64,000 bases of DNA from Ktedonobacterales bacterium (GTDB lineage: Bacteria; Chloroflexota; Ktedonobacteria; Ktedonobacterales; Ktedonobacteraceae), in NCBI GenBank assembly GCA_027451525.1, contig DAIDJF010000015.1, positions 1-64,000 of the forward strand, written 5' to 3'. Made by a program: the position numbers and the translations under genes. The notes beneath the pieces were generated by a model that saw nothing but the letters and a program-made list of their open reading frames with translations, did not search any database and was not told the origin of the DNA. Shown here piece by piece: positions 1-64,000 of this stretch (positions are counted from its first letter, which is position 1; every line of letters starts with the position of its first letter).

Positions 1-447
1 CAGGACGACCACGGACAGTGGGACCGGCCTCTGGACGCAGACTACGTTCAAGGCTCCTGTTTGCTCCTGCGCGCGTCCTTGGTTGAGACAGTTGGCTCTT
101 TTGATGAGAACTACTTCGTAGACTGGGAGGAAGTTGATCTCTGCCTGCGGGCGAAGAAGGCTGGATATCGTGTGTGTTATGAACCCCGTTCCGTCGTCTG
201 GCATCGCGGGACCCATGGAGATCAGCGGCTATAGTTCATACTCCGAAATGCTCCGTACTTCATGAAACAACATGCACACTGGTATCACTTCTTCACATTC
301 ACGCCGTTCTTTATAGCGAAGTCTCTTTACGCAATATTGCGCAGTCCTTCCAAGAACACTCGCACTGTCCTACGGGCTAATCGAGATGCCATTGGTCTTT
401 TTTTTTCAGCGCACCGGAGCATACATCTTGATCTTACACGCGTCTAG
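1..447 (+). pseudogene. Family 2 glycosyltransferase, 3' part, interrupted by an in-frame TAG
   Basis: Frame 1 is open from the window edge and reads as the C-terminal part of a GT2 glycosyltransferase: a GSCLLLRAS stretch, then FDENYFVDWEEVDLCLRAKK and an HRG motif near residue 70. A TAG at 232-234 interrupts it. The same frame then continues as FILRNAPYFMKQHAHWYHFF and runs to a stop at 447, which looks like the normal tail of such enzymes (RN...K/RHA...FF). I infer a nonsense mutation of a Tyr codon rather than a natural end. The 5' part lies outside the window. It is probably non-functional or truncated. Confidence 0.7.
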
Positions 448-722
448 CGATCCCGTGTCCATCTGTCTGGCGAGTTTTGGATGTTCCATCGATCTCTGAT
501 TTCGCTTGATCAGATGTGTGGAGTCCAGCATCATTGACGATTTTGTGATTGTTTTCATATGCGAGAATGAGATTATTAAGCACAGCGTTACTGCGAAGTC
601 TGCTCGGCGTTGACGCAGGAGAGGTGCGACGTCAGCCGTCGGCAATTGAATGGTCTGGGCTCCAGCTCGACAGCGGCTCATGAGCCGGGGATACCCAAAT
701 TCTGCGGGAGACTTGAGGTAGT
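448..722. other. Non-coding stretch between glycosyltransferase remnants
   Basis: I recognise no gene here. The minus-strand ORF crossing it shows no recognisable family and overlaps the start of the next remnant. The stretch ends in a plausible ribosome binding site (GAGG seven bases before the ATG at 723). Confidence 0.5.
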
Positions 723-850
723 ATGAATTCGTCTCCACTTGTTGCTGTGGTGGTGTTGCACTGGAAGGGACTGGAGGATACACAGGCGTGCATCCAGTCG
801 GTCTGCAGCATAACCTACACGAATGTCAACTGCATATTGGTACTTAACGG
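723..850 (+). pseudogene. N-terminal fragment of a family 2 glycosyltransferase
   Basis: A GAGG ribosome binding site precedes an ATG that starts a typical GT2 N-terminus (LVAVVVLHWKGLEDTQACIQ, then NCILVLNG, corresponding to the usual ILVDNGS). Resemblance stops at about residue 42, some 35 bases before the 3' end of the tmRNA gene on the other strand. The ORF continues to 1022 only as antisense of the tmRNA. The gene therefore looks cut at, or by recombination near, the tmRNA end. Together with the nonsense-mutated GT2 upstream it suggests a decaying glycan gene cluster. Confidence 0.7.
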
Positions 851-884
851 GCGGGTTTACGAGCTTGCTTCTAGCCATTGTAGA

Positions 885-1250
885 GGTGGAGATGAGGGAG
901 AGTCGAACTCCCTGTCCAAACGAACCTATCGGAGAATGTACTACAGGTTTAGTCGATGTTTTTCATTACACCCTAGACTCCCGTCGACAAGATTCTGTGG
1001 GTGCTGGCTCTCTAGTCTTTGATGACGATGAGAGAGCGGTGGTCGTCATCGCATCCTACGTTTTTGGCGCCCCTACCTGACCCCATAGGATAAAGTCAGA
1101 GGGACGACGCATCACTGGTTCTTAGGCAGCGAGAGCGTATTGTGTTGCTGGTTTGGCAACTATTGTTTGTCGGTTGTTTAACGAGAGTGCGTACCGACAC
1201 CTCGGCCTGCAATTCTTCAATCTGCGCGCCTGTCGAAACCCGACATCCCC
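885..1250 (-). ncRNA. ssrA: tmRNA (transfer-messenger RNA)
   Basis: On the minus strand the 5' end reads GGGGATGTCGGGTTTCGACA and the 3' end CAGGGAGTTCGACTCTCCCT followed by CATCTCCACC. The ends pair as a tRNA-like acceptor stem (GGGGATG with CATCTCC), and the T arm has a TTCGACT loop. In between, an ATAGTT resume context precedes a tag ORF GCC...TAA encoding AKPATQYALAA, with the usual ALAA ending. The length of about 366 nt is normal. The terminal CCA is not fully encoded (CC then T). tmRNA rescues stalled ribosomes and tags nascent chains for proteolysis. Confidence 0.96.
1122..1157 (-). other. tmRNA proteolysis-tag reading frame (AKPATQYALAA)
   Basis: GCC AAA CCA GCA ACA CAA TAC GCT CTC GCT GCC TAA on the minus strand. 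The resume codon GCC is preceded by ATAGTT, like the UAGUC context of E. coli tmRNA. With the alanine carried by the tmRNA, the added tag would be A-AKPATQYALAA. Confidence 0.92.
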
Positions 1251-1281
1251 AAAAGAATGTCACGCTCTATGACGTACATAG

Positions 1282-1310
1282 ATTGTAGCATATTACTTGA
1301 CAAATAGCAA
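1282..1310 (-). promoter_or_regulatory. Sigma-70-type promoter of ssrA
   Basis: Minus strand TTGCTA (1305-1310), 17 bases, TACAAT (1282-1287), about 32 bases before the mature tmRNA 5' end. The same hexamer pair and spacing recur at 62754-62782. Confidence 0.75.
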
Positions 1311-1349
1311 GACTTTAGAAGACTTGAAGACTTTTTCGGCAGAACTCTA

Positions 1350-1733
1350 TTAGAGATTCTGGATACGATTCAGAAAACGATCCAGGTGGACAATGAATCG
1401 CTCGTGTGTACCGTCACCAATTTTCTGCCGCTCGTCATACGCCTCTACCTTAAACACTAGGCGGCGTCCGTCTATCTCTGTCAATTCTGCAGTTGCACGC
1501 ACATTTTGCCCGATTGGCGTTGCTGCCAGATGGCGGATGTTGACGACCGTTCCGACCGTTACCTGACCTTCCTCTAGACCATCAACAACGGCCCGCCAGG
1601 CCGCATTTTCCATCAGTGCGATCATCATTGGTGTGCCAAATACTTCAACTCCGCCTGCACCAACAGCGGCAGCGGTGTTCTCATACACTACAACGGTGTT
1701 TGCTTCGCCAGTCATACCTACTTTTACTGCCAT
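1350..1733 (-). CDS. FlK-like hotdog thioesterase family protein
   Basis: A 127-residue protein with the features of the fluoroacetyl-CoA thioesterase-like (FlK) hotdog family: an early VYENTAAAVGAGGVEVFGTP segment, MMIALMENAA forming the hot-dog helix, then VTVGTVVNIRHLAATPIGQNV and a closing strand pair. The family hydrolyses acyl-CoA thioesters, and most members have unknown natural substrates. The length is normal. Start supported by GAGAGG seven bases upstream of the ATG. It lies upstream of ssrA on the same strand but has no obvious functional partner. Substrate cannot be inferred. Confidence 0.85.
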   Translation of the reverse strand: MAVKVGMTGEANTVVVYENTAAAVGAGGVEVFGTPMMIALMENAAWRAVVDGLEEGQVTVGTVVNIRHLAATPIGQNVRATAELTEIDGRRLVFKVEAYDERQKIGDGTHERFIVHLDRFLNRIQNL

Positions 1734-1923
1734 ATTTGAACCTCTCTTATAGTGTTCTCATTACTTTATAACAAAATTAATGAGAATGCTATTTCTTGTA
1801 CTTGTATGTGGGCGGCGTCTGTATGAAAGAATGATACGCTTTCTCTCTATGAGAGTTAGAATTGTCGGTGGTATGATAAAGACGCAATCTTGTTGACTGG
1901 TTAGGAGAGAATAAATAACGGTT

Positions 1924-2691
1924 ATGCAGAAGCATTTTCAGCGTGTGGCTCATCGTGGCGGAGCGCGTTTGGCTCCCGAAAATACTCTGGCGGCCTTTCG
2001 CAATGCGCTCACTCTTTCTATAGATGCGATTGAACTTGATGTACAAATGAGTAATGACGGCCATGCTATTGTCTTTCATGATGCGACTCTCGAACGGCTG
2101 ACCGATGGCACTGGTAATATATTAGATCGTGATTTTGCCTATCTTCGCTCTCTAGATGCGGCTGCCCACTTTTCTGGTGGATGGCCTCAGAAACAGCAAA
2201 TTCCAACCTTGCGTGAGGTACTTGGCCTGGCAAAAGCACGGGTGCGGGTCTATATTGAAATCAAGGCCAGCGAGCGCGAGGGCGTTTATGGGCAGTATCC
2301 AGGCATTGTTGATGCGGTTGTTAAAGAGGTGAGAGCGGCTCACATGCAAAGTCAGGTCTTAGTTATGTCGTTTGATTGGTCCGTTCTTACTCCCGTTGAT
2401 GCCTTAGAGCCACTGATAGAGACGGGCATGATTGTCGGTAAAACAGCATGGGAGCCACGCGAACAAGGGGTTGCATGGCTGGTTGAGCAGGCTAAAGCGC
2501 GGCATGTGCAATGGATCAATCTGGAACATACATTGTTTGATGAACGTCTGTTGGCAGTATTGCATGAGCAAGGTCTAAAACTGGGTCTGTGGACCGTGAA
2601 CAACCGTGAGGATTTACAACGCTTTGCGCGGGCGGGCGTTGATTCGTTAACCTCCGACCGCCCGGATTTATTTGCTGAACTGACTGAGTAG
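1924..2691 (+). CDS. Glycerophosphodiester phosphodiesterase
   Basis: A 255-residue cytoplasmic GDPD-family TIM barrel. The family signature is clear: HRGGARLAPENT near residues 9-20, ELDVQMSNDG near 38-47, FHD with the second catalytic His near 51, then YIEIK near 115 and WTVN near the C-terminus. These enzymes hydrolyse deacylated phospholipids such as glycerophosphocholine to glycerol-3-phosphate plus the alcohol. It is most like the cytosolic UgpQ type, since no signal peptide is seen. The ribosome binding site is weak (AGGAG about 17 bases upstream). It converges on the next gene with only four bases between the stops. Confidence 0.92.
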   Translation: MQKHFQRVAHRGGARLAPENTLAAFRNALTLSIDAIELDVQMSNDGHAIVFHDATLERLTDGTGNILDRDFAYLRSLDAAAHFSGGWPQKQQIPTLREVLGLAKARVRVYIEIKASEREGVYGQYPGIVDAVVKEVRAAHMQSQVLVMSFDWSVLTPVDALEPLIETGMIVGKTAWEPREQGVAWLVEQAKARHVQWINLEHTLFDERLLAVLHEQGLKLGLWTVNNREDLQRFARAGVDSLTSDRPDLFAELTE

Positions 2692-2695
2692 ATGC

Positions 2696-3976
2696 CTATT
2701 GAAGCGTTGGGCTTGTGACGGCTTTTAATGTGCGTGACCAGAGATGGGTGCCATTATCCATATTTACCGCATCAATAGTCGAGGGGGTTGTAGCAAAACA
2801 GCTATTGGAGTTTCCTGCGGTCGCCGCGTATACCACGCTGTTCGCTACTAGTAACTCTGTTTCATTGATAGGTGTATGCCAGAGTGTTGTGCCATCACTG
2901 ATGCGATGCGCTTCTAGCGTGCTACTGGAGAGCAGGTAGACAGTAGTATCGGTGGCGGCCAATGAGACGCCCTTATCGCTCACAGGTGTGTCCCATAGTG
3001 GCTTCCCGGTGCTACTATTGAGCACGTATAGATGATTCTGGTAGCTATTGGGGATGGGATGAACTGCATGTTCCTGAGGGCCGAGGTAGAGAACGCCATT
3101 GCCGATACTCAATTGATAGGGCTGGTCTGTGGTAGGGGTGGCCCACTGCCAGAGTTGTGTCCCATCGCTCGCGCGTAAGGCGTAGACTGTATCAGAGACA
3201 AACTGTCCATTAGCAAGATGATCAGCCATAGCATAAACGATACCATTATTAAGGAGCATACTGTTGCCACTTTTGGGAAAACGCCAGAGTACGCTACCAT
3301 TGCTGGCGCGCAGAGCATAAATCTGGTCCGATTTGAGGTAAACAACGCCATTGGAAATGTCCATCACAAGGTTATTCTCTCCACCTGGGGAAGCACCTGT
3401 GTTGTATTGCCACACCTGTGTACCATCGCTAATTTTCAATGCGCGCGCAAGCCCATAGTCTGAAGCGACGTAGACAAGACCATTAGCGACTTGAATACTG
3501 TGTGGTGGCACGTTCATATCTATCGTCTGCTGCCATAGTTGCTTGCCTGTGCTGGCGTCGAGTGCAATCAGTAATGGGGTTGGGTTCACCGACTCGACGA
3601 AAACCATGCTGGATGTTGCCGCGATGAAAAAAACGTTTGATGTATGCCAGATCTGTTGGCCTGTATCTGGCTGTAGTGCGTAGATGTTATTAGAACCGTT
3701 GGCATAAACAGCATCTGGCAGAACGTTGAGCTGATTTGCACTATATTGCCATTGGCTTGTTCCGTTGCTGGCTTGTAAGGCATAGATTGAACTTGTGTAA
3801 CTTGCCTGCATGAGAAGTGTTCCATTTACCTGTGCCAGATGCGGGTTTGGGTCGGGCGGTGCAATTGTACAATAATCTGTTGGGGGTGTTGTACTACAAG
3901 CTGAGAAGCAAGCGGCTACCATGATTATCAGCAAGAGTATACTCTTACGAGGAGATCGGTAGAAGTGGAGAGGCAT
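2696..3976 (-). CDS. PQQ-type beta-propeller repeat lipoprotein
   Basis: A secreted lipoprotein of about 426 residues. A lipobox (FSAC) follows the N-terminal hydrophobic segment, and the rest is a series of repeats of the form YALxxxxGxxxWQ (for example IYALQASNGTSQWQYS, VYALRASDGTQLWQWA), as in BamB and PQQ-dehydrogenase propellers. No dehydrogenase catalytic residues are evident, so a binding or scaffold role is likelier than an enzyme. The ORF can begin at 4000, but AAGGAG eight bases before the ATG at 3976 supports the shorter form. It is divergent from the glycosyltransferase operon. Confidence 0.85.
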   Translation of the reverse strand: MPLHFYRSPRKSILLLIIMVAACFSACSTTPPTDYCTIAPPDPNPHLAQVNGTLLMQASYTSSIYALQASNGTSQWQYSANQLNVLPDAVYANGSNNIYALQPDTGQQIWHTSNVFFIAATSSMVFVESVNPTPLLIALDASTGKQLWQQTIDMNVPPHSIQVANGLVYVASDYGLARALKISDGTQVWQYNTGASPGGENNLVMDISNGVVYLKSDQIYALRASNGSVLWRFPKSGNSMLLNNGIVYAMADHLANGQFVSDTVYALRASDGTQLWQWATPTTDQPYQLSIGNGVLYLGPQEHAVHPIPNSYQNHLYVLNSSTGKPLWDTPVSDKGVSLAATDTTVYLLSSSTLEAHRISDGTTLWHTPINETELLVANSVVYAATAGNSNSCFATTPSTIDAVNMDNGTHLWSRTLKAVTSPTLQ

Positions 3977-4000
3977 ATATACACTCCTTGTTAGCTCCAT

Positions 4001-4304
4001 ATCTATTTTGAATTCACTATACTCTGATGCTCTGCAAGGTAAACGTCCATGGCACAGAATTTAGCTGGTTAGTTTGAATATTGAGATGCAGGCAGATGGG
4101 CAATGAGCGCGCAAACGAGAGAAAAAAGTAGTTCTCTTGTATAGGAATGTGTCTCTTTCTCTCGTCTATACGTTGTATTAAGAAGAAAAATCGGTAAAGG
4201 TACTGCATAGTACGGAAATATTGATGATATATGCTATAATTGCGCCAAATCATAGGTTGCTATTATAAACAGCCTTTCATTTTGTTATCAGCGGAGAAAC
4301 ATGT
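4001..4304. promoter_or_regulatory. Divergent intergenic region with a -10 element
   Basis: About 300 bases between the propeller lipoprotein and the GT2 operon. TATAAT at 4235-4240 is a good -10 for the operon on the plus strand. I see no convincing -35. No other feature recognised. Confidence 0.5.
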
Positions 4305-5309
4305 ATGCAACAAACGCCTATTAGAGCAACGGACCCTGAGATATTGACTCCTGTATCATCAGCGCAAGATATCGCAATAACGATTGTTGTACCTGTGATG
4401 AATGAACAGCAGAATGTACGTCTCCTCTATGAAAAATTATCTGCTCAGTTAAATATGCTTGACAAGAGCTATGAAGTGGTTTTTGTAGATGATGGAAGTA
4501 CAGATAATACTTTCGCAGAATTAAAGAAACTGTATGAGGAAAATAGTGGTCGTGTGCGCGTGATCCGTTTCCGTCGTAATTTTGGCAAGACGCCAGCATT
4601 GGTAGCAGGTTTTAGTCGCGCGCGCGGACAAGTAGTATTTACAATGGATGGGGATTTGCAAGATGACCCAGAAGAGATCCCGCATTTTCTGGAGAAATTG
4701 GATGAGGGGTATGATCTGGTAACAGGTTGGAAGTTTCCTCGCCTCGACCCAATCTCAAAGACATTTCCATCGCGTATTTTTAACTCGCTGGTAAGCTCAG
4801 CGACTGGTGTCCATCTGCATGATATCAACAATGGTTTTAAGGCATATCGTCGAGAAATTATCGAAGATACCCACTTAAAACTATATGGAGAATTTCATCG
4901 TTTCGTGCCAGTGATGGCCCATTGGCGGGGTTATCGGGTAGCAGAAATTAAGGTGCGCCACCATCCGCGTCGTTTTGGTGTCTCAAAGTTTGGAGCGCGT
5001 CGTTTTGCGCGTGGTTTGATTGATCTTTTGAACGTACTTTTCCTCACCTCGTTCTTGCGTACTCCATTGCGCCTCTTCGGGCCTCTTGGTTTCTGGACGC
5101 TTTTATTAGGTATTCTTGTGGATATATTTGTGGTCGGGCGCAGTATTTTTGCCCATTTGCCAATTCATAATCAGCCATTGTTGTTTGTTGGCATTCTCTT
5201 GATGATTTTCGGTGTCCAATTCATTCTGACAGGTTTGCAAAGCGAGATGATCCGTCACTATGCATTCCAGCCCGGAGAAGAATATAGTATCAGGCAGGAA
5301 CTCGAATAG
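4305..5309 (+). CDS. Family 2 glycosyltransferase, polyprenyl-phosphate sugar transferase type (DPM1/GtrB-like)
   Basis: 334 residues. A GT-A domain at about 25-245 has VVPVMNEQQN, VDDGST at 61-66 and the metal-binding DGDLQDDPEEIP from residue 115. Two transmembrane segments follow at about 255-285 and 295-320. This architecture is that of enzymes that move a sugar from a nucleotide donor to a polyprenyl phosphate at the inner membrane face. Start: GGAG eight bases before the ATG. The next gene starts directly after its stop, and two further membrane genes follow, consistent with a lipid-linked glycan pathway. The sugar is not predictable. Confidence 0.88.
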   Translation: MQQTPIRATDPEILTPVSSAQDIAITIVVPVMNEQQNVRLLYEKLSAQLNMLDKSYEVVFVDDGSTDNTFAELKKLYEENSGRVRVIRFRRNFGKTPALVAGFSRARGQVVFTMDGDLQDDPEEIPHFLEKLDEGYDLVTGWKFPRLDPISKTFPSRIFNSLVSSATGVHLHDINNGFKAYRREIIEDTHLKLYGEFHRFVPVMAHWRGYRVAEIKVRHHPRRFGVSKFGARRFARGLIDLLNVLFLTSFLRTPLRLFGPLGFWTLLLGILVDIFVVGRSIFAHLPIHNQPLLFVGILLMIFGVQFILTGLQSEMIRHYAFQPGEEYSIRQELE

Positions 5310-6341
5310 ATGCAACGCGCTACATTGATCAAGGTTGGAAAACGGGTAGTGCAGATTGGTTTACCTGTTGTTGTGCTCATCTTTTTTGTCATTTTTATCC
5401 AAAAGAATTGGTCACAGCTTACAGTGAAATCATTTCAGTGGAATCCCTGGTTACTCGTACTCTCATTTGTGGGTTTTTTGGTGCAGACGCTTTCCTATGG
5501 AGTTATCTGGCGGGCTATCTTAGCTCGCCTTGGCTACCATCTTGGTTTTCGGAACGCCTTGCGCATTTATCTGGCATCAGAGTTTGTGCGCTATATCCCT
5601 GGCAATGTTTGGCATGTCCTCACACGAGTACTGTGGGCAGGGCAGTACAAAATTCCACGCTCTGTTGCGTTTGCCAGCATGGTGATTGAACTGGTCACGA
5701 AACTCGCCGCAGGTGTGTTTGTGTTCGCGCTAAGCCTTATCTTTTGGGGAAATCTGGGGGCAGTGCAAGCACTAGCCGTCGGTGCGCCTCTTCTTATCGG
5801 GTTGGGTGTTGTATTGATGGTTGCTTTGCTGATTGGTTTGCATCCACGTATCTTGCAAGGGGTGCTGGGTTGGGGACTGCGTCTCTTAAAACGGGAACCA
5901 ATTGTTATCGCTCTACGCTATCGCGATATTCTGGTTATATTGTTGTATTGGTGTATTAGTTGGTTGATTGCGGGCGTGGCATTCTATGTCCTGGTTATGG
6001 CTCTTTGGTCGCATGTTCCCCTTATTGCGCTGCCGATCTGTATGGGTATCTACGCGCTTGCTTGGGATATTGGTTTCTTGTCGTTTATTACTCCCAGTGG
6101 CCTCGGTTTTCGCGAAGGGGCGATTGCTGGTCTTTTCAAGCTTGCGTTGCCGATTTTCCCTGTTGCGCTTGTCACGATTATTGCCATCCTATCTCGTCTC
6201 GTATCGACTCTTGCTGAACTCGTCTGTGTAAGTTTGGCTTACCTCAGTGGTGGGCGGCAGGTACGAGAGGTGCAGCAGATGCGTGAAGAACAACACGCAG
6301 TTGTTGCGAAATCGGTAGGGGATAGTTCACAAGGAGTCTAG
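5310..6341 (+). CDS. Flippase-like integral membrane protein (LPG synthase transmembrane-domain family)
   Basis: A 343-residue polytopic membrane protein of the lysylphosphatidylglycerol-synthase TM / UPF0104 family, with about eight hydrophobic segments. Family hallmarks include ASEFVRYIPGNVWHV near residues 90-104 and FITPSGLGFREGA near 256-268. The family includes the membrane half of MprF without its aminoacyl-transferase domain, so a lipid or lipid-linked sugar transport role is plausible but not shown. The ATG directly follows the stop of the upstream GT2, so the two are probably translationally coupled. Confidence 0.85.
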   Translation: MQRATLIKVGKRVVQIGLPVVVLIFFVIFIQKNWSQLTVKSFQWNPWLLVLSFVGFLVQTLSYGVIWRAILARLGYHLGFRNALRIYLASEFVRYIPGNVWHVLTRVLWAGQYKIPRSVAFASMVIELVTKLAAGVFVFALSLIFWGNLGAVQALAVGAPLLIGLGVVLMVALLIGLHPRILQGVLGWGLRLLKREPIVIALRYRDILVILLYWCISWLIAGVAFYVLVMALWSHVPLIALPICMGIYALAWDIGFLSFITPSGLGFREGAIAGLFKLALPIFPVALVTIIAILSRLVSTLAELVCVSLAYLSGGRQVREVQQMREEQHAVVAKSVGDSSQGV

Positions 6342-6344
6342 TAG

Positions 6345-8603
6345 ATGAACAGCGTATCCTGGCGGAAACGTTTTTCTGTCTTGCTCAATCGCTTGTATCT
6401 GTATCCTGCACCTGAGTCGCTTCCGCACACACGGCGTTTTTGGATCGCCATGAGTATTGTTGCGCTTGCTGCTGCATTGTTTTCAGGCTTTTTCATTGTC
6501 TATCTCACCGGGTTGCAAAGTGCCTATCTTACGCACGCGGAAGATTTGGGCATTATGGACCAGGCGATGTGGAACACAGTACATGGCAATTTGTTACATC
6601 AAACGATTTGTAACATTCTAAATGACACCAATTGTTATAACTCTCAAGGGATTGTACGTTTTGCTATTCACTTTGAACCGATTTTGTTTTTGATACTGCC
6701 ATTTTACGCGCTTTTCCCTAGCACGAATACGTTAGTGATATTGCAGACGATTGTTGTTGCCTGTGGTGCATTTCCGGCGTTCTGGTTGGCGCGCTTGCGT
6801 TTGCGCAACGAGTGGGCCGCAGTTGCCATTGCACTGTTATATCTCTTCTATCCCGCTCAACAGGAGGCAACATTTTTCGATTTTCATGCTGTAACGCTGA
6901 CTGCAGCGTTCCTCCTATTTGTGTTGTATTTCATGTACACGCGCCGAACTGTCTGGATGATTGTCTTCGCCATCCTTGCCATGGGATGTAAGGAAGAAAT
7001 ACCGGCTGTTGTGGCGATTTATGGCCTGTGGTCTGTTATTTTCCAACGGCGCGTGAAAAGCGGATTTGCGCTAGTTGGGTTGGGAATTGTGGGAACGGGC
7101 GTTGCGCTCTATCTTACGCATGTATTTAGTCCGTTGGGCCACTCTTTGCTCGCGGGGCGTTTTTCCTCGTTAGGAAATAGCCCGACACAGGTCGCGCTGA
7201 CATTGCTCAAACATCCAGGTGCGGACTTCCGCAATTATATTCTGGAGCCGAACCATCTAAATTACTTGCGCACGCTTTTTGCGCCATCAGGCTTTCTGGC
7301 GTTGTTAGCTCCTTGGGTCTTGCTTCTGGCAGTGCCCACGCTGGGTTTGAATATGCTAAGCAGCGATGCGCAGATGTATAGCGGCATGTTTCAGTACAAT
7401 GCAGAGATTGTGCCTGTGTTGATCTTTGCGACGATAGAGGCACTGGTTGTGATCCTCTGGCTTGTGAATCTGCTGGTGGCTCGTTTTCAGCGTCCGCGTA
7501 CAATGCCTGCCGAGAGTGGTACAAATGTGGTGTTGCTCTCTTCAGAGAAGCAAGGGCGTAGAAGTTTGGCCTATGTGCTTCATATTGCCCTGTTGGTATT
7601 GCTTTCCTGCTACCTTTTGATCAATGTTGTGCGTATTGATACCCTACGTGGTCATATGCCGTTTTCCTCTGGTTTTCAGTGGCCGCAGGTGACAGCCCAT
7701 GACGCATTAGCACAACACTTTGTAGACTTGATCCCACAAGGTGCCTCTGTTTCAGCGCAGTCAAGTCTGGCTCCGCACGTAAGTGAGCGCAAAGAGATTT
7801 ATATGTTTCCTTATGGCGTGGGCCTCTATGGAAGCAAAAAGCTGGCTGACTATGTTTGGGTTGATGTAACGAGCGATATCTATCCATATTTTAGTTCGTA
7901 TTATTACATTCATGACGTGAAATTGCTCTTGATTAATGGTAATTATGGGATAGTGGCGGCACAGGATGGCTACATTCTACTTAAGCATGGTTTGCCATCC
8001 TCGGGAGTCTCGTCATATTCGCTGACACGTCCCGGTGGGATGGACCCAGCGTTTGTGTTGCCAAATTTGCCCACGCAATTTTGTTCATTTGTACAGGCAA
8101 CGCCACAGGATGTAAGAAATCCATTAAATGCGGTATTTACTGACCCTCAGCAGCCTGGTTCATCAATGTCACTGGTTGGTTTCCGTATCAATACGCTTTA
8201 TCAATTTAGCAAGAGTGCTGGATATATGACGGTTACGACATATTGGAAGGTCGAAAATCCGATCAGCCAGCCTTTGCAACCAGCGGTATTTTTGGTAGGC
8301 AGTGACGGCAAGGATTATCTGGTAAGTACAGATTTTCCAGCTTCATTCTGGTGTCAAACGAATATCTGGAAGCCCGGGGCAATAATGGCTTTGACAACAC
8401 GTGTTTTTGGCTTGCAGGCAAGTAATATTCCTACAGGAGTAGCAAAAATGGCTATAGCTCTTGTGCCTATGATACAGTCATCTGATACAATGTCCTATAT
8501 ACGGAAGAGTCTTCCTGCACATGTAGCGAGTGGAGCTGCACAAGTAGTCTCGACGAAAACTGCAACGATGGTAGAAATCGCACCCTTGCAAATTATCCCG
8601 TAG
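6345..8603 (+). CDS. DUF2079 domain multi-spanning membrane protein
   Basis: A 752-residue membrane protein. After a first transmembrane segment (about 30-55) it carries the DUF2079 hallmark AEDLGIMDQAMWNTVHGN near residues 65-85, then FAIHFEPILFLILPFYALFP and FYPAQQEATFFDFHAVTL. These are typical of this GT-C-like family. Many transmembrane helices to about residue 440 are followed by a long, probably external C-terminal domain. Start: AAGGAG eight bases before the ATG, three bases after the previous stop. With the GT2 and flippase-like genes it suggests use of lipid-linked sugars outside the membrane. That role is inferred. Confidence 0.85.
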   Translation: MNSVSWRKRFSVLLNRLYLYPAPESLPHTRRFWIAMSIVALAAALFSGFFIVYLTGLQSAYLTHAEDLGIMDQAMWNTVHGNLLHQTICNILNDTNCYNSQGIVRFAIHFEPILFLILPFYALFPSTNTLVILQTIVVACGAFPAFWLARLRLRNEWAAVAIALLYLFYPAQQEATFFDFHAVTLTAAFLLFVLYFMYTRRTVWMIVFAILAMGCKEEIPAVVAIYGLWSVIFQRRVKSGFALVGLGIVGTGVALYLTHVFSPLGHSLLAGRFSSLGNSPTQVALTLLKHPGADFRNYILEPNHLNYLRTLFAPSGFLALLAPWVLLLAVPTLGLNMLSSDAQMYSGMFQYNAEIVPVLIFATIEALVVILWLVNLLVARFQRPRTMPAESGTNVVLLSSEKQGRRSLAYVLHIALLVLLSCYLLINVVRIDTLRGHMPFSSGFQWPQVTAHDALAQHFVDLIPQGASVSAQSSLAPHVSERKEIYMFPYGVGLYGSKKLADYVWVDVTSDIYPYFSSYYYIHDVKLLLINGNYGIVAAQDGYILLKHGLPSSGVSSYSLTRPGGMDPAFVLPNLPTQFCSFVQATPQDVRNPLNAVFTDPQQPGSSMSLVGFRINTLYQFSKSAGYMTVTTYWKVENPISQPLQPAVFLVGSDGKDYLVSTDFPASFWCQTNIWKPGAIMALTTRVFGLQASNIPTGVAKMAIALVPMIQSSDTMSYIRKSLPAHVASGAAQVVSTKTATMVEIAPLQIIP

Positions 8604-8668
8604 GTGTTGGAGGAGACGAAGATGAGAGATGTCTTTGTAGTCGATAGAGAACGAAGGAGCATGTAGTG

Positions 8669-10129
8669 ATGGGTATTTATCTGGGGCAATTGCCGCCCGC
8701 CGAACTTGCACGTCTAAAAGCTGAGATAGCCGAAACGATCATTGCGAATTTCTGCTATCCACGTTTTTATGATTATCGGACAAATACCTTGCGGGTGCGT
8801 CCTGTTGATCGTGCGAAGCGGCAGGAAGTATGGCTCTTTCTGAGTTCTGTTGATTTTACGACATGGGGACGTATTGATCTTTTGTCTCCTGATTTCCAGC
8901 GTCAAATGGAGCGGTTGTTTATCCAGTTTGTGCAGCGTAACCGTAGTTTCTTTGGCACCCAGGGGCGTAAACGGATGACCGATGTGCGGATGCTAATTGG
9001 CTCTTCGGCGGCTACGATAGCGCAAGGGTTGCGTGTGCATCTTTCTGGACAAAAACAGGGCAATGTACCATTTGGAAGTCCACGCTCAGCGGTTTCCTGG
9101 TCGGCTCCATTGGTGACAGGCAAAGCGGATAGTAGTTGGGAGCAGGTGGCTGCGTCAACTATGATGATACAGCAACAATTGCAGGAGCTACGTGGTGAGA
9201 TGCCCGCGTCTGCGGCAACGGATGGGCGGGCAAATCAGGCAACACGGCGTAGTACAGCATCGCGTCCGTTGACAACTGGGACTGAGAATGGTTCTGCCCC
9301 AACCCCAGTTGGAGGAGGGCAGCAGCCTGCTTCTAAGCCTGTAGTAATGGTTAGGGCTGGCGCGCGCGTCTCACCAACAACATCACCTCTCGCGGAACCT
9401 GCGCGAACTGCACCTGCTCGTCCTGCCGCGACAATGGCACCTATTGCACCGGTTCCTGGACAAAGTCAGCAAGTGCGTCCTGCCGCAGCGCAAACGGCTT
9501 CAGTATCTCAGACGCAGACGTCGCAAGTCAGTGTAGAGCCACAGGCTACAGTCGTTCCTGCGGCGAGTGAAGCATCTTTCAATGCTGTCAACAATGCCGG
9601 AAATAGAACCGCACAGACCAATACGGTTGTTTCAACTCCACCAACATTTACCGCGGTAACCTCGCCAGCCGTAGCAGCCCCTGCATCTTCTCCTGTTAAT
9701 ACCGCTCCACTAACCCAAGAGCGTGTCGTACCTGCCCCTGCCCCTGTACGTGGGGTAACCTATCCAGCCAGTCCTCAGGCTGCTGTAGCATCTCCTAATA
9801 TAAGTAGTGGTGTCTCGTCCAACCGCGATAGTACGTTGATGCGTAGCGGCGAAGATGATTTGGCGATGTTTGAGGAATTGCGTGCGCAGTTGATTGTGTG
9901 GTTGCGCATTGAAGCGATTCGGTCAGGGTTAGATATTTCGGAACAGAATCCAACGCAATTGTTGGAACTATTGCGCCAGCAAGGGCACTTGGGTGAGACA
10001 CGTTTACAGGTGGTATCTACGCTCTTGAATCTGGCAAATCAGGTTCTCAAAAATGGATTAGTAAGTGTGTTAGATTATAAACAGGCGATGATGTTTCATT
10101 TGATGCATACCCGCTATATGAATAGATAA
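8669..10129 (+). CDS. Unrecognised protein with a long Ala/Pro/Thr-rich linker
   Basis: About 486 residues. I do not recognise a family. A compact N-terminal part (about 1-125) has an ordered composition (PRFYDYRTNTLRVRPVDRAK, LSPDFQRQMERLFIQFVQRN). Residues about 165-390 are low complexity, rich in Ala, Pro, Thr, Ser, Val and Gln, and probably disordered. A helical C-terminal segment of about 95 residues follows (MFEELRAQLIVWLRIEAIRS). No signal peptide or transmembrane helix is seen. GAAGGAG nine bases before the ATG supports this start over the GTG at 8666. It follows the DUF2079 gene and precedes a DUF4388 gene, with which it may function. Confidence 0.75.
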   Translation: MGIYLGQLPPAELARLKAEIAETIIANFCYPRFYDYRTNTLRVRPVDRAKRQEVWLFLSSVDFTTWGRIDLLSPDFQRQMERLFIQFVQRNRSFFGTQGRKRMTDVRMLIGSSAATIAQGLRVHLSGQKQGNVPFGSPRSAVSWSAPLVTGKADSSWEQVAASTMMIQQQLQELRGEMPASAATDGRANQATRRSTASRPLTTGTENGSAPTPVGGGQQPASKPVVMVRAGARVSPTTSPLAEPARTAPARPAATMAPIAPVPGQSQQVRPAAAQTASVSQTQTSQVSVEPQATVVPAASEASFNAVNNAGNRTAQTNTVVSTPPTFTAVTSPAVAAPASSPVNTAPLTQERVVPAPAPVRGVTYPASPQAAVASPNISSGVSSNRDSTLMRSGEDDLAMFEELRAQLIVWLRIEAIRSGLDISEQNPTQLLELLRQQGHLGETRLQVVSTLLNLANQVLKNGLVSVLDYKQAMMFHLMHTRYMNR

Positions 10130-10235
10130 AACCGAAGATAGATGAGGAAAGCGGGATTTAGGTAGAGATAGATAATGAGCTTAAGAATATATTAAAAAAA
10201 ACTTTTGCTACAAAATTTGGGGTTGTTTTGTGTGT

Positions 10236-10257
10236 CAAGATGTTTTGATCTATGGTA
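10236..10257 (+). promoter_or_regulatory. Weak promoter candidate upstream of the DUF4388 gene
   Basis: TATGGT lies just before the left arm of the inverted repeat, with a TTGTGT about 17 bases upstream. The match is modest. If used, transcription would start close to the left arm at about 10260. Confidence 0.3.
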
Positions 10258-10328
10258 CATTACATTTAGTGATATAAGTACATTGTAAGCGTCATGCTTG
10301 AAATGCAAAGAGGACACTAAATGTAATG
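10258..10328 (+). promoter_or_regulatory. 14-bp perfect inverted repeat spanning the start codon of the DUF4388 gene
   Basis: CATTACATTTAGTG (10258-10271) is exactly complementary to CACTAAATGTAATG (10315-10328), with a 43-base spacer. The right arm covers the first possible ATG (10326) and lies just after an AGAGGA ribosome binding site. It could be a dyad operator or an mRNA hairpin that hides the start codon. Confidence 0.6.
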
Positions 10329-10943
10329 ATGAAGGGACGAGAACATAGTGCAGAACGATTAAGTGATATCGTGTCGCTTATTCGTGCGCGTCGTCAAACT
10401 GGTTTACTGAGTGTAGAGCGTTTTGAAAATGGGCAGTTTGAAGAAGGTGAAATTTATTTTGAAAATGGTCAGCCGGTCCTGGCTCGTAGGGGCAATTTAC
10501 CGCACGCACAAGCGTTAAGTCGTTTACTAGGCTGGGGAAAGATATATTTTTCCTTTACAAAAAATGTCGCCGCGCCAGTTGGTGATGCAACACAAGCGGA
10601 AGCAGCAAATTTTCAGTGGTCACCAGTGCGAGAACAATCATCGTTGAGGAACAATCGGTTAGCTTCTTCAGGTCCCCTATCACCTTCACCTGGTACTCCA
10701 GATCCCTTATTATCCAGGCGAAATGATTATCACAGCGGTGATATTACTACGGTTGTGCCGCGTCGTCTTGTGTTTGAGCAGAATGTGCTCTCATTACCTC
10801 TTACGCGGACACAAAGGTCGATGTATCTTCTGATTGATGGACACCGAACGCTCGCTGATATTGCGCGTTGTACACAAAAAAATGTGCAAGAGATTTACAA
10901 AATTGTGCAAGAATTGCAGGCACGTAATTTTGTTGATCTGTGA
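10326..10943 (+). CDS. DUF4388 (PATAN-like) domain protein
   Basis: 205 residues. The first 80 match the DUF4388 pattern: LSDIVSLIRARRQTGLLSV, then EEGEIYFENGQPVLAR and LLGWGKIYFSF. A Ser/Pro linker follows at about 95-140. A C-terminal winged-helix-like segment has the LTRTQRSMYLLIDGHRTLAD and IARCTQ pattern seen in bacterial signalling proteins of this group. DUF4388 proteins are often linked to two-component or gliding/twitching control, but no partner is adjacent. Start could be 10326 or 10329. It is convergent with mfd. Confidence 0.8.
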   Translation: MMKGREHSAERLSDIVSLIRARRQTGLLSVERFENGQFEEGEIYFENGQPVLARRGNLPHAQALSRLLGWGKIYFSFTKNVAAPVGDATQAEAANFQWSPVREQSSLRNNRLASSGPLSPSPGTPDPLLSRRNDYHSGDITTVVPRRLVFEQNVLSLPLTRTQRSMYLLIDGHRTLADIARCTQKNVQEIYKIVQELQARNFVDL

Positions 10944-10974
10944 TCTTTTGTGATAACGAGGCTAACAATGGATG

Positions 10975-13900
10975 TTATGCGGTTGACGACGCTGTAGTCG
11001 TGAGTTGAGGAAGCAGATCTCGTAATTGTTCTAACCACTTTGCCCCAAAGAGCCTGCGTGGAATCCGAATTACTCCCTGTTGTACACGTGCCTCGTTACG
11101 GAACTTACGGTAGAGAATGACGCGATTAGGGATAATTGTGCGTTTAACGGTAAGAATGAACTCGTTATCCTTCAACGCAATAGACTCAAAACCCAGTTGT
11201 GCCGCCTCGACCTTGAGACGGACGAGGGTCAGGAGATTTTGTACAGGTTGTGGTGGTACACCGAAGCGATCAGTGAATTCAGCTGTCATTGCTTCCACTT
11301 GTTCAGAACGTGTCAAATTAGCCAGACGTTGATAGAAATTAACCTTTAAGGTGCGGTCTCCAATGTAGTCATCGGGGAGATAAGCATCCAATGGCAGATC
11401 AACAGATGCTGTGGGGGGAGCGGCTTCGCTCTGGTTGCCCTGTATCTCCTGAACAGCTTCAGCAAGTAATTTACAGTAGAGATCAAAACCCACGGAGTTC
11501 ATGAAACCAGATTGTTCGGCTCCAAGCAGATTGCCAGCCCCACGAATTTCCAAGTCTTTCATGGCAATACGAAAGCCTGCTCCCAGTTCAGTCGCTTCAA
11601 AGATTGCGCGTAGTCGTTTTTCTTGAATGGGTGTCAACTTTGCATCTTTGTTGTAGAAGAAATAGGAATAGGCCTGATGGGTGCCACGTCCAACGCGCCC
11701 ACGCAGTTGATACAGTTGCGATAAACCAAAGTAGGCTGCGTTGTTGACGATAATTGTGTTGGCATTGGGAATATCAAGGCCGTTTTCGATAATGGTTGTG
11801 GAGACAAGCACATCATATTCGCCATTTGAAAATTCGACCATGACCCGTTCAAGTTGTTCCTCATTCATTTGTCCGTGTCCAACCGTAATGCGTGCTTCTG
11901 GTACGAGACGTTGAAGCTTTTGCGCGATGATCTGGATACCTTGTACACGATTGTGGACAAAGAAGACCTGGCCTCCGCGATCAATTTCGCGGATGATTGC
12001 TTCGCGAATGAGATGCTCGTCATATTCGCGAATGGTTGTACGAATTGGTAAGCGTTCATGCGGTGGGGTTTCGATGACGCTCATGTCACGCAAGTTAACC
12101 AGTGACATATGCAATGTGCGTGGGATAGGGGTTGCTGTCATGGTCAACACATCGATATCGCTGCGGAGTTGTTTGAGACGTTCTTTATGCACTACGCCAA
12201 AACGTTGTTCTTCATCGATAATGAGGAGGCCGAGATTGAAGAAGACGACATCTTTTTGTAGGATGCGATGTGTTCCAATGATGATATCGACTTTGCCAAA
12301 TGCGAGGTCTTCGAGGACCTGTTTCTGTTCTTTTTCCGAACGGAAGCGACTCAACAATTCTACCCGCACAGGGTAAGCTTTGAGGCGTTCGCGGAACGTG
12401 TTGAAGTGCTGCAAGGCCAGTACGGTAGTAGGAACCAGGATAGCAACCTGCCGTTGATCGAGGACTGCTTTGAAGGCGGCGCGTAACGCAACTTCGGTTT
12501 TTCCGTAGCCAACGTCTCCACATACAAGGCGATCCATTGGGCGCGGACGTTCCATGTCGGCTTTAACCTCTTCAATAGAACGGGCCTGATCGGGTGTTTC
12601 CTCGTAAGGGAAGGCATCTTCTAGTTCTTGCAGCCAGGGTTGTTCGGAGTCGGGCGGAAATGCGTGCCCCTGGAGTGCCTCGCGTTGGCTATAGAGTTTG
12701 AGCAGGTCACGCGCTATATCCTGAACATTCTCTTTTACTTTTGCTTTTGCGCGTGTCCATTCTGTCGTGCCGAGTTTGCTGAGTGCAGGAACAGACTCGC
12801 CCATGCCGATATAGCGGGTAATGCGATCAAGTTGGTCGGTTGGGATATAGAGTTTGTCGGTTCCAGCGTAGTGAATTAGGAGATATTCGCGTTCAACTCC
12901 TGTCAGGCTGAGTTTGACCAGACCTTCAAAACGCCCAATGCCGTGTTCCTGGTGCACCACGTAGTCGCCAGGATTGAGTTCTGCAAGAAAAGAGGAAGGT
13001 GTAACTGGTTTGCGCCGTTGGGCATTGCGACGGCGCGACCAGCCAAAAATCTCGGTGTCGGTATAGACGTGCAGGCCGAGTGAATGTGATTGCCAACCTT
13101 CGGTCATCTGGCCTTGAATGAGTGTCAGTGTGCCAGCGTCGGGAGCCTGATTGATATTTGTGCCGGGGCTGACGTGAATTGTGGCGTCTTGCAGGATGCT
13201 TTCGTCGCTCAGCACTTCGGAGAGGCGACGGGATTGAGCTGTTACAATAACGACACGCTCACGACTGTCGAGCGTGCGGCGACAATCCTGAACAAATGAG
13301 CGCAAACGGCCACCATAGGAATTTGCACTGGTAAGCGGAGGCATAAGATGTTCGGTGCCACCATGTTGACGCATCTCGAAATCGCTCTCGGCGGTCGAGA
13401 GAATATCGGCGAAGTGGATCTGTTTGCGTTGCTGTATTTGCGGCTCGAGCAGATTCCAACTAACATGTGCAGCGCGCAAATGGGTGGGATTTGCACGCTC
13501 GTGTTCTAGATTTTCTTTGATCTCGTTAGCTTGTGCGTCTAATTCCGCAATCTGGTTGTGAATTGTGGCCGGGTTGTCAAGAATGAGTAATCCTGTGCGT
13601 GGCAGGTAATCAAGAATAGTGGCCTGGACATGTAAGTAGGGAAGATAGAAGGCAATATCCTCAAATGAGCGACGCTGGCGTAGCAGTTCCAGATCATGAT
13701 TCCAGCGTTCTTCGGCATCGCGGTGCAGCATTTTACTATCGAGTTGTGTAAGTTGTTGTACGGCGTCAAGGCCACGAACTGGCAAAGCTTCACGTGCTGG
13801 TCCCACAATACAACGGGCAATGGGGTTAAGGGAACGTTGTGTCTCCTGGTCAAAGGTGCGCAGGGACTCGATTTCGTCACCGAAAAACTCTACACGCACT

Positions 13901-14508
13901 GGACGAGGCAGTACTGGGGGAAAGAGGTCAATGATGCCACCACGATGACTGAACTGACCTGGCTCTTCAACTTCAGCGACAGGCTCGTAGCCGAGATTGT
14001 AGAGATGTTCAATCAGCATGGTCAGGTCAACCTCCTGTCCAGGTTGCAGTGAAAAAAGTGAGGCAGACAGTTCTTGTGGAGGGATAATAGGCTGTGTTAA
14101 GGCGCGTGCGGAACAGACTACAATTGGTGTACGTTCACGTTCAACCAGCGCAATAAGTGCCTGCATGCGTTGTTGTGTTGTTTCCGCATCGCTAATAAGT
14201 CGTTCGTAAGGAAGCGCGTCGCGATCAGGCAGTGCGAGGATGTCAGACTGTCCAGGGAGAAATACTTTGAGAGTTTCAGCGAACTGATTCGTTTGTACTT
14301 CATCCTTGACGATGATCAATAGTGGTTGTTTCAGTGCAGAGGAGAGTGAGGCGACGACAAATGGACGGGCTGCTTCCGTAATGCCAGTTAATGCAGGGAG
14401 CGTATCCGCTTTATGTAATTGATCTAGCAGGCGGCGAAATTCCGGGCGTTGCGTGAGAAGTGCGAGTAATCCCTGTAATGTCACATCATCCTCCAGAGGG
14501 CACAACAA
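10975..14508 (-). CDS. mfd: Transcription-repair coupling factor
   Basis: 1177 residues, the usual Mfd length. Order: UvrB-like damage-recognition modules (about 1-480), the CarD-like RNA polymerase interaction domain (ELNPGDYVVHQEHGIGRFEG near 510), and a RecG-like translocase with Walker A GDVGYGKTE, DEEQRFG and TATPIPRTL, followed by RGRVGRG. A TRCF C-terminal domain ends the protein. Mfd displaces stalled RNA polymerase and recruits UvrAB. The ORF begins at 14508, but a GTG at 14484 preceded by GGAGG at good spacing may be the real start. All key motifs are intact. Confidence 0.97.
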   Translation of the reverse strand: MLCPLEDDVTLQGLLALLTQRPEFRRLLDQLHKADTLPALTGITEAARPFVVASLSSALKQPLLIIVKDEVQTNQFAETLKVFLPGQSDILALPDRDALPYERLISDAETTQQRMQALIALVERERTPIVVCSARALTQPIIPPQELSASLFSLQPGQEVDLTMLIEHLYNLGYEPVAEVEEPGQFSHRGGIIDLFPPVLPRPVRVEFFGDEIESLRTFDQETQRSLNPIARCIVGPAREALPVRGLDAVQQLTQLDSKMLHRDAEERWNHDLELLRQRRSFEDIAFYLPYLHVQATILDYLPRTGLLILDNPATIHNQIAELDAQANEIKENLEHERANPTHLRAAHVSWNLLEPQIQQRKQIHFADILSTAESDFEMRQHGGTEHLMPPLTSANSYGGRLRSFVQDCRRTLDSRERVVIVTAQSRRLSEVLSDESILQDATIHVSPGTNINQAPDAGTLTLIQGQMTEGWQSHSLGLHVYTDTEIFGWSRRRNAQRRKPVTPSSFLAELNPGDYVVHQEHGIGRFEGLVKLSLTGVEREYLLIHYAGTDKLYIPTDQLDRITRYIGMGESVPALSKLGTTEWTRAKAKVKENVQDIARDLLKLYSQREALQGHAFPPDSEQPWLQELEDAFPYEETPDQARSIEEVKADMERPRPMDRLVCGDVGYGKTEVALRAAFKAVLDQRQVAILVPTTVLALQHFNTFRERLKAYPVRVELLSRFRSEKEQKQVLEDLAFGKVDIIIGTHRILQKDVVFFNLGLLIIDEEQRFGVVHKERLKQLRSDIDVLTMTATPIPRTLHMSLVNLRDMSVIETPPHERLPIRTTIREYDEHLIREAIIREIDRGGQVFFVHNRVQGIQIIAQKLQRLVPEARITVGHGQMNEEQLERVMVEFSNGEYDVLVSTTIIENGLDIPNANTIIVNNAAYFGLSQLYQLRGRVGRGTHQAYSYFFYNKDAKLTPIQEKRLRAIFEATELGAGFRIAMKDLEIRGAGNLLGAEQSGFMNSVGFDLYCKLLAEAVQEIQGNQSEAAPPTASVDLPLDAYLPDDYIGDRTLKVNFYQRLANLTRSEQVEAMTAEFTDRFGVPPQPVQNLLTLVRLKVEAAQLGFESIALKDNEFILTVKRTIIPNRVILYRKFRNEARVQQGVIRIPRRLFGAKWLEQLRDLLPQLTTTASSTA

Positions 14509-14511
14509 TAA

Positions 14512-14543
14512 GCACCCCTACAAACAACCTCCCATAGGGGTGC
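14512..14543 (-). promoter_or_regulatory. Hairpin directly upstream of mfd
   Basis: GCACCCCTA (14512-14520) pairs with TAGGGGTGC (14535-14543) around a 14-base loop, only a few bases from the mfd start. No U-tract follows on either strand, so a 5'-UTR element is likelier than a terminator. Confidence 0.45.
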
Positions 14544-14643
14544 GACGAAATAGACCTTTGTTCTTTCGTATCTATCACTATCATAGCGCACTACGCCCAA
14601 CTATGCAACCCAATAGGATATGTTGATACTTGTTGGTTTGTGG

Positions 14644-14970
14644 CTACTCAATGGAGAGGAAGATAATGGCGGCAATGCCCAATATCAAGCCAATGAGTTG
14701 GTAGGGACTGGCTTTTTCATGGTAGACAAGCAGACCGATGATAACCGCTCCAATAGCGGAGAGAACGGAAAAGAGAATTGCTCCTTTACTCAATTCCGCG
14801 CCTGTACGCAAACTGATAAGCCAGGCTGTATTGGCGGCAATAAAGCCGAGAATGGAGAGGACGGCAAAAACGAATTTGCCGTTGATCGCAAATTGTTTAG
14901 CAAGGATATCAGCGATAAGCTCAAAAGCAACAAGGATAAGTAGGAAATAAAACCACTTGGGGGGTGACAT
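14644..14970 (-). CDS. Single-domain EamA/DMT family membrane protein
   Basis: About 108 residues with four hydrophobic segments, corresponding to one EamA repeat (half of a normal ten-helix DMT transporter): FYFLLILVAFELIADILAKQF, VLSILGFIAANTAWLISLR, ILFSVLSAIGAVIIGLLVY and QLIGLILGIAAIIFL. It resembles small multidrug-resistance-sized or sugar-lipid flippase subunits (EmrE/ArnE-like), which act as dimers. The ORF extends to 15051, but GGAG upstream of the ATG at 14970 fits the shorter form. It is divergent from the FMN riboswitch unit. Confidence 0.78.
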   Translation of the reverse strand: MSPPKWFYFLLILVAFELIADILAKQFAINGKFVFAVLSILGFIAANTAWLISLRTGAELSKGAILFSVLSAIGAVIIGLLVYHEKASPYQLIGLILGIAAIIFLSIE

Positions 14971-15114
14971 GGGTAAGCTCCTTCTCTTCTGGAAGAATGT
15001 AACGAATTGGCTGTTTCTGTATCTGTATAATACGACTTTATGGTACAACAAGAAAGCAGTATTGGGGAGGATTTTAGACTTTTGGAGAACTAGCCAACAG
15101 AGAGAAAGATGTGG

Positions 15115-15120
15115 TATACT
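15115..15120 (+). promoter_or_regulatory. -10 element upstream of the FMN riboswitch
   Basis: TATACT 12 bases before the aptamer P1 stem. No clear -35 at the correct spacing. Confidence 0.4.
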
Positions 15121-15131
15121 CTTAGCAAGAG

Positions 15132-15285
15132 ACCTTCAGGGCAGGGTGTAATTCCCGACCGGCGGTAGATCTCAGATAGTGGATATGTGAGATAAGCCCG
15201 CGAGTTGGCAGGTAGTGCGATGCTGCTTGTTCGACAGATTCGGTGTGAATCCGAAGCCGACGGTATAGTCCGGATGGGAGAAGGT
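15132..15285 (+). promoter_or_regulatory. FMN riboswitch (RFN element)
   Basis: Closing P1 helix ACCTTC / GAAGGT. Conserved core segments include AGGGCAGGGTGTAATTCCCG, CCGGCGGT, AAGCCCGCGAG, GATTCGGTGTGAATCCGAAG and CCGACGGTATAGTCCGGATG. These match the RFN consensus closely. It senses flavin mononucleotide and normally switches off expression when FMN is high. It lies about 185 bases before the permease gene. Confidence 0.97.
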
Positions 15286-15293
15286 TTATAGAA

Positions 15294-15342
15294 GGAGCGT
15301 TGCTCCTCGTGTAGCATGCCATCTTGAGCGTGCGGCACGAGG
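15294..15342 (+). promoter_or_regulatory. Candidate expression platform of the FMN riboswitch
   Basis: Two overlapping hairpins can form: GGAGC-gtt-GCTCC (15294-15306) and CCTCGTG (15305-15311) with CACGAGG (15336-15342). They share two bases and so compete. No strong U-tract follows, so whether control is by termination is unclear. Confidence 0.45.
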
Positions 15343-15471
15343 ATAACTTGTTATGCACTGTGTCTCCTTTTGTCTCCCGTACAAGTTTCCCTGAGTCAGA
15401 TCATAAAATCTTTGTACCTGTTTGACCTTTTTGTAGAAGACGGGTTACAAAGGGATGACCGAGGGATGTTC

Positions 15472-16347
15472 ATGAGCATAATAACACCGACAACGAGTGA
15501 GGCGCCGTATAAGGTGCGCAAGTATGTGTACTCCTGGAAGGGGGTACAGGCTGCCGATGAAACAGCCACGCGGAAAAGGGCATTTGGTTTCCGTCTGGAG
15601 CACGCCATTTCAATTGTTCCGCCTGTGATGTTAGCGATACTGCTACTGGCAAGTTGGTATATTAGTACCGCTCCGGGTGGTATTCCTAGCATTATTATTC
15701 CGGCACCAGCCGATGTTTTTGTCAGTTTATGGCAAGGCATAGTGTCGGGAATCTACCTCAGCAATGCACTGGTAACGATTCAAGAGAGTGTTTTCGGATT
15801 TCTGATTGCGCTGGCTGTTGCTTTACCACTTGGCTATGGATTGGCGAAGTCACGTTTGCTGGCAGCAACGGTGCAGCCATACCTTTCGGCTGGTCAGGCA
15901 ATTCCCGCTCTGGTAGTCATTCCACTCCTGCAACTCTGGTTAGGCTATGGCATATTGCCAAATATCGTGGTTTGTATGCTGATCGTGTTGTTTCCGATGG
16001 TGATAAATACGATTTTAGGTATCCAGACGATAGATGGCATCCTCACAGATGCGGCGCGCGTTGAAGGGGCATCGGGGTGGTCGATGCTGGCCCATATCGA
16101 GTTTCCGCTCGCGTTACCTGCAATCTTAGCCGCAATTCGTACTGGCTTTACGCTGTCAATCATGGGAGCTATTGTAGGTGAATTTGTGGCTGGTGGGGAT
16201 CAGGGCCTGGGAGCATTGGTCGTGCAGGCGAAAAATCAATATAACATGCCGTTCATGTTTGCGACATTGATTGTACTTGCACTTCTAGCTGCACTTTGTT
16301 ATGCTGCAACCTGGTTCCTTGTGAAATGTGCGGAACGCATTTATTAA
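15472..16347 (+). CDS. ribX: ABC transporter permease, probable riboflavin/flavin-precursor uptake (RibX-like)
   Basis: About 291 residues, a BPD_transp_1-type permease with six hydrophobic segments and the EAA-loop signature DAARVEGASGWSMLAHIEFP near the C-terminal third. It is related to the SsuC/TauC/ThiX group. The FMN riboswitch upstream and the NMT1-like lipoprotein downstream match the RibXY riboflavin transporter described in Chloroflexus. The ORF can start at a TTG at 15370, but GAGGG precedes the ATGs at 15466/15472. No ATPase gene follows. Specificity is inferred from riboswitch and neighbour. Confidence 0.82.
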   Translation: MSIITPTTSEAPYKVRKYVYSWKGVQAADETATRKRAFGFRLEHAISIVPPVMLAILLLASWYISTAPGGIPSIIIPAPADVFVSLWQGIVSGIYLSNALVTIQESVFGFLIALAVALPLGYGLAKSRLLAATVQPYLSAGQAIPALVVIPLLQLWLGYGILPNIVVCMLIVLFPMVINTILGIQTIDGILTDAARVEGASGWSMLAHIEFPLALPAILAAIRTGFTLSIMGAIVGEFVAGGDQGLGALVVQAKNQYNMPFMFATLIVLALLAALCYAATWFLVKCAERIY

Positions 16348-16420
16348 GTCTGATAGGTGTGTTTTGCTGACCTCATGTTAGCACTCGTTATCCATTTGTG
16401 AAAGGTAGATACATAATTCG

Positions 16421-17455
16421 ATGAACAATCGTCATCGTTTCTCGAATGTCATGCTTTTTTTATCTCTGTTCCTATCTTTAGGGACTGTTCTTGCCGCTTG
16501 CGGTGGAAGTGCGACATCTGTTTCATCAAGCAGTGCGACCGCGACAACGAGTCCGTCGCAGACACAGAATGTCTCAATTGGGTTAGGCTATATCCCTGAT
16601 ATTCAGTTCGCGCCATTTTATGTTGCGCAGAGTAAGGGCTACTATAAGAATGTTGGGTTGAATGTGACCTTCCATCATGGTATTGTGCCAGACCTGATTG
16701 GGTCGATGGTGGCAGGTAAGAACACGTTTGTGTTTGCTGGCGGTGATGAGCTGCTAGAAGCGATGAGCAAAAATAGTAGCGTTAAGGCTGTTTATGCGGG
16801 TGACATATTCCAACAGTATCCCGTTAGCCTGATTGTGCCCGCTAATTCTCCAATTAAGACATTAGCTGATTTGCCGGGACATACGATAGGTGTGCCGGGT
16901 TTATACGGCTCAACCTATACGGGGCTGTTGGCTTTGTTGTATAAAGCGGACCTCTCACCTGCTAGTGTAAAGATCCAATCTATCGGGTTTTCGCAGGTAG
17001 CCGCGTTGTTGACGCATAAAGTGGATGCTGTGATGGGGTATTCCAATAATGAGCCGTTACAGTTGCAAGCGCATGGTTTTGCGGTACGCACGTTTAACGT
17101 CTCCGATTATCAGCCCTTGATCTCAAACGGGATTATAACAACCTCATCAACGTTGCAAAGCAGTCCTCAGTTGGTGTGTAGTTTTGTGCAGGCGACGCTC
17201 AAAGGTGTCAAAGAGGTGATTGCTAATCCCGCTGAAGCAATCACAATTGGTCAGAATTATATACCGGGGATGAATGTCACGCAGTCTACAGCTGAGCTGA
17301 CAGCTACTATTCCAGTCTGGCAGGCCAGCAACGGAAAATTTGGCTACAGTGATCCAGCAATATGGAGTTCGATGTCACAATTTCTGGTTACGCAACAATT
17401 GATCTCAGCGGTGCCTCATCTGTCATCGTTGTATACGAATCAGTGCGCGGGCTAG
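16421..17455 (+). CDS. ribY: Substrate-binding lipoprotein of a flavin ABC transporter (RibY-like, NMT1/THI5 family)
   Basis: 344 residues. Signal peptide with lipobox LAAC (Cys at about 27), a Ser/Thr-rich tether, then an NMT1/THI5-like domain: GYIPDIQFAPFYVAQSKGYY near 52-72, then FVFAGGDELLEA and IGVPGLYGSTYTG. It would capture the ligand outside the membrane and deliver it to the adjacent permease. The same fold binds pyrimidine precursors and sulfonates, but the FMN riboswitch points to riboflavin or a related flavin. It ends just before a strong hairpin. Confidence 0.84.
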   Translation: MNNRHRFSNVMLFLSLFLSLGTVLAACGGSATSVSSSSATATTSPSQTQNVSIGLGYIPDIQFAPFYVAQSKGYYKNVGLNVTFHHGIVPDLIGSMVAGKNTFVFAGGDELLEAMSKNSSVKAVYAGDIFQQYPVSLIVPANSPIKTLADLPGHTIGVPGLYGSTYTGLLALLYKADLSPASVKIQSIGFSQVAALLTHKVDAVMGYSNNEPLQLQAHGFAVRTFNVSDYQPLISNGIITTSSTLQSSPQLVCSFVQATLKGVKEVIANPAEAITIGQNYIPGMNVTQSTAELTATIPVWQASNGKFGYSDPAIWSSMSQFLVTQQLISAVPHLSSLYTNQCAG

Positions 17456-17478
17456 ACAATCTGTAGTGATGATAGGAC

Positions 17479-17512
17479 CGAGTGGCGATGAAATATGCTT
17501 CATCGCCACTCG
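17479..17512 (+). terminator. Hairpin after ribY
   Basis: CGAGTGGCGATGAA pairs perfectly with TTCATCGCCACTCG (14 bp, 6-base loop), followed by a T-rich stretch. Likely terminator of the riboswitch-controlled unit. Confidence 0.75.
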
Positions 17513-17583
17513 TTGTGTATTTGCTTTGTTTTGTCCTCTGTCTGACCGGGCACGTTCAATGGGTATCCTCGCCCATTTGTGTG

Positions 17584-19509
17584 TTATGGAAGCGCGTAAA
17601 TTGCAAGATTTTGGAAATAGATATCGGCGTTTACATCGGCGACCAGTCCTATTGTGCCGTTTGTGTACAACCCACTTTGGATATATCCTTGTTTGATGCC
17701 ATTGATATACAGTTGGAACGTGTTGTTGGAGACGACTACATCAATGGTTATTGTACCTTGTAGTGGCTGAATAGTTTTATCGCCATGTAATTGAGTTGCG
17801 ACTCCTGTTTGATTAGCATAGACATAGGCATTCCAGAGATTATTTGGTGAGAGTAGGAAAGAATATGCGCCTTGTTGTTGACCGGGTTGGTTGCGAATAA
17901 TAACGCCAAAATTGCCTTGTGAGTTTGTCGCCTGAGCGACCTGTACCTGGAGGATATAGTTTGTTGGGAATGGCTGTTGATGTGGTAAGGCATTTAGGAA
18001 GGTTCCTGCCAGATGTTGCGTGCCTGTATTCGTCAGTTCTAATCCACGTGAGGTGCAGTGGAGAGTGGCATTTGTGAGACTACTCCATTGTGCACCATAA
18101 ATATCACATGTCTCGCCAGGACTGGCAGTGGCATACAGTTGTTGACCTGCGGGAATTTCCGCGCGAATGCGAAAGTTTGGTATAGGTGTTACTGTGCTAC
18201 TCCTTACCACAGGGGTAGATTTATCTGATAATGCTGCTTTATGTATATTAGGTGTCAAATAAAAGTAGGTGATAAAGCCGCTGATAACGAGGACAAGTGT
18301 TAGTAGACTGCCGAGGAGCATCATCCCGGCTGATTGGAAGCCTTGCCGTCTTGCGGGCGTGTTATTTGATGGCGTTTCTGTAATTTTTTGTCTAGGAGTG
18401 GCGCGTTCTTTGATGGGGGGTGTAACAACAGTTGGAAAAGTGTCAATGTGTGCAGGTTCAGATGGAACTACACGTGGTGCCTCTTCAGTTGTTATGCTAT
18501 GGATATCATGTCCATCAGCATTTTCAACTAGCTGCTCAGTATTGTCGTCATGCAAGATTACTGGGGAGGGGGTTACGGGCAGTGTTGCGTGTTTGGTTAT
18601 ATCGGTCCCGACAGGATGATGATAGCGCGCGTCTTCGATAGCTGTACGGAGCGCACAAACTAATTCACCGGCACTGGCAAAGCGTTGCTCTGGTTTTTTC
18701 TCCATTGCTTTCATTATAACGGCTTCGATGGCTGGTGAGATACTTGGGTTTAGCTGTGAAGGCTGTGGAGGCGGTTCCATTGCATGCTTGATGGCGACTG
18801 CGACAGGTGAGATGCCGGTAAAAGGGACATGGCCTGTGAACATTTGGAAGAGTACGATGCCAAGCGAGTAGACATCTGTACGGTAGTCAATGGTCCCTCC
18901 TCGCGCTTGCTCAGGTGAAAGGTATTCTGGCGTGCCGACAATTGTGCCAACACTGGTTTGTAGCGATGGTGTGGAATCGGTATGTTGTGCTTTGGCCGCA
19001 TCTTTCATGATTTTTGCCAGTCCAAAGTCCGCAATCAGGACGCGACCATCGGCATGAAAAAGAATATTGGCAGGTTTGAGGTCACGGTGGATAATGCCCT
19101 GTGTATGCGCATAATCCAGGCCTGTAGCAACCTGTTCAATAATGGGTAAGATGGTGGTTACTGGGAGCGTTGTATGTTGGTCTAGACGATCCCGCAATGT
19201 GCCGCCTGTGACATACGGCATAACAAGATACGCGAGTTCGTCTTGTTCTCCATACTCATAAATAGGCATGATGTTGACATGATCGAGTGCCGCGACAGCA
19301 TTGGCCTCACGGCGAAAACGGGCTAGAAACTCTGTGTGAGGTCTTCCATCAGTGAAGGTGCCTGGCATAAGTACTTTGATGGCTACAACACGTCTTGGTC
19401 TTAGTTGTTGTGCTTGATATACCGCTCCCATGCCACCCTGTCCCAGAAGACGGTGAAGTACACAGTTTCCGAGCGTATACCCAAGTAATTCATTGCTATC
19501 AATTGCCAC
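17584..19509 (-). CDS. Transmembrane Ser/Thr protein kinase with external concanavalin-like domain
   Basis: About 641 residues. Hanks-type kinase domain at about 15-275: GQGGMGAVYQAQ, HRDLKPANILF, DFGLAKI and GTPEYLSPEQARGG, all catalytic residues present. A low-complexity linker (about 290-400) leads to one transmembrane helix (MLLGSLLTLVLVISGFITYF) and an external C-terminal domain of about 190 residues, rich in beta strands and resembling LamG/DUF1080-type folds (FGVIIRNQPGQQQGAYSFLL). The likely start is GTG 19509, with GAGAGGA nine bases upstream. It probably senses an external ligand. Confidence 0.9.
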   Translation of the reverse strand: MAIDSNELLGYTLGNCVLHRLLGQGGMGAVYQAQQLRPRRVVAIKVLMPGTFTDGRPHTEFLARFRREANAVAALDHVNIMPIYEYGEQDELAYLVMPYVTGGTLRDRLDQHTTLPVTTILPIIEQVATGLDYAHTQGIIHRDLKPANILFHADGRVLIADFGLAKIMKDAAKAQHTDSTPSLQTSVGTIVGTPEYLSPEQARGGTIDYRTDVYSLGIVLFQMFTGHVPFTGISPVAVAIKHAMEPPPQPSQLNPSISPAIEAVIMKAMEKKPEQRFASAGELVCALRTAIEDARYHHPVGTDITKHATLPVTPSPVILHDDNTEQLVENADGHDIHSITTEEAPRVVPSEPAHIDTFPTVVTPPIKERATPRQKITETPSNNTPARRQGFQSAGMMLLGSLLTLVLVISGFITYFYLTPNIHKAALSDKSTPVVRSSTVTPIPNFRIRAEIPAGQQLYATASPGETCDIYGAQWSSLTNATLHCTSRGLELTNTGTQHLAGTFLNALPHQQPFPTNYILQVQVAQATNSQGNFGVIIRNQPGQQQGAYSFLLSPNNLWNAYVYANQTGVATQLHGDKTIQPLQGTITIDVVVSNNTFQLYINGIKQGYIQSGLYTNGTIGLVADVNADIYFQNLAIYALP

Positions 19510-19696
19510 GCTCGTATATCCTCTCAAAATAGGTTACAAGAATATGTTATTGTCCTGTACATGTTTAAGCGCAGATAAAAGGTATGTATATCTTTATGAA
19601 GAAATGTGAACCCTATTATACCTAATTTTCACCGTGACTGCTAGTGTAGAGGGTAAAAAGTCAATTTTTGATGTTCGCTTGTAGCATAAGGTCCGG

Positions 19697-21535
19697 TTAG
19701 CGCACTGTATAGAGGGCAAAATTGCTCACATTAACGGTTCCACCCTGATCAACGGCGATACCTGCGGTTCCTGAAGAATAAGTAGGGTCAGAGGCAGTTC
19801 CGATAGGGTGATTGTTCGCGTAAAATGTGAATATTGAGCCTTTTATGACAATGTCGAGGAGTATAGATGTGCTGGCGGAGCCAAATGAGCCGGTGGCAAT
19901 CTGCGTTGGTGCGCCTGTTGTATTATTGTAGACATACGAACTCCATGTCCCATTTGCATGGATAAGAAAAGTATATACGCCTTGTTGGTTGCCGGGCTGA
20001 TTGCGGAAGTAGACGCCAAAATCGGCGGAGGAACTGCTTGCTATTTGTACCTGTACAATATAATTTGCGGGGTATGAGGTGTTAGCGATACCTGTCAGAA
20101 AGATGCCTGCCAGTCCTTGTGAGGGGTTATGAAGTTGCACTGTATTATTTTGACAAGTGACACTGATATTGTTATAAGCAACCCATTGACCGCTGCCGGT
20201 GTCACATGCTGGTCCAGGCACTGTGGCTGCGTATAGTTGTGTGCCGAGAGGGATTTGAGTATTTGGTGTGCTGGTAATAGGTTGTTGTGTTACTGTCGGG
20301 TTTGTCACCGAGGGCGTAATGTGTGGCGTCGTATTTGTTGTATTTGAATTTGCCTTTAAATAGATGACGGCAATAAAACTGCCACTGATGATGAAAAGAA
20401 TAAGGATAGCTGCGATAATAAGCCATAGTGTGTGACGACGTGGGGAGGGTCGCACTGGTTGGCTATAAGGAGATGGAGTTGTCGGGTTAGGATACGTGTT
20501 TGAGGCATTATCAACATGCGGTGGTGTTAGGTAGCTCTGATACTGGATTGGGATTGCGGGCGGAGTAGTTGGCTGAGCGGAGGAAGTATAAGAGGGTTGT
20601 GGCAGAATGGCAATCTCTTGAGGCATTGGAGTTGCAGGTGTCGTGTGATAATACTCGACTGTTGCAGATGGTGAGACAGAGGCAATCGCGTCGTGGAACG
20701 CCTGGGCAAAGGCGCGTGCAGTACTATACCGTTCGGAACGTTCTTTGGCGGTCGCTTTTTGCACGACAGCATCAACCGCTAAAGGGATGCCTGGGTTGAG
20801 ATGGTGGAGACTGGGCAATGGCGTTTCAAGGTGTTTAATGGCGATACTAATGGGCGTATCGCCTGTAAAAGGGGGATGTCCACTAATCATTTGGAACAGG
20901 ACAATGCCTAGTTCGTAGATGTCGGCGCGATAGTCGATAGCTTCGCCTTTTGCCATCTCTGGAGCCATATATTCAGGTGTGCCGACGAGCATACCTGTGC
21001 TAGTAAGGGTCGAGCCGATATTTTCCTGATGGATAAGGCGCGCAATCCCGAAATCGGCCAGGACCAATCTTCCGTCGCCATGCAGGAGAAAATTTGCGGG
21101 CTTAAGGTCACGATGAATGACACCTTGCGCGTGGGCGTAGTCAAGTGCGGAGGCGGCCTGATCGAGATACGTGGCGGCCTCGTGTAGCATAAGATATACG
21201 CGCTGTTTGAGGAGATCACGAAGGCTTCCACCGGTGAGGTAGGGCATGACAAGATACGCTAGTCCATCCTGTTCTCCATACTCGTAAATAGGCATAATGT
21301 TGATATGCTCAAGGCGCGCGATGACGTTGGCTTCGCGACGAAAACGGGCGAGAAAATCTTGATAGAGGCTATCAGACATGCGCATTTCAGGTAGCAAAAC
21401 TTTGACTGCGACATTGCGTACGGGGCGTATCTGTTGTGCGAGATAGACATCACCCATGCCCCCTTGACCGAGAAGGTTTCCTAGTACACATGTACCTAAC
21501 GTTTTACCTGTGAGTGACGCATGCCGATTTGCCAT
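19697..21535 (-). CDS. Transmembrane Ser/Thr protein kinase, paralogue of the downstream kinase
   Basis: 612 residues with the same order as its neighbour: kinase domain (GQGGMGDVYLAQQ, HRDLKPANFLLH, DFGIARL, GTPEYMAPEMAKGE), a Pro/Gln/Thr-rich linker, one transmembrane helix near 375-395 (LWLIIAAILILFIISGSFIAVIY) and an external beta-rich domain (FGVYFRNQPGNQQGVYTFLI). The two external domains share clear motifs such as FRNQPGxQQGxYxFLL, so the pair arose by tandem duplication. GAGGTCATT before the ATG supports the start. Targets are unknown. Confidence 0.92.
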   Translation of the reverse strand: MANRHASLTGKTLGTCVLGNLLGQGGMGDVYLAQQIRPVRNVAVKVLLPEMRMSDSLYQDFLARFRREANVIARLEHINIMPIYEYGEQDGLAYLVMPYLTGGSLRDLLKQRVYLMLHEAATYLDQAASALDYAHAQGVIHRDLKPANFLLHGDGRLVLADFGIARLIHQENIGSTLTSTGMLVGTPEYMAPEMAKGEAIDYRADIYELGIVLFQMISGHPPFTGDTPISIAIKHLETPLPSLHHLNPGIPLAVDAVVQKATAKERSERYSTARAFAQAFHDAIASVSPSATVEYYHTTPATPMPQEIAILPQPSYTSSAQPTTPPAIPIQYQSYLTPPHVDNASNTYPNPTTPSPYSQPVRPSPRRHTLWLIIAAILILFIISGSFIAVIYLKANSNTTNTTPHITPSVTNPTVTQQPITSTPNTQIPLGTQLYAATVPGPACDTGSGQWVAYNNISVTCQNNTVQLHNPSQGLAGIFLTGIANTSYPANYIVQVQIASSSSADFGVYFRNQPGNQQGVYTFLIHANGTWSSYVYNNTTGAPTQIATGSFGSASTSILLDIVIKGSIFTFYANNHPIGTASDPTYSSGTAGIAVDQGGTVNVSNFALYTVR

Positions 21536-21630
21536 AATGACCTCAACTGACTAGATTGCTGTTTGAGAGAGCCGTGATGGAGTTTCTATATGTAAGTATA
21601 CGCAGGAAGTTTAGTTCTTGGGTAGGGTAA

Positions 21631-23103
21631 TCAGGTATTGGGCGGTTCAGTATGAATAACGACAGAACCGAGGTAGGGATAGGCATCGCGTAGGGCACGT
21701 TTGATTTCTTCGGCGTGGATGTGAACCTGACTTAACGGCTCATCGGCTGCAAAAATCGTATGGAGTACAAGATCAAGCTCGGAGGTTTTTGTCGTGACTT
21801 GTTGTGTTAATTCGCTGGTAGAAGGACGCGAACAATAGAGGTGGATGTCATGCGCGCTGCCTGTGCCAGCGATACTGTTGGCGATGCGTGTAATTTCCAC
21901 TTCCATTTCGGGGTATTGGGCCGTTACATCCTGGCGGCGCACCACATTGGTATTGGGTGCTTCTAAATGAGTTGTTACCCGATAGATCTGTTTATTGCCT
22001 TGTAGCAGGGTTTGCTCAAGACGTGTAGCAACGGCATGGGCATCACTGAGATGCATGTCAGCCTGGACTTCAATATCGAAATCGGCTTCCAGTTGTCCAT
22101 TGGCAACTTCACGTACATGGATATCGTGCGCATGGACACCCTGTAGCTCGGCCAGATAGTGAATCTGTTCGGTAACAGTTTCCTGTGGGCTGGGAGCAGG
22201 CTCGACGTGAACGACCACATCAACATCTGCCTGTGGCGAGACACTACGCGCGCCATCCATGGCGGCACGCTCGACCTGCTCAGTGAGTTCATGAATCTGT
22301 TCAAAGGTGAAGGTGCGCGGTGCGGCAATAATGATGTCAGCAAAAAATTTATTGCCAGCACGTCGTACACGCATGCGCCGTATCTCGGTAATATTGGGAA
22401 TGCTCTGCATGCGTTGTCGAATCTGCGAGGTCAAATCTTCAGGGGCGCGGTCTAGCAGTGCGTCAATCGTCTCCTTTGCCAGTTGTAGTCCAACCCAGAT
22501 AACGATACCAGAGACACCTAATGCCGCAATTGCGTCGGCTTGACCAAACCATGCTGGTAGCTGAAAGATGTGTGTCAGGCGTACAACGAGCAGACCGCCG
22601 ATGACAACGGAGGAACTCCAGATATCGGTGCTGAAATGTAGGGCATCAGCCTCTAGTGCCTGACTACCAAGTTTACGTGCGACGCGCATGAGGAGGCGAG
22701 AGCGCGTAAAATCAACGCTGATAGATACAAGCATGACGACAAAAGCCCAGATACTGGCATCAACGTTGCCCTCGTGTGTCATAAGGCGATGAATTGCCTC
22801 ATAGATAATCCAACAAGCAGTGATGAGTAGTAGTCCTGCTTCAAAAAAGGCCGAGAGGTTTTCGACTTTGCCGTGTCCGTAGTTATGTGTAGCATCTGCT
22901 GGGCGATCTGCGACACGCACCGCGAAGAACGTCATCAGCGCGGCTACCAGATCAAGGCCAGAGTGCGCCGCTTCCGCGAGAATACCGAGGCTACCCGTAA
23001 GGAGCGCGACAATAATTTTTAGGCTGGTAAGTCCAACGGCTGCCGCAACTGAGGAAAGGGCAGCTGTAGTTTTTTCGTGCTGTGCAGCTGTATTATGTGG
23101 CAT
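21631..23103 (-). CDS. Cation diffusion facilitator (CDF) metal transporter with extended cytosolic region
   Basis: 490 residues. CDF membrane domain at about 10-210 with HSGLDLVAAL and the HNYGHGKVENLSAFFEAG signature, six predicted helices, and the conserved DFTRSRLL region. The cytosolic part is about twice the usual size and appears to contain more than one ferredoxin-like dimerisation (ZT) module (about 215-300, 310-385 and 400-485). CDF proteins export Zn, Fe, Mn or similar divalent ions in exchange for protons. The metal cannot be read from sequence alone. Confidence 0.9.
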   Translation of the reverse strand: MPHNTAAQHEKTTAALSSVAAAVGLTSLKIIVALLTGSLGILAEAAHSGLDLVAALMTFFAVRVADRPADATHNYGHGKVENLSAFFEAGLLLITACWIIYEAIHRLMTHEGNVDASIWAFVVMLVSISVDFTRSRLLMRVARKLGSQALEADALHFSTDIWSSSVVIGGLLVVRLTHIFQLPAWFGQADAIAALGVSGIVIWVGLQLAKETIDALLDRAPEDLTSQIRQRMQSIPNITEIRRMRVRRAGNKFFADIIIAAPRTFTFEQIHELTEQVERAAMDGARSVSPQADVDVVVHVEPAPSPQETVTEQIHYLAELQGVHAHDIHVREVANGQLEADFDIEVQADMHLSDAHAVATRLEQTLLQGNKQIYRVTTHLEAPNTNVVRRQDVTAQYPEMEVEITRIANSIAGTGSAHDIHLYCSRPSTSELTQQVTTKTSELDLVLHTIFAADEPLSQVHIHAEEIKRALRDAYPYLGSVVIHTEPPNT

Positions 23104-23298
23104 CGCGTTTCCGGCTACTCCTTGTTACTGAAAGTCTTAAGACGGTCTTTTGAGTCTACCCATTTTTCACTATAACATACGTTGCGGTCTTATTGTATGC
23201 AGGGAAGGGTGAAAGAGCAAGGGAGAGAGCGTCTTATTACCAGATGGGCTATGGTTATTTTCTCCATAGATTGCATAGCTCAACCAACAAAATAAAGA

Positions 23299-23327
23299 TT
23301 GACATTCAAACCCGTAACTGTTATCCT
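23299..23327 (+). promoter_or_regulatory. Sigma-70 promoter of the T-box / arg-his operon
   Basis: TTGACA (23299-23304), 17 bases, TATCCT (23322-23327), predicting a start near 23334, at the beginning of the T-box leader. Confidence 0.75.
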
Positions 23328-23339
23328 TGATAGTAACAA

Positions 23340-23727
23340 CCGAGAAGAAGTCTGATCCGTGTTGAGCGAGTATAGTATGAGGTTGATTGCCAACAGAGAG
23401 CCGATGGATGGTGGAAATTCGGCAAGGAAAAGTCACCTCGGAACCCTCTCGTGAGCGGCTGGCCGAAGAAAGCCCGGTAGGGACCGATGTATCGCGTCGG
23501 TACAAGGGCAAGTAGGAACAGATGGGTGGCTCCCATGCAGCGCGATAGCCGATGAAAGTGGTCTTTCCGCCTTCGCTACAGTGTGGTAGGGGAATGCGTG
23601 AGTCATGTACCGCATGATTTCGCCGCTGATGAGGAAAAGACAAGCCGGGTGGTACCACGGGAGCCGATGAAATTTCAGCTCTCGTCCCTTTGCTAAGAGC
23701 AGATGCAAGGGGGCGAGAGCTTTTTTA
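23340..23727 (+). promoter_or_regulatory. T-box riboswitch leader of the argC-argB-his operon
   Basis: Stem I carries AG-bulge/distal-loop sequence (AGAGAGCCGATGGATGGTGG). Its helices CGAG/CTCG and GAGGT/ACCTC flank an internal loop with AGTA on the 5' side and GGAACCCT on the 3' side, the specifier loop. The T-box sequence GGGTGGTACCACGGGAGC follows, then a terminator/antiterminator pair. Reading after GAA gives CCC, or CCT one base later, both proline. The acceptor-pairing UGGU fits a tRNA with discriminator A, so not typical bacterial tRNA-His (C73). T-boxes raise expression when the cognate tRNA is uncharged. Confidence 0.9.
23677..23727 (+). terminator. T-box regulated intrinsic terminator
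   Basis: GCTCTCG...CCTTTGC pairs with GCAAGGG..CGAGAGC, followed by TTTTTT. The T-box segment ACGGGAGC can instead pair with GCTCTCGT, giving the antiterminator. Confidence 0.9.
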
Positions 23728-23764
23728 TTGGTGTTTTTTTACAAGTATGGCGAGGATGTACAGG

Positions 23765-24838
23765 ATGAAGACAGTCTCAATCGTCAATGTGACGAGCTAT
23801 ACAGGGGTGGAGCTATTGCGTATGCTGGCTGGTCACCCAGAATTTGTCGTTACTTCGGTTACGGCGCGCAGTAATGCGGGAAAGCGTCTGGACGAAGTTT
23901 TTCCACAACTGGCGGCGTTGCGTTATACGAGTGCAGAGCATGCAGGTGCAGTGAATCCCGCAATGGTATTGACTGAGGAGCCTGCGCAGACCGATTTGGC
24001 CTTTGTATGCCTGCCACACGCGGCGGCAGCAGAGGCGATTGTCACGCTTTTAGAGCGTGGTATCAAGGTGGTTGATCTCTCGGCAGATTTCCGGCTGCGC
24101 GATGTGCAAGAGTATGAGCTATGGTACAAACATACACATCCCGCGCCTGCATTATTAGAGACTGCTGTATATGGGTTGTGTGAGCGGTATCGTGATGAGA
24201 TAGAGCGGGCGGATCTGGTTGCCAATCCGGGATGTTACGCGACAAGCTCTATTCTCGCGCTTATTCCGGCATTTGCGGCAGGCATCATTGAGCCTGACGT
24301 GATTATTGATGCGAAATCGGGTGTAAGCGGTGCGGGACGTGGTTTGACATTAAGTACGCATTACGCGGAAGTGAATGAAGATGTCAGTGCGTACAGCATC
24401 ACGGGACACCGTCATCTGCCAGAAATCATACAAGAGGTGCTGCGTGCGGCCGAGGCAGGTGAGCATGGAGTTGCAAATGCTCCGCGCATTACTTTTATGA
24501 CGCATCTCATGCCAATGACACGTGGCATTCTTGCGAGCTGTTATGCCACGTTGAAGGAGCGTGTGAGTACGGCGGATGTGCGTGCGCTCTACGAACGATA
24601 TTACGCGAACGAGCCATTTGTGCGGATCGTTGATCAGCCGCCACATACGAAATGGAGCTATGGTAGTAACTTTTGTTTTATTCATCCGTTTGTAGATGAG
24701 CGAACTGGACGGCTAGTGGTGTTCTCTTGTTTGGATAATCTCGTCAAAGGGGCATCTGGGCAGGCAATTCAGAACGCGAATAGAATGTGTGGTTTAGCAG
24801 AAACAGCGGGTTTATCAATGATTGCTGTCTATCCATAA
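23765..24838 (+). CDS. argC: N-acetyl-gamma-glutamyl-phosphate reductase
   Basis: About 357 residues. It reduces N-acetylglutamyl phosphate to the semialdehyde in arginine/ornithine synthesis. The NAD(P)-binding start (VNVTSYTGVELLRMLAGHPE), catalytic-Cys motif ADLVANPGCYATS, DAKSGVSGAGRG and C-terminal DNLVKGASGQAIQN are intact. The ORF track begins within the T-box terminator; the ATG at 23765 with GAGG nine bases upstream is the sensible start (23756 is possible). It is the first gene after the T-box and is followed by argB. Confidence 0.95.
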   Translation: MKTVSIVNVTSYTGVELLRMLAGHPEFVVTSVTARSNAGKRLDEVFPQLAALRYTSAEHAGAVNPAMVLTEEPAQTDLAFVCLPHAAAAEAIVTLLERGIKVVDLSADFRLRDVQEYELWYKHTHPAPALLETAVYGLCERYRDEIERADLVANPGCYATSSILALIPAFAAGIIEPDVIIDAKSGVSGAGRGLTLSTHYAEVNEDVSAYSITGHRHLPEIIQEVLRAAEAGEHGVANAPRITFMTHLMPMTRGILASCYATLKERVSTADVRALYERYYANEPFVRIVDQPPHTKWSYGSNFCFIHPFVDERTGRLVVFSCLDNLVKGASGQAIQNANRMCGLAETAGLSMIAVYP

Positions 24839-24906
24839 GAGTTGGTAGACAAGGGTTAAACTTATTCGTCAGATGGTAAGTGACGAGGAATCAGGAGAAG
24901 TACATA

Positions 24907-25776
24907 ATGGGAATTACCTTTTCGATGAACGCGGATGGAGATATTATTAATGATCAGCATCTCATTGCTCAGGTGTTAGGTGAGGCTCTTCCGTATATTG
25001 ATTTTCTGCGAGGCAAGACGCTCGTGATAAAATTGGGTGGGAGTACACTTGAACATCAGCGTGGTGTGTTGCAAGATATTATCTGGCTGCATGCGCTAGG
25101 AGCGCGTCCTATTCTGGTGCATGGTGGTGGGCCATATATTAATGAGTGGTTGAAGAAACTGAATATTCCGACCCGTTTTGAGCAGGGGTTGCGCGTGACG
25201 GATGCCCAGACGCTCGATGTTGTGCGTATGGTGCTACTTGGTCAGGTCAATCAAGGATTGGTCTTGATGGCGTCGCAAATGGGGGGGAAAGCCGTTGGTT
25301 TGAGCGGAACGGACGGCAATATGGTACGCGCGCGCATTGCTGATGAGCATCTTGGTTTTGTGGGAGAGATTACCGAGGTGGATCCGTCTCCTGTACGAGC
25401 GTTAATTGAGCAAGGTTATATTCCTGTTATTGCACCGCTAGGCGTGGGCGAGGATGGCTCGTGTCTGAATATCAATGCTGATCTGGTTGCGGCTCATCTT
25501 GCAGGTGCGCTTGATGCCGAAAAATTGATCTTTTTGAGCAATGTTGTGGGTATCTGTCGTGCTGATGGCTCACTGATTTCAGAGTTGAGCGAAGCAGAGG
25601 CAAAACAATTGATCTCTGAGGGTGTTATCAATGGTGGCATGATTCCGAAGGTTTCGGCCTGCCTGGACGCACTGGCATCTGTGCCACGTGTGCATATTGT
25701 CGATGGACGCGAAGCCCATGTGCTGTTGCGCGAACTGTTTACAGACCAGGGTGCGGGAACGATGATTGTACGATAA
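24907..25776 (+). CDS. argB: Acetylglutamate kinase
   Basis: About 289 residues, normal for ArgB. Amino-acid kinase fold with LVIKLGGSTLE near the N-terminus, HGGGPYINEWLKKL, GLSGTDGNMVRA and a late NGGMIPKVSACLDAL. It phosphorylates N-acetylglutamate, the step before ArgC. The kinase fold is shared with aspartate and LysW-type kinases, but the HGGGP and MIPKV motifs favour ArgB. AGGAG eight bases before ATG 24907 decides the start. Other arginine genes (argJ, argD, argF) are absent from the window. Confidence 0.92.
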   Translation: MGITFSMNADGDIINDQHLIAQVLGEALPYIDFLRGKTLVIKLGGSTLEHQRGVLQDIIWLHALGARPILVHGGGPYINEWLKKLNIPTRFEQGLRVTDAQTLDVVRMVLLGQVNQGLVLMASQMGGKAVGLSGTDGNMVRARIADEHLGFVGEITEVDPSPVRALIEQGYIPVIAPLGVGEDGSCLNINADLVAAHLAGALDAEKLIFLSNVVGICRADGSLISELSEAEAKQLISEGVINGGMIPKVSACLDALASVPRVHIVDGREAHVLLRELFTDQGAGTMIVR

Positions 25777-25827
25777 CAGACGAAAAGAGTCGAAAGTGAT
25801 GCTTCATATGAGAGGACTGGATGAGTT

Positions 25828-27360
25828 ATGAAGAAGCGCGTTGAGCGATTGCGTGGTATGCATGATGTATTACCGGAAACGCATCAGCATCAGCGTTGGG
25901 TGAGAGAGCATGTGGAGTCATTTCTGGCACGAGCGGGTTACGTAGCGGTCGATTCGCCGATTGTAGAGCGCAGTGACCTGTTCCAGGCCAGTTTTGGACA
26001 AGAATTGTGGCAGAATCTCTATACCTTTCGGTTGCACCATCGAGACTTGTGTTTGCGCCCGGAATATACAGCGTCAATCTGTCGGCTCTATCTTGACCAT
26101 TATCAGCAGCATATATTGCCACAACGCTTTCAGTATGCTGGACCAGTGTTTCGCTATGAGACGCCGGGACGGAGTCGTTATCGGCAACATACGCAATTGG
26201 GTGTGGAGTTGATTGGCGGACAGCCCGCTTTTGCTGATGCCGAGATACTAGGATTGGCCTGTGAGGTTCTCAATAGTTTGCATATCACTCACTATCGGCT
26301 GGAACTGGGTCATATCGGCGTTGCCAGTGGTTTTATCAATCGGCTCCATTTGGACGATCAAGCGGCGCGTTTGTTATTAAGTCTGATGGAGCAGATTAGT
26401 CGTTCTGAAGAGGGTGAGCAGCAAGCGCAAAAACGGTTAGAGTTGTTATATCCGCTTAATCCGCTTCAGCAGATGGAGCAAGAGGCTTCCGATGCGCTAA
26501 CGACAACGCGAGCGGCAGGTGAACTATCTACTTCTCTGGGAACGCACCACATTACATCATTGTTGAATGGCATCAGTATCTCGTTTGGTGATGACGATGT
26601 GCGCGATGAAGTCATTGAACGTTTCTTATGGAAAACAGGACGGGGCGAGCAGCGTAAGCAGATCTTGTACGCGCTTGAATTTCTCCGCGCCTTGCATGCT
26701 GTTTCTGGGCCACCACCGACAGTCTTTGATGAACTGGGAGCCTTGTTAGAGCGTTACGAATTAAGTACGGAACCGCTCGACGAATTGCGCCAATTGGTCG
26801 CGGTTGCGGAGCAGTGTGGAGTATCACGTGAGCAGGTTATTCTTAATCTCTCATTAGGACGTGGTGTTAGCTATTATACAGGTCTGGTGTTCGAGATTCA
26901 CGCGCAGGATGCCGATGGTTTTGATGCACAACTCTGCGGCGGAGGACGTTATGATCGCCTGATGCGCGCTGTGGGCAGTGCGCGTGATATCAATGCATGT
27001 GGTTTTGCCTTTGGTCTGGAGCGGCTATTATCTTATCTTCCTAAAACTGATTTACCTACGTTAGAGACGACGGAGGCAATAGTTATTCCTGTCAGCGGTC
27101 AGACATTGCCATATGCGCTGTACGTGGCACAATCCGCGCGTGTGCAAGGAATACGGACCGAGGTTGATGTGACAGGGCATGGCGTGGGTATGGCCTTAAA
27201 GCAGGCGGCAAAAAAACAGATTCGTCTGGCATTGATTGTGGGAGAGGATGAACAGCGGACACGCAGCGTGACGGTGCGTAATCTGGTGACGGGCGAGGAG
27301 CAGGTTGCAAGCATTGAGATGCTGGCAGGTCAGATGGGCGATAAGGAGCAATCGTTGTGA
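25828..27360 (+). CDS. hisZ: HisS/HisZ family class II synthetase-like protein, probable ATP phosphoribosyltransferase regulatory subunit
   Basis: 510 residues. Class II aminoacyl-tRNA synthetase fold: motif 1 region near 40-60, motif 2 RYETPGRSRYRQHTQLGVEL near 109-129, a histidine-binding segment GRGVSYYTGLVFEIH and motif 3 FAFGLERLL. An anticodon-binding-like domain ends it (about 410-500). It sits directly before hisG with a GTGA overlap, which favours HisZ, the activator of HisG. It keeps a C-terminal domain that true HisZ often lack and is longer than both families because of extra sequence at about 190-300. A bona fide HisRS is not excluded. Confidence 0.75.
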   Translation: MKKRVERLRGMHDVLPETHQHQRWVREHVESFLARAGYVAVDSPIVERSDLFQASFGQELWQNLYTFRLHHRDLCLRPEYTASICRLYLDHYQQHILPQRFQYAGPVFRYETPGRSRYRQHTQLGVELIGGQPAFADAEILGLACEVLNSLHITHYRLELGHIGVASGFINRLHLDDQAARLLLSLMEQISRSEEGEQQAQKRLELLYPLNPLQQMEQEASDALTTTRAAGELSTSLGTHHITSLLNGISISFGDDDVRDEVIERFLWKTGRGEQRKQILYALEFLRALHAVSGPPPTVFDELGALLERYELSTEPLDELRQLVAVAEQCGVSREQVILNLSLGRGVSYYTGLVFEIHAQDADGFDAQLCGGGRYDRLMRAVGSARDINACGFAFGLERLLSYLPKTDLPTLETTEAIVIPVSGQTLPYALYVAQSARVQGIRTEVDVTGHGVGMALKQAAKKQIRLALIVGEDEQRTRSVTVRNLVTGEEQVASIEMLAGQMGDKEQSL

Positions 27361-28436
27361 AAACGAAGGGTGAAATCCGTCTTGCTTTGCCGGGCAAAGG
27401 GGCATTAGAGGCGGCAACGCTGGCGTTTTTGGCTGAATGTGGCATGAAAGTGAGCCGCAACAATCCGCGTCAATACCTTGCACGGATGAAGAGCATTCCT
27501 GATATCGAGGTCGTGTTTCTCCGCGCAACGGATGTGCCACTGCTGGTGCAGAATGGTGACGCGGTGCTTGGTGTGACTGGCTATGATATTCTGGCGGAGC
27601 ATCGCGGCTATGGAGACGAGGAAGATGAGGACGACGAGGATGATGATCTGGTTATGCTGGAACGCGATCTGGGCTATGGAGCCTGTCGGCTGGTCGTCGC
27701 AGTACCGGAGACGTGGATTGATGTCAGCAACTGTGCAGACCTCTGGCATCTCTCTGGCTATTATCAGACGCATAAAGGGCGCGGCCTGCGTATCGCGACC
27801 AAATATCCAATCCTGACGAATCAGTTCCTGCGACGGCATAATATCAGCCACTACACGCTTATTTCGCCGCATGGTGCGCTTGAGGCGGCACCGCTGACTG
27901 ATACCGCTGATCTGATCGTTGATCTCACAGAGACGGGAACGACGCTGCGCGAGAATCATCTCAAACTCTTAGATGATGGCACTGTTTTGCGCTCACAGGC
28001 GTGTTTGATTGCCAATGCGCGTTTGCTGCACGAGAATGAGCAGGCGCGACATGTCGTGGAAACGATGTTGGAATTGATGGATGCTCATATACAGGCGCGC
28101 AATCGTTCGCTGCTCACGGCTTATATGCATGGAGAGAGTCTGGAAGTGATACAAGACACGTGTAAGACCTTAAATGTACAGCTACGCGCGCAAGACTCGG
28201 AGCTTGAATTGCGTGTCGCGGTGAGCGAGATTGCGGGTGTGAATGAAACAGGACATTACACGCTTTCCGGTGTGGTTGATATGGGCGGGTCCGCGCCCGC
28301 GCTAATGGCAACTATCGCGCTTTTGCGCCGCGCAGGAGCAACACATGTGAATCTGACGCCGCTTACCTATCGTTTTGCGCAAGAGTCTGTCAGTGTGCGC
28401 AATCTACGCGAACGCTTAAAGAGAGTACAGATGTGA
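27357..28436 (+). CDS. hisG: ATP phosphoribosyltransferase
   Basis: 359 residues, first enzyme of histidine synthesis (ATP + PRPP). It starts at GTG 27357 overlapping the previous stop, with AAGGAG eight bases upstream. Periplasmic-binding-like fold: IRLALPGKGALEAATLAFL, then GVTGYDILAEH, and the PRPP motif DLIVDLTETGTTLREN. Residues about 87-97 are an acidic insert (DEEDEDDEDDD). About 120 C-terminal residues look like a HisG C-terminal regulatory domain. Short HisG needs HisZ and long HisG usually does not, so the coexistence of a long HisG with a HisZ-like gene is unusual. Confidence 0.92.
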   Translation: MKTKGEIRLALPGKGALEAATLAFLAECGMKVSRNNPRQYLARMKSIPDIEVVFLRATDVPLLVQNGDAVLGVTGYDILAEHRGYGDEEDEDDEDDDLVMLERDLGYGACRLVVAVPETWIDVSNCADLWHLSGYYQTHKGRGLRIATKYPILTNQFLRRHNISHYTLISPHGALEAAPLTDTADLIVDLTETGTTLRENHLKLLDDGTVLRSQACLIANARLLHENEQARHVVETMLELMDAHIQARNRSLLTAYMHGESLEVIQDTCKTLNVQLRAQDSELELRVAVSEIAGVNETGHYTLSGVVDMGGSAPALMATIALLRRAGATHVNLTPLTYRFAQESVSVRNLRERLKRVQM

Positions 28437-30769
28437 ATAACACCATTATTTTCGATCTGGATGGTGTTATTACCAGCGAGGAAGCCTATTGGGATACAGC
28501 GGGACTGGTAGTGCATGAATTGCTGTATAGTCCGCGCTACTGGAACATCCTACATAGTGCGCTTCCTTATCGTCCGGTCGCTGGTGCAGAAGAGAGCCAT
28601 CGTGTTGCCAATGCTGTGTTGCCACAGGAGGCGATTATCGCGCTCAAAGCGCGTTCGATCAATTCTAATTGGGATACTTGTTACGTGGGCGTGTCTTTCT
28701 GCCTGTTGCATCTGCTCGTGCGTGTACCAAATCTCGCAGCGTTGCTACCATTGCGTCCAGAAAATGCGGAATGGATACAAGCATTCCGTGAACAACTGGC
28801 TCATGTAGAGGTAGAAGGTGTAATTCAAGCAGCAATCTATGCGGATTTTAGTGCAGCCGTTTTTGAGGGCCAGACGGGTATGGCATTTATTGAGCGGTTA
28901 AATGACTATGCAAGTGTCTTGCTTGGTCAGCGTATCGAGGGCGTTTTTGGACGCTATAGTCCATCCTGGTTGTTCTGTCAGGACCTGTTTCAGGAATGGT
29001 ATCTGGGTGATGCTCTCTATATGCAAAGTTACGGTCATGTTCCCGCGCAAACAAGCAAAGAGGGTTGCATTCACTTTGAGCGACCGCTGCTGTCCAAAGA
29101 GCTAATCGCATCAACATTGGCGGAAATACGAGCGGAAGGCTATGTGCTGGGCGTAGCGACGGGGCGTCCTGGGATTGAAGCAACGCTTCCTCTGCAAAAT
29201 TATGGCTGGTGGAACTATTTTGATGAGTCGCGTATTACTACGCACGCAGAGGTCGAGCGCACCGAAAATGTGTTACGTGCGCAGGGACAAACGCAATCAC
29301 TGGTCAAACCGCACCCGTATCAGTTTATGCTGGCAGCGAATCCTGACTATCGGCTTGATGTGGGCAATAAACCGCGCAAAGGCAGTTTTATCGTGATTGG
29401 CGATACGCCGAGCGATGTCAAAGGTGGGCGTGAAGCAGGCGCGATCACGGTGGCGGTGCTGACGGGCGCACGCACAACTGAGGCACGGCGCGTATTGGAA
29501 GCGAGCCAACCCGATTTTATCATTCAAGATGTGACCAGACTGCCCGCCCTATTAAAGGAAATGGATGATCTGGCAATGATTCAGCGTCTGCAATTCAGCG
29601 AGCGCGCTAAAGCCGAGTTATTGCTACAACGCTGGTTCGCGCGTCATATGCATATCGAGGCTGAACGGGTGACGCTCACACCTAAAGCGGTCTCGCTTAA
29701 CTCGTTTAATGGCTTCTACGCGGTTGAGGGGGAAGAATATTTCTTCAAGACACACGTCGAAGATCAGGGTATTCTGCAAGAGTATTATCACGCGGAACTG
29801 TTGTTCAACGCTGGCTATAACATAGTACGGCCTCTGCGCACCATTCATGAGCAGGGACGGCAGATGGTCATTTATCCAGTCGTGCGCTGGCCTGTGATGT
29901 TTGATCTGATGCGCGCTGTTGAGACAGGCGCAACGAGCGAGGTCACGCAGGAACAGCTTGCTAGCGCAGAGAGGCTGGAATGTGAACGCTTGCTGCATAT
30001 TTACCGCGAAACGTTGGCTGAGAGTACGGCTCAGGAGCACGCGCGCGCGCCCATCCATCAGCTTTTCTGGCATCGTCTGGCTGGTGAACGTCTGAAACAT
30101 TTTTACGGCAACAAAGCTGTGCCGCTACCGCAGGATGCCAACGAGCGATATCCTTTTGAACAACTGGCACGTTATCGCTGGCAGATCAATGGCATACGCT
30201 ATCCTATGACGCTAGGCGAACTGATTGCGCGTGGACAAAAGTTACTCCTGCCTGAGCAGGCAGGGGTGACGGTTATTGGGCATGGTGATGCGCACTTCGG
30301 CAATGTTTTTCTTGAAGAGCAAGAACGTTATCTCTACTTTGACCCGGCTTTTGCGGGACGCCATGCGCCGCTATTGGATATGGTCAAGCCACTCTTTCAC
30401 AATATCTTTGCGACATGGATGTATTTTCCGCATGAGATCGCGGAAATGCTGCATTTGTCGGTACGAGTGCAAGATGATACCATCATGGTAGAGCATAATT
30501 ATCGATTAACGCCAGTGCGAGAAGCAATGCTGGCGACGAAGCTGGAATGTCTGGTAATGCCGCTCATCGATGCGCTACGCTCTCGTGACATGTTGCCAGC
30601 GAACTGGCAAGAGACAGTGCAGTCGGCTCTGTTCTGCTGTCCCTTGTTGACAATAAATCTGTTTGATGAGGCGCGTATGCCAGCGGCGATTGGCTGGTTA
30701 GGTTTAACGCTGGCGGTGATCATGGGTCATAGCGACCTGCCATCTTTGGCAAGAGGGCTAGAGGAATGA
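28433..30769 (+). CDS. Fusion of a HAD hydrolase and an aminoglycoside-phosphotransferase-like domain
   Basis: 778 residues, starting at GTG 28433 inside the hisG stop (GTGA). The N-terminal HAD domain (about 1-370) has all four motifs: DLDGV at 8-12, TGRPG near 243, KPHPY near 292 and GDTPSDVKGG near 323-332, with a large cap between the first two. The C-terminal part (about 390-778) is kinase-like of the APH/choline-kinase group: Lys in FFKTH (439), HGDAHFGN at 617-624 and FDPAF near 636, then LLDMVK. The HAD half may be a phosphatase for this pathway. The kinase-like half has no known role in histidine synthesis. Confidence 0.85.
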   Translation: MNNTIIFDLDGVITSEEAYWDTAGLVVHELLYSPRYWNILHSALPYRPVAGAEESHRVANAVLPQEAIIALKARSINSNWDTCYVGVSFCLLHLLVRVPNLAALLPLRPENAEWIQAFREQLAHVEVEGVIQAAIYADFSAAVFEGQTGMAFIERLNDYASVLLGQRIEGVFGRYSPSWLFCQDLFQEWYLGDALYMQSYGHVPAQTSKEGCIHFERPLLSKELIASTLAEIRAEGYVLGVATGRPGIEATLPLQNYGWWNYFDESRITTHAEVERTENVLRAQGQTQSLVKPHPYQFMLAANPDYRLDVGNKPRKGSFIVIGDTPSDVKGGREAGAITVAVLTGARTTEARRVLEASQPDFIIQDVTRLPALLKEMDDLAMIQRLQFSERAKAELLLQRWFARHMHIEAERVTLTPKAVSLNSFNGFYAVEGEEYFFKTHVEDQGILQEYYHAELLFNAGYNIVRPLRTIHEQGRQMVIYPVVRWPVMFDLMRAVETGATSEVTQEQLASAERLECERLLHIYRETLAESTAQEHARAPIHQLFWHRLAGERLKHFYGNKAVPLPQDANERYPFEQLARYRWQINGIRYPMTLGELIARGQKLLLPEQAGVTVIGHGDAHFGNVFLEEQERYLYFDPAFAGRHAPLLDMVKPLFHNIFATWMYFPHEIAEMLHLSVRVQDDTIMVEHNYRLTPVREAMLATKLECLVMPLIDALRSRDMLPANWQETVQSALFCCPLLTINLFDEARMPAAIGWLGLTLAVIMGHSDLPSLARGLEE

Positions 30770-31377
30770 TTGCAATTATTGATTATGGCGCGGGCAATAT
30801 CCGCAGTATCGAAAAGGCTCTGGAACACGTGGGCGCGACCGTGCAAGTCACGAACGATCCAAAGGTGGTTGCGCAAGCTAAGGCGGTGGTCCTGCCAGGG
30901 GTTGGTTCTGGCGGTGCAGCGATGGCGCAAATCACGCATTACGGGCTAGATGATGCTATTCGTGAGGCTACACAACAGGGTAAGCCGTTTCTTGGTATCT
31001 GTCTGGGCATGCAGTTGCTTGCCGATCATCACGAGGAGGGCGAGGTTGATGGTCTGGGATTGTTTCGTGGTGAGGTGAGACGTATCCCGCATGGGCCAAA
31101 GATTCCGCATATGGGCTGGAATCAGGTGCGCCCCTTGCAGGATGGTCTGGCAATTTTTGCTGATATTCCAGCAGATGGCTACTTTTATTTCGCGCACTCG
31201 TACTACGTCGAGCCGCAAGATCAACACGGCGTCGCCGCTGTCACTGATTACGGTTCGCCCTATTGTAGCGTGATTGCCACAGAACAGGTGTGGGGAACGC
31301 AGTTTCACCCAGAGAAGAGTGGAGCAGTTGGCTTGCAATTATTGAAAAATTTTGTGAAATGGGTCAATGTGGCATGA
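30766..31377 (+). CDS. hisH: Imidazole glycerol phosphate synthase, glutamine amidotransferase subunit
   Basis: 203 residues. Class I glutaminase: catalytic Cys in FLGICLGMQLLA, and His/Glu in GTQFHPEKSG near the end. The N-terminus IAIIDYGAGNIRSIEKALEH is diagnostic for HisH. It supplies ammonia to HisF. It begins in an ATGA overlap with the HAD-APH gene and ends in an ATGA overlap with hisA. Confidence 0.97.
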   Translation: MIAIIDYGAGNIRSIEKALEHVGATVQVTNDPKVVAQAKAVVLPGVGSGGAAMAQITHYGLDDAIREATQQGKPFLGICLGMQLLADHHEEGEVDGLGLFRGEVRRIPHGPKIPHMGWNQVRPLQDGLAIFADIPADGYFYFAHSYYVEPQDQHGVAAVTDYGSPYCSVIATEQVWGTQFHPEKSGAVGLQLLKNFVKWVNVA

Positions 31378-32093
31378 TTATTTTACCCGCGATAGATATC
31401 AAAGATGGGCAGTGTGTGCGCCTGTATCAAGGAGATTACGCGCAGGTCACAACGTATGACATGGACCCTGTGCGTGTGGCGCAACGCTGGGAGCGCGAGG
31501 GCGCACAGTGGTTGCACGTGGTTGATCTGGATGGCGCGGCACAGGGACATCCTGTCAATAGCGAACTGATCAGACGAATGTGTAGCTCAACGTCGCTGCA
31601 TATCGAGGTTGGTGGTGGCATGCGCGCGCTGGCTGATATTGAGCAGGTGCTTGGGCTGGGCGTAGAGCGCGTGATTGTGGGCACGGTTGCCCTTAAAGAT
31701 CGCACGCTTTTACAAAACGCGCTGGAGCGATGGGGCGAACGGATTGTTGTGGGGCTGGATGCGCGCAATGGGCTGGTTGCCGTTGATGGCTGGCGTGAAA
31801 CATCGCGCGTGCAGGCAACGCACCTTGCCGCTGAACTGAGCGAACTGGGTGTACAACGCTTTATCTATACCGATATTGCGCGTGATGGTGTATTGGGCGG
31901 ACCTAATTTGCAAGCCTTAGGCGAGATGCAGCGTGCCACGTCGCGTCCGCTCATTGCGTCAGGTGGCGTGAGTACCCTCAAGGATATATATGCGCTAGCT
32001 GAAATGCGAGTAGAAGGTGCAATTATTGGGAAGGCACTGTATACGGGTGATATAGCATTGGCTCAGGCACTGGAAGCCACTGGGAGGAAATAG
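31374..32093 (+). CDS. hisA: ProFAR isomerase (1-(5-phosphoribosyl)-5-[(phosphoribosylamino)methylideneamino]imidazole-4-carboxamide isomerase)
   Basis: About 239 residues, a (beta/alpha)8 barrel. Starts [20 protein letters not shown] with the catalytic Asp, and has the duplicated phosphate-binding half-barrels ([15 protein letters not shown] and [14 protein letters not shown]). The ORF track starts at 31290 inside hisH; the ATG at 31374 gives the correct N-terminus and a four-base overlap with hisH. No sign of PriA-type fusion. Confidence 0.97.
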
Positions 32094-32095
32094 AG

Positions 32096-32863
32096 ATGCT
32101 GACCAAACGTATTATCCCTTGTCTGGACGTTGCGCAAGGGCGAGTCGTCAAGGGCGTGAATTTTGTGAATCTGCGCGATGCTGGCGACCCGGTAGTGCTG
32201 GCCTCGTTTTATAACGACGAGGGAGCCGATGAAGTAGTTTTTCTTGACATTACGGCATCGTATGAGAATCGCGCGACCATGCTGGATGTTGTGCGGCGAA
32301 CGGCGGAACAGGTCTTTATTCCAGTCACAGTCGGTGGCGGTATCCGTACCGTTGAAGACATTCGCGCCACGTTGGGAGCGGGTGCGGATAAAACCTCGCT
32401 TAACACGGCGGCGGTGCAGAATCCAGATATATTGCGGGCGGGAGCGGAACAGTTTGGCGCGCAATGTATCGTGCTGGCAATTGATGCGCGCTCTAACGCG
32501 CAGATGCCGAGCGGCTACGAGGTTTTTGTGCATGGTGGGCGCACGCCTACAGGGATCGATGCGCTGGAATGGGCGCAGCGCGGCGTTGAACTGGGGGCAG
32601 GCGAAATTTTGCTGACCAGCATGGATCGCGACGGCACGAAAATTGGCTATGATCTTGTCTTAACGGCAAAGATTTCACAGGCCGTAACGGTTCCTGTGAT
32701 TGCCTCTGGCGGCGTAGGAACGCTTGAGCACCTGTATGAAGGATTGACGACGGGCGGAGCGGATGCCGTACTTGCCGCTTCAATCTTCCACTTTGGCGAG
32801 TATCGTATCCGGGAAGTCAAGCATTATCTGCATGATAAAGGTGTGCTTGTGCGTCCTGCGTAG
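32096..32863 (+). CDS. hisF: Imidazole glycerol phosphate synthase, cyclase subunit
   Basis: 255 residues, normal HisF. Starts [20 protein letters not shown] with the catalytic Asp, has [15 protein letters not shown], the second Asp in [15 protein letters not shown] and [14 protein letters not shown]. It makes imidazole glycerol phosphate and AICAR with HisH. GGAGG eight bases before the ATG, two bases after hisA. Last gene of the operon; I see no clear terminator after it. Confidence 0.97.
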
Positions 32864-32948
32864 GCTAATCCATGAAGCTTGTAACTGCTGTTGAACCACA
32901 TGATTGACTAAGACAACGAGATGGAGTAGCAGGTTGGGAGAAAAATCC

Positions 32949-33110
32949 ATGGCAATTCACCCTGCTGTAGGCGTTGGGGTGATTATCAAAAACGGTGATC
33001 ATGTACTGCTCATGAAGCGGCAAAATTCTCATGGTGCAGGGATCTGGTCTATGCCTGGTGGGCACTTAGAGTAGGGGGAATCACCACAAGAGTGCGCTAT
33101 TTGTGGGCAA
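32949..33110 (+). pseudogene. Nudix hydrolase remnant cut by an in-frame TAG
   Basis: An ATG starts 41 codons of a typical Nudix protein: PAVGVGVIIKNGDHVLLMKR, then GIWSMPGGHLE. At 33072-33074 a TAG falls exactly where the Nudix box continues (GGHLE-stop-GESPQECAI), and the same frame keeps Nudix-like sequence for about ten codons before losing similarity. The catalytic REUXEE part is gone. It is probably dead. Functional Nudix proteins hydrolyse nucleoside diphosphate derivatives. Confidence 0.75.
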
Positions 33111-33164
33111 AGAACATTGAGCGTGTAGAGGACTTTGAGCGGCGCCAATTTCCTACATTGTGCC

Positions 33165-33773
33165 TCATGCTCCATTCATGTTGCCCAACTTCCTGCGTAG
33201 TTCCTGGCGTGCGCGATGGACACGCACTTTCAGCGCGGATTCTTCAATGCCCAGTTTTGCTGCCGCATCCTTTGTGCTCAATCCGTCAATCATGCGCAAA
33301 ATAAAAGCTTCACGGAGCGCGAGTGGCAATGAGCGTACTGCCTGATAGATATGTTCGCGCAATTCTTTGCTTAATACGGCCTGATCTGGTGTCGAGTTAT
33401 CATCGACGAGATAGGCTACAAGTTCTGCAGAAACAGGCTCATCCTGATTGTAGGTGGCTAATGTCACTGTGGCGAATTCTTTGCGACGGCGGCGCATGAG
33501 CGCGGTATTTGTCGTAATGCGATAGAGCCATGTGTGAAGACTGCTTCTGCCCTCAAAGTTTCTAATATGCGCGCAAGCCTGAATGAAACTCTCTTGTACC
33601 ACGTCATCAGCTTCATCGGCATCTTTGAGCATCGTGTGTGCCAATGTATGTAAACGATGCGCGAACTGTTTGAACATACACGTGCACGCCAGACGCTCCT
33701 GACGACGCAATGCTGCCAGCAATTCAGCTTCATCATGGTAGATATCCAGATCGATATCGAGGGGTGAAGACAT
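33165..33773 (-). CDS. ECF-type RNA polymerase sigma factor
   Basis: About 202 residues. Region 2 near 45-105 (DEADDVVQESFIQACAHIRN, then SSLHTWLYRITTNTALMRRR) and region 4 near 145-198 (LPLALREAFILRMIDGLSTK, AAKLGIEESALKVRVHRARQ). The ORF track runs up to 33941, but the usual ECF N-terminus begins at the ATG at 33773, with AGGAG about 11 bases upstream. No anti-sigma factor gene is adjacent, so its trigger is unknown. Confidence 0.92.
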   Translation of the reverse strand: MSSPLDIDLDIYHDEAELLAALRRQERLACTCMFKQFAHRLHTLAHTMLKDADEADDVVQESFIQACAHIRNFEGRSSLHTWLYRITTNTALMRRRRKEFATVTLATYNQDEPVSAELVAYLVDDNSTPDQAVLSKELREHIYQAVRSLPLALREAFILRMIDGLSTKDAAAKLGIEESALKVRVHRARQELRRKLGNMNGA

Positions 33774-33997
33774 CTTTCGGTGTGCTCCTTCGCTTATGAT
33801 ATTCCTATAGCCACAAACATATAGCGCATAGTTGTTATTCCGTTCATTACAAACGGCATTGCTATCTTGCATCATAAAAGAAAATGCCAGGGAACGCAAA
33901 CATGCTACGAGAGGATGTAACCTTTTTGTGATGGGCTGCATCCAACGGGGTAGATAGTAAAATGCACTCTTATTGATGCTGTTTCAGGAGGATATAG

Positions 33998-35449
33998 ATG
34001 CTGTTACGTATGGTTTATGATGATACATTGGCACAAGCAAGTTACCTGTTGGGCTGCCCCGCGACGGGTGAGGCTCTGGTGATTGATCCCAATCGCAATA
34101 TTGATCAGTATATTGAGCTGGCACGCAGTAAAGATTTACGTATTACGGCAATTACGGAGACACATATTCACGCTGATTTTGTGTCAGGTTCGCGTGAACT
34201 GGCGCAGAAGACAGGAGCACAACTGTATCTCTCGGATACAGGCCCACAGGAGTGGAAATATAGCTATGCTGCTGAGGCAGGCGCAAAACTGCTTAACGAT
34301 GGCGATACGTTTAATGTTGGGAATGTATTGGTGCAGGCTCTCCACACGCCCGGCCATACGCCAGAACATCTCTCGTTTATGGTTACCGATACCAGAGGCG
34401 CGGATAAGCCAATGGGCATTTTCACGGGCGATTTCATCTTCGTAGGTGACGTGGGACGCCCAGATCTACTGGAGAGAGCGGCGGGTGTGACGGGAACGAT
34501 GGAACCAGGAGCACGTGCGTTGTTCCGCTCGTTACAAAAGATACGTAACCTGCCCGATTATCTGCAAATCTGGCCCGCGCATGGTGCGGGAAGTGCGTGT
34601 GGACGCGCGTTGGGTGCGGTTCCGCAGACAACATTGGGCTATGAAAAACTCTTTAACTGGGCATTCGCGGAGAAGAATGAAGACGAGTTTGTGCGCGCTG
34701 TATTGGATGGTCAACCGGAGCCACCATTCTACTTCGCTGAAATGAAGCGTATCAACAAAGTGGGACCGGGGATCGTGGGCGCGATCACGTTGCCAGAGCA
34801 ATTGACGTTAGCGCAGTTGAGCGAGCAGTTAGCAAAGCCGGCGCGAATTGTCGATACTCGTTCTGCGAGCGAGTACGCGCAAGGGCATATCCCTGGAACG
34901 ATCAATATTCCACTTGATACCTCTTTCTTGAGTTGGGCTGGCTGGCTATTGCCCTATGATCGCCCATTCTACCTGATTGTAGAACAAGAGTATGTTGCTA
35001 CCGCGCTTCGTGAATTGCGTCTGATTGGTTTAGAGCATCTGGCGGGTTTCTGGACGCCTGAAATTGTCGCGGCATGGCAACAGGCTGGACGTACCCTTGA
35101 AACGTTGCCGAAGTTGACAGTTGCCGACTTGCAGCATCGCCTGACAGGCTCATCCAATGGTCAGCAGGTAACACTGCTCGATGTGCGTGGATCGGGTGAG
35201 TATCGTGATGGATATATCGCGGGCAGTGTGAATATTCCATTGGGTTATGTGGAGCGTAGCCTGCGAAATATACCAAATGATCGTCCAGTGTTGGTACAGT
35301 GTCAGGCGGGCACGCGCTCAGCAGTAGCGGCAAGCGTCTTGCAGGCGCATGGTTATAAGCAAGTTGTAGATGTGGTAGGCGGTTTCGAGGCATGGCAGAA
35401 GGCTGGTTATCCTATAGCCGTGCCTGCAAAAGAAGCTTCGCTTGTCTGA
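33998..35449 (+). CDS. Metallo-beta-lactamase fold hydrolase with two rhodanese domains
   Basis: 483 residues. The N-terminal MBL domain (about 1-250) has THIHADFVSG, HTPGHTPEHL, GDFIFVGDVGRPDL and WPAHGAGSACG. Two rhodanese domains follow, at about 265-365 and 375-475. The first lacks an active-site Cys (FYLIVEQEY), the second has a Cys loop (VLVQCQAGTRS). This layout is that of persulfide dioxygenase/CstB-like proteins of sulfane-sulfur metabolism. The family often has Phe where glyoxalase II has the second DH His. AGGAGG six bases before ATG. Ends at a strong terminator. Confidence 0.9.
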   Translation: MLLRMVYDDTLAQASYLLGCPATGEALVIDPNRNIDQYIELARSKDLRITAITETHIHADFVSGSRELAQKTGAQLYLSDTGPQEWKYSYAAEAGAKLLNDGDTFNVGNVLVQALHTPGHTPEHLSFMVTDTRGADKPMGIFTGDFIFVGDVGRPDLLERAAGVTGTMEPGARALFRSLQKIRNLPDYLQIWPAHGAGSACGRALGAVPQTTLGYEKLFNWAFAEKNEDEFVRAVLDGQPEPPFYFAEMKRINKVGPGIVGAITLPEQLTLAQLSEQLAKPARIVDTRSASEYAQGHIPGTINIPLDTSFLSWAGWLLPYDRPFYLIVEQEYVATALRELRLIGLEHLAGFWTPEIVAAWQQAGRTLETLPKLTVADLQHRLTGSSNGQQVTLLDVRGSGEYRDGYIAGSVNIPLGYVERSLRNIPNDRPVLVQCQAGTRSAVAASVLQAHGYKQVVDVVGGFEAWQKAGYPIAVPAKEASLV

Positions 35450-35469
35450 TTTGATGAGTGGAATTTTTG

Positions 35470-35519
35470 GCATAAAAAGGCATGTGGCGGGAAATTTTCC
35501 GCTACATGCCTTTTTATGC
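35470..35519. terminator. Strong hairpin terminator after the MBL-rhodanese gene
   Basis: GCATAAAAAGGCATGTgGCGG pairs with CCGCtACATGCCTTTTTATGC around a short loop. A and T runs flank the stem, so it could work on either strand. Confidence 0.85.
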
Positions 35520-35637
35520 GGGCTTGTTCTGAGACCATGCTATGTGAGCGTATAAAAATGCAAGTTTCATGTGATATCATGCGATAAAGTATGGACCTTG
35601 CCTGCTTACCACATATCGTGAAAGAAGGGCGGAATAG

Positions 35638-35853
35638 ATGCCGATTATTCGTGTTGAAATGCTCGTGGGCCGCACGCCCGCTGTCAAACAGGAATTGATA
35701 ACTCGTGTAACAGAGGCAGTAGTGAGTACACTTGCTGTTAAGCCGGAACAGGTGCGCGTATTGTTGTACGAAATTGCGCCTGAACATTGGGCCGTGGGAG
35801 GCACAACAAAGGCTGAAACAGAGATATCTATAAAACAGCAAGAAAAGGAGTAA
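35638..35853 (+). CDS. 4-oxalocrotonate tautomerase family protein
   Basis: 71 residues. MPIIRVEMLVGRTPAVKQEL: the processed N-terminal Pro-1 is the catalytic base. The rest (ITRVTEAVVSTLAVKPEQVR, then LYEIAPEHWAVGG) follows the 4-OT fold, including the conserved central Arg (Arg39 type). The family performs keto-enol tautomerisation or related chemistry. The substrate is unknown without a pathway. GAAGGGCGG upstream supports the start. Co-directional with the downstream hydrolase, eight bases away. Confidence 0.92.
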   Translation: MPIIRVEMLVGRTPAVKQELITRVTEAVVSTLAVKPEQVRVLLYEIAPEHWAVGGTTKAETEISIKQQEKE

Positions 35854-35861
35854 ACGTTATT

Positions 35862-36521
35862 ATGCCACAATCGCTTTCCCTCGTACATTTATTGCATGAG
35901 CCACAGGTACAACAAGAGAAGACACCTTTATTGTTGTTGTTACATGGCGTGGGTAGCAATGAGCGCGATTTATTTAGTCTGGTTCCGCTCTTAGATCAAC
36001 GCTTTCTGATTATTAGTGTACGTGCTCCAAACACACTTGCGCCGGGAAGCTATGCCTGGTTTCAGGTAAATTTTACGCCGCAGGGGCCAGTGATTAATCC
36101 CACGCAGGCTGAGGCCAGTCGGCAGGCGATTATACACTTTATTCAAGAAGCTATAGAGATCTATAAAGTAGACCCAGAGCAGATTTATTTGATGGGGTTT
36201 AGCCAGGGGGCGATTATGAGTGCCAGTGTTATGTTGACGCGGCCAGAACTGATAGCGGGTGCGGTCTTGATGAGCGGACGTATTTTGCCGGAGATTCAAC
36301 CGCTGATTGCATCGCCGGAAGCACTCAGTGGAAAGCCTGTGCTGGTTGTGCATGGAACGGCTGATACTGTGTTGCCAATCCAACATGGACGGGCCAGCAA
36401 TAAATTGCTCTCGTCGCTGCCTGTGAATTTGACTTATAAAGAATATGCGATGGCACACGAGATTACATCGCAGAGTTTGAGCGATATTCATAGCTGGCTG
36501 CGTGAACGGTTAGACGCGTGA
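35862..36521 (+). CDS. Phospholipase/carboxylesterase family alpha/beta hydrolase
   Basis: 219 residues. Short YpfH/acyl-protein-thioesterase-type hydrolase: LLLLHGVGSNERDLFSLVPL (oxyanion region), GFSQGAIMS nucleophile elbow near 113, Asp in VHGTADTVLP and His in AMAHEITSQS. All triad residues present. It acts on short-chain esters in this family. AAGGAG eleven bases before the ATG. Probably co-transcribed with the tautomerase. Confidence 0.92.
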   Translation: MPQSLSLVHLLHEPQVQQEKTPLLLLLHGVGSNERDLFSLVPLLDQRFLIISVRAPNTLAPGSYAWFQVNFTPQGPVINPTQAEASRQAIIHFIQEAIEIYKVDPEQIYLMGFSQGAIMSASVMLTRPELIAGAVLMSGRILPEIQPLIASPEALSGKPVLVVHGTADTVLPIQHGRASNKLLSSLPVNLTYKEYAMAHEITSQSLSDIHSWLRERLDA

Positions 36522-36560
36522 GCGTGTGTGCAAACCATGTAAAATGAAATAGAGATTGTA

Positions 36561-39500
36561 ATGGCATTAACAGCAAAAAGAGTGCAGATAGAGCGTTCTG
36601 CCTCTATTCTTTCTATTGCCACGCTGGCACTATGGCGTTTACGACAAACCTGGTTTTTACTTTGTATCACCACGTTGGGTATGATCGCGGCGGTCGTCAT
36701 CATTGGTGCGATTCCATTGTTTACCAGCGTGATAACGACGGCAGGTTTGCGCAACGTACTGAATGCGACTCCTGAAAATGCGGATATCGCGGTCAATGCG
36801 AGTACACTTGGCATCTCTGCCCCGATTATGCAGTCTGTTCACACGCAGATGAATGGTACAATGCGGCAAAATCTAGGGTCTCTTGTCCAAGAGACCCAGT
36901 TTGCACTCGTCACATCAACCTTTGCACTTGCGAAGCCACCACAAGCGCAGACAGTATTATTTACTGAAGGCGTGGATATGGCGCAAGCGAAGACGCATCT
37001 GAACATCATTCAGGGGCGTAGCGCGAGTCTTGCCAGCCAAGCAGGGAATGTGATCGAGGTAATGTTGACACCGGAGACAGCGCAAGCCTTACATGTCGCT
37101 GTTGGCTCGACGTTTCAACTACAATTCAGCTATTTGTTACAGCGTTCTGCATTTCGGGATGCCAATCCGTTGCCTGCTCATACTTCGCAGGTGACTGCGT
37201 ATGTGGCGGGCCTGTTTCAGATCAATGCTGCCAATAGTGTTTACTGGCACGGTAATGATTTCCAGCCGACAAAATTCGCAACCGAAACCGCGACGATTTA
37301 TAACTATAGCCTGCTTGTTTCCAATAATGCACTATTTACATTGTTTGATGATATCAGCACGGCTGCCCATACTGATGCGATCTATACGCCTACAGAAGGT
37401 GGTTATACATTCGTCTGGTATTATCATCTGGAGACGCAACGTATTTTCAGCAGTGATCTGGATGCACTCATCGCACATATCAACAGTTTGCAACTGGTCT
37501 ACCTCAATTTGTATGGCAATATTCCCGATCCTGGCTATCCCTATCTGCAACGTGCGCAGGCGCTCAGTCCGCTGTTTGGAACGGCTGAGGCCCCAGGATT
37601 GCTGGATAATTTTCAGAGTCGTGTGCAAGTGGCGCGCATTCCTGTGCTGATCGTCGGTTTGCAGATACTGGCACTGATACTTTTTTTCGTCAATCTGATT
37701 ACGGGCGTGCTGGTCGAGCGGCAGGCTGAAACCATCGCGTTATTGCGCAGTCGAGGGGCAAGCAGCGGACAAATCTTTGGTGCCTTGCTGACACAAAGTA
37801 TTGTCGCGGGCGTAGTGGCTTTTGGGTCAGGTATTCCCCTGGCGGTGCTGGTTGCATTCGCTCTGGCGCAGCGTATCTTGCCTGCTGCAGAACAGGATGC
37901 GCTGAATGTAATTACTCTTAATTCGTTAGCAGCGGCTCAGCAAGTGATCTGGTATGCCGTTGCTGTCGTGCTGGTGACGCTGCTCACTATGAGTCTGACA
38001 CTGTTGGCAGCCGCACGCACGGATGTGTTGGCTGTACGGCGCGAGAATACGCGCACAGGCAAGCGACCTTTCTGGCAGCGTTTGAATCTTGACCTGATAG
38101 CGGGAGTGGTTGCACTTGTCGGCTATGGAATTTCATTGTATCTGACGAATATCAGTGGTATTTTGCAGAGCGATGCGCAGACGCTAGTGATCACGCCGTT
38201 GTCGATCATCGCGCCTTTTTTCTTGATTATCGGTTGTATGCTGCTATTTCTGCGCGTTTTTCCTTTTCTGTTGCGCATTGGAGCATATTTTGCGGCGCGT
38301 GGACGTGGTGCGGTTTCGCTGCTGGCTATGACTTCGATTGCGCGTGCGCCACGGCAATCTATGCGCATGACCATGTTACTTGCGCTTGCAATCGCCTTTG
38401 CATTGTTTACGCTGGTATTTCGAGCGACCGAAAGTCAACATATTCAAGACGTGAGTACCTACCTGGCAGGTGCTGATTTTAGCGGAAGTCTCTCCTCGGT
38501 GAGTTCTTCACTGAGTCCCGCGCAAGCACAAAGCCAGTATCAGCATATTGGAGGCGTTATCTCCGCCAGTGTTGGCTATGCCTCATCTGGTGTGGGAGGC
38601 ATAGCCAATATGTCAATGCAGATCCGCGCGGTCGATGTCTCCAATTTTGCACGCACCGTTATCTGGTCCTCGGCATCTGATCAGCAAGCAGGAACGCAAC
38701 TCTTACAGCAACTAGCGACGGAGCGTTCGCAAGCTATTTCGAGTAATATTATTCCGGTAATTGTAGACGCGAATGTAATCAATGTCTTGCAGTTGCATGT
38801 TGGTTCTGTTTTTCCGTTGAAAGATAATAGCTCCACTGGTCCTAATCTACGCTGTGTCATTATTGGCGTTGTGCAGCATCTGCCGACGGTAAATGATCGC
38901 GTCACGTTAGCGAATGGCGCAGAGGTAGGCGGGGTTTTGCTGGATTATCAAAGCTATGCAAGCGTGTATGCGCAACAGGCAAAACAGCAACAGTTATCTG
39001 GGACTACACCACCGCTGATAAATTGGGTCTGGTTGCATACGAAAAGCGATGCCGTCTCTTTGGCGAATGTGCGTCTCGCGTTGACACGCACGATGCCTTT
39101 GACGCAGTTGATTGATCGGCGTGCGTTGCTCGATGCGCTGAATAATGATCCGCTGTACGTGGTAATTGGTGGCATATTGGGGGTTGGGACAGTAACCGCG
39201 CTCTTACTGGTGCTGGTTGGTGATTTGCTTGCCTCCTGGCTAAACGTGCGCACACGCCTGACCAATTTCGCCGTCCTACGCGCGCTTGGCACGACACCGC
39301 GCCAGATAACAAGTGTGTTACTGTGGGAGCAGGTTGTCGTTTATACAACGGGATTATTGCTTGGTGTGGCCTTCGGCATTACGTTCGCGCTGACTGTTGT
39401 GCCTTCGCTAACGATCACTGATTTGAACACGCAGATCAACGGTGGCGTATTCTACAGTTTACAAAATACCTTTCCGGTGCAAATTGTGCTTCCTTCAACG

Positions 39501-39614
39501 TTATTCTTTGCGTTGCTCGCGCTTGTCGGGCTTTTTGTCCTCGTGCTGGTCATGATGGTGCGTATTGTATCGCGTCCACTGCTCGCGCAGGCTTTGCGCC
39601 TGAACGAGGATTAA
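36561..39614 (+). CDS. Large FtsX-like permease family protein
   Basis: 1017 residues. One N-terminal transmembrane helix (about 28-55), an external domain, a three-helix FtsX block near 365-490 (with VERQAETIALLRSRGASSGQ), further helices near 510-570 and 595-620, a second external domain, and a C-terminal FtsX block near 865-1015 (NFAVLRALGTTPRQITSVLL, and a VRIVSRPLLAQALRLNED tail). The end motif is shared with the 41708 gene. Such proteins need a LolD/MacB-type ATPase, which is not encoded nearby. Substrate unknown. Confidence 0.9.
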   Translation: MALTAKRVQIERSASILSIATLALWRLRQTWFLLCITTLGMIAAVVIIGAIPLFTSVITTAGLRNVLNATPENADIAVNASTLGISAPIMQSVHTQMNGTMRQNLGSLVQETQFALVTSTFALAKPPQAQTVLFTEGVDMAQAKTHLNIIQGRSASLASQAGNVIEVMLTPETAQALHVAVGSTFQLQFSYLLQRSAFRDANPLPAHTSQVTAYVAGLFQINAANSVYWHGNDFQPTKFATETATIYNYSLLVSNNALFTLFDDISTAAHTDAIYTPTEGGYTFVWYYHLETQRIFSSDLDALIAHINSLQLVYLNLYGNIPDPGYPYLQRAQALSPLFGTAEAPGLLDNFQSRVQVARIPVLIVGLQILALILFFVNLITGVLVERQAETIALLRSRGASSGQIFGALLTQSIVAGVVAFGSGIPLAVLVAFALAQRILPAAEQDALNVITLNSLAAAQQVIWYAVAVVLVTLLTMSLTLLAAARTDVLAVRRENTRTGKRPFWQRLNLDLIAGVVALVGYGISLYLTNISGILQSDAQTLVITPLSIIAPFFLIIGCMLLFLRVFPFLLRIGAYFAARGRGAVSLLAMTSIARAPRQSMRMTMLLALAIAFALFTLVFRATESQHIQDVSTYLAGADFSGSLSSVSSSLSPAQAQSQYQHIGGVISASVGYASSGVGGIANMSMQIRAVDVSNFARTVIWSSASDQQAGTQLLQQLATERSQAISSNIIPVIVDANVINVLQLHVGSVFPLKDNSSTGPNLRCVIIGVVQHLPTVNDRVTLANGAEVGGVLLDYQSYASVYAQQAKQQQLSGTTPPLINWVWLHTKSDAVSLANVRLALTRTMPLTQLIDRRALLDALNNDPLYVVIGGILGVGTVTALLLVLVGDLLASWLNVRTRLTNFAVLRALGTTPRQITSVLLWEQVVVYTTGLLLGVAFGITFALTVVPSLTITDLNTQINGGVFYSLQNTFPVQIVLPSTLFFALLALVGLFVLVLVMMVRIVSRPLLAQALRLNED

Positions 39615-40057
39615 AGTAACGCTTTTTTAAGGTGTCTTGCTACAGGGGATAAGTCTTGGGTGAAACGTTGTTTCGTGAGGTGCATTCCTTGTTGACATAA
39701 TATCATCTGTGCTGCCACTTTATCATTCGATTTAAAAAGATGCTTAAAAATCGAGGCTTCTTTTTGATGTTTTCTACTTCCTAAAAATTTAAATAGTACT
39801 AATGTCGTGCTCATTAATGTTGACAAAGCTCATCATATGATTTATATTTTTTATGGGTGTCAAGCTTCAATGTCAGCAAAAACCTTAGAAGATTGGTAGG
39901 TTCTACTAAGAGGCATAATAAATTTTATGCTCGTAGCTCCTTGATATCTTGAAAGGTTTATAGACGCTACTAAGAAGTAGTCTTCTCGTCAGTATCACCA
40001 AAATTTTTTGTTGCTGTACCCTGTCAGATTTTTGTATGGGTAAATCGTGTTTATCCA
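39615..40057. other. AT-rich intergenic region
   Basis: About 440 bases, clearly AT-richer than its surroundings. A 71-codon minus-strand ORF (39611-39826) lacks a recognisable family. CGAAACGTTGTTTCG-like short dyads occur but no clear terminator or promoter. I see no supported gene. Confidence 0.5.
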
Positions 40058-40576
40058 GTGAAAGGGGATTCACGTGAAAAAATCACATCACATCACACCA
40101 CACCACACATCTTTAGTGCAGTCTTCATGCTGGTTCTTGCCCTCTCAGTGTCTCTGCAATTTTTGTTCCCTATAGTTGCTCACGCTGCTACAATATCTTC
40201 CCCCGGTAAATTCTGTAATGCTGGCAATCACGGTATTACCAAGTACTTCAGTTGGACTGATAATGGTAAAACTGATCACTACGAAGGTGATATTTTCTAC
40301 CTTATAAATAGTGATTGTACGCAAGTTACTCTACTAAGTGCTTATATTACGTACACATCTACGCCAGGCTTTGTAAGCTGGTGGGATCACAATCAGTATG
40401 CAGGTGGTTGGTGGGGTACTGGCTGTCCAATTGTTTCGCAAACTGGTAATACGAGTTATCTTAACTCGAATGGATGGCAGGCAGGCTATTATTTTCAGGA
40501 ATATCTCTCAGACAACGGCTGCAATATTTGGAGTGAACATACATATTATACGAATCTTGGTCCATTAGTAGATTAG
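40058..40576 (+). CDS. Small secreted protein of unknown family
   Basis: 172 residues. A signal peptide (hydrophobic LVLALSVSLQFLFPIVAHA, cleavage after AHA) precedes about 130 residues rich in Trp, Tyr, Gly and Cys (YFSWTDNGKTDHYEGDIFYL, WWGTGCPIVSQTGN, DNGCNIWSEHTYY). Four Cys could form disulfides. I do not recognise the family. The start is uncertain: GTG 40058 lacks a good ribosome binding site, while AAAGGGG before GTG 40074 is in another frame. It lies between two FtsX-type permeases. Confidence 0.7.
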   Translation: MKGDSREKITSHHTTPHIFSAVFMLVLALSVSLQFLFPIVAHAATISSPGKFCNAGNHGITKYFSWTDNGKTDHYEGDIFYLINSDCTQVTLLSAYITYTSTPGFVSWWDHNQYAGGWWGTGCPIVSQTGNTSYLNSNGWQAGYYFQEYLSDNGCNIWSEHTYYTNLGPLVD

Positions 40577-40697
40577 TGGATAATTGGTTCCCTGCAATAG
40601 CTAGTTGGTAGGTGCTGTGTTTAGGAGGCAATAGAGATATACATGGTAGTTATTGCCTCCTGCTTCATTGCATAATTAATATTGAAAGGAAGCTTTG

Positions 40698-41708
40698 ATG
40701 AAACGAGTGTATGGATTTGCTGGACCATTATGTTTCTGTTTTCTAATACTCCTATCTGCATGTGGGCCAGCACCATTCAATACAACTCAAGGGACTACAG
40801 ATCCTTCACCGCCGTACCCGCCTTTCCCTACGCTCTATCATGTGCAAGGGTTATCACAGAGTGATGTTTGGGCTGTTGGGGGGCAGTTTAATATGCAGGG
40901 AACACCTGTTGGGGGCATTATTGTTCACTATGATGGGCAACAATGGACAAGTATTGCAACATCTTCGCCACTGTTCGGTGTTTCTATGCTTTCGGCAAAT
41001 GATGGTTGGGCGGTTGGCTATAATGGGACTATTCTGCACTATAATGGGCAAGTGTGGAATGCTTTTAATTCTCCGACCAGTGCCGTGTTGCGCAGTATTG
41101 CGATGACTTCGGCAAACGATGGCTGGGCAGTTGGCTATGGTGGGACGTTGTTACATTACGATGGACATGCCTGGAAAGCAGAGACCAGTCCGACAACGGA
41201 TGATCTCTACAGTATTGCTATGTCTCCTGACAGTATTACAATGCCTTCCGCAAAAGAGGGATGGGCAGTTGGTGAGGCGGGAACACTGCTTCATTATGCG
41301 AATGGAAGCTGGACAAAAATGTCGGCTCCCTCGGCAAATACGCTTTACGACGTTTCTATGCTCTCGCCGCAGCAGGTGTGGACAGTCGGTCAAAATGGCA
41401 CAGTGATACGGTATGATGGAACATCTTGGATACCTGTTGCCAGTCCTTATAGATCGGATCTTTACGGCGTTTCCCTCTCCTCACCAGATGAGGGTTGGGT
41501 ATCAGAGCAGGATAGCATTATGCATTACACGAAAGGAGCCTTAATTTTACTGGACATTCGCAAGTATCTTGCAATTGGTACGGAAAGTGTCTTTATGCTT
41601 TCAGCGCAGGATGGATGGGCAGTTGGTCAGGATAATGTTGTTAGTGCATACCACAATGGCGTCTGGAAAATCGTCTATGGGACTGCGCCTAAAGTGACCA
41701 CGCCATAA
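40698..41708 (+). CDS. Repeat lipoprotein, BNR/Ycf48-like beta-propeller
   Basis: 336 residues. Signal peptide with lipobox LSAC (Cys at about 22). The remainder is at least six repeats of a unit like SANDGWAVGYNGTILHYNGQ-W, typical of propeller proteins of the sialidase/Ycf48 type. The repeats carry no enzyme motif. AAGGAAG six bases before ATG 40698 supports this start over the TTG at 40695. Its stop overlaps the start of the next FtsX gene by one base, so the two are probably co-translated and may form an outside sensor with that permease. Confidence 0.85.
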   Translation: MKRVYGFAGPLCFCFLILLSACGPAPFNTTQGTTDPSPPYPPFPTLYHVQGLSQSDVWAVGGQFNMQGTPVGGIIVHYDGQQWTSIATSSPLFGVSMLSANDGWAVGYNGTILHYNGQVWNAFNSPTSAVLRSIAMTSANDGWAVGYGGTLLHYDGHAWKAETSPTTDDLYSIAMSPDSITMPSAKEGWAVGEAGTLLHYANGSWTKMSAPSANTLYDVSMLSPQQVWTVGQNGTVIRYDGTSWIPVASPYRSDLYGVSLSSPDEGWVSEQDSIMHYTKGALILLDIRKYLAIGTESVFMLSAQDGWAVGQDNVVSAYHNGVWKIVYGTAPKVTTP

Positions 41709-44641
41709 TGGAACGGGAGATGAGTCGGGTGGTTTCTTCACAAATGGATAAGCCTCGCCTTACCTCACGCATGCTGTCTACGGCGACGACGTTAGCTGGC
41801 GTGTATATTAGCCGTGGCTGGCTGCTATTCTTGTTGACAGGCATAGGAATTATGACGACAGTCATACTCCTATGCACGTTACCTCTTTTCACGACAGTGG
41901 CGACGAGTGCCGATCTGCGCAATATGTTTGGCTCAACAGCAGATGGCTACGATTTTGGCCCGCAAGTCACGATCAACAAACTATCACCTGCTTTTGTACA
42001 GCAGAGCGATCAGATCATTACTCGTACAATTGCTCAATCGAATCTGCCTTACTCTTCCGCATCGCGGCAGTTTTCGATACAAACGCCCGCACTTGCTGTC
42101 TTCAGGACGCCTGTGAATGGACAAGAAGTTGGCAATAGTAATGAGCAAATGGCACTGAATGGCTATGATATGCAGCAAGTGGGGGCGCATATCGTGCTTG
42201 TACAGGGGCAATTGCCACACGCTGAGAGTCAGACGCAGGAAATTCAGATTGCTGTGACGCAAACCGCCGCTGATAATCTTGGTTTGAAGCTGAATTCGCT
42301 TCTCTATGCACATGTGCCATCAAATGTAGGCAGTCTGGTATGGACGCTGCGCGTTGTTGGCATTGTAGCGCCCAGAAGTGCGGAGGATGCGTTTTGGCAT
42401 GAGCAGACATTTCAACCACAATTGCGTGGCGAGACTGTTTTTTATAATGCTCTGGCTGATAATAATGCATTAATAGCTGCCAGCAATGCGGCGCAGTATG
42501 CTGCCGCTGAACCATTTGCGCTTTCCTGGTATTATACGCTGAATCCTTCGGGTATCGATGCGAACAATTTCGATATGCTACAGACGCAAGCGCAAAATAT
42601 GGCAAATCAATTGCGCAATCTGCTGGGTAGTCTGGATGGCGTTCAAAATGTGACACCACAGGGGATGCTCTTTAATTCGTTGTCGCAATATGCAGCGCAC
42701 ATTGACATGGCGGAAGTATCGATAAGCTTTCTGCTGATCCAGATTATTGTGCTGGCCTTGATATTTATTGGTATCATGTCAACTTTACTGGTCGAATATC
42801 AGTCGGATACTATCGCTCTGTTGCAAAGTCGTGGAGCAATGCGGCGGCAAATTTTTCTTTCTTTCTCGCTTCAGAGCCTCTTTTGGGCGATTATAGCACT
42901 GCTCACTGGCCCTTTTATCGCTATTCAATGTGCCAAGTTGATTGCGCAGATGCTACTACCTGTTGCCGATCAAAGCGCACTCAATATCGTGACCAGCAAT
43001 CCGCTGCAAACGATGTTGCATGAAAGCTGGTTTGCGCTGGGAGCGGCATTATGCGCTGGTGGCGTGATGGTGATCACGGTATACCGCTCATCCAGTTTAA
43101 ATATACTCACGCTGCGTAGGGAGACAACGCGTTCACAGCGTCCTCCTCTCTGGCAACGTCTCTATCTCGATGTCGTATTATCTCTACTCGTTATTGTTGG
43201 CTACGTTGAATATAGTGCTGTGCAGCAATCTCTTGGCTCGGCATCGCTGTTGTTACTTGGTCCATTTGCATTTATCGCTCCTCTTTTAATGATCGTCGCG
43301 GTCGTGCTGCTTTTTCTACGCATATTTCCTTTGCTCTTAAAGGGAATGATATCGCTGGTAGCGCGTGGACGGGGCGTAGCGATTCTCGCGCTTATTCAAC
43401 TACAGCGTTCTGCCCGTCTGGCAACATATTTCATCATTATTTTGACGTTAACGCTCTCGTTTACGATCTTTTCATTGATCTTTTCGGCTTCGCAGCAGCA
43501 ACATATGATTGATACTGCCGCTTATCAGGTGGGCGCGGACTTTAGCGGACAGCTTCCATCCTTCGCGCTTGGGCAGTCATATGAAACGTTGGAGCAGATG
43601 TATCAGCATATTCCAGGTGTTGCCGCTGCTTGTGTGGGTTATCGCACGTCGTTAGGACCGCGCTCCGGCGATGTCTTGCCTGTACAAACCTTCGCGGTGA
43701 ATAGCGCGACATTTGCGCAAACGGCGCTCTGGACACAACAGGATTCAACGCAGCCATTGTCAACATTGATGAAGAGCTTGCAACAGTATCGAAGTAGTGG
43801 TATTAAGCAAGATGTCGTGTATGCTCTGGTTGATCAGAGTATGTGGACAGCGTTTCACCTGCATAAAGGTACGCCTTTTACGCTTCCCGCATCAGATATG
43901 GGTAGCACAAATATTCACTTTATTGCGTTGGATGAGGTAAGTCATGTGCCGGGTGCATATGACGCTCTTCCAGATGGTTACGGGATGCTGGTTGACTACC
44001 AGAATTTCGCAACCGTCTATGCAAAAGACATGTCCATAACCCTTGTATCGCCTAACTATATCTGGCTGAAAAGCAATAGCAATAATATTGCCCGCGTTCG
44101 CACTGCTCTCACGCAAGGTTCTTTACAACTTGTCTCTCTGCTTGATCGTCAGGCTGTGCTTTCAACTGCGTATAAAAGCGCGCTTTTCATTGCTATTACA
44201 GGCACATTAGGCGTCAATACGGTTATTGCGCTCTTTCTGGGTATTATCACAACGATGTGCATTATGTGGACGAGCGTTGTGCGCAGGCAACTTGACTTCT
44301 CGGTAAAAATAGCGCTGGGCATGACGAAGCGCCAACTGGCCTATCTACTGCTCTGGGAATTTAGCCTCATCTATATTGTCGCGCTCGTACTTGGAACTGT
44401 GCTTGGCGTGGCGTTATCGCAAATTGTTACGCCGCTGATCATTTTTACAAATGGCAACAATAATAGCTCCGATTTTTTCAGCCAACTTGCTATTCCACCT
44501 GTGCAGATTATTATGCCCATTCAACAGATATCGCTTTTTCTGGGCGTAAGCATTGGGTTTCTGGTCATATTGCTTTGTGTTATAGCGTTGACAATTTCCC
44601 AACGTTCAACAAGCCAGACGTTACGTCTCAACGAAGACTGA
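41708..44641 (+). CDS. Large FtsX-like permease family protein, second copy
   Basis: 977 residues with the same order as the 36561 gene: N-terminal helix (LLFLLTGIGIMTTVILLCTL), external domain, FtsX block near 330-460 (VEYQSDTIALLQSRGAMRRQ), middle helices, second external domain, C-terminal block (LDFSVKIALGMTKRQLAYLL) and a TSQTLRLNED tail matching the first protein's QALRLNED. The pair is clearly paralogous but diverged. No ATPase gene adjoins it. Starts at the last base of the upstream lipoprotein stop. Confidence 0.9.
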   Translation: MEREMSRVVSSQMDKPRLTSRMLSTATTLAGVYISRGWLLFLLTGIGIMTTVILLCTLPLFTTVATSADLRNMFGSTADGYDFGPQVTINKLSPAFVQQSDQIITRTIAQSNLPYSSASRQFSIQTPALAVFRTPVNGQEVGNSNEQMALNGYDMQQVGAHIVLVQGQLPHAESQTQEIQIAVTQTAADNLGLKLNSLLYAHVPSNVGSLVWTLRVVGIVAPRSAEDAFWHEQTFQPQLRGETVFYNALADNNALIAASNAAQYAAAEPFALSWYYTLNPSGIDANNFDMLQTQAQNMANQLRNLLGSLDGVQNVTPQGMLFNSLSQYAAHIDMAEVSISFLLIQIIVLALIFIGIMSTLLVEYQSDTIALLQSRGAMRRQIFLSFSLQSLFWAIIALLTGPFIAIQCAKLIAQMLLPVADQSALNIVTSNPLQTMLHESWFALGAALCAGGVMVITVYRSSSLNILTLRRETTRSQRPPLWQRLYLDVVLSLLVIVGYVEYSAVQQSLGSASLLLLGPFAFIAPLLMIVAVVLLFLRIFPLLLKGMISLVARGRGVAILALIQLQRSARLATYFIIILTLTLSFTIFSLIFSASQQQHMIDTAAYQVGADFSGQLPSFALGQSYETLEQMYQHIPGVAAACVGYRTSLGPRSGDVLPVQTFAVNSATFAQTALWTQQDSTQPLSTLMKSLQQYRSSGIKQDVVYALVDQSMWTAFHLHKGTPFTLPASDMGSTNIHFIALDEVSHVPGAYDALPDGYGMLVDYQNFATVYAKDMSITLVSPNYIWLKSNSNNIARVRTALTQGSLQLVSLLDRQAVLSTAYKSALFIAITGTLGVNTVIALFLGIITTMCIMWTSVVRRQLDFSVKIALGMTKRQLAYLLLWEFSLIYIVALVLGTVLGVALSQIVTPLIIFTNGNNNSSDFFSQLAIPPVQIIMPIQQISLFLGVSIGFLVILLCVIALTISQRSTSQTLRLNED

Positions 44642-44774
44642 TAGTAAATGACCAATAGAGATAATTTTAATCAACTAGAGCGCAGGGCATAGTTTCATGT
44701 ATCGCGAGAAAACGATGTGCTACAATATATCTTTATGATAGAGGCATTCAAAGGAAAATGCACAGAGGTGAGTG

Positions 44775-45407
44775 ATGGAGACATATGAGCAGGTGATAGC
44801 ATCGTTACGTTTGTCATATAACGAGAAGATGGCTACACAACGCGACCAGACAGAAAAGGATGTATGGAAGGTTGAGGAACGCCAGCATTTCCTCGCGCTA
44901 CTGCACCAGGAAGGCAAGACAACGCTTTTAGAAGTTGGAGCGGGAACAGGTGTGGATAGCCTATTTTTTCAGAATAACGGGCTTGATGTTATCTGCACTG
45001 ACCTTTCACCAGATATGGTGAACCTGTGCCGCGAGAAGGGCTTGAAGGCGTATGTCATGGATTTTCTGCACATGGATTTCCCGTCTGCTTTGTTTGATGC
45101 AATCTATGCGTTGAATTGTCTGCTGCATGTACCTACGCGAGATTTACCGACCGTGTTGGGCAAATTGAAGGAACTGCTTCGTCCTGGAGGCTTGTTTTTT
45201 CTAGGCGTCTATGGTGGACAGGAAGAGGAGGGACCGCATGAGGGTGATCCGCACGTGCCGCCACGTTTCTTTGTCCATCATACGGATGAATTCATGCAAC
45301 ACACACTTGCCCAATTTTTTGAGATTGTCTCTTTCCGCACGATTCCTGTCTCTAACAGGAAATGGCATTTTCAGGCATTTGTGCTAAGAAAAGCATATCG
45401 TGCGTAA
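44775..45407 (+). CDS. Class I SAM-dependent methyltransferase
   Basis: 210 residues. Rossmann methyltransferase with motif I LLEVGAGTGVDSLFF near 55, acidic residue after strand 2 in DVICTDLSPDMVNLC, motif IV FDAIYALNCLLHVP and the LRPGGLFFLGVYGG post-motif. The acceptor cannot be predicted. AGAGGTGA before the ATG supports the start. Followed at 23 bases by the gamma-glutamyltranspeptidase gene. Confidence 0.9.
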   Translation: METYEQVIASLRLSYNEKMATQRDQTEKDVWKVEERQHFLALLHQEGKTTLLEVGAGTGVDSLFFQNNGLDVICTDLSPDMVNLCREKGLKAYVMDFLHMDFPSALFDAIYALNCLLHVPTRDLPTVLGKLKELLRPGGLFFLGVYGGQEEEGPHEGDPHVPPRFFVHHTDEFMQHTLAQFFEIVSFRTIPVSNRKWHFQAFVLRKAYRA

Positions 45408-45430
45408 CAATGAAATAAAGGAGCCTGTTA

Positions 45431-47029
45431 ATGACGGTATTGCCTTTGCGCCGCCCTGTAACAGTGGCGCGTCGCGGAATGGTTATTGCGCCACATTATC
45501 TGGCGGCGGAAGCGGGATTGGATATATTGAAGGCTGGTGGTAATGCGATTGATGCCGCAATTGCCACCAGTGCCATGTTGCAGGTGGTTTATCCTTTTGT
45601 GTGTGGCCTGGGTGGCGATGTCTTCATGATGATCTATGAGGCGAAGAGCGGCAAATTATATGGGCTTAATGGGAGCGGGCGGTCGGCGCGTGCCGCGACA
45701 ATCGAGCGTTATCATGATATGGGTCTTACGACCATGCCTGTTTTTGGTATCCACACGGTCACTGTGCCTGGGTGTGTAAGTGGATGGAACGCGGCGTCGC
45801 AACGTTTTGGCCGATTGGGATTAGCGCAGGCACTGGCTCCGGCGATTTCATATGCAGAAGATGGCTTCGCATTGGGACCCGATTTGCACAACGCGCTCAC
45901 GCGAATGAGTACGAGAGAGGATGTGCATCGTTCCTGGCATACGCATTTTCTGCCTGATGGTGTAGTTCCTGCTGTGGGAAGTGTCATACGTTATCCAATG
46001 CTGGCAAACACGTTGCGCACAGTTGCACAGAAAGGCGCAGAGGTATTTTATCAGGGTGAGATCGCAGAACATATGGCCGCATTTTTTGCGCGCGAAGGTG
46101 GACTAATTACGCGTGAAGATCTTGCTGCTCATCAAAGTAACTGGGTAACGCCGCTCGGTGTGTCTTTTGCTGGCCTCAAAATTTATGAACTTCCGCCCAA
46201 TACGCAAGGTGTGACAGCTTTACAGATGCTTGGGATGATAGAGCATCAACGGCTTGGTGATAATGCACTTGCGCCAGCGACGGTTCACCCAGCAGTAGAG
46301 GCCAAAAAACTGGCTTTTGCGGACCGCAAGGCGTATTTGACTGATCCGGCACACATGCGGGTAGAGCCAGAGGTCTTGATTGCACCAGCGTATCTTGCAC
46401 AACGTAGCGCATTAATTGATCCCTTACGTGCTCAACCTTCTGTTGCTCCCGGAGGTTTTACTGGAGATACGGTCTATATGTGCGCTACTGACCAGGAGGG
46501 GAATGTCGTTTCACTCATTCAAAGCAACTATATGGGTTTTGGAAGTGGCGTGGTGGTAGATGGTGCAGGGATTGTGCTGCAAAATCGTGGCGCATACTTC
46601 TCGCTTGATGAAACAGCTGCGAATGCGCTAGCTCCTGCTAAACGTACACTGCATACGCTGATTCCCTCAATGGCTGTGCGCGATGGACGCCCAGCTATTG
46701 TTTTTGGGACAATGGGAGGAGATGGGCAGGCGCAAATTCATTTGCAGGTTTATACGGCCCTCGCACGTTTTGGTATGAACATGCAGGAGGCTGTTGAGAT
46801 GCCGCGCTGGATTCATGGGGCACTGGATGGTCGCGAAATATTACAGGTAGAAGAACGTTTCCCAGAGACCACGCTTGCGGACTTACGGCAGCGTGGACAT
46901 GAGATTCAGGGACAGGGGTTGTGGTCGGCAGGGATGGGTTATGCGCAGGGGATTCTATTTGATGCTGCAAGTGGTTCTATGTTTGGCGGAGCAGACCCGC
47001 GTGCTGAGAGCAATGCAGCCGCCTGGTAG
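45431..47029 (+). CDS. Gamma-glutamyltranspeptidase family hydrolase
   Basis: 532 residues, normal length. N-terminal nucleophile hydrolase: ARRGMVIAPHYLAAEAGLDI, GGNAIDAAIATSAMLQVVYP, GLGGDVFMMIY, and the autoprocessing Thr in GFTGDTVYMCATD near 347. Later GSGVVVDGAGIVLQNRG and LHTLIPSMAVRDGRP match the small subunit. No signal peptide is evident, so it may be cytoplasmic, as for many actinobacterial/Chloroflexota homologues. It cleaves gamma-glutamyl bonds, for example of glutathione-like compounds. Exact substrate uncertain. Confidence 0.92.
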   Translation: MTVLPLRRPVTVARRGMVIAPHYLAAEAGLDILKAGGNAIDAAIATSAMLQVVYPFVCGLGGDVFMMIYEAKSGKLYGLNGSGRSARAATIERYHDMGLTTMPVFGIHTVTVPGCVSGWNAASQRFGRLGLAQALAPAISYAEDGFALGPDLHNALTRMSTREDVHRSWHTHFLPDGVVPAVGSVIRYPMLANTLRTVAQKGAEVFYQGEIAEHMAAFFAREGGLITREDLAAHQSNWVTPLGVSFAGLKIYELPPNTQGVTALQMLGMIEHQRLGDNALAPATVHPAVEAKKLAFADRKAYLTDPAHMRVEPEVLIAPAYLAQRSALIDPLRAQPSVAPGGFTGDTVYMCATDQEGNVVSLIQSNYMGFGSGVVVDGAGIVLQNRGAYFSLDETAANALAPAKRTLHTLIPSMAVRDGRPAIVFGTMGGDGQAQIHLQVYTALARFGMNMQEAVEMPRWIHGALDGREILQVEERFPETTLADLRQRGHEIQGQGLWSAGMGYAQGILFDAASGSMFGGADPRAESNAAAW

Positions 47030-47068
47030 ATTGCGTATAGCATGAGTCGCGACGGTAGGGCATACAAC

Positions 47069-47115
47069 AAAAAAGTATCAGCCAGATATGAAAAATGAAA
47101 AGGTTGATACTTTTT
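47069..47115. terminator. Bidirectional terminator between ggt-like and histidine kinase genes
   Basis: AAAAAGTATCA pairs with TGATACTTTTT across a loop of about 24 bases, A-run on one side and T-run on the other, between two convergent genes. Confidence 0.65.
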
Positions 47116-47156
47116 GCTGTATGGTGCCGGTTGTAATGCCGCAGCATCGAAAATTG

Positions 47157-49199
47157 TCAGGCTTGAAGTAGCGGCAATGTCAGGAAAAAGGTAGTGCCAA
47201 CGTTTTCCTGAGATGCAAACCAGAGCTGACCTTGATGCTGTTCCACGATTGCGCGGCAAAGATATAATCCCAGTCCTGTTCCGTTAATACCTGCTGCATG
47301 TGCATTGTCGGCACGCATAAAGCGACCGAAAATTTGAGATTGTTGATGCTGGGGAATGCCGATACCGTGGTCTTGAATACTAATTTCAACAGTAGCGTTC
47401 GTGTGTATTGCCAGTGAGACGAGGACCGCCCCGCCTTTCGGGCTGTACTTAATGGCATTAGTAAGGAGGTTAGTAAGAACCTGCTCAATGCGTTGTGGGT
47501 CAATGTTTGCGATGACATTGTGAAGGGAGGTGTTTATCTCTATTTGATGCAGAGAGGTTGTCTGTTGCAGGCGTTCAACGATGCGTTGAACTAGTGCGCT
47601 GAGATTGGTAGAAGTACGATGTAGGAAAAACTGACCTGCTTGTAAGCGTGTGACGTCAAGGAGATCAGTGGTCAGTGTGTTTAAGTGATCGGTGGCCTGT
47701 TCAATCTCTTGTAGCATCTCTTGTTGCCAATCAGCAAGCTGCGGGCCATGTCCACGTTGAGTTTGAAGAAGAAGTGTTCCGACGGCCCCTTTGAGGACCG
47801 CCAGGGGAGAACGTAGTTCGTGTGCAGCCACGCCAATAAATTCGTCTTTAAGATACTCAGCCTCTTTAAGCATACGGACATCCTGGTGAATGACCAGTGC
47901 TAATGGTTCTGATAGTTGCACGGTTGTTTGCAGTAGGGAAGGTTCCATTTGTTGCAAACTTTGCCAGTAGGGTGAGTCTAATGGGACTGCGTTGACCAAA
48001 ATGGGTATGCTGACGCCCGTCGATTGGCGGATGATCTCTTGATGTTGGATAACGATTTCTTTTTGTAAAAGGGCGCGTGTGGTGGCCCATGCTTGTTCAG
48101 GAAAAGGGCGGCCTTGCGCGTTGACGATGAGAATACCATGTGTGTCTAGAAATTCACGCATGGTTTGACCAACAGGCCATACAGCTCCCCATATGCTAGC
48201 GGCAGCTTTATTCGTAAGGAGGAGACGAGCATTATCGCCATGGACGACGTAGATGCTGGTGGGTAAGGCGTCGATAATGTGTTGGAGAAAGGAAAGTTGT
48301 TCCGTGACCGCCTGCATAGTATATGGTTTGTGTTCGTATTGGTCTGGACTGGTTACTTCGTGGTTGATCTCTAGTGTTGCATATGGTTGGTTTTGCTGAT
48401 CGCGTAAGAGAATTTGCTGACTACGAACGATGACCGTGGTTCCATCGCGGCGTGTGTGAGCCAATTCGCCTTCCCAATGACCCTCTTGTTCGAGACGCAT
48501 GTCTATAGCGACACGGCTGGCAGGAAAACGTGTTTTAAGGAGCGTATGAGAGATACGTCCGAGTGCCTCTTGCGTTGTCCAGCCATAGAGTTTTTCGGCT
48601 CCATGATTCCACAACTTGATGCGGCTGACAGGGTCACGCACAAGAATAGCGTCATGGGCAGCGTTGAGAAGTGCTGTTTGCATATTAAGGCGTTCGGCTT
48701 GTTTGGCTAAGGTGCGCTCGGTAAGGCGTTGTGTAGTGACATCGCGAATAGCGGCGATAGTGTGTAGGGCGTGCTCTAATAGGATGGGGCGCAGACTGAT
48801 GTCGATGGGAAACTCACTACCATCTTTGCGACGACCAAAAAGTTCTAGTCCCTGGCCCATAGGACGCAAGCGTGGTTGCGCAATATAGGAGTCACGATGA
48901 GCAACATGGGTGGCGCGAAAGCGTTCAGGAAGAAGAATTTCTAGTGACTGACCGATAAGCTCATCATATGAGTAGCCAAAGAGTTGGCTGGCTGTCTCAT
49001 TTACTTGACATATAATGCCTGTCGTACTCACTAGAAGTAAAGCATCTGGCGAGAGATGGAGCAGCGTCGTCATTTCTGCTGCAGAGACCGTCAGTGGTGG
49101 GTGTCCTGGTGTGGTCTTTTCTTGCTGAGGTGATAGTGTTTCAGGCTGTTTATCAGGGATATGGTGCTGAAAATTGAAGGCCTGTTCATCCATCAGCAT
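47157..49199 (-). CDS. Soluble PAS-domain sensor histidine kinase
   Basis: 680 residues with no transmembrane helix. Three PAS-like domains (about 45-160, 170-285, 290-430): the first has SPDALLLVSTTGIICQVNET and GRRKDGSEFPIDISL. The HisKA H-box AAHELRSPLAVLKGAVGTLL lies near 455 and the HATPase has TNLLTNAIKYSPKGG, DHGIGIPQHQQ and GTGLGLYLCRAIVEQH. No response regulator is adjacent, so it is an orphan kinase. Start: GGAG seven bases before the ATG. The signal is unknown, and no haem or flavin motif is evident. Confidence 0.93.
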   Translation of the reverse strand: MLMDEQAFNFQHHIPDKQPETLSPQQEKTTPGHPPLTVSAAEMTTLLHLSPDALLLVSTTGIICQVNETASQLFGYSYDELIGQSLEILLPERFRATHVAHRDSYIAQPRLRPMGQGLELFGRRKDGSEFPIDISLRPILLEHALHTIAAIRDVTTQRLTERTLAKQAERLNMQTALLNAAHDAILVRDPVSRIKLWNHGAEKLYGWTTQEALGRISHTLLKTRFPASRVAIDMRLEQEGHWEGELAHTRRDGTTVIVRSQQILLRDQQNQPYATLEINHEVTSPDQYEHKPYTMQAVTEQLSFLQHIIDALPTSIYVVHGDNARLLLTNKAAASIWGAVWPVGQTMREFLDTHGILIVNAQGRPFPEQAWATTRALLQKEIVIQHQEIIRQSTGVSIPILVNAVPLDSPYWQSLQQMEPSLLQTTVQLSEPLALVIHQDVRMLKEAEYLKDEFIGVAAHELRSPLAVLKGAVGTLLLQTQRGHGPQLADWQQEMLQEIEQATDHLNTLTTDLLDVTRLQAGQFFLHRTSTNLSALVQRIVERLQQTTSLHQIEINTSLHNVIANIDPQRIEQVLTNLLTNAIKYSPKGGAVLVSLAIHTNATVEISIQDHGIGIPQHQQSQIFGRFMRADNAHAAGINGTGLGLYLCRAIVEQHQGQLWFASQENVGTTFFLTLPLLQA

Positions 49200-49469
49200 G
49201 TATCACTCCTTTCGGATTTTGGTTGTAGGTGATTAGTGGTAATCAAGTCATCACGTAGTATATCACAAAACCCGTCTAGTGATTGCCTATGCTGAGGAAA
49301 AAGCTGGCATTATGGTGCTAGATGTAAAAACAGGCAGCAGAGATCCACATTTTAAGGAGGTCTGTCCTGTCCTGTGATATGCTATGCACAGGTTAACCCA
49401 GTTGATGTTGTGCGCGACTGGAGGATTTCGGAGAGTGAAACGAAAGAGATAGTAGGAGGCGAGAAACAC

Positions 49470-50372
49470 ATGTCAGAGATGAAGCTACACGAGGAAGAGG
49501 GTTTTGTGCCTGTAGAGGATGGTTACAAGGTTTGGTATTGGAGTATAGGTGGTGGAGATAAAGAAGAACATATCCCTTTAATTGTTTTGCATGGTGGGCC
49601 GGGTGTGCCACATGACTATCTGGAAAATCTCAAGGCATTGGCATCTGAGCAGCAGCGTGTTATTTTTTACGATCAACTAGGGTGTGGACATTCAGATCAG
49701 CCAAATGAGCCGGAACGCTGGCAGGTACAGCGTTTTGTGGAAGAGGTAGATATGGTGCGTAGGGCTTTGGGATTGGAGCGGGTGCATATTTTAGGGCAAT
49801 CCTGGGGTGGAATGCTGGCAATTGAATATGCATTGACACAGCCTAAAGGGTTAGTGAGTCTGGTGCTTGCGAATACGACAGCGAGCATCCCCTTATGGAT
49901 TGCGGAAGCCAACCGTTTGCGTAACGAGTTGCCGCTGGAGGTGAATGCGGTACTGACGCAGCATGAGGAGGCGGGGACGACGGATAGTCAGGAGTATCAT
50001 GATGCAATGGATGTTTTTTATGAGCGTCATGTGTTGCGAGTGAAACCGATGCCTGACTATGTGCAACGGAGTTTTGATGGTATTGGACAGGTATATCTGA
50101 CGATGAATGGACCGAGCGAGTTTCATGTGATAGGGGTGATCAAGGATTGGGATCGCACGGCACGTTTGGGCGAGATAAAAGTGCCAACGCTGATTATCTC
50201 TGGTCGGTATGATGAGTCGACGCCGATGATTAACGAAATATTGCATCGTGGTATTGCTGGTTCAGAGTGGGTGTTGCTGGAGAACAGTTCGCATCTTGCT
50301 CACGTCGAGGAGCCAGAGTTGTACATGCAGACGGTACAGAAGTTTTTAGCGCATGTGGAACAAGAAGCGTAA
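49470..50372 (+). CDS. Proline iminopeptidase-type alpha/beta hydrolase
   Basis: About 300 residues. HGGPG motif (LIVLHGGPGVPHDYLENLKA), DQLGCGHSDQP, nucleophile elbow ILGQSWGGMLAIEYAL, and late Asp (GRYDESTPM) and His (NSSHLAHVEEPELY). These are diagnostic for the proline iminopeptidase / tricorn-associated aminopeptidase family, which removes N-terminal residues from short peptides. The ORF begins at 49374, but AGGAGG ten bases before ATG 49470 fits the family N-terminus. It ends at a terminator shared with the next, convergent gene. Confidence 0.93.
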   Translation: MSEMKLHEEEGFVPVEDGYKVWYWSIGGGDKEEHIPLIVLHGGPGVPHDYLENLKALASEQQRVIFYDQLGCGHSDQPNEPERWQVQRFVEEVDMVRRALGLERVHILGQSWGGMLAIEYALTQPKGLVSLVLANTTASIPLWIAEANRLRNELPLEVNAVLTQHEEAGTTDSQEYHDAMDVFYERHVLRVKPMPDYVQRSFDGIGQVYLTMNGPSEFHVIGVIKDWDRTARLGEIKVPTLIISGRYDESTPMINEILHRGIAGSEWVLLENSSHLAHVEEPELYMQTVQKFLAHVEQEA

Positions 50373-50391
50373 CTAGTTAGTAGTTGTGATG

Positions 50392-50426
50392 GCGTATCCC
50401 TCTGGTTATTATCGTGAGGGATACGC
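50392..50426. terminator. Hairpin between convergent genes
   Basis: GCGTATCCCTC pairs perfectly with GAGGGATACGC (11 bp), followed by a T-rich stretch, between the iminopeptidase and the phosphatase genes. Confidence 0.75.
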
Positions 50427-50431
50427 TCTAT

Positions 50432-51022
50432 TTATTGATCTTTTTGTGATGTAAAGGGAATAATGGAACGTTCAAGTTGGTGCGCTGTAACCTGATAGTG
50501 CCAGATCGGTATTGTTTTCCACTCCCAAGGTGTATTCACAATTTCTTCCACAGAAGTGTTACCACACCAGTAGGCGATGCCGTAACGTGTTGCTCGATGT
50601 CCGATAACGATAAGCGTTTTCCCGTCATAAACATCAAACGCGGAGCGTAAGAACTCCCCGACTCTCTGTATAACCATCAATGCGCTTTCTCCGTTGGGGA
50701 AGGGGTTAATGATGCGTTGTGGAAACTCTTGTTCTACCTTCGCGGTAGGAGATTGGGTCATGTCTCCATAGTCGTATTCACGGAGGCGTTTATCGGGTAT
50801 AAGAGGTATTGCACGGTGCGAGAAGGCGATATGGGCGGTAGAGGTAGCGCGTTGGAGATCAGAGTGGAATACAGCATCAATTTTTTCATCAGCGTAGTGT
50901 TGGCCCAGTATGTATGCTTGTTGTTGACCAAGAGCGGAGAGTGGTACATCAGCGTGACCAGAGGCGCGCCCTGCCTCGTTATCGATGCTAGTTGAGTGGG
51001 GAGAATAGAAGAGTGATAACAT
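50432..51022 (-). CDS. Histidine phosphatase superfamily protein (phosphoglycerate-mutase-like)
   Basis: 196 residues. The catalytic RHG motif is altered at the N-terminus: LFYSPHSTSIDNEAGRASGH instead of the usual RHGET. The rest is typical: DVPLSALGQQQAYILGQHYA, FHSDLQRATSTAHIAF, LREYDYGDM and the late catalytic His in LIVIGHRATRYGI. The first position reads S-P-H-S where the family has R-H-G, so the His is kept but the Arg is not. AGGAG before the ATG. Phosphatase activity is uncertain because of this change. Confidence 0.82.
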   Translation of the reverse strand: MLSLFYSPHSTSIDNEAGRASGHADVPLSALGQQQAYILGQHYADEKIDAVFHSDLQRATSTAHIAFSHRAIPLIPDKRLREYDYGDMTQSPTAKVEQEFPQRIINPFPNGESALMVIQRVGEFLRSAFDVYDGKTLIVIGHRATRYGIAYWCGNTSVEEIVNTPWEWKTIPIWHYQVTAHQLERSIIPFTSQKDQ

Positions 51023-51355
51023 GTCTTACTCCTATGAACTGATTTGTTATGCCCGAAAAAGGTATACATGGATTTAATGTAGGGATTATAGCATAGTGTA
51101 ACATAATTGCCGACGTAATCGTGTTTAGGAAAATAAATGGAGCCTCCCTGGTTGGTAATGTTTGTTATGGTGCTTGTGAGATGAGCAGAGTGTATAAACT
51201 GTAGTATAAATTGTAACTAAATAGCTACCTTTTGGTCATATAATAATAATATATTAATGGTATTATTACTTATATCAGCAGAAAACATCCTATAGTGTGG
51301 TGGATGGTCTAGTGTTCTATAAACGCATATAAACATGATTTTGGAGGTTTTGCCC
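51023..51355. promoter_or_regulatory. AT-rich divergent intergenic region
   Basis: About 330 bases. The core (about 51200-51280) is very AT-rich, with AATAATA...TATTATT dyad repeats. It likely holds the promoters of the divergent phosphatase and stress-type genes, but I cannot fix a hexamer pair with confidence. No gene seen. Confidence 0.45.
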
Positions 51356-51790
51356 GTGAAATATGTAGAAACATTCCAAGAGTTAGTGCCAGTTTCCTCA
51401 GAGCGAACATTTCCTGGCGGCTCTTTTCCGCGTCAATATATTCATTGTGTAGTGAACGAACTTCGTGATGCAGTCCACGCGGTTCTGGCATTGCGCGCTG
51501 TTGGTTGTCGTGCTAGCGAAATTCATGTCATGGCGAGTTGGGACTTTGTGGAGGCGGTTGAACGCAAGCGGCAGCGGCAAGGAGTAATGGGCCGTCTGGT
51601 GGGATATATTACGTCGTTTTTGGATGAAGGTTTAGGGGATGTCTACCTGAAAGCAGCACAACAGGGGAAACATATTGTGTATGTTCGGTTATCAGGAGGA
51701 CATACTGTTGAGAGGATCAAAGATGTATTAATTTCACATAATGCTTCTCTTTTGAAGCATGTAGATATGTGGCTGGTGACAGATTTGTAA
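51356..51790 (+). CDS. Small protein resembling general-stress/flavin-less membrane-associated domain
   Basis: About 144 residues. The pattern FPRQYIHCVVNELRDAVHAV followed by ALRAVGCRASEIHVMAS resembles the general-stress protein 17M-like alpha/beta domain, where a YxxxxEAxxAIxxL segment leads into a GYxxxDIxVxA strand. The C-terminal part (IVYVRLSGGHTVERIKDVLI) adds a short ferredoxin-like piece. Start is GTG 51356 with GGAGG eight bases upstream; the ATG at 51335 would lack a site. Function unknown. Confidence 0.72.
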   Translation: MKYVETFQELVPVSSERTFPGGSFPRQYIHCVVNELRDAVHAVLALRAVGCRASEIHVMASWDFVEAVERKRQRQGVMGRLVGYITSFLDEGLGDVYLKAAQQGKHIVYVRLSGGHTVERIKDVLISHNASLLKHVDMWLVTDL

Positions 51791-51944
51791 AGGCATGAGA
51801 ACAACAAAATCGCGTTGTGTGGATATGATGTAGGAAAAGATGAGCAGTTATGCGGGGCGAGTTGACGAAGTTGATGTTTGAGGAGTTGGCTGTGATATAC
51901 TTGATGGAGAAGCCAGTACCTTGAATAAGACGAGGAGGCACTCC

Positions 51945-52268
51945 GTGGAGCAGCAGAAACCGCATATTCGCTATGATGAATTTGCGACACAATTCACATC
52001 TGTTTTGCATCAGCATTGGTCAGACATACTCCTGATTGTCAATCGTCAGTCGCCCCGGGTAGCTACGTTGCTACGAGCTTCAGTGCCCTCTGGTCTCAGG
52101 CGCATAGATGGGGCGTGGTGTATTCGGGTAATGGCTAAACGTGCGGTACGGCGTGAGAGGCTGAATCAGCCGCATGATAATGAAATCGTGGCTCAGGCGA
52201 TACGACTATGGGCGCATTCAGCCGCGCAACTCAAATTGCCGCGTGTGACGGTTGATTTTGAGTCATAG
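51945..52268 (+). CDS. Small protein of unknown function, weakly like a DnaX C-terminal domain
   Basis: About 107 residues. The layout FTSVLHQHWSDILLIVNRQS, RVATLLRASVPSGLRRIDGA, CIRVMAKRAVRRERL, followed by a helix and the strand LPRVTVDFE, resembles the C-terminal tau-type domain found in DNA polymerase III gamma/tau of some phyla, here alone. The match is by pattern only. GTG 51945 has GAGGAGG six bases upstream, better than the TTG at 51921. Followed closely by the M48 protease gene. Confidence 0.62.
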   Translation: MEQQKPHIRYDEFATQFTSVLHQHWSDILLIVNRQSPRVATLLRASVPSGLRRIDGAWCIRVMAKRAVRRERLNQPHDNEIVAQAIRLWAHSAAQLKLPRVTVDFES

Positions 52269-52297
52269 GAGCCTGGGCGAAAAAGGAGCCAGGTTGT

Positions 52298-53302
52298 ATG
52301 TCTACAGCTCAACCGAAGGCACGACGGCGTTTTCCAGGTCTTGACGCGGCAGCCCTTCAGCATCCCTATGATCGTGCTGCTCTAGGTGCGTTGCAAAGAG
52401 TACCGGGGCTAGATATTGTTGTGCGAAAATTTATCGAGCTATTCCCTGAACGTGTTGCGTATATTCAAAATGTGGCACAGACAGTAAAGGTGACGCCGAC
52501 GCAATGTAGCCAGTTGTATGCACAGCTTCAAGAAGCGTGTGCCATTTTGGATATGCGTGAGCCAGAATTGTACGTGGCGCAATATCCTGTGCCAAATGCC
52601 TATACCAGTGGACATGACCATCCCTATATTGTTGTGACAACGGGTCTGCTTGACCTGATGAGCGAAGATGAAATCACAGCTGTTATTGCACATGAACTAG
52701 GCCATATCAAATCGGGCCATGTGTTGTATAAAACGATGGCGCGTGGTATTAGTTTTCTGCTCACTATCGTTGGCGATTTAACGCTGGGGATCGGGCGTCT
52801 TGTAGGGCGTTCGCTAGAAGCTGCATTGCTGGAATGGGATAGGAAATCAGAATTTTCGGCAGACCGTGCGGCGTTGTTGGTTGTGCAAGATCCGCAAGTG
52901 ATGCTTTCATTAATGATGAAGTTTGCAGGTGGAACGCTTTTTCAGCGTAATCAATTGGATACTCATGAATTTCTCAAGCAGGCAGATTTGTATGAAGAGG
53001 TAGATGCGAGCCTGCTAGACCGTGTTTATAAGATGTTTCTAGTCGCGTCTGTAAGTCATCCGCTTACGATTGTACGTGCCCGTGAGATTCTGCGCTGGTC
53101 TGAAAGTCGAGAGTATAAGGATATTATAGAGGGGCGTTATCCACGTATGGCGAGCGAGAGTAAAGGAAAAGGCGTAAAAGGGGAAAGTGGAAAGAATACT
53201 GGTGAAAAAGTCAGTGGAAGTGGCCTCTATCGTTGTCCTCATTGTGGGCGTGAGCAAACAAATCAGCGTTTTTGTAGTCTCTGTGGCGGAGCAATTTCAT
53301 GA
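52298..53302 (+). CDS. M48 family zinc metallopeptidase with C-terminal zinc ribbon
   Basis: 334 residues. HELGH at 132-136 with SGHVLYK after it, and the third ligand region ESEFSADRAALLV-type (KSEFSADRAALLVV near 188). One hydrophobic segment (SFLLTIVGDLTLGIGRLVG) lies between. A charged linker leads to a zinc-ribbon at the very end (CPHCGREQTNQRFCSLCGG). M48 proteases of the HtpX/YugP-like kind act in membrane protein quality control. AAGGAG nine bases before ATG. Overlaps the next gene by ATGA. Confidence 0.92.
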   Translation: MSTAQPKARRRFPGLDAAALQHPYDRAALGALQRVPGLDIVVRKFIELFPERVAYIQNVAQTVKVTPTQCSQLYAQLQEACAILDMREPELYVAQYPVPNAYTSGHDHPYIVVTTGLLDLMSEDEITAVIAHELGHIKSGHVLYKTMARGISFLLTIVGDLTLGIGRLVGRSLEAALLEWDRKSEFSADRAALLVVQDPQVMLSLMMKFAGGTLFQRNQLDTHEFLKQADLYEEVDASLLDRVYKMFLVASVSHPLTIVRAREILRWSESREYKDIIEGRYPRMASESKGKGVKGESGKNTGEKVSGSGLYRCPHCGREQTNQRFCSLCGGAIS

Positions 53303-54204
53303 ATAAAGAGAGGTTGGGAACCTCTTCGCGTTTCATCGGCTATCTGATGGTCTTCAGCGCATCGCTCCTTTTTGGCTTCAACGGAAATTTATCGCGTCTC
53401 CTCTTCGACGAGGGTATAACACCTGTCACCCTCGTCGAATTTCGTATGCTCATCGGAGGAATATGTCTGCTGGCTGTGTTGGTAGTAGGATGGAGAAAAG
53501 GACTTAAATTACCAAGGCGGCAATGGGGTTGGATTGTTGCTTTCGGTCTGTCGTTGGCGATGGTCACGTATACCTATTTTGTGGCGATTAGCCGTTTGCC
53601 TATTGCAATTGCACTTGTGATTCAGTTTAGTGCGACCGCGTGGATGACGTTGGGAGGGGCTGTGTGGAAAAAACGCTGGCCTTCTCCACAGATGCTGGTA
53701 GCATTATTTTTGACTTTTGGGGGCGTGCTGCTATTAACTGAAATCTGGCGAGCGCATTTAAACGGATTGGATAGTTTTGGTCTGCTTTTTGCCAATCTAG
53801 CACTCATCGCGTATATTGTCTATCTTCTACTTGGACGGCGTGTGGGACGTGACATTCCCTCGTTGACATCGACAACGTATGGTGCTCTAGTGGCGGCAGT
53901 TTTTTGGTTGTGTGTGCAACCTCCCTGGGAGATTCCTGCCAGTACCTGGACACCACATAACCTATTGCTCATCACGCTTGTGGGTATTTTAGGGATGGCT
54001 GTGCCGTTCTCGTTGACGTTAGGGGCACTGCGGCGGATTGATGCGACGCGTGTTGGTATAGTGGGGATGATGGAGTTGGTTGCAGCGGGAATCATTGCCT
54101 ATTTCTGGCTGGGGCAGCATCTAGATTTCTGGCAAATTGGTGGTTGCCTGTTCGTGATGATCGGTGTGACCGTGTTACAATACGAAAAGCCACAGGCAGT
54201 TTGA
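53299..54204 (+). CDS. EamA/DMT-superfamily transporter
   Basis: 301 residues with ten hydrophobic segments forming two EamA repeats (first: FIGYLMVFSASLLFGFNGNL...; second: LDSFGLLFANLALIAYIVYL...). Conserved PIAIALVIQFSATAWM and RIDATRVGIVGMMELVAAGI segments. Family members export amino acids or other small metabolites. The substrate cannot be inferred. Starts in an ATGA overlap with the M48 gene and so is probably translated with it. Confidence 0.93.
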   Translation: MNKERLGTSSRFIGYLMVFSASLLFGFNGNLSRLLFDEGITPVTLVEFRMLIGGICLLAVLVVGWRKGLKLPRRQWGWIVAFGLSLAMVTYTYFVAISRLPIAIALVIQFSATAWMTLGGAVWKKRWPSPQMLVALFLTFGGVLLLTEIWRAHLNGLDSFGLLFANLALIAYIVYLLLGRRVGRDIPSLTSTTYGALVAAVFWLCVQPPWEIPASTWTPHNLLLITLVGILGMAVPFSLTLGALRRIDATRVGIVGMMELVAAGIIAYFWLGQHLDFWQIGGCLFVMIGVTVLQYEKPQAV

Positions 54205-54225
54205 TATAGAGGAGGTAGTTTACTC

Positions 54226-55167
54226 ATGACACTTGATCCGCAGGTGCAGGTATTATTGGAACAGATAGCCGCCGCAGGCAGACCTCCACGCTTTGCTATA
54301 CCATTGGAGGAGGCACGCGCGCTTAGTATCGCCAATGCTGCCGCGCTGAATGGGCAACCAGAAGCTGTTAAACATGTTGAAGATAAGATGATTCCAGGCC
54401 CAGGAAGTGATATTCCTGTGCGTGTATATACCCCTGAGGGGACTGGTCCATTTCCTGCACTGGTATTTTTTCATGGAGGTGGCTGGGTTCTCTCAAATCT
54501 TGATACGCACGATGGGATTTGCCGCCAGCTGGCGAATAAAGGTGGTTGTGTGGTTGTCAATGTGGATTATCGTCTTGCGCCAGAGCATAAGTTTCCTGCC
54601 GCGCCGGAGGATTGTTTCGCGGCGACGGAGTGGGTAGCGAACAATGCGTCGTCGCTCAATGTTGATCCCAAGCGTATTGCGGTTGGCGGAGATAGTGCTG
54701 GCGGCAATCTGGCGACTGTGGTCGCTTTGATGGCGCATGAGCATGGTGGACCAGCACTGGTCTATCAATTACTGATCTATCCAGTTACGGATTATCACAC
54801 GCCAGGTACGCGTTCGTATGTTGAGAAGAGCGAAGGGTATAATTTGTCACGTGATGATATGGTCTGGTTCTGGGGCCAATATCTTTCTGATGAGGCTGAA
54901 GCGTACCATCCGTATGCCTCACCGCTACGCGCAGAGAGTTTGCGCGGCTTACCACCCGCGTTCATCATTACTGCAGAACATGACCCATTGCGTGATGAGG
55001 GAGAAGCCTACGCTGCGCGTTTGCAGGCTGAAGGGGTGACCACGGTTCTCAAGCGTTTTCCTGGTGTGATTCATGGGTTCTTCAATATGTCTGGTGTAAT
55101 TGACCTGGGAAAGCAGGCAATTGCTGATGCGGGGGCGGCATTGCGTGAGGCATTTGCACATATCTAA
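54226..55167 (+). CDS. Hormone-sensitive-lipase family esterase
   Basis: 313 residues. HSL family IV signature: FFHGGGWVLSNLDTHDG oxyanion motif, nucleophile elbow VGGDSAGGNLA, Asp in AEHDPLRDEGEAY and His in VIHGFFNM. All catalytic residues present, length typical. The family hydrolyses short to medium acyl esters. GAGGAGG ten bases before ATG. Follows the EamA gene by 21 bases and is closed by a perfect hairpin. Confidence 0.95.
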   Translation: MTLDPQVQVLLEQIAAAGRPPRFAIPLEEARALSIANAAALNGQPEAVKHVEDKMIPGPGSDIPVRVYTPEGTGPFPALVFFHGGGWVLSNLDTHDGICRQLANKGGCVVVNVDYRLAPEHKFPAAPEDCFAATEWVANNASSLNVDPKRIAVGGDSAGGNLATVVALMAHEHGGPALVYQLLIYPVTDYHTPGTRSYVEKSEGYNLSRDDMVWFWGQYLSDEAEAYHPYASPLRAESLRGLPPAFIITAEHDPLRDEGEAYAARLQAEGVTTVLKRFPGVIHGFFNMSGVIDLGKQAIADAGAALREAFAHI

Positions 55168-55207
55168 GACGGAAACCTTTATGGGCTACCATCCACTCCA
55201 ACAGCGA

Positions 55208-55257
55208 AGATGGAATTGCAAGATGTTTTCAGCCGATATCTTGCAATTCCATCTTTT
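55208..55257 (+). terminator. Perfect 17-bp hairpin terminator
   Basis: AGATGGAATTGCAAGAT pairs with ATCTTGCAATTCCATCT, 13-base loop, followed by TTTT. Terminates the M48-EamA-esterase unit. Confidence 0.85.
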
Positions 55258-55336
55258 GTGCCTGATCTTTTCTTTCTCCAACAGTGCTTCAGCCTGATTT
55301 CGGGGCCGATGTAGTTGTGCGAAAGGCTGTCAAAGA

Positions 55337-56074
55337 TTACAGCGCATGTAAGGTGAAAATACCATGTGGGCCATGATAAGCTGCATGGTTCAGCTTTTGC
55401 ATAATAGCCGGAGTGAGAAGGGTTGCTCTGCGTAAGGCATTAGGTCCTTCTACATGAACTGCATAGAGGCGAAGGATATCGTTCTCGGCATCATAGGCAT
55501 ACATGGGCGAACCACTATTTCCTGGAAACGTTTCATGTAAATGGGAAAGTGTGTTGTATTGGAGAGCGATTCCTTCTACTGGTAGATAGTCAACCCACAT
55601 TTCGCCTGGATGATTTCCAGGGAAACCCACGAGTGTTAAGTCTTGCCCAATTAAGTTTGTGTTGTTAACTGTTTGCATCGTAAAATAGAATGGAACGTGA
55701 ACAGGCCCTGCGAGATTGACCAAGCCTATATCCCATTCTGTCTCACCCTCTACATACCGATTTCTGTTGTTATACTGAGCCACGTAGAAAGCGCAGTTGG
55801 CATTGATGAAGGGTGTCTGCCCGGCTACGGGACCTGTTACTACAGGCATAGCACCCTGGTTCCAGCCTGGGTAGAAACGAATTCCGTCGGCTTGGTGTTG
55901 GTTGCGAACATCGATCAAATTGTGTCCACATGTTAAGACCTGGTGGTTGTTGACGAGCGCACCAGACCCCGAATACCAGTTCCCATCGGTAAAGTGCATC
56001 ATGAGCAATCCAACAGCTGAATAAGGAGGTCTCTGACTTTCAGTTGCACCGACTCTGCGTTGTCCGCCGATCAT
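55337..56074 (-). CDS. Trypsin-like (V8/glutamyl-endopeptidase type) serine protease
   Basis: About 245 residues. Catalytic triad visible: His in VLTCGHNLID, Asp in EWDIGLVNLAG and Ser in FPGNSGSPMYAYD. The arrangement is that of bacterial glutamyl endopeptidase-like proteases. No signal peptide at either start, so a cytoplasmic or leaderless-secreted protein. AAAGGAG six bases before ATG 56074 favours the shorter form over the ORF start at 56104. It converges on the esterase gene across the hairpin at 55208. Confidence 0.88.
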   Translation of the reverse strand: MIGGQRRVGATESQRPPYSAVGLLMMHFTDGNWYSGSGALVNNHQVLTCGHNLIDVRNQHQADGIRFYPGWNQGAMPVVTGPVAGQTPFINANCAFYVAQYNNRNRYVEGETEWDIGLVNLAGPVHVPFYFTMQTVNNTNLIGQDLTLVGFPGNHPGEMWVDYLPVEGIALQYNTLSHLHETFPGNSGSPMYAYDAENDILRLYAVHVEGPNALRRATLLTPAIMQKLNHAAYHGPHGIFTLHAL

Positions 56075-56303
56075 TGTTTGCTCCTTTGCGTTGCTATCGA
56101 GCAACGGTAAGCATGTGCAAGAATATCTATGGGAGGACGTTTATTGTTCAGTGTACTGAATAAATGAGCACGCTGTCAAGGACGTTAGTAGTATGCTAGT
56201 ATGATTACTCATGCGTATGATTTGATGAATGAAATAATGAGCTTTGATATGGTATACTTCGTTGAAGTTACTCTTGTTGTTCTTAATTAAGGAGGACAGA
56301 GAC

Positions 56304-57146
56304 ATGCTCTTACGGCTGAAATTACGTCTTGGCGCGTGGTTGTTACTTGTCGGCGCGGGTGTAGCTGCAGTGGGAGAACTCTTCACACTTTGGAGTTCCA
56401 ATCCTCTGACGGGTAACTGGTTTGTCTCAATGAGCTTGATTGTGCTTGGTACATTGGCTCTGCTCTATGGTATTACAACGTATGCCCAGTTATCCGAAGA
56501 AGTCACGCTATTTGGCCTTGGTGGAGTAGGCTTGCTTATACTGGGAGGATTTGTGCTTCTCCTTGGTACTGTTGTGCTTAACATGGTTGTCGTTCCTTTG
56601 TTGTTAGGAATGGCAGCGACGGTGGCGACAGTACTCAACGCCCCTGGTTCGGCTGTGCAGTCAGCCACTAATTCGGTTGGTTCTGGATTGAACAGTATTG
56701 GAGGACTTTTTGGGAGTGGTTCCTCGGTTCCGAGTGCTCAGATTCCTCAAGCCGATGGAATACAAATTGTCTCAAATACATTAGTGGGACTGCACTTGCC
56801 AACACTTGTTGATATAGGCCGATGGGGGCATTTCTTTTCCTCAGGAGGATCACTGACGTTTGGATGCTTGCTATTAGGGTTTGCCCTGCTGAAGCAAGAT
56901 TCGTTTTCTCGACCCACCTGTTACGCTCTTATCAGCACTGCTGGTCTTAATCTGCTCTTTCAATTGCTCTCGCTCAGTCCAATCTTGCCATCGGTAGTGA
57001 GTGTTCTGCTTTCAATCACTGGCTTATTGCTTTTTGCTGCTCTCGCTTTGTTTGGTGCGGTAATCCTTTTTCCCGGACAAGTCTCTCGTTTCTGGTCTGC
57101 AAGTGAAAAAGGTGCAAAAAAGTTTGCAGTATCTAAAAAGAGATAA
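56304..57146 (+). CDS. Integral membrane protein of unknown function
   Basis: About 280 residues with roughly six transmembrane segments: LGAWLLLVGAGVAAVGELFT, LIVLGTLALLYGITTY, GLGGVGLLILGGFVLLLGTV, a Gly/Ser-rich loop (about 125-160), LTFGCLLLGFALLKQ, and two at the end. I do not recognise a family. AAGGAGG eight bases before ATG 56304 fixes the start. Followed by a terminator shared with the convergent LOG gene. Confidence 0.8.
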   Translation: MLLRLKLRLGAWLLLVGAGVAAVGELFTLWSSNPLTGNWFVSMSLIVLGTLALLYGITTYAQLSEEVTLFGLGGVGLLILGGFVLLLGTVVLNMVVVPLLLGMAATVATVLNAPGSAVQSATNSVGSGLNSIGGLFGSGSSVPSAQIPQADGIQIVSNTLVGLHLPTLVDIGRWGHFFSSGGSLTFGCLLLGFALLKQDSFSRPTCYALISTAGLNLLFQLLSLSPILPSVVSVLLSITGLLLFAALALFGAVILFPGQVSRFWSASEKGAKKFAVSKKR

Positions 57147-57228
57147 GTAGGCTCAAATCAGGCACACCGTTGTTGTTTGCTACGGTTGGCCGTAATCTTG
57201 TACACCACGTTCTCCTGAAGGAAAAAAG

Positions 57229-57263
57229 AAAGGACAGCGAACAATATTGCTCGCTGCCTTTTT
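57229..57263. terminator. Hairpin between convergent membrane-protein and LOG genes
   Basis: AAAGG-CAGCGA pairs with TCGCTG-CCTTT (one mismatch in the middle), with TTTTT on the plus side and an A-run upstream, so it may act in both directions. Confidence 0.65.
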
Positions 57264-57276
57264 ATATAAAATGTGG

Positions 57277-58167
57277 CTAGCGAATAGTTTGTTCGCGATG
57301 GTTGTTGTTGGATGGGAAGCGGTCCTGACGGTAGCTTTCTTGATAGGACTCTGTGACGATGCGGCAGATTTCCTGTGGGTCATCACAGAGGCGGAGCAAG
57401 GCAATATCTTCTTCATTGACAGTCTTACGCTTAAGCATGGCATCACGTATCCAAGTAATCATTCCCCCCCAGTAGGATGAGTCATAGAGAATGACAGGAA
57501 AGTGATTGACCTTTCTGGTTTGGATGAGTGTGAGAGCCTCAAAGAGTTCGTCCAATGTGCCGAAGCCGCCAGGGAAAATGATAAAAGCTTCAGCATATTT
57601 GATAAACATGGTTTTGCGTATAAAGAAGTAGTTAAAGTCGAGCGAGATATCCAGGTAGGCGTTAGGTTTCTGCTCGAAAGGTAACTCTATATTACAGCCG
57701 ACAGAACATGTTCCGCCGTCTTGTGCACCTTTATTGGCCGCTTCCATGATGCCAGGGCCGCCGCCGGTGATGATGCCAAAGCCTGATTCTGCCAGCAAGC
57801 GTGCTGTTTCGACGGCCGCGGGATAGGCAGGATCCTCCATTTTAAGACGTGCGGAGCCAAAAAAGGCGATGGAAGGTGGGAGGTGGGCCAGGGCATCAAA
57901 TCCTTCAACAAATTCGCTCATGATGCGAAACACGCGCCAGGGGTCAGTGAGCGTGAAATCGAAGTGCAAGGCTCTATCAAGAGCGTGTAATTCTTCTTTC
58001 TCCTGTTCCTGGGGCATTGGTTCCTTGGGACTTACCAAAGGTTGGGTAGGACGACGCAGTAAACGCTCGTCCTCGGTAACTGACTCTTGAGGGCGTGGTG
58101 CGCGATAGCGTGGTGATGCTTTTGATCGTTGTCGTTGGTTATAGCGTTTATCGTAATTACGGCTCAT
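57277..58167 (-). CDS. LOG family protein (TIGR00730 type, cytokinin-riboside phosphate hydrolase family)
   Basis: 296 residues. Core at about 85-270: [20 protein letters not shown], the PGGxGTxxE motif as [20 protein letters not shown], and [15 protein letters not shown]. The N-terminal 80 residues are a charged, Arg/Gln-rich extension. LOG proteins hydrolyse the N-glycosidic bond of nucleoside monophosphates. GAAGGA ten bases before the ATG. It overlaps glgB by 11 bases and so is co-transcribed. The link to glycogen is not understood. Confidence 0.93.
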
Positions 58168-60184
58168 GAACTACAAATCCTTCTTCCACTTGGTTAGGTT
58201 GCTTTTTTAGAATGACAGTGGCGAGTGGGGGAAGTGTCAAAAGAAGAGAGTGCGGGCATGATTGCCAGAAAGTTGGTGCGCTAGGCATCAGTTGTGTGTT
58301 GGTCAGACCACTGCCCCCATACTGAAGATCGTCACTATTCAAAATTTCTACGTATGTGCCTGCATGGGGGACGCCAAGGCGATAGCCATGACGTGGCATG
58401 GGTGTAAAGTTGCAGATAAAGACCAGCGTATCGTCCTCTTGTTTACTACTGCGCATGAATGAGATGACACTGTTATCTGAGTCGTGGCAGTCGATCCAGG
58501 AAAAGCCTTCGGGGTCGCCGTCAAGAGAACTGAGTGCTGGTTCATGCTGATAGAGATAGTTGAGATCACGTATGAAACTCATAAGCTGAGCGTGATGCGG
58601 ATCGCTGGGTGGTGTAAGCAGATGCCAGTCAAGGCTTTCGGCAAAGTTCCATTCGTGCCATTGTCCAAATTCACCGCCCATAAAGAGCAACTTTTTCCCA
58701 GGATGTCCCCACATATAGCCATAAAATGCACGAAGATTGGCGAAACGTTGCCAGAGGTCGCCGGGCATTTTTGTAATCATGGACCCCTTGAGATGTACCA
58801 CTTCATCGTGCGAGAGAGGCAAAACAAAATTTTCGGAATAGGCATACATGAGGGAGAACGTGATGTTATTGTGGTGATAGCGGCGATAAATGGGATCAAG
58901 ATGCATATATTCCAGCATATCATGCATCCAGCCCATGTTCCATTTATAGGTGAAACCGAGACCACCGACATAGGTTGGGCGTGTTACTAGAGGCCAGGCG
59001 GTTGATTCTTCCGCGATAGTGATCGTGCCGGGTTGTTCGGCGTAGACGGCTTCATTGAACTGGCGTAAGAAATCCACGGCCTCCAGGTGTTCGCGGCCAC
59101 CATATTGATTGGCTGTCCATTCACCTGATTTGCGCATGTAGTCGAGGTAGAGCATAGAGGCTACGGCATCGACGCGCAGTCCATCGATGTGATATTCGCG
59201 TAGCCAGAAGAGTGCGCTCCCAATAAGGAAGTTGCGAACTTCACTTCGTCCGTAGTCGAAGACATACGTTCCCCATTCCTTGTGTTCCCCTTTGCGCGAG
59301 TCGGCATATTCATAAAGGTGGGTGCCATCGAAATAGCTGAGGGCATGTCCGTCTTTGGGGAAGTGGGAAGGAACCCAATCGAGGATGACACCGATATTAT
59401 GTAGATGCATGTAGTCAACGAAATATTGAAAATCTTCTGGGGAGCCGAAGCGGCTGGTCGGGGCATAGTAGCCAGTGACCTGATAGCCCCATGAGCCATC
59501 ATAGGGATACTCGGTGATGGGGAGAAGTTCAATGTGAGTGAAGCCAAGTTCTTTGACATGTTGGGCGAGAGCGGGAGCCAGTTCCCGATAAGTCATGTAG
59601 CGATCTTCTTCGACTGCACCAGGGGTGCCACGTTCGGGCACGTGTCGCCATGAGCCAAGATGGACTTCGTAGATGGAGATAGGCGAGCCAAATTGTTGGC
59701 GGTGCGCACGTTGCTGCATCCAGTCATCATCTTGCCATTGGTGTAGATGGATGTCGGCAACGATGCTGGCGTTGTTTGGGCGAAGCTCGGCTGCAAAAGC
59801 GTAAGGATCGGTTTTGTCAGCGGAATAATTGTTAAAACGAGAGTAGACAGAAAATTTGTAGACCTCGCCAACATTCAGGTTGGCGATAAAGCATTCCCAA
59901 ATGCCCAGGTCGTTATGGCGCAGGTGCATAGGGGTTGCGCTGCGGACCCATTGGTTGAAATTGCCGATGACCGAGACTGCGAGGGCATTGGGTGCCCATA
60001 CGGCAAAGTGAATGCCTGTAATGCCATCAATAGTCCGTTGATGGGCACCCATTTTTTCGTAAATGCGATAATCTTTGCCTTGTCCGAAGAGATACAGATC
60101 GAAATCGCTGAAGATAGAGGGTGCATCAGTGATGAGTGTTGGCTGTGTAGTTTCTGGTTGTTGTAAGGGTGCTGACTCTGGCAT
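58157..60184 (-). CDS. glgB: 1,4-alpha-glucan branching enzyme
   Basis: About 675 residues. CBM48-like N-terminal domain (about 50-150: [20 protein letters not shown]), then the GH13 barrel: nucleophile Asp in [16 protein letters not shown], acid Glu in [12 protein letters not shown] and the third Asp in [16 protein letters not shown]-terminal all-beta domain ends it. It makes alpha-1,6 branches in glycogen. AAAGGA eight bases before ATG 60184 supports the start over the ORF start at 60214. No glgA or glgC nearby. Confidence 0.97.
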
Positions 60185-60449
60185 AAATGAAATCCTTTGC
60201 TTCGTGTTCTCCATACCTTAATTTAGAATAGCATAGAAAGCAAGTATTGCATAGTCGCAAAGCGTATAAGCAGATAGATGTCTGACAAACCCACTATTAG
60301 GATGAGTTACTGATTATTACTCTATCACGAAACCCCCAATTTTAGAACGGATAGAGAGGGTAATACGTATATCAGGTAGAGTAAGTGCCGTATCTTTTTG
60401 ATGTATCATGCTGAGGCGTTGGCAGATTAGCGAGGAAGGAGCAGTGTAT

Positions 60450-60848
60450 ATGACGCTCGATATACAGCAGATGAAGGCGCGACTAGAAGAGAAGCAGGTA
60501 GAACTGCAAACGCAGTTGAGTGGATTAACTGAGGCATATCCAGCACCTGTGGGACCAGTGGAGGCTAGTGAGGGACCGCAAGATTTTGAGGAGGTAGCGG
60601 TGGATTTTTTGGAAACGCAACATGAGCAATCGATCATGGTAAATGAACAGGCACTATTGACCGAGGTGCAAGATGCATTAAAGCGTATTGAGCAGGGAAC
60701 GTATGGGAAGTGTGTGATTTGTGGTCAGGAGATTCCAGAGAAACGCTTGGAGGCGATTCCGTGGGCTGCGCGGTGTGTCAAGGATGAGGAGCAATTGGAG
60801 CAGCGTAATCTCAGTCAGGAAGAGTTGTATAACACGAATACGTATTAA
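60450..60848 (+). CDS. DksA/TraR family zinc-finger protein with altered fourth ligand
   Basis: 132 residues: coiled-coil N-terminal half (MKARLEEKQVELQTQLSGLT, then LLTEVQDALKRIEQGTYG) and a C-terminal finger CVICGQEIPEKRLEAIPWAA followed by RCVKDE. The usual C4 finger (CxxC-x17-CxxC) here ends CVKD, so the fourth Cys is Asp. DksA-type proteins act on RNA polymerase in the stringent response. GGAAGGAG eight bases before ATG 60450 sets the start. Whether zinc is still bound is uncertain. Confidence 0.88.
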   Translation: MTLDIQQMKARLEEKQVELQTQLSGLTEAYPAPVGPVEASEGPQDFEEVAVDFLETQHEQSIMVNEQALLTEVQDALKRIEQGTYGKCVICGQEIPEKRLEAIPWAARCVKDEEQLEQRNLSQEELYNTNTY

Positions 60849-60871
60849 TGTGTTGAGATGGGGTGGCTATG

Positions 60872-60914
60872 ATGCCCGAATGTTTCCTACATAGAGGCGG
60901 GAAACATTCGGGCA
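60872..60914 (+). terminator. Hairpin after the DksA/TraR gene
   Basis: ATGCCCGAATGTTTCC pairs with GGAAACATTCGGGCAT, 11-base loop. No U-tract on the plus strand, so termination is possible but not certain. Confidence 0.55.
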
Positions 60915-61053
60915 TGGAGTTTCTTGTGGACAAGTGGCGAAAATAAGTGTACCATAGAGAAGGATATCTGCTTTCCTTGATGCTGTATGCCAGATATGGC
61001 GGATGTATGGGAATGCGAAATATTAGGTAGAGAGTCAGTAGAAAGAGAAGATT

Positions 61054-61656
61054 GTGACTGCCAGACGTGCGCGTTTTTATGATGTATTAGCTCTGTTTAT
61101 AGCAATTATGGTAATTGTGCTTGACCAATGGACGAAAGCGTTAGTTGTTGAGCATCTTAGCCCTCCGGGAAGCAAGCCGTTCATACCAATCCTGGGTCAG
61201 TATCTTGGATTGTATTATATCCAGAATAATGGAGCAGCGTTTAGTTTGCTTGAGAATAGTGCTATTCTGTCGGTGCTGATTTTGGCCGCTATAGGGGTTG
61301 TGGCATATTTGTATGCCCGCATAATAAACTCTGGCCCGCTCATTTACAAGCTGATTTTTGGTATGATTATTGGTGGTGCGCTGGGAAATCTGATAGATCG
61401 CTTGCATCATGGGGGCTATGTAGTAGATTTCATATTTTTTCGCATTCCGCAAATTGGCTATCAGTTTGCTATTTTTAATCTCGCTGATGCCTGTATCTCC
61501 GTGGGTGTCGTTCTACTCTTTATTTTTGTTGTCTTTGGAGGGGTACGCCGTGGAGATACGCAAGAACGGCAGGATGTAAAAGAGAATCCGGCAATCTCTC
61601 CGTCATCGCAGAGGGGCGCGGCAGTACGCCCTGGGGAACAAGATGCACAATCCTGA
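61054..61656 (+). CDS. lspA: Lipoprotein signal peptidase (signal peptidase II)
   Basis: 200 residues, starting at GTG. Four transmembrane helices; conserved LDQWTKALVV near the N-terminus, NNGAAFSLLEN, and the two catalytic Asp in GNLIDRLHHGGYVVDF and FNLADACISVG. It cleaves prolipoproteins after lipid modification; several lipoproteins (PQQ propeller, RibY, repeat protein) are encoded in the window. It overlaps rluD by 14 bases, as in many genomes. Confidence 0.95.
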   Translation: MTARRARFYDVLALFIAIMVIVLDQWTKALVVEHLSPPGSKPFIPILGQYLGLYYIQNNGAAFSLLENSAILSVLILAAIGVVAYLYARIINSGPLIYKLIFGMIIGGALGNLIDRLHHGGYVVDFIFFRIPQIGYQFAIFNLADACISVGVVLLFIFVVFGGVRRGDTQERQDVKENPAISPSSQRGAAVRPGEQDAQS

Positions 61657-62602
61657 AACAATAGAACAGCACGAGCCGAAGCAATGGCTGATTGAGGAAG
61701 AGCATGTTGGGCAGCGGCTTGACCGTTATCTGACAGGCATGTTAAGCCACCTTTCACGCACTGGAGTGCAGCAGTTGATTAACGATGAGTTGGTTTTAGT
61801 GAATGATCGTGCCAGCAAGCCGGGATATGTATTGCGCTTGCATGATGATGTATGTGTGTTGCAAACACATGCATTAGAGCAGGAGAATAGGGTAAAGCCT
61901 CAGGTTCTGCCGCTCGATGTCATTTACGAGGATAATGATCTGCTGATCATCAATAAGGCGGCGGGGATGGTGGTGCATCCTGCTCCTGGACATTATGATG
62001 ATACGTTGGTTAATGCGCTGCTGGCGCGCTATCCTGAGCTACAAGTTATAGGTGATGACACACGTCCAGGTCTGGTCCATCGTCTTGATCGTGACACTTC
62101 TGGTTTGTTGATAGTTGCGCGCAATACGAGGACGCTGACGGCTCTAGGAGAGCAGATGAAGGAGCATGAGATCATCAAGCGTTATCTGGCTCTGGTTGAA
62201 GGGATCGTGGCACTTGACCAGGGTAGTATTGACGCTCCAATCGGTCGTGATCCACGCAATCGTCAACAGATGGCGATTACTGTAACGCAAAGTCGAGAGG
62301 CTCGCACGCATTTTCGGGTAATTCAGCGTTTCAATCGTCATACATTGTTGTTGCTACAATTGGAGACTGGGCGGACACATCAGATTCGTGTGCATCTGAA
62401 GGCGATAGGACACCCGGTGGTGGGAGATCCTGTCTATGGTTCTGGTTCTACGCTGTTCCGCAAGCGTTCGCATTTGGAAAGGCAATTTCTCCATGCATGT
62501 CAGCTCAAATTTGTGCATCCGACGACTGGTGAGACGCTAGAGTTTGAAACTCCGTTGCCTTCTGATTTACAGGCGATCCTGGATGACGAATCTGTCTTAT
62601 AG
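61643..62602 (+). CDS. rluD: RluD-type 23S rRNA pseudouridine synthase
   Basis: 319 residues. N-terminal S4 domain (GQRLDRYLTGMLSHLSRTGV), then the RluA/RluD catalytic domain with LLIINKAAGMVVHPAPGHYD and the catalytic Asp in HRLDRDTSGLLIVARN, and GRTHQIRVHLKAIGHPVVGD. Isomerises uridines in large-subunit rRNA. Overlaps lspA, so co-translation is likely. RluD versus RluC is a family-level call. Confidence 0.93.
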   Translation: MHNPETIEQHEPKQWLIEEEHVGQRLDRYLTGMLSHLSRTGVQQLINDELVLVNDRASKPGYVLRLHDDVCVLQTHALEQENRVKPQVLPLDVIYEDNDLLIINKAAGMVVHPAPGHYDDTLVNALLARYPELQVIGDDTRPGLVHRLDRDTSGLLIVARNTRTLTALGEQMKEHEIIKRYLALVEGIVALDQGSIDAPIGRDPRNRQQMAITVTQSREARTHFRVIQRFNRHTLLLLQLETGRTHQIRVHLKAIGHPVVGDPVYGSGSTLFRKRSHLERQFLHACQLKFVHPTTGETLEFETPLPSDLQAILDDESVL

Positions 62603-62753
62603 ACACCTGGAAATAAAGAACCTCTCTATGTTATACTGTGGTTGTTAGGAACAACGTAGGTATGTATTGTTGTTGATCTCCTTCGATCATGTGTGATTCG
62701 TGATCTTCTCTTCGTAATATATGGCCTAATCAGGCTATTGATAGCTGACAAAT

Positions 62754-62782
62754 TTGCTACACCAAAGGCTTTCCTGTACAAT
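62754..62782 (+). promoter_or_regulatory. Sigma-70 promoter of a structured leader RNA
   Basis: TTGCTA (62754-62759), 17 bases, TACAAT (62777-62782). Identical hexamers and spacing to the ssrA promoter at 1282-1310. Start predicted near 62789. Confidence 0.7.
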
Positions 62783-62789
62783 ACCGTCG

Positions 62790-62947
62790 CCCCGTACACC
62801 AAGCGGGTGTAACGTATTGAGGCCGCGCATATGCATGGATATGTGGGATAGATGGGAATGCCTCCAGGCGCACGGCTCTATTTCTTCAATACATTTTGAG
62901 GGATCAGTTTGTCCGTTTGCAGCGATGAGGAGAGGAGAAATCAGCCT
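62790..62947 (+). ncRNA. Structured 5' leader or small RNA, candidate
   Basis: Just after the promoter, TACACC and GGTGTA (62795-62811) form a hairpin. GTATTGA (62814-62820) pairs exactly with TCAATAC (62886-62892), extended by GAGgCCG / CGGCTC. This encloses two small hairpins, CATAT...ATATG (62828-62843) and GCCTccAGGC (62860-62869), giving a three-way junction. The whole precedes a GAGGAGAGGAG ribosome binding site and ATG 62948. It matches no riboswitch class I recognise. Confidence 0.5.
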
Positions 62948-63733
62948 ATGCCGACTTTCGCAGTAGAAGAGAAAGTTGCTCCAAAAAGTCTTTTACGTCA
63001 TCGTCCAATAGGGGAGACCGCGAGTCAATCTGAAACTGGACGTTCAAGCACACGAAAACGAAGTACCAATGTGACTTCAGCAATCGAGATTGTCAAACCA
63101 CGAGCGTCGCGCACGCGCGATGATATTGCTGAATGGAAATATACACCTGCAAGTGAGAAAATTGCGACCGTTCCTGGCAGCCAGAGTAAAGCAAAGGGAC
63201 GTACCACCCAGACAAGCTCGGTCAGCCAGGCAAAAAAAACGCTGGCGCGCCGCCGTTCTTTAGGGAAGGTACATCCGCTTTTTTATCTGGGTGGGGGTAT
63301 GGTGGCGATGTTGATTTTGTGGATGATCTTGAGTGTGGTATCGGGTTGGTTTACGGCTGCATGGGACGATCTTCAGTATGGACGCCCACGCACATTTCAG
63401 ATAGATGCCAGGGTGGGTCACAATGAGCAGGCGGGAACGCCAAGCCACTTTATTGCTCTTAATCTTAACGGTCATATTGAAATTATCGAGTTTCCTGGCG
63501 GAGATGCTTCCCATGCTCGCGTCTATATTGGTCCACAACTGTATGGGTCACAGGCTGATCTGACTCCCGTCACGTTGACCTTTGCAGATGTGAATGGCGA
63601 TCATAAACTGGATATGATCGTCAATTTTCAGGGATCACATATTGTTTATATCAACTCTCAGGGTGGGTTTCGTCCGGCTCTCCCATCTGAACAGCCTCAG
63701 ATCGAAGCTGCACTGCATCGCCTGGGACAGTAG
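62948..63733 (+). CDS. Single-pass membrane protein with external FG-GAP/VCBS-like segment
   Basis: About 261 residues. A basic, disordered N-terminal region (about 1-100, RPIGETASQSETGRSSTRKR...) is cytoplasmic. One transmembrane helix (FYLGGGMVAMLILWMILSVV, near 120) leads to an external domain ending in a VCBS/FG-GAP-type repeat: TLTFADVNGDHKLDMIVNFQ, with the calcium-binding DVNGDHKLD pattern. Function unknown. The likely start is ATG 62948; the ORF track start at 62909 is a TTG. Its 3' end overlaps the convergent esterase by about 83 bases. Confidence 0.75.
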   Translation: MPTFAVEEKVAPKSLLRHRPIGETASQSETGRSSTRKRSTNVTSAIEIVKPRASRTRDDIAEWKYTPASEKIATVPGSQSKAKGRTTQTSSVSQAKKTLARRRSLGKVHPLFYLGGGMVAMLILWMILSVVSGWFTAAWDDLQYGRPRTFQIDARVGHNEQAGTPSHFIALNLNGHIEIIEFPGGDASHARVYIGPQLYGSQADLTPVTLTFADVNGDHKLDMIVNFQGSHIVYINSQGGFRPALPSEQPQIEAALHRLGQ

Positions 63734-64000
63734 TTGCGATGAATGAGCGTACAAGCGCGTAGACTTTCTGATGTTCATTATCAGTTGTGATAACGTGACC
63801 AGAGGATTCTAGCCAGTGCAATGACTTGGGTGCGGCAGAAGTTGTTAATTGGTCAAGTTCCTCTGCGCACGTGGGGGCGACGGTCTGGTCACGTCTGCTG
63901 TGTATAATAAGAAGTGGGCCGTAAACTCTTGCTAGCTGGCGGCGATTCTTGTCGGTCAAAGCGAAAAGTTCCGCCAGTGCTGGGATGGGGAGGCGGACCA
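63651..64000 (-). CDS. Carboxylesterase (Est30/YvaK-like alpha/beta hydrolase), partial
   Basis: C-terminal part, open to the window edge. The frame continues upstream of the listed TTG start (VRLPIPALAELFALTDKN...). Catalytic Asp in LLIIHSRRDQTVAP and His in LESSGHVITTDNEHQKVY match the C-terminal core of Est30-type carboxylesterases. The nucleophile lies outside the window. A tail of about 27 residues (QLRSEAVQMGEPDETHPES) is encoded antisense to the upstream protein's end. Confidence 0.85.
   Translation of the reverse strand, partial: VRLPIPALAELFALTDKNRRQLARVYGPLLIIHSRRDQTVAPTCAEELDQLTTSAAPKSLHWLESSGHVITTDNEHQKVYALVRSFIATTVPGDAVQLRSEAVQMGEPDETHPES

Follow-up and report, generated by a model that had tools for sequence, protein, structure and literature searches.

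The 64,000-nucleotide stretch of Ktedonobacteraceae DNA analysed here (the window; source contig G000:C15) carries, within a histidine operon, a gene that joins an N-terminal HAD hydrolase half to a C-terminal kinase half (KIN). The product is a non-homologous candidate counterpart of the whole two-domain HisB, with KIN serving step 6 and the HAD half step 8 of histidine synthesis, a reading that comes close to an even chance. Of its parts, replacement of HisB by KIN at step 6 is evenly poised between right and wrong, and the candidate assignment of the HAD half as the histidinol-phosphate phosphatase of step 8 is rather probable. The wider proposition, that parts of Chloroflexota make histidine without HisB and that the Ktedonobacteria version is a convergent remake of the two-domain enzyme, is put slightly below even. 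IGPD, the dehydratase of HisB and a target of herbicides, is regarded as the universal step-6 enzyme of the pathway, and to our knowledge, which is not exhaustive on this point, no replacement for it has been described. If the proposal is true, a kinase-based step 6 would give a textbook pathway a new enzymatic solution, APH-type ATP-driven dehydration would reach beyond fatty-acid metabolism, and a gap that automatic annotation would take for histidine auxotrophy would be filled in a large bacterial group.

The fusion gene has argC-argB-hisZ-hisG on its 5′ side and hisH-hisA-hisF on its 3′ side, all of them with matches above or near the curated scores (Table 1). Its start overlaps the hisG stop by four bases (GTGA, 28433-28436) and its end overlaps the hisH start by another four (ATGA, 30766-30769). 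Overlap at both ends was already in the original prediction, and the accompanying claim that the gene belongs to the his operon is strongly supported by a linkage to his genes that is conserved across species.

Table 1. Positions in the window of the fusion gene, its halves and catalytic motifs, and the neighbouring arg and his genes
Feature	Position	Strand	Evidence
argC	23690..24838	+	TIGR01850 E=1e-118
argB	24880..25776	+	TIGR00761 E=4e-78
hisZ (HisS-like, with anticodon-binding domain)	25828..27360	+	TIGR00443/TIGR00442, PF03129
hisG	27357..28436	+	TIGR00070 E=3e-55
HAD-KIN fusion gene	28433..30769	+	778 aa, GTG start; fusion kept in 27/29 family genomes
HAD half (about aa 1-386), 1QYI homologue, candidate histidinol-phosphate phosphatase	28433..29590	+	phmmer E=1.1e-35, profile E=1.2e-55, Foldseek E=9e-20
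HAD motif I, DLD (D8, D10)	28454..28462	+	invariant in alignment
HAD motif II, TGR (T243)	29159..29167	+	invariant in alignment
HAD motif III, KPHP (K292)	29306..29317	+	invariant in alignment
HAD motif IV, GDTPSD (D324, D328)	29402..29416	+	invariant in alignment
KIN half (about aa 387-778), divergent kinase with the APH fold, ATP-dependent candidate to replace the HisB dehydratase	29591..30766	+	AlphaFold, Foldseek, stand-alone homologues beside hisD
K439, ATP-binding lysine (FFKTH)	29747..29749	+	67/68 sequences
HGDAHFGN (aa 617-624), catalytic Asp 619 and Asn 624	30281..30304	+	D619, N624 in 68/68
D637 of DPAFAGRH, second metal-binding Asp	30341..30343	+	68/68
hisH	30766..31377	+	TIGR01855 E=1e-69
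hisA	31374..32093	+	TIGR00007 E=1e-82
hisF	32096..32863	+	TIGR00735 E=6e-114

The original prediction had proposed looking for the fusion in other Chloroflexota his operons, and 27 of 29 sampled genomes of the window's family carry it, normally in the his operon, so that a chance open reading frame or a sequencing fusion can be dismissed. The bearers of the fusion are soil and hot-spring bacteria, and the aligned full-length proteins share 55-87% identity. The usual location is directly 5′ of hisH-hisA-hisF, which is the hisB slot, after hisG or argB. In Dictyobacter and Tengunoibacter the fusion still precedes hisH-hisA-hisF although hisZ-hisG are gone and a different hisG lies elsewhere; in two further genomes (G002 and G014) hisG is kept upstream and hisH was not found beside the fusion, hisH-A-F lying on a separate contig in G002. 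In Dictyobacter kobayashii G026 the HAD and KIN halves occupy two overlapping frames (L056:8781-11095), reflecting a natural split or else a frameshift. The two family genomes that lack the fusion, G005 and G010, lack a match to hisG as well as a strong match to hisF, and the his pathway of G010 is in decay. A hisF remnant in this genome (L263:10820-10998) adjoins intact hisIE and hisD. Two kinase peptide patterns, which divergent cases would escape, were scanned against 84,980 species; the fusion turned up only in Ktedonobacteria, and further, unfused kinase genes came from two Chloroflexi and from Nocardia colli.

The HAD half is homologous over its full length, large helical cap included, to PDB entry 1QYI, and this similarity together with motifs I-IV places it among the 1QYI-type HAD hydrolases; Pfam likewise recognizes HAD domains in the fusion protein (PF13242, E=1e-10; PF00702, E=5e-8). 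The 1QYI protein, a hypothetical protein of S. aureus (structural genomics target ZR25), differs from the fusion in having no fused kinase, and its structure record comes without an established function. The family-model matches of the fusion protein include none to TIGR01656, TIGR01856 or TIGR02067 (HAD-IIIA, PHP HisJ and HisN), and the HAD half has no NCBIfam phosphatase equivalog at cut-off, so assignment as a histidinol phosphatase via family models was dropped.

Structure prediction, named as a check in the original prediction, confirms the identity of both halves, with Foldseek returning 1QYI for the first and APH-fold kinases for the second. The AlphaFold model of KIN (pLDDT 88.9, pTM 0.86) matches APH(9)-Ia (E=1e-8), APH(3')-II and homoserine kinase; for many APHs the Foldseek probability is 1.00, but the TM-score by query length is just 0.33-0.48. 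The Pfam APH model PF01636 gives the window protein 14.8 bits (E=0.025), below the gathering threshold of 23.2, and two stand-alone KIN relatives 24.6-24.7 bits, above it. KIN resembles the small-molecule kinases of the APH family (APH(9)-Ia, homoserine kinase, methylthioribose kinase) in fold, catalytic Asp/Asn and second Asp, but is only about 10-15% identical to them and has invariant motifs of its own, HQLFxHR and CCP; a search of the PDB found no sequence relatives. Among 68 fused and stand-alone KIN sequences E450, D619, N624 and D637 are invariant and K439 varies solely in the Nocardia homologue, and the catalytic set of Lys, HGDxxxxN and second Asp is that required of an APH-fold kinase. 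With HAD motifs I-IV invariant in the aligned relatives as well, both halves look catalytically intact by their motifs, in line with what had been claimed. KIN is the more strongly conserved of the two in the alignments, where its conserved His, Arg and Lys residues (HQLFxHR, R553, K652, H644, R696, K703) would be suited to a phosphate-bearing substrate.

HisB was sought in 28 genomes with a joined pairwise query (HisD + HisB + HisIE + PHP protein). It is found in none of the 24 KIN-bearing genomes covered (nine of the window's family and 15 of another Chloroflexota order, that of G258), a count that comes from one pairwise search and includes some incomplete assemblies. The same query recovers HisD and at least HisI in the KIN-bearing genomes listed (a few of them with no HisI entry), HisB at 47-49% identity in the KIN-lacking genomes G407 and G410, and far weaker relatives in the form of PHP proteins at 24-29% identity. 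The his operons of the KIN-lacking G030, G036, G049 and G051 contain hisB, and HisB is present in 6/6 KIN-lacking neighbours with a readable operon, a figure that leaves out G055 and G057, where no hisB is visible in the stretch read. Across the 2.68 Mb of DNA scanned with a HisB profile, matches occur solely in KIN-lacking genomes, and the fusion protein, with its kinase fold, has no IGPD match among the family models or in Pfam. Literature searches returned nothing on the absence of hisB from Chloroflexi, Ktedonobacter or Anaerolineae and no proof of histidine prototrophy for these organisms. The original prediction had missed this apparent absence of HisB, which points to a particular candidate function for the kinase half.

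KIN-bearing members without HisB and KIN-lacking members with HisB both occur in each of two separate orders, and the contrast is therefore not the quirk of a single clade, the genomes within each order not being independent of one another. In the HisD tree, sequences from KIN-bearing genomes separate from the others across the two distant orders with full support, the one exception being the decaying G010, whereas the HisF tree follows the organisms and not KIN status. HisD and KIN thus move as a module, and in these phylogenies the module appears to behave as a replacement of the HisD/HisB arrangement.

Outside the class the two halves occur unfused. In the order of G258, KIN is stand-alone and single-copy in 42 of 121 sampled genomes (in two pieces in G497), and hisD lies immediately upstream of it in 32 of 40 informative loci, a count that omits one locus cut by a contig end; the eight loci without this adjacency all belong to one family (f96). 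The hisG-hisZ pair is often convergent and downstream of hisD-KIN. Of the 121 genomes, just G403, G411 and G455 have a 1QYI-type HAD gene, each time directly after KIN in the order hisD-KIN-HAD, and the gene after KIN in Nocardia colli encodes a HAD-HisC fusion, corresponding to steps 8 and 7. As unfused KIN stands beside hisD and unfused HAD follows KIN, each half is tied to histidine synthesis independently, and the fusion, the hisD linkage and the constant placement of HAD after KIN together mark the two as a genuine histidine-pathway pair. The Nocardia locus (L121:5971-9044) has secretion-like genes in its surroundings, and its KIN homologue has the ATP-binding lysine replaced.

That the HAD half is the missing histidinol-phosphate phosphatase, as first suggested, is plausible and preferred. 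A canonical phosphatase elsewhere in the window's genome (G000), which would have spoken against this role, was looked for: no HisN-type match was found there or in G022 and G028, and none of the HisN-, PHP- and HAD-IIIA-type phosphatases is common to all sampled fusion carriers of the family. G000 does contain a PHP-family protein that resembles histidinol phosphatases (G000:C20; L088:5937-6713), but it falls below the curated cut-off and has no his neighbours. PHP-type proteins are absent from four fusion-carrying family genomes and present in one that has lost much of the his pathway, and this protein was rejected as the canonical enzyme on its score, its neighbourhood and a distribution that does not track the pathway. 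HAD-IIIA proteins, above cut-off in just 4 of 10 family genomes, were likewise set aside as the phosphatase of the family. The idea that unfused HAD tracks the loss of other phosphatases did not hold; in G403, G411 and G455 it coexists with a HisN-like protein, so that possession of HAD does not strictly go with the loss of other enzymes for step 8.

In the proposed model, the substrate of KIN would be imidazoleglycerol phosphate (IGP), whose hydroxyl adjoining the imidazole ring would be phosphorylated at the expense of ATP; the phosphate would then leave, pushed by the ring, to give an enol and from it imidazole-acetol phosphate. In the IGPD reaction it is the hydroxyl beside the imidazole ring that leaves; once phosphorylated, this hydroxyl would be an excellent leaving group that the ring helps to expel, and a kinase alone might therefore suffice. 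Step 6 would thereby become an ATP-driven dehydration in place of the Mn-dependent dehydration by HisB/IGPD. HisC would convert imidazole-acetol phosphate to histidinol phosphate, which the N-terminal HAD half would hydrolyse to histidinol for HisD; both reactions, the phosphorylated intermediate and the assignment of halves to steps are what we infer. The bifunctional HisB of the E. coli type (HAD histidinol-phosphatase plus IGPD) is likewise a two-domain his-operon chain with an N-terminal HAD, placed before hisH-hisA-hisF. Its HAD, however, is a HAD-IIIA histidinol-phosphatase and that of the fusion belongs to the 1QYI family, and the APH-fold kinase of the fusion has no similarity to IGPD.

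A precedent for the chemistry is provided by ACAD10/ACAD11 and bacterial LvaA, in which a kinase domain phosphorylates a hydroxyl and the phosphate is then eliminated, and ACAD10 itself carries HAD and kinase domains (PMC11342911). They are like the proposed KIN in phosphorylating a hydroxyl for elimination and, for ACAD10, in joining HAD to kinase, but their substrates are 4-hydroxyacyl-CoAs and the elimination is performed by a separate dehydrogenase domain; moreover, the HAD of ACAD10 lacks the full DxD motif that the HAD of the fusion keeps complete. The model is favoured by the standing of KIN as a his-locus gene without other assignment, beside hisD or fused ahead of hisH-hisA-hisF. Against it count the lack of a recognizable elimination-catalysing domain beside KIN, the eight f96 genomes with KIN away from hisD, and the Nocardia homologue without its ATP-binding lysine.

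It is conceivable but unlikely that only the HAD half belongs to the pathway, as the phosphatase. KIN would then be an accessory kinase that might regulate HisD or HisG, say, or phosphorylate histidinol as a kind of valve, and another, unlinked enzyme would stand in for HisB. The intact HAD motifs, the hisB slot and the patchiness of other phosphatase families would fit such an arrangement, but KIN outnumbers HAD in his loci by a wide margin (42 against 3 of the 121 genomes) and is more strongly conserved, and two separate lineages would be left with no candidate for step 6. The same ratio weighs on the phosphorylation cycle on one metabolite that the original prediction had suggested, for which no support emerged since KIN mostly occurs without HAD. 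A damage-control or on/off cycle, in which KIN phosphorylates a his intermediate and HAD dephosphorylates it or restrains the kinase, is accordingly given little weight, even with HAD strictly paired with KIN whenever present and with the HAD domain of ACAD10 known to restrain its kinase (PMC11342911); the complete DxD of the HAD here differs from ACAD10, and the missing HisB would be left unexplained.

The search for HisB being one query in a joined chain, the enzyme could also be present in too divergent a form, with HAD-KIN an accessory his-operon protein, for example in salvage of histidinol or an imidazole derivative. This appears quite unlikely given that the search caught the distant PHP proteins and the HisB of neighbours, and was negative in 24/24 KIN-bearing genomes. 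Hardly credible is the derivation of KIN from an antibiotic- or defence-type APH gene joined to the operon by chance: the fold and the aminoglycoside kinases among the best Foldseek matches point that way, but KIN is single-copy, conserved with his genes in two orders, scarcely similar to APHs in sequence, and absent together with the his genes in G005 and G010.

Several his genes around these loci have features of their own. The hisZ product of the window (25828-27360) scores above the TIGR00442 cut-off for histidyl-tRNA synthetase and slightly below that for HisZ, and retains an anticodon-binding domain, which is unusual for HisZ. HisG (27357-28436) contains a strongly acidic insertion, GDEEDEDDEDDD, at about residues 85-97. 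The hisG located elsewhere in Tengunoibacter and Dictyobacter (L066, L067, L068) is of the short type and, in the two cases examined closely, lies near argininosuccinate genes. A KIN-lacking member of the same order carries HisD and HisB as a single fused polypeptide (L082:8327-10291).
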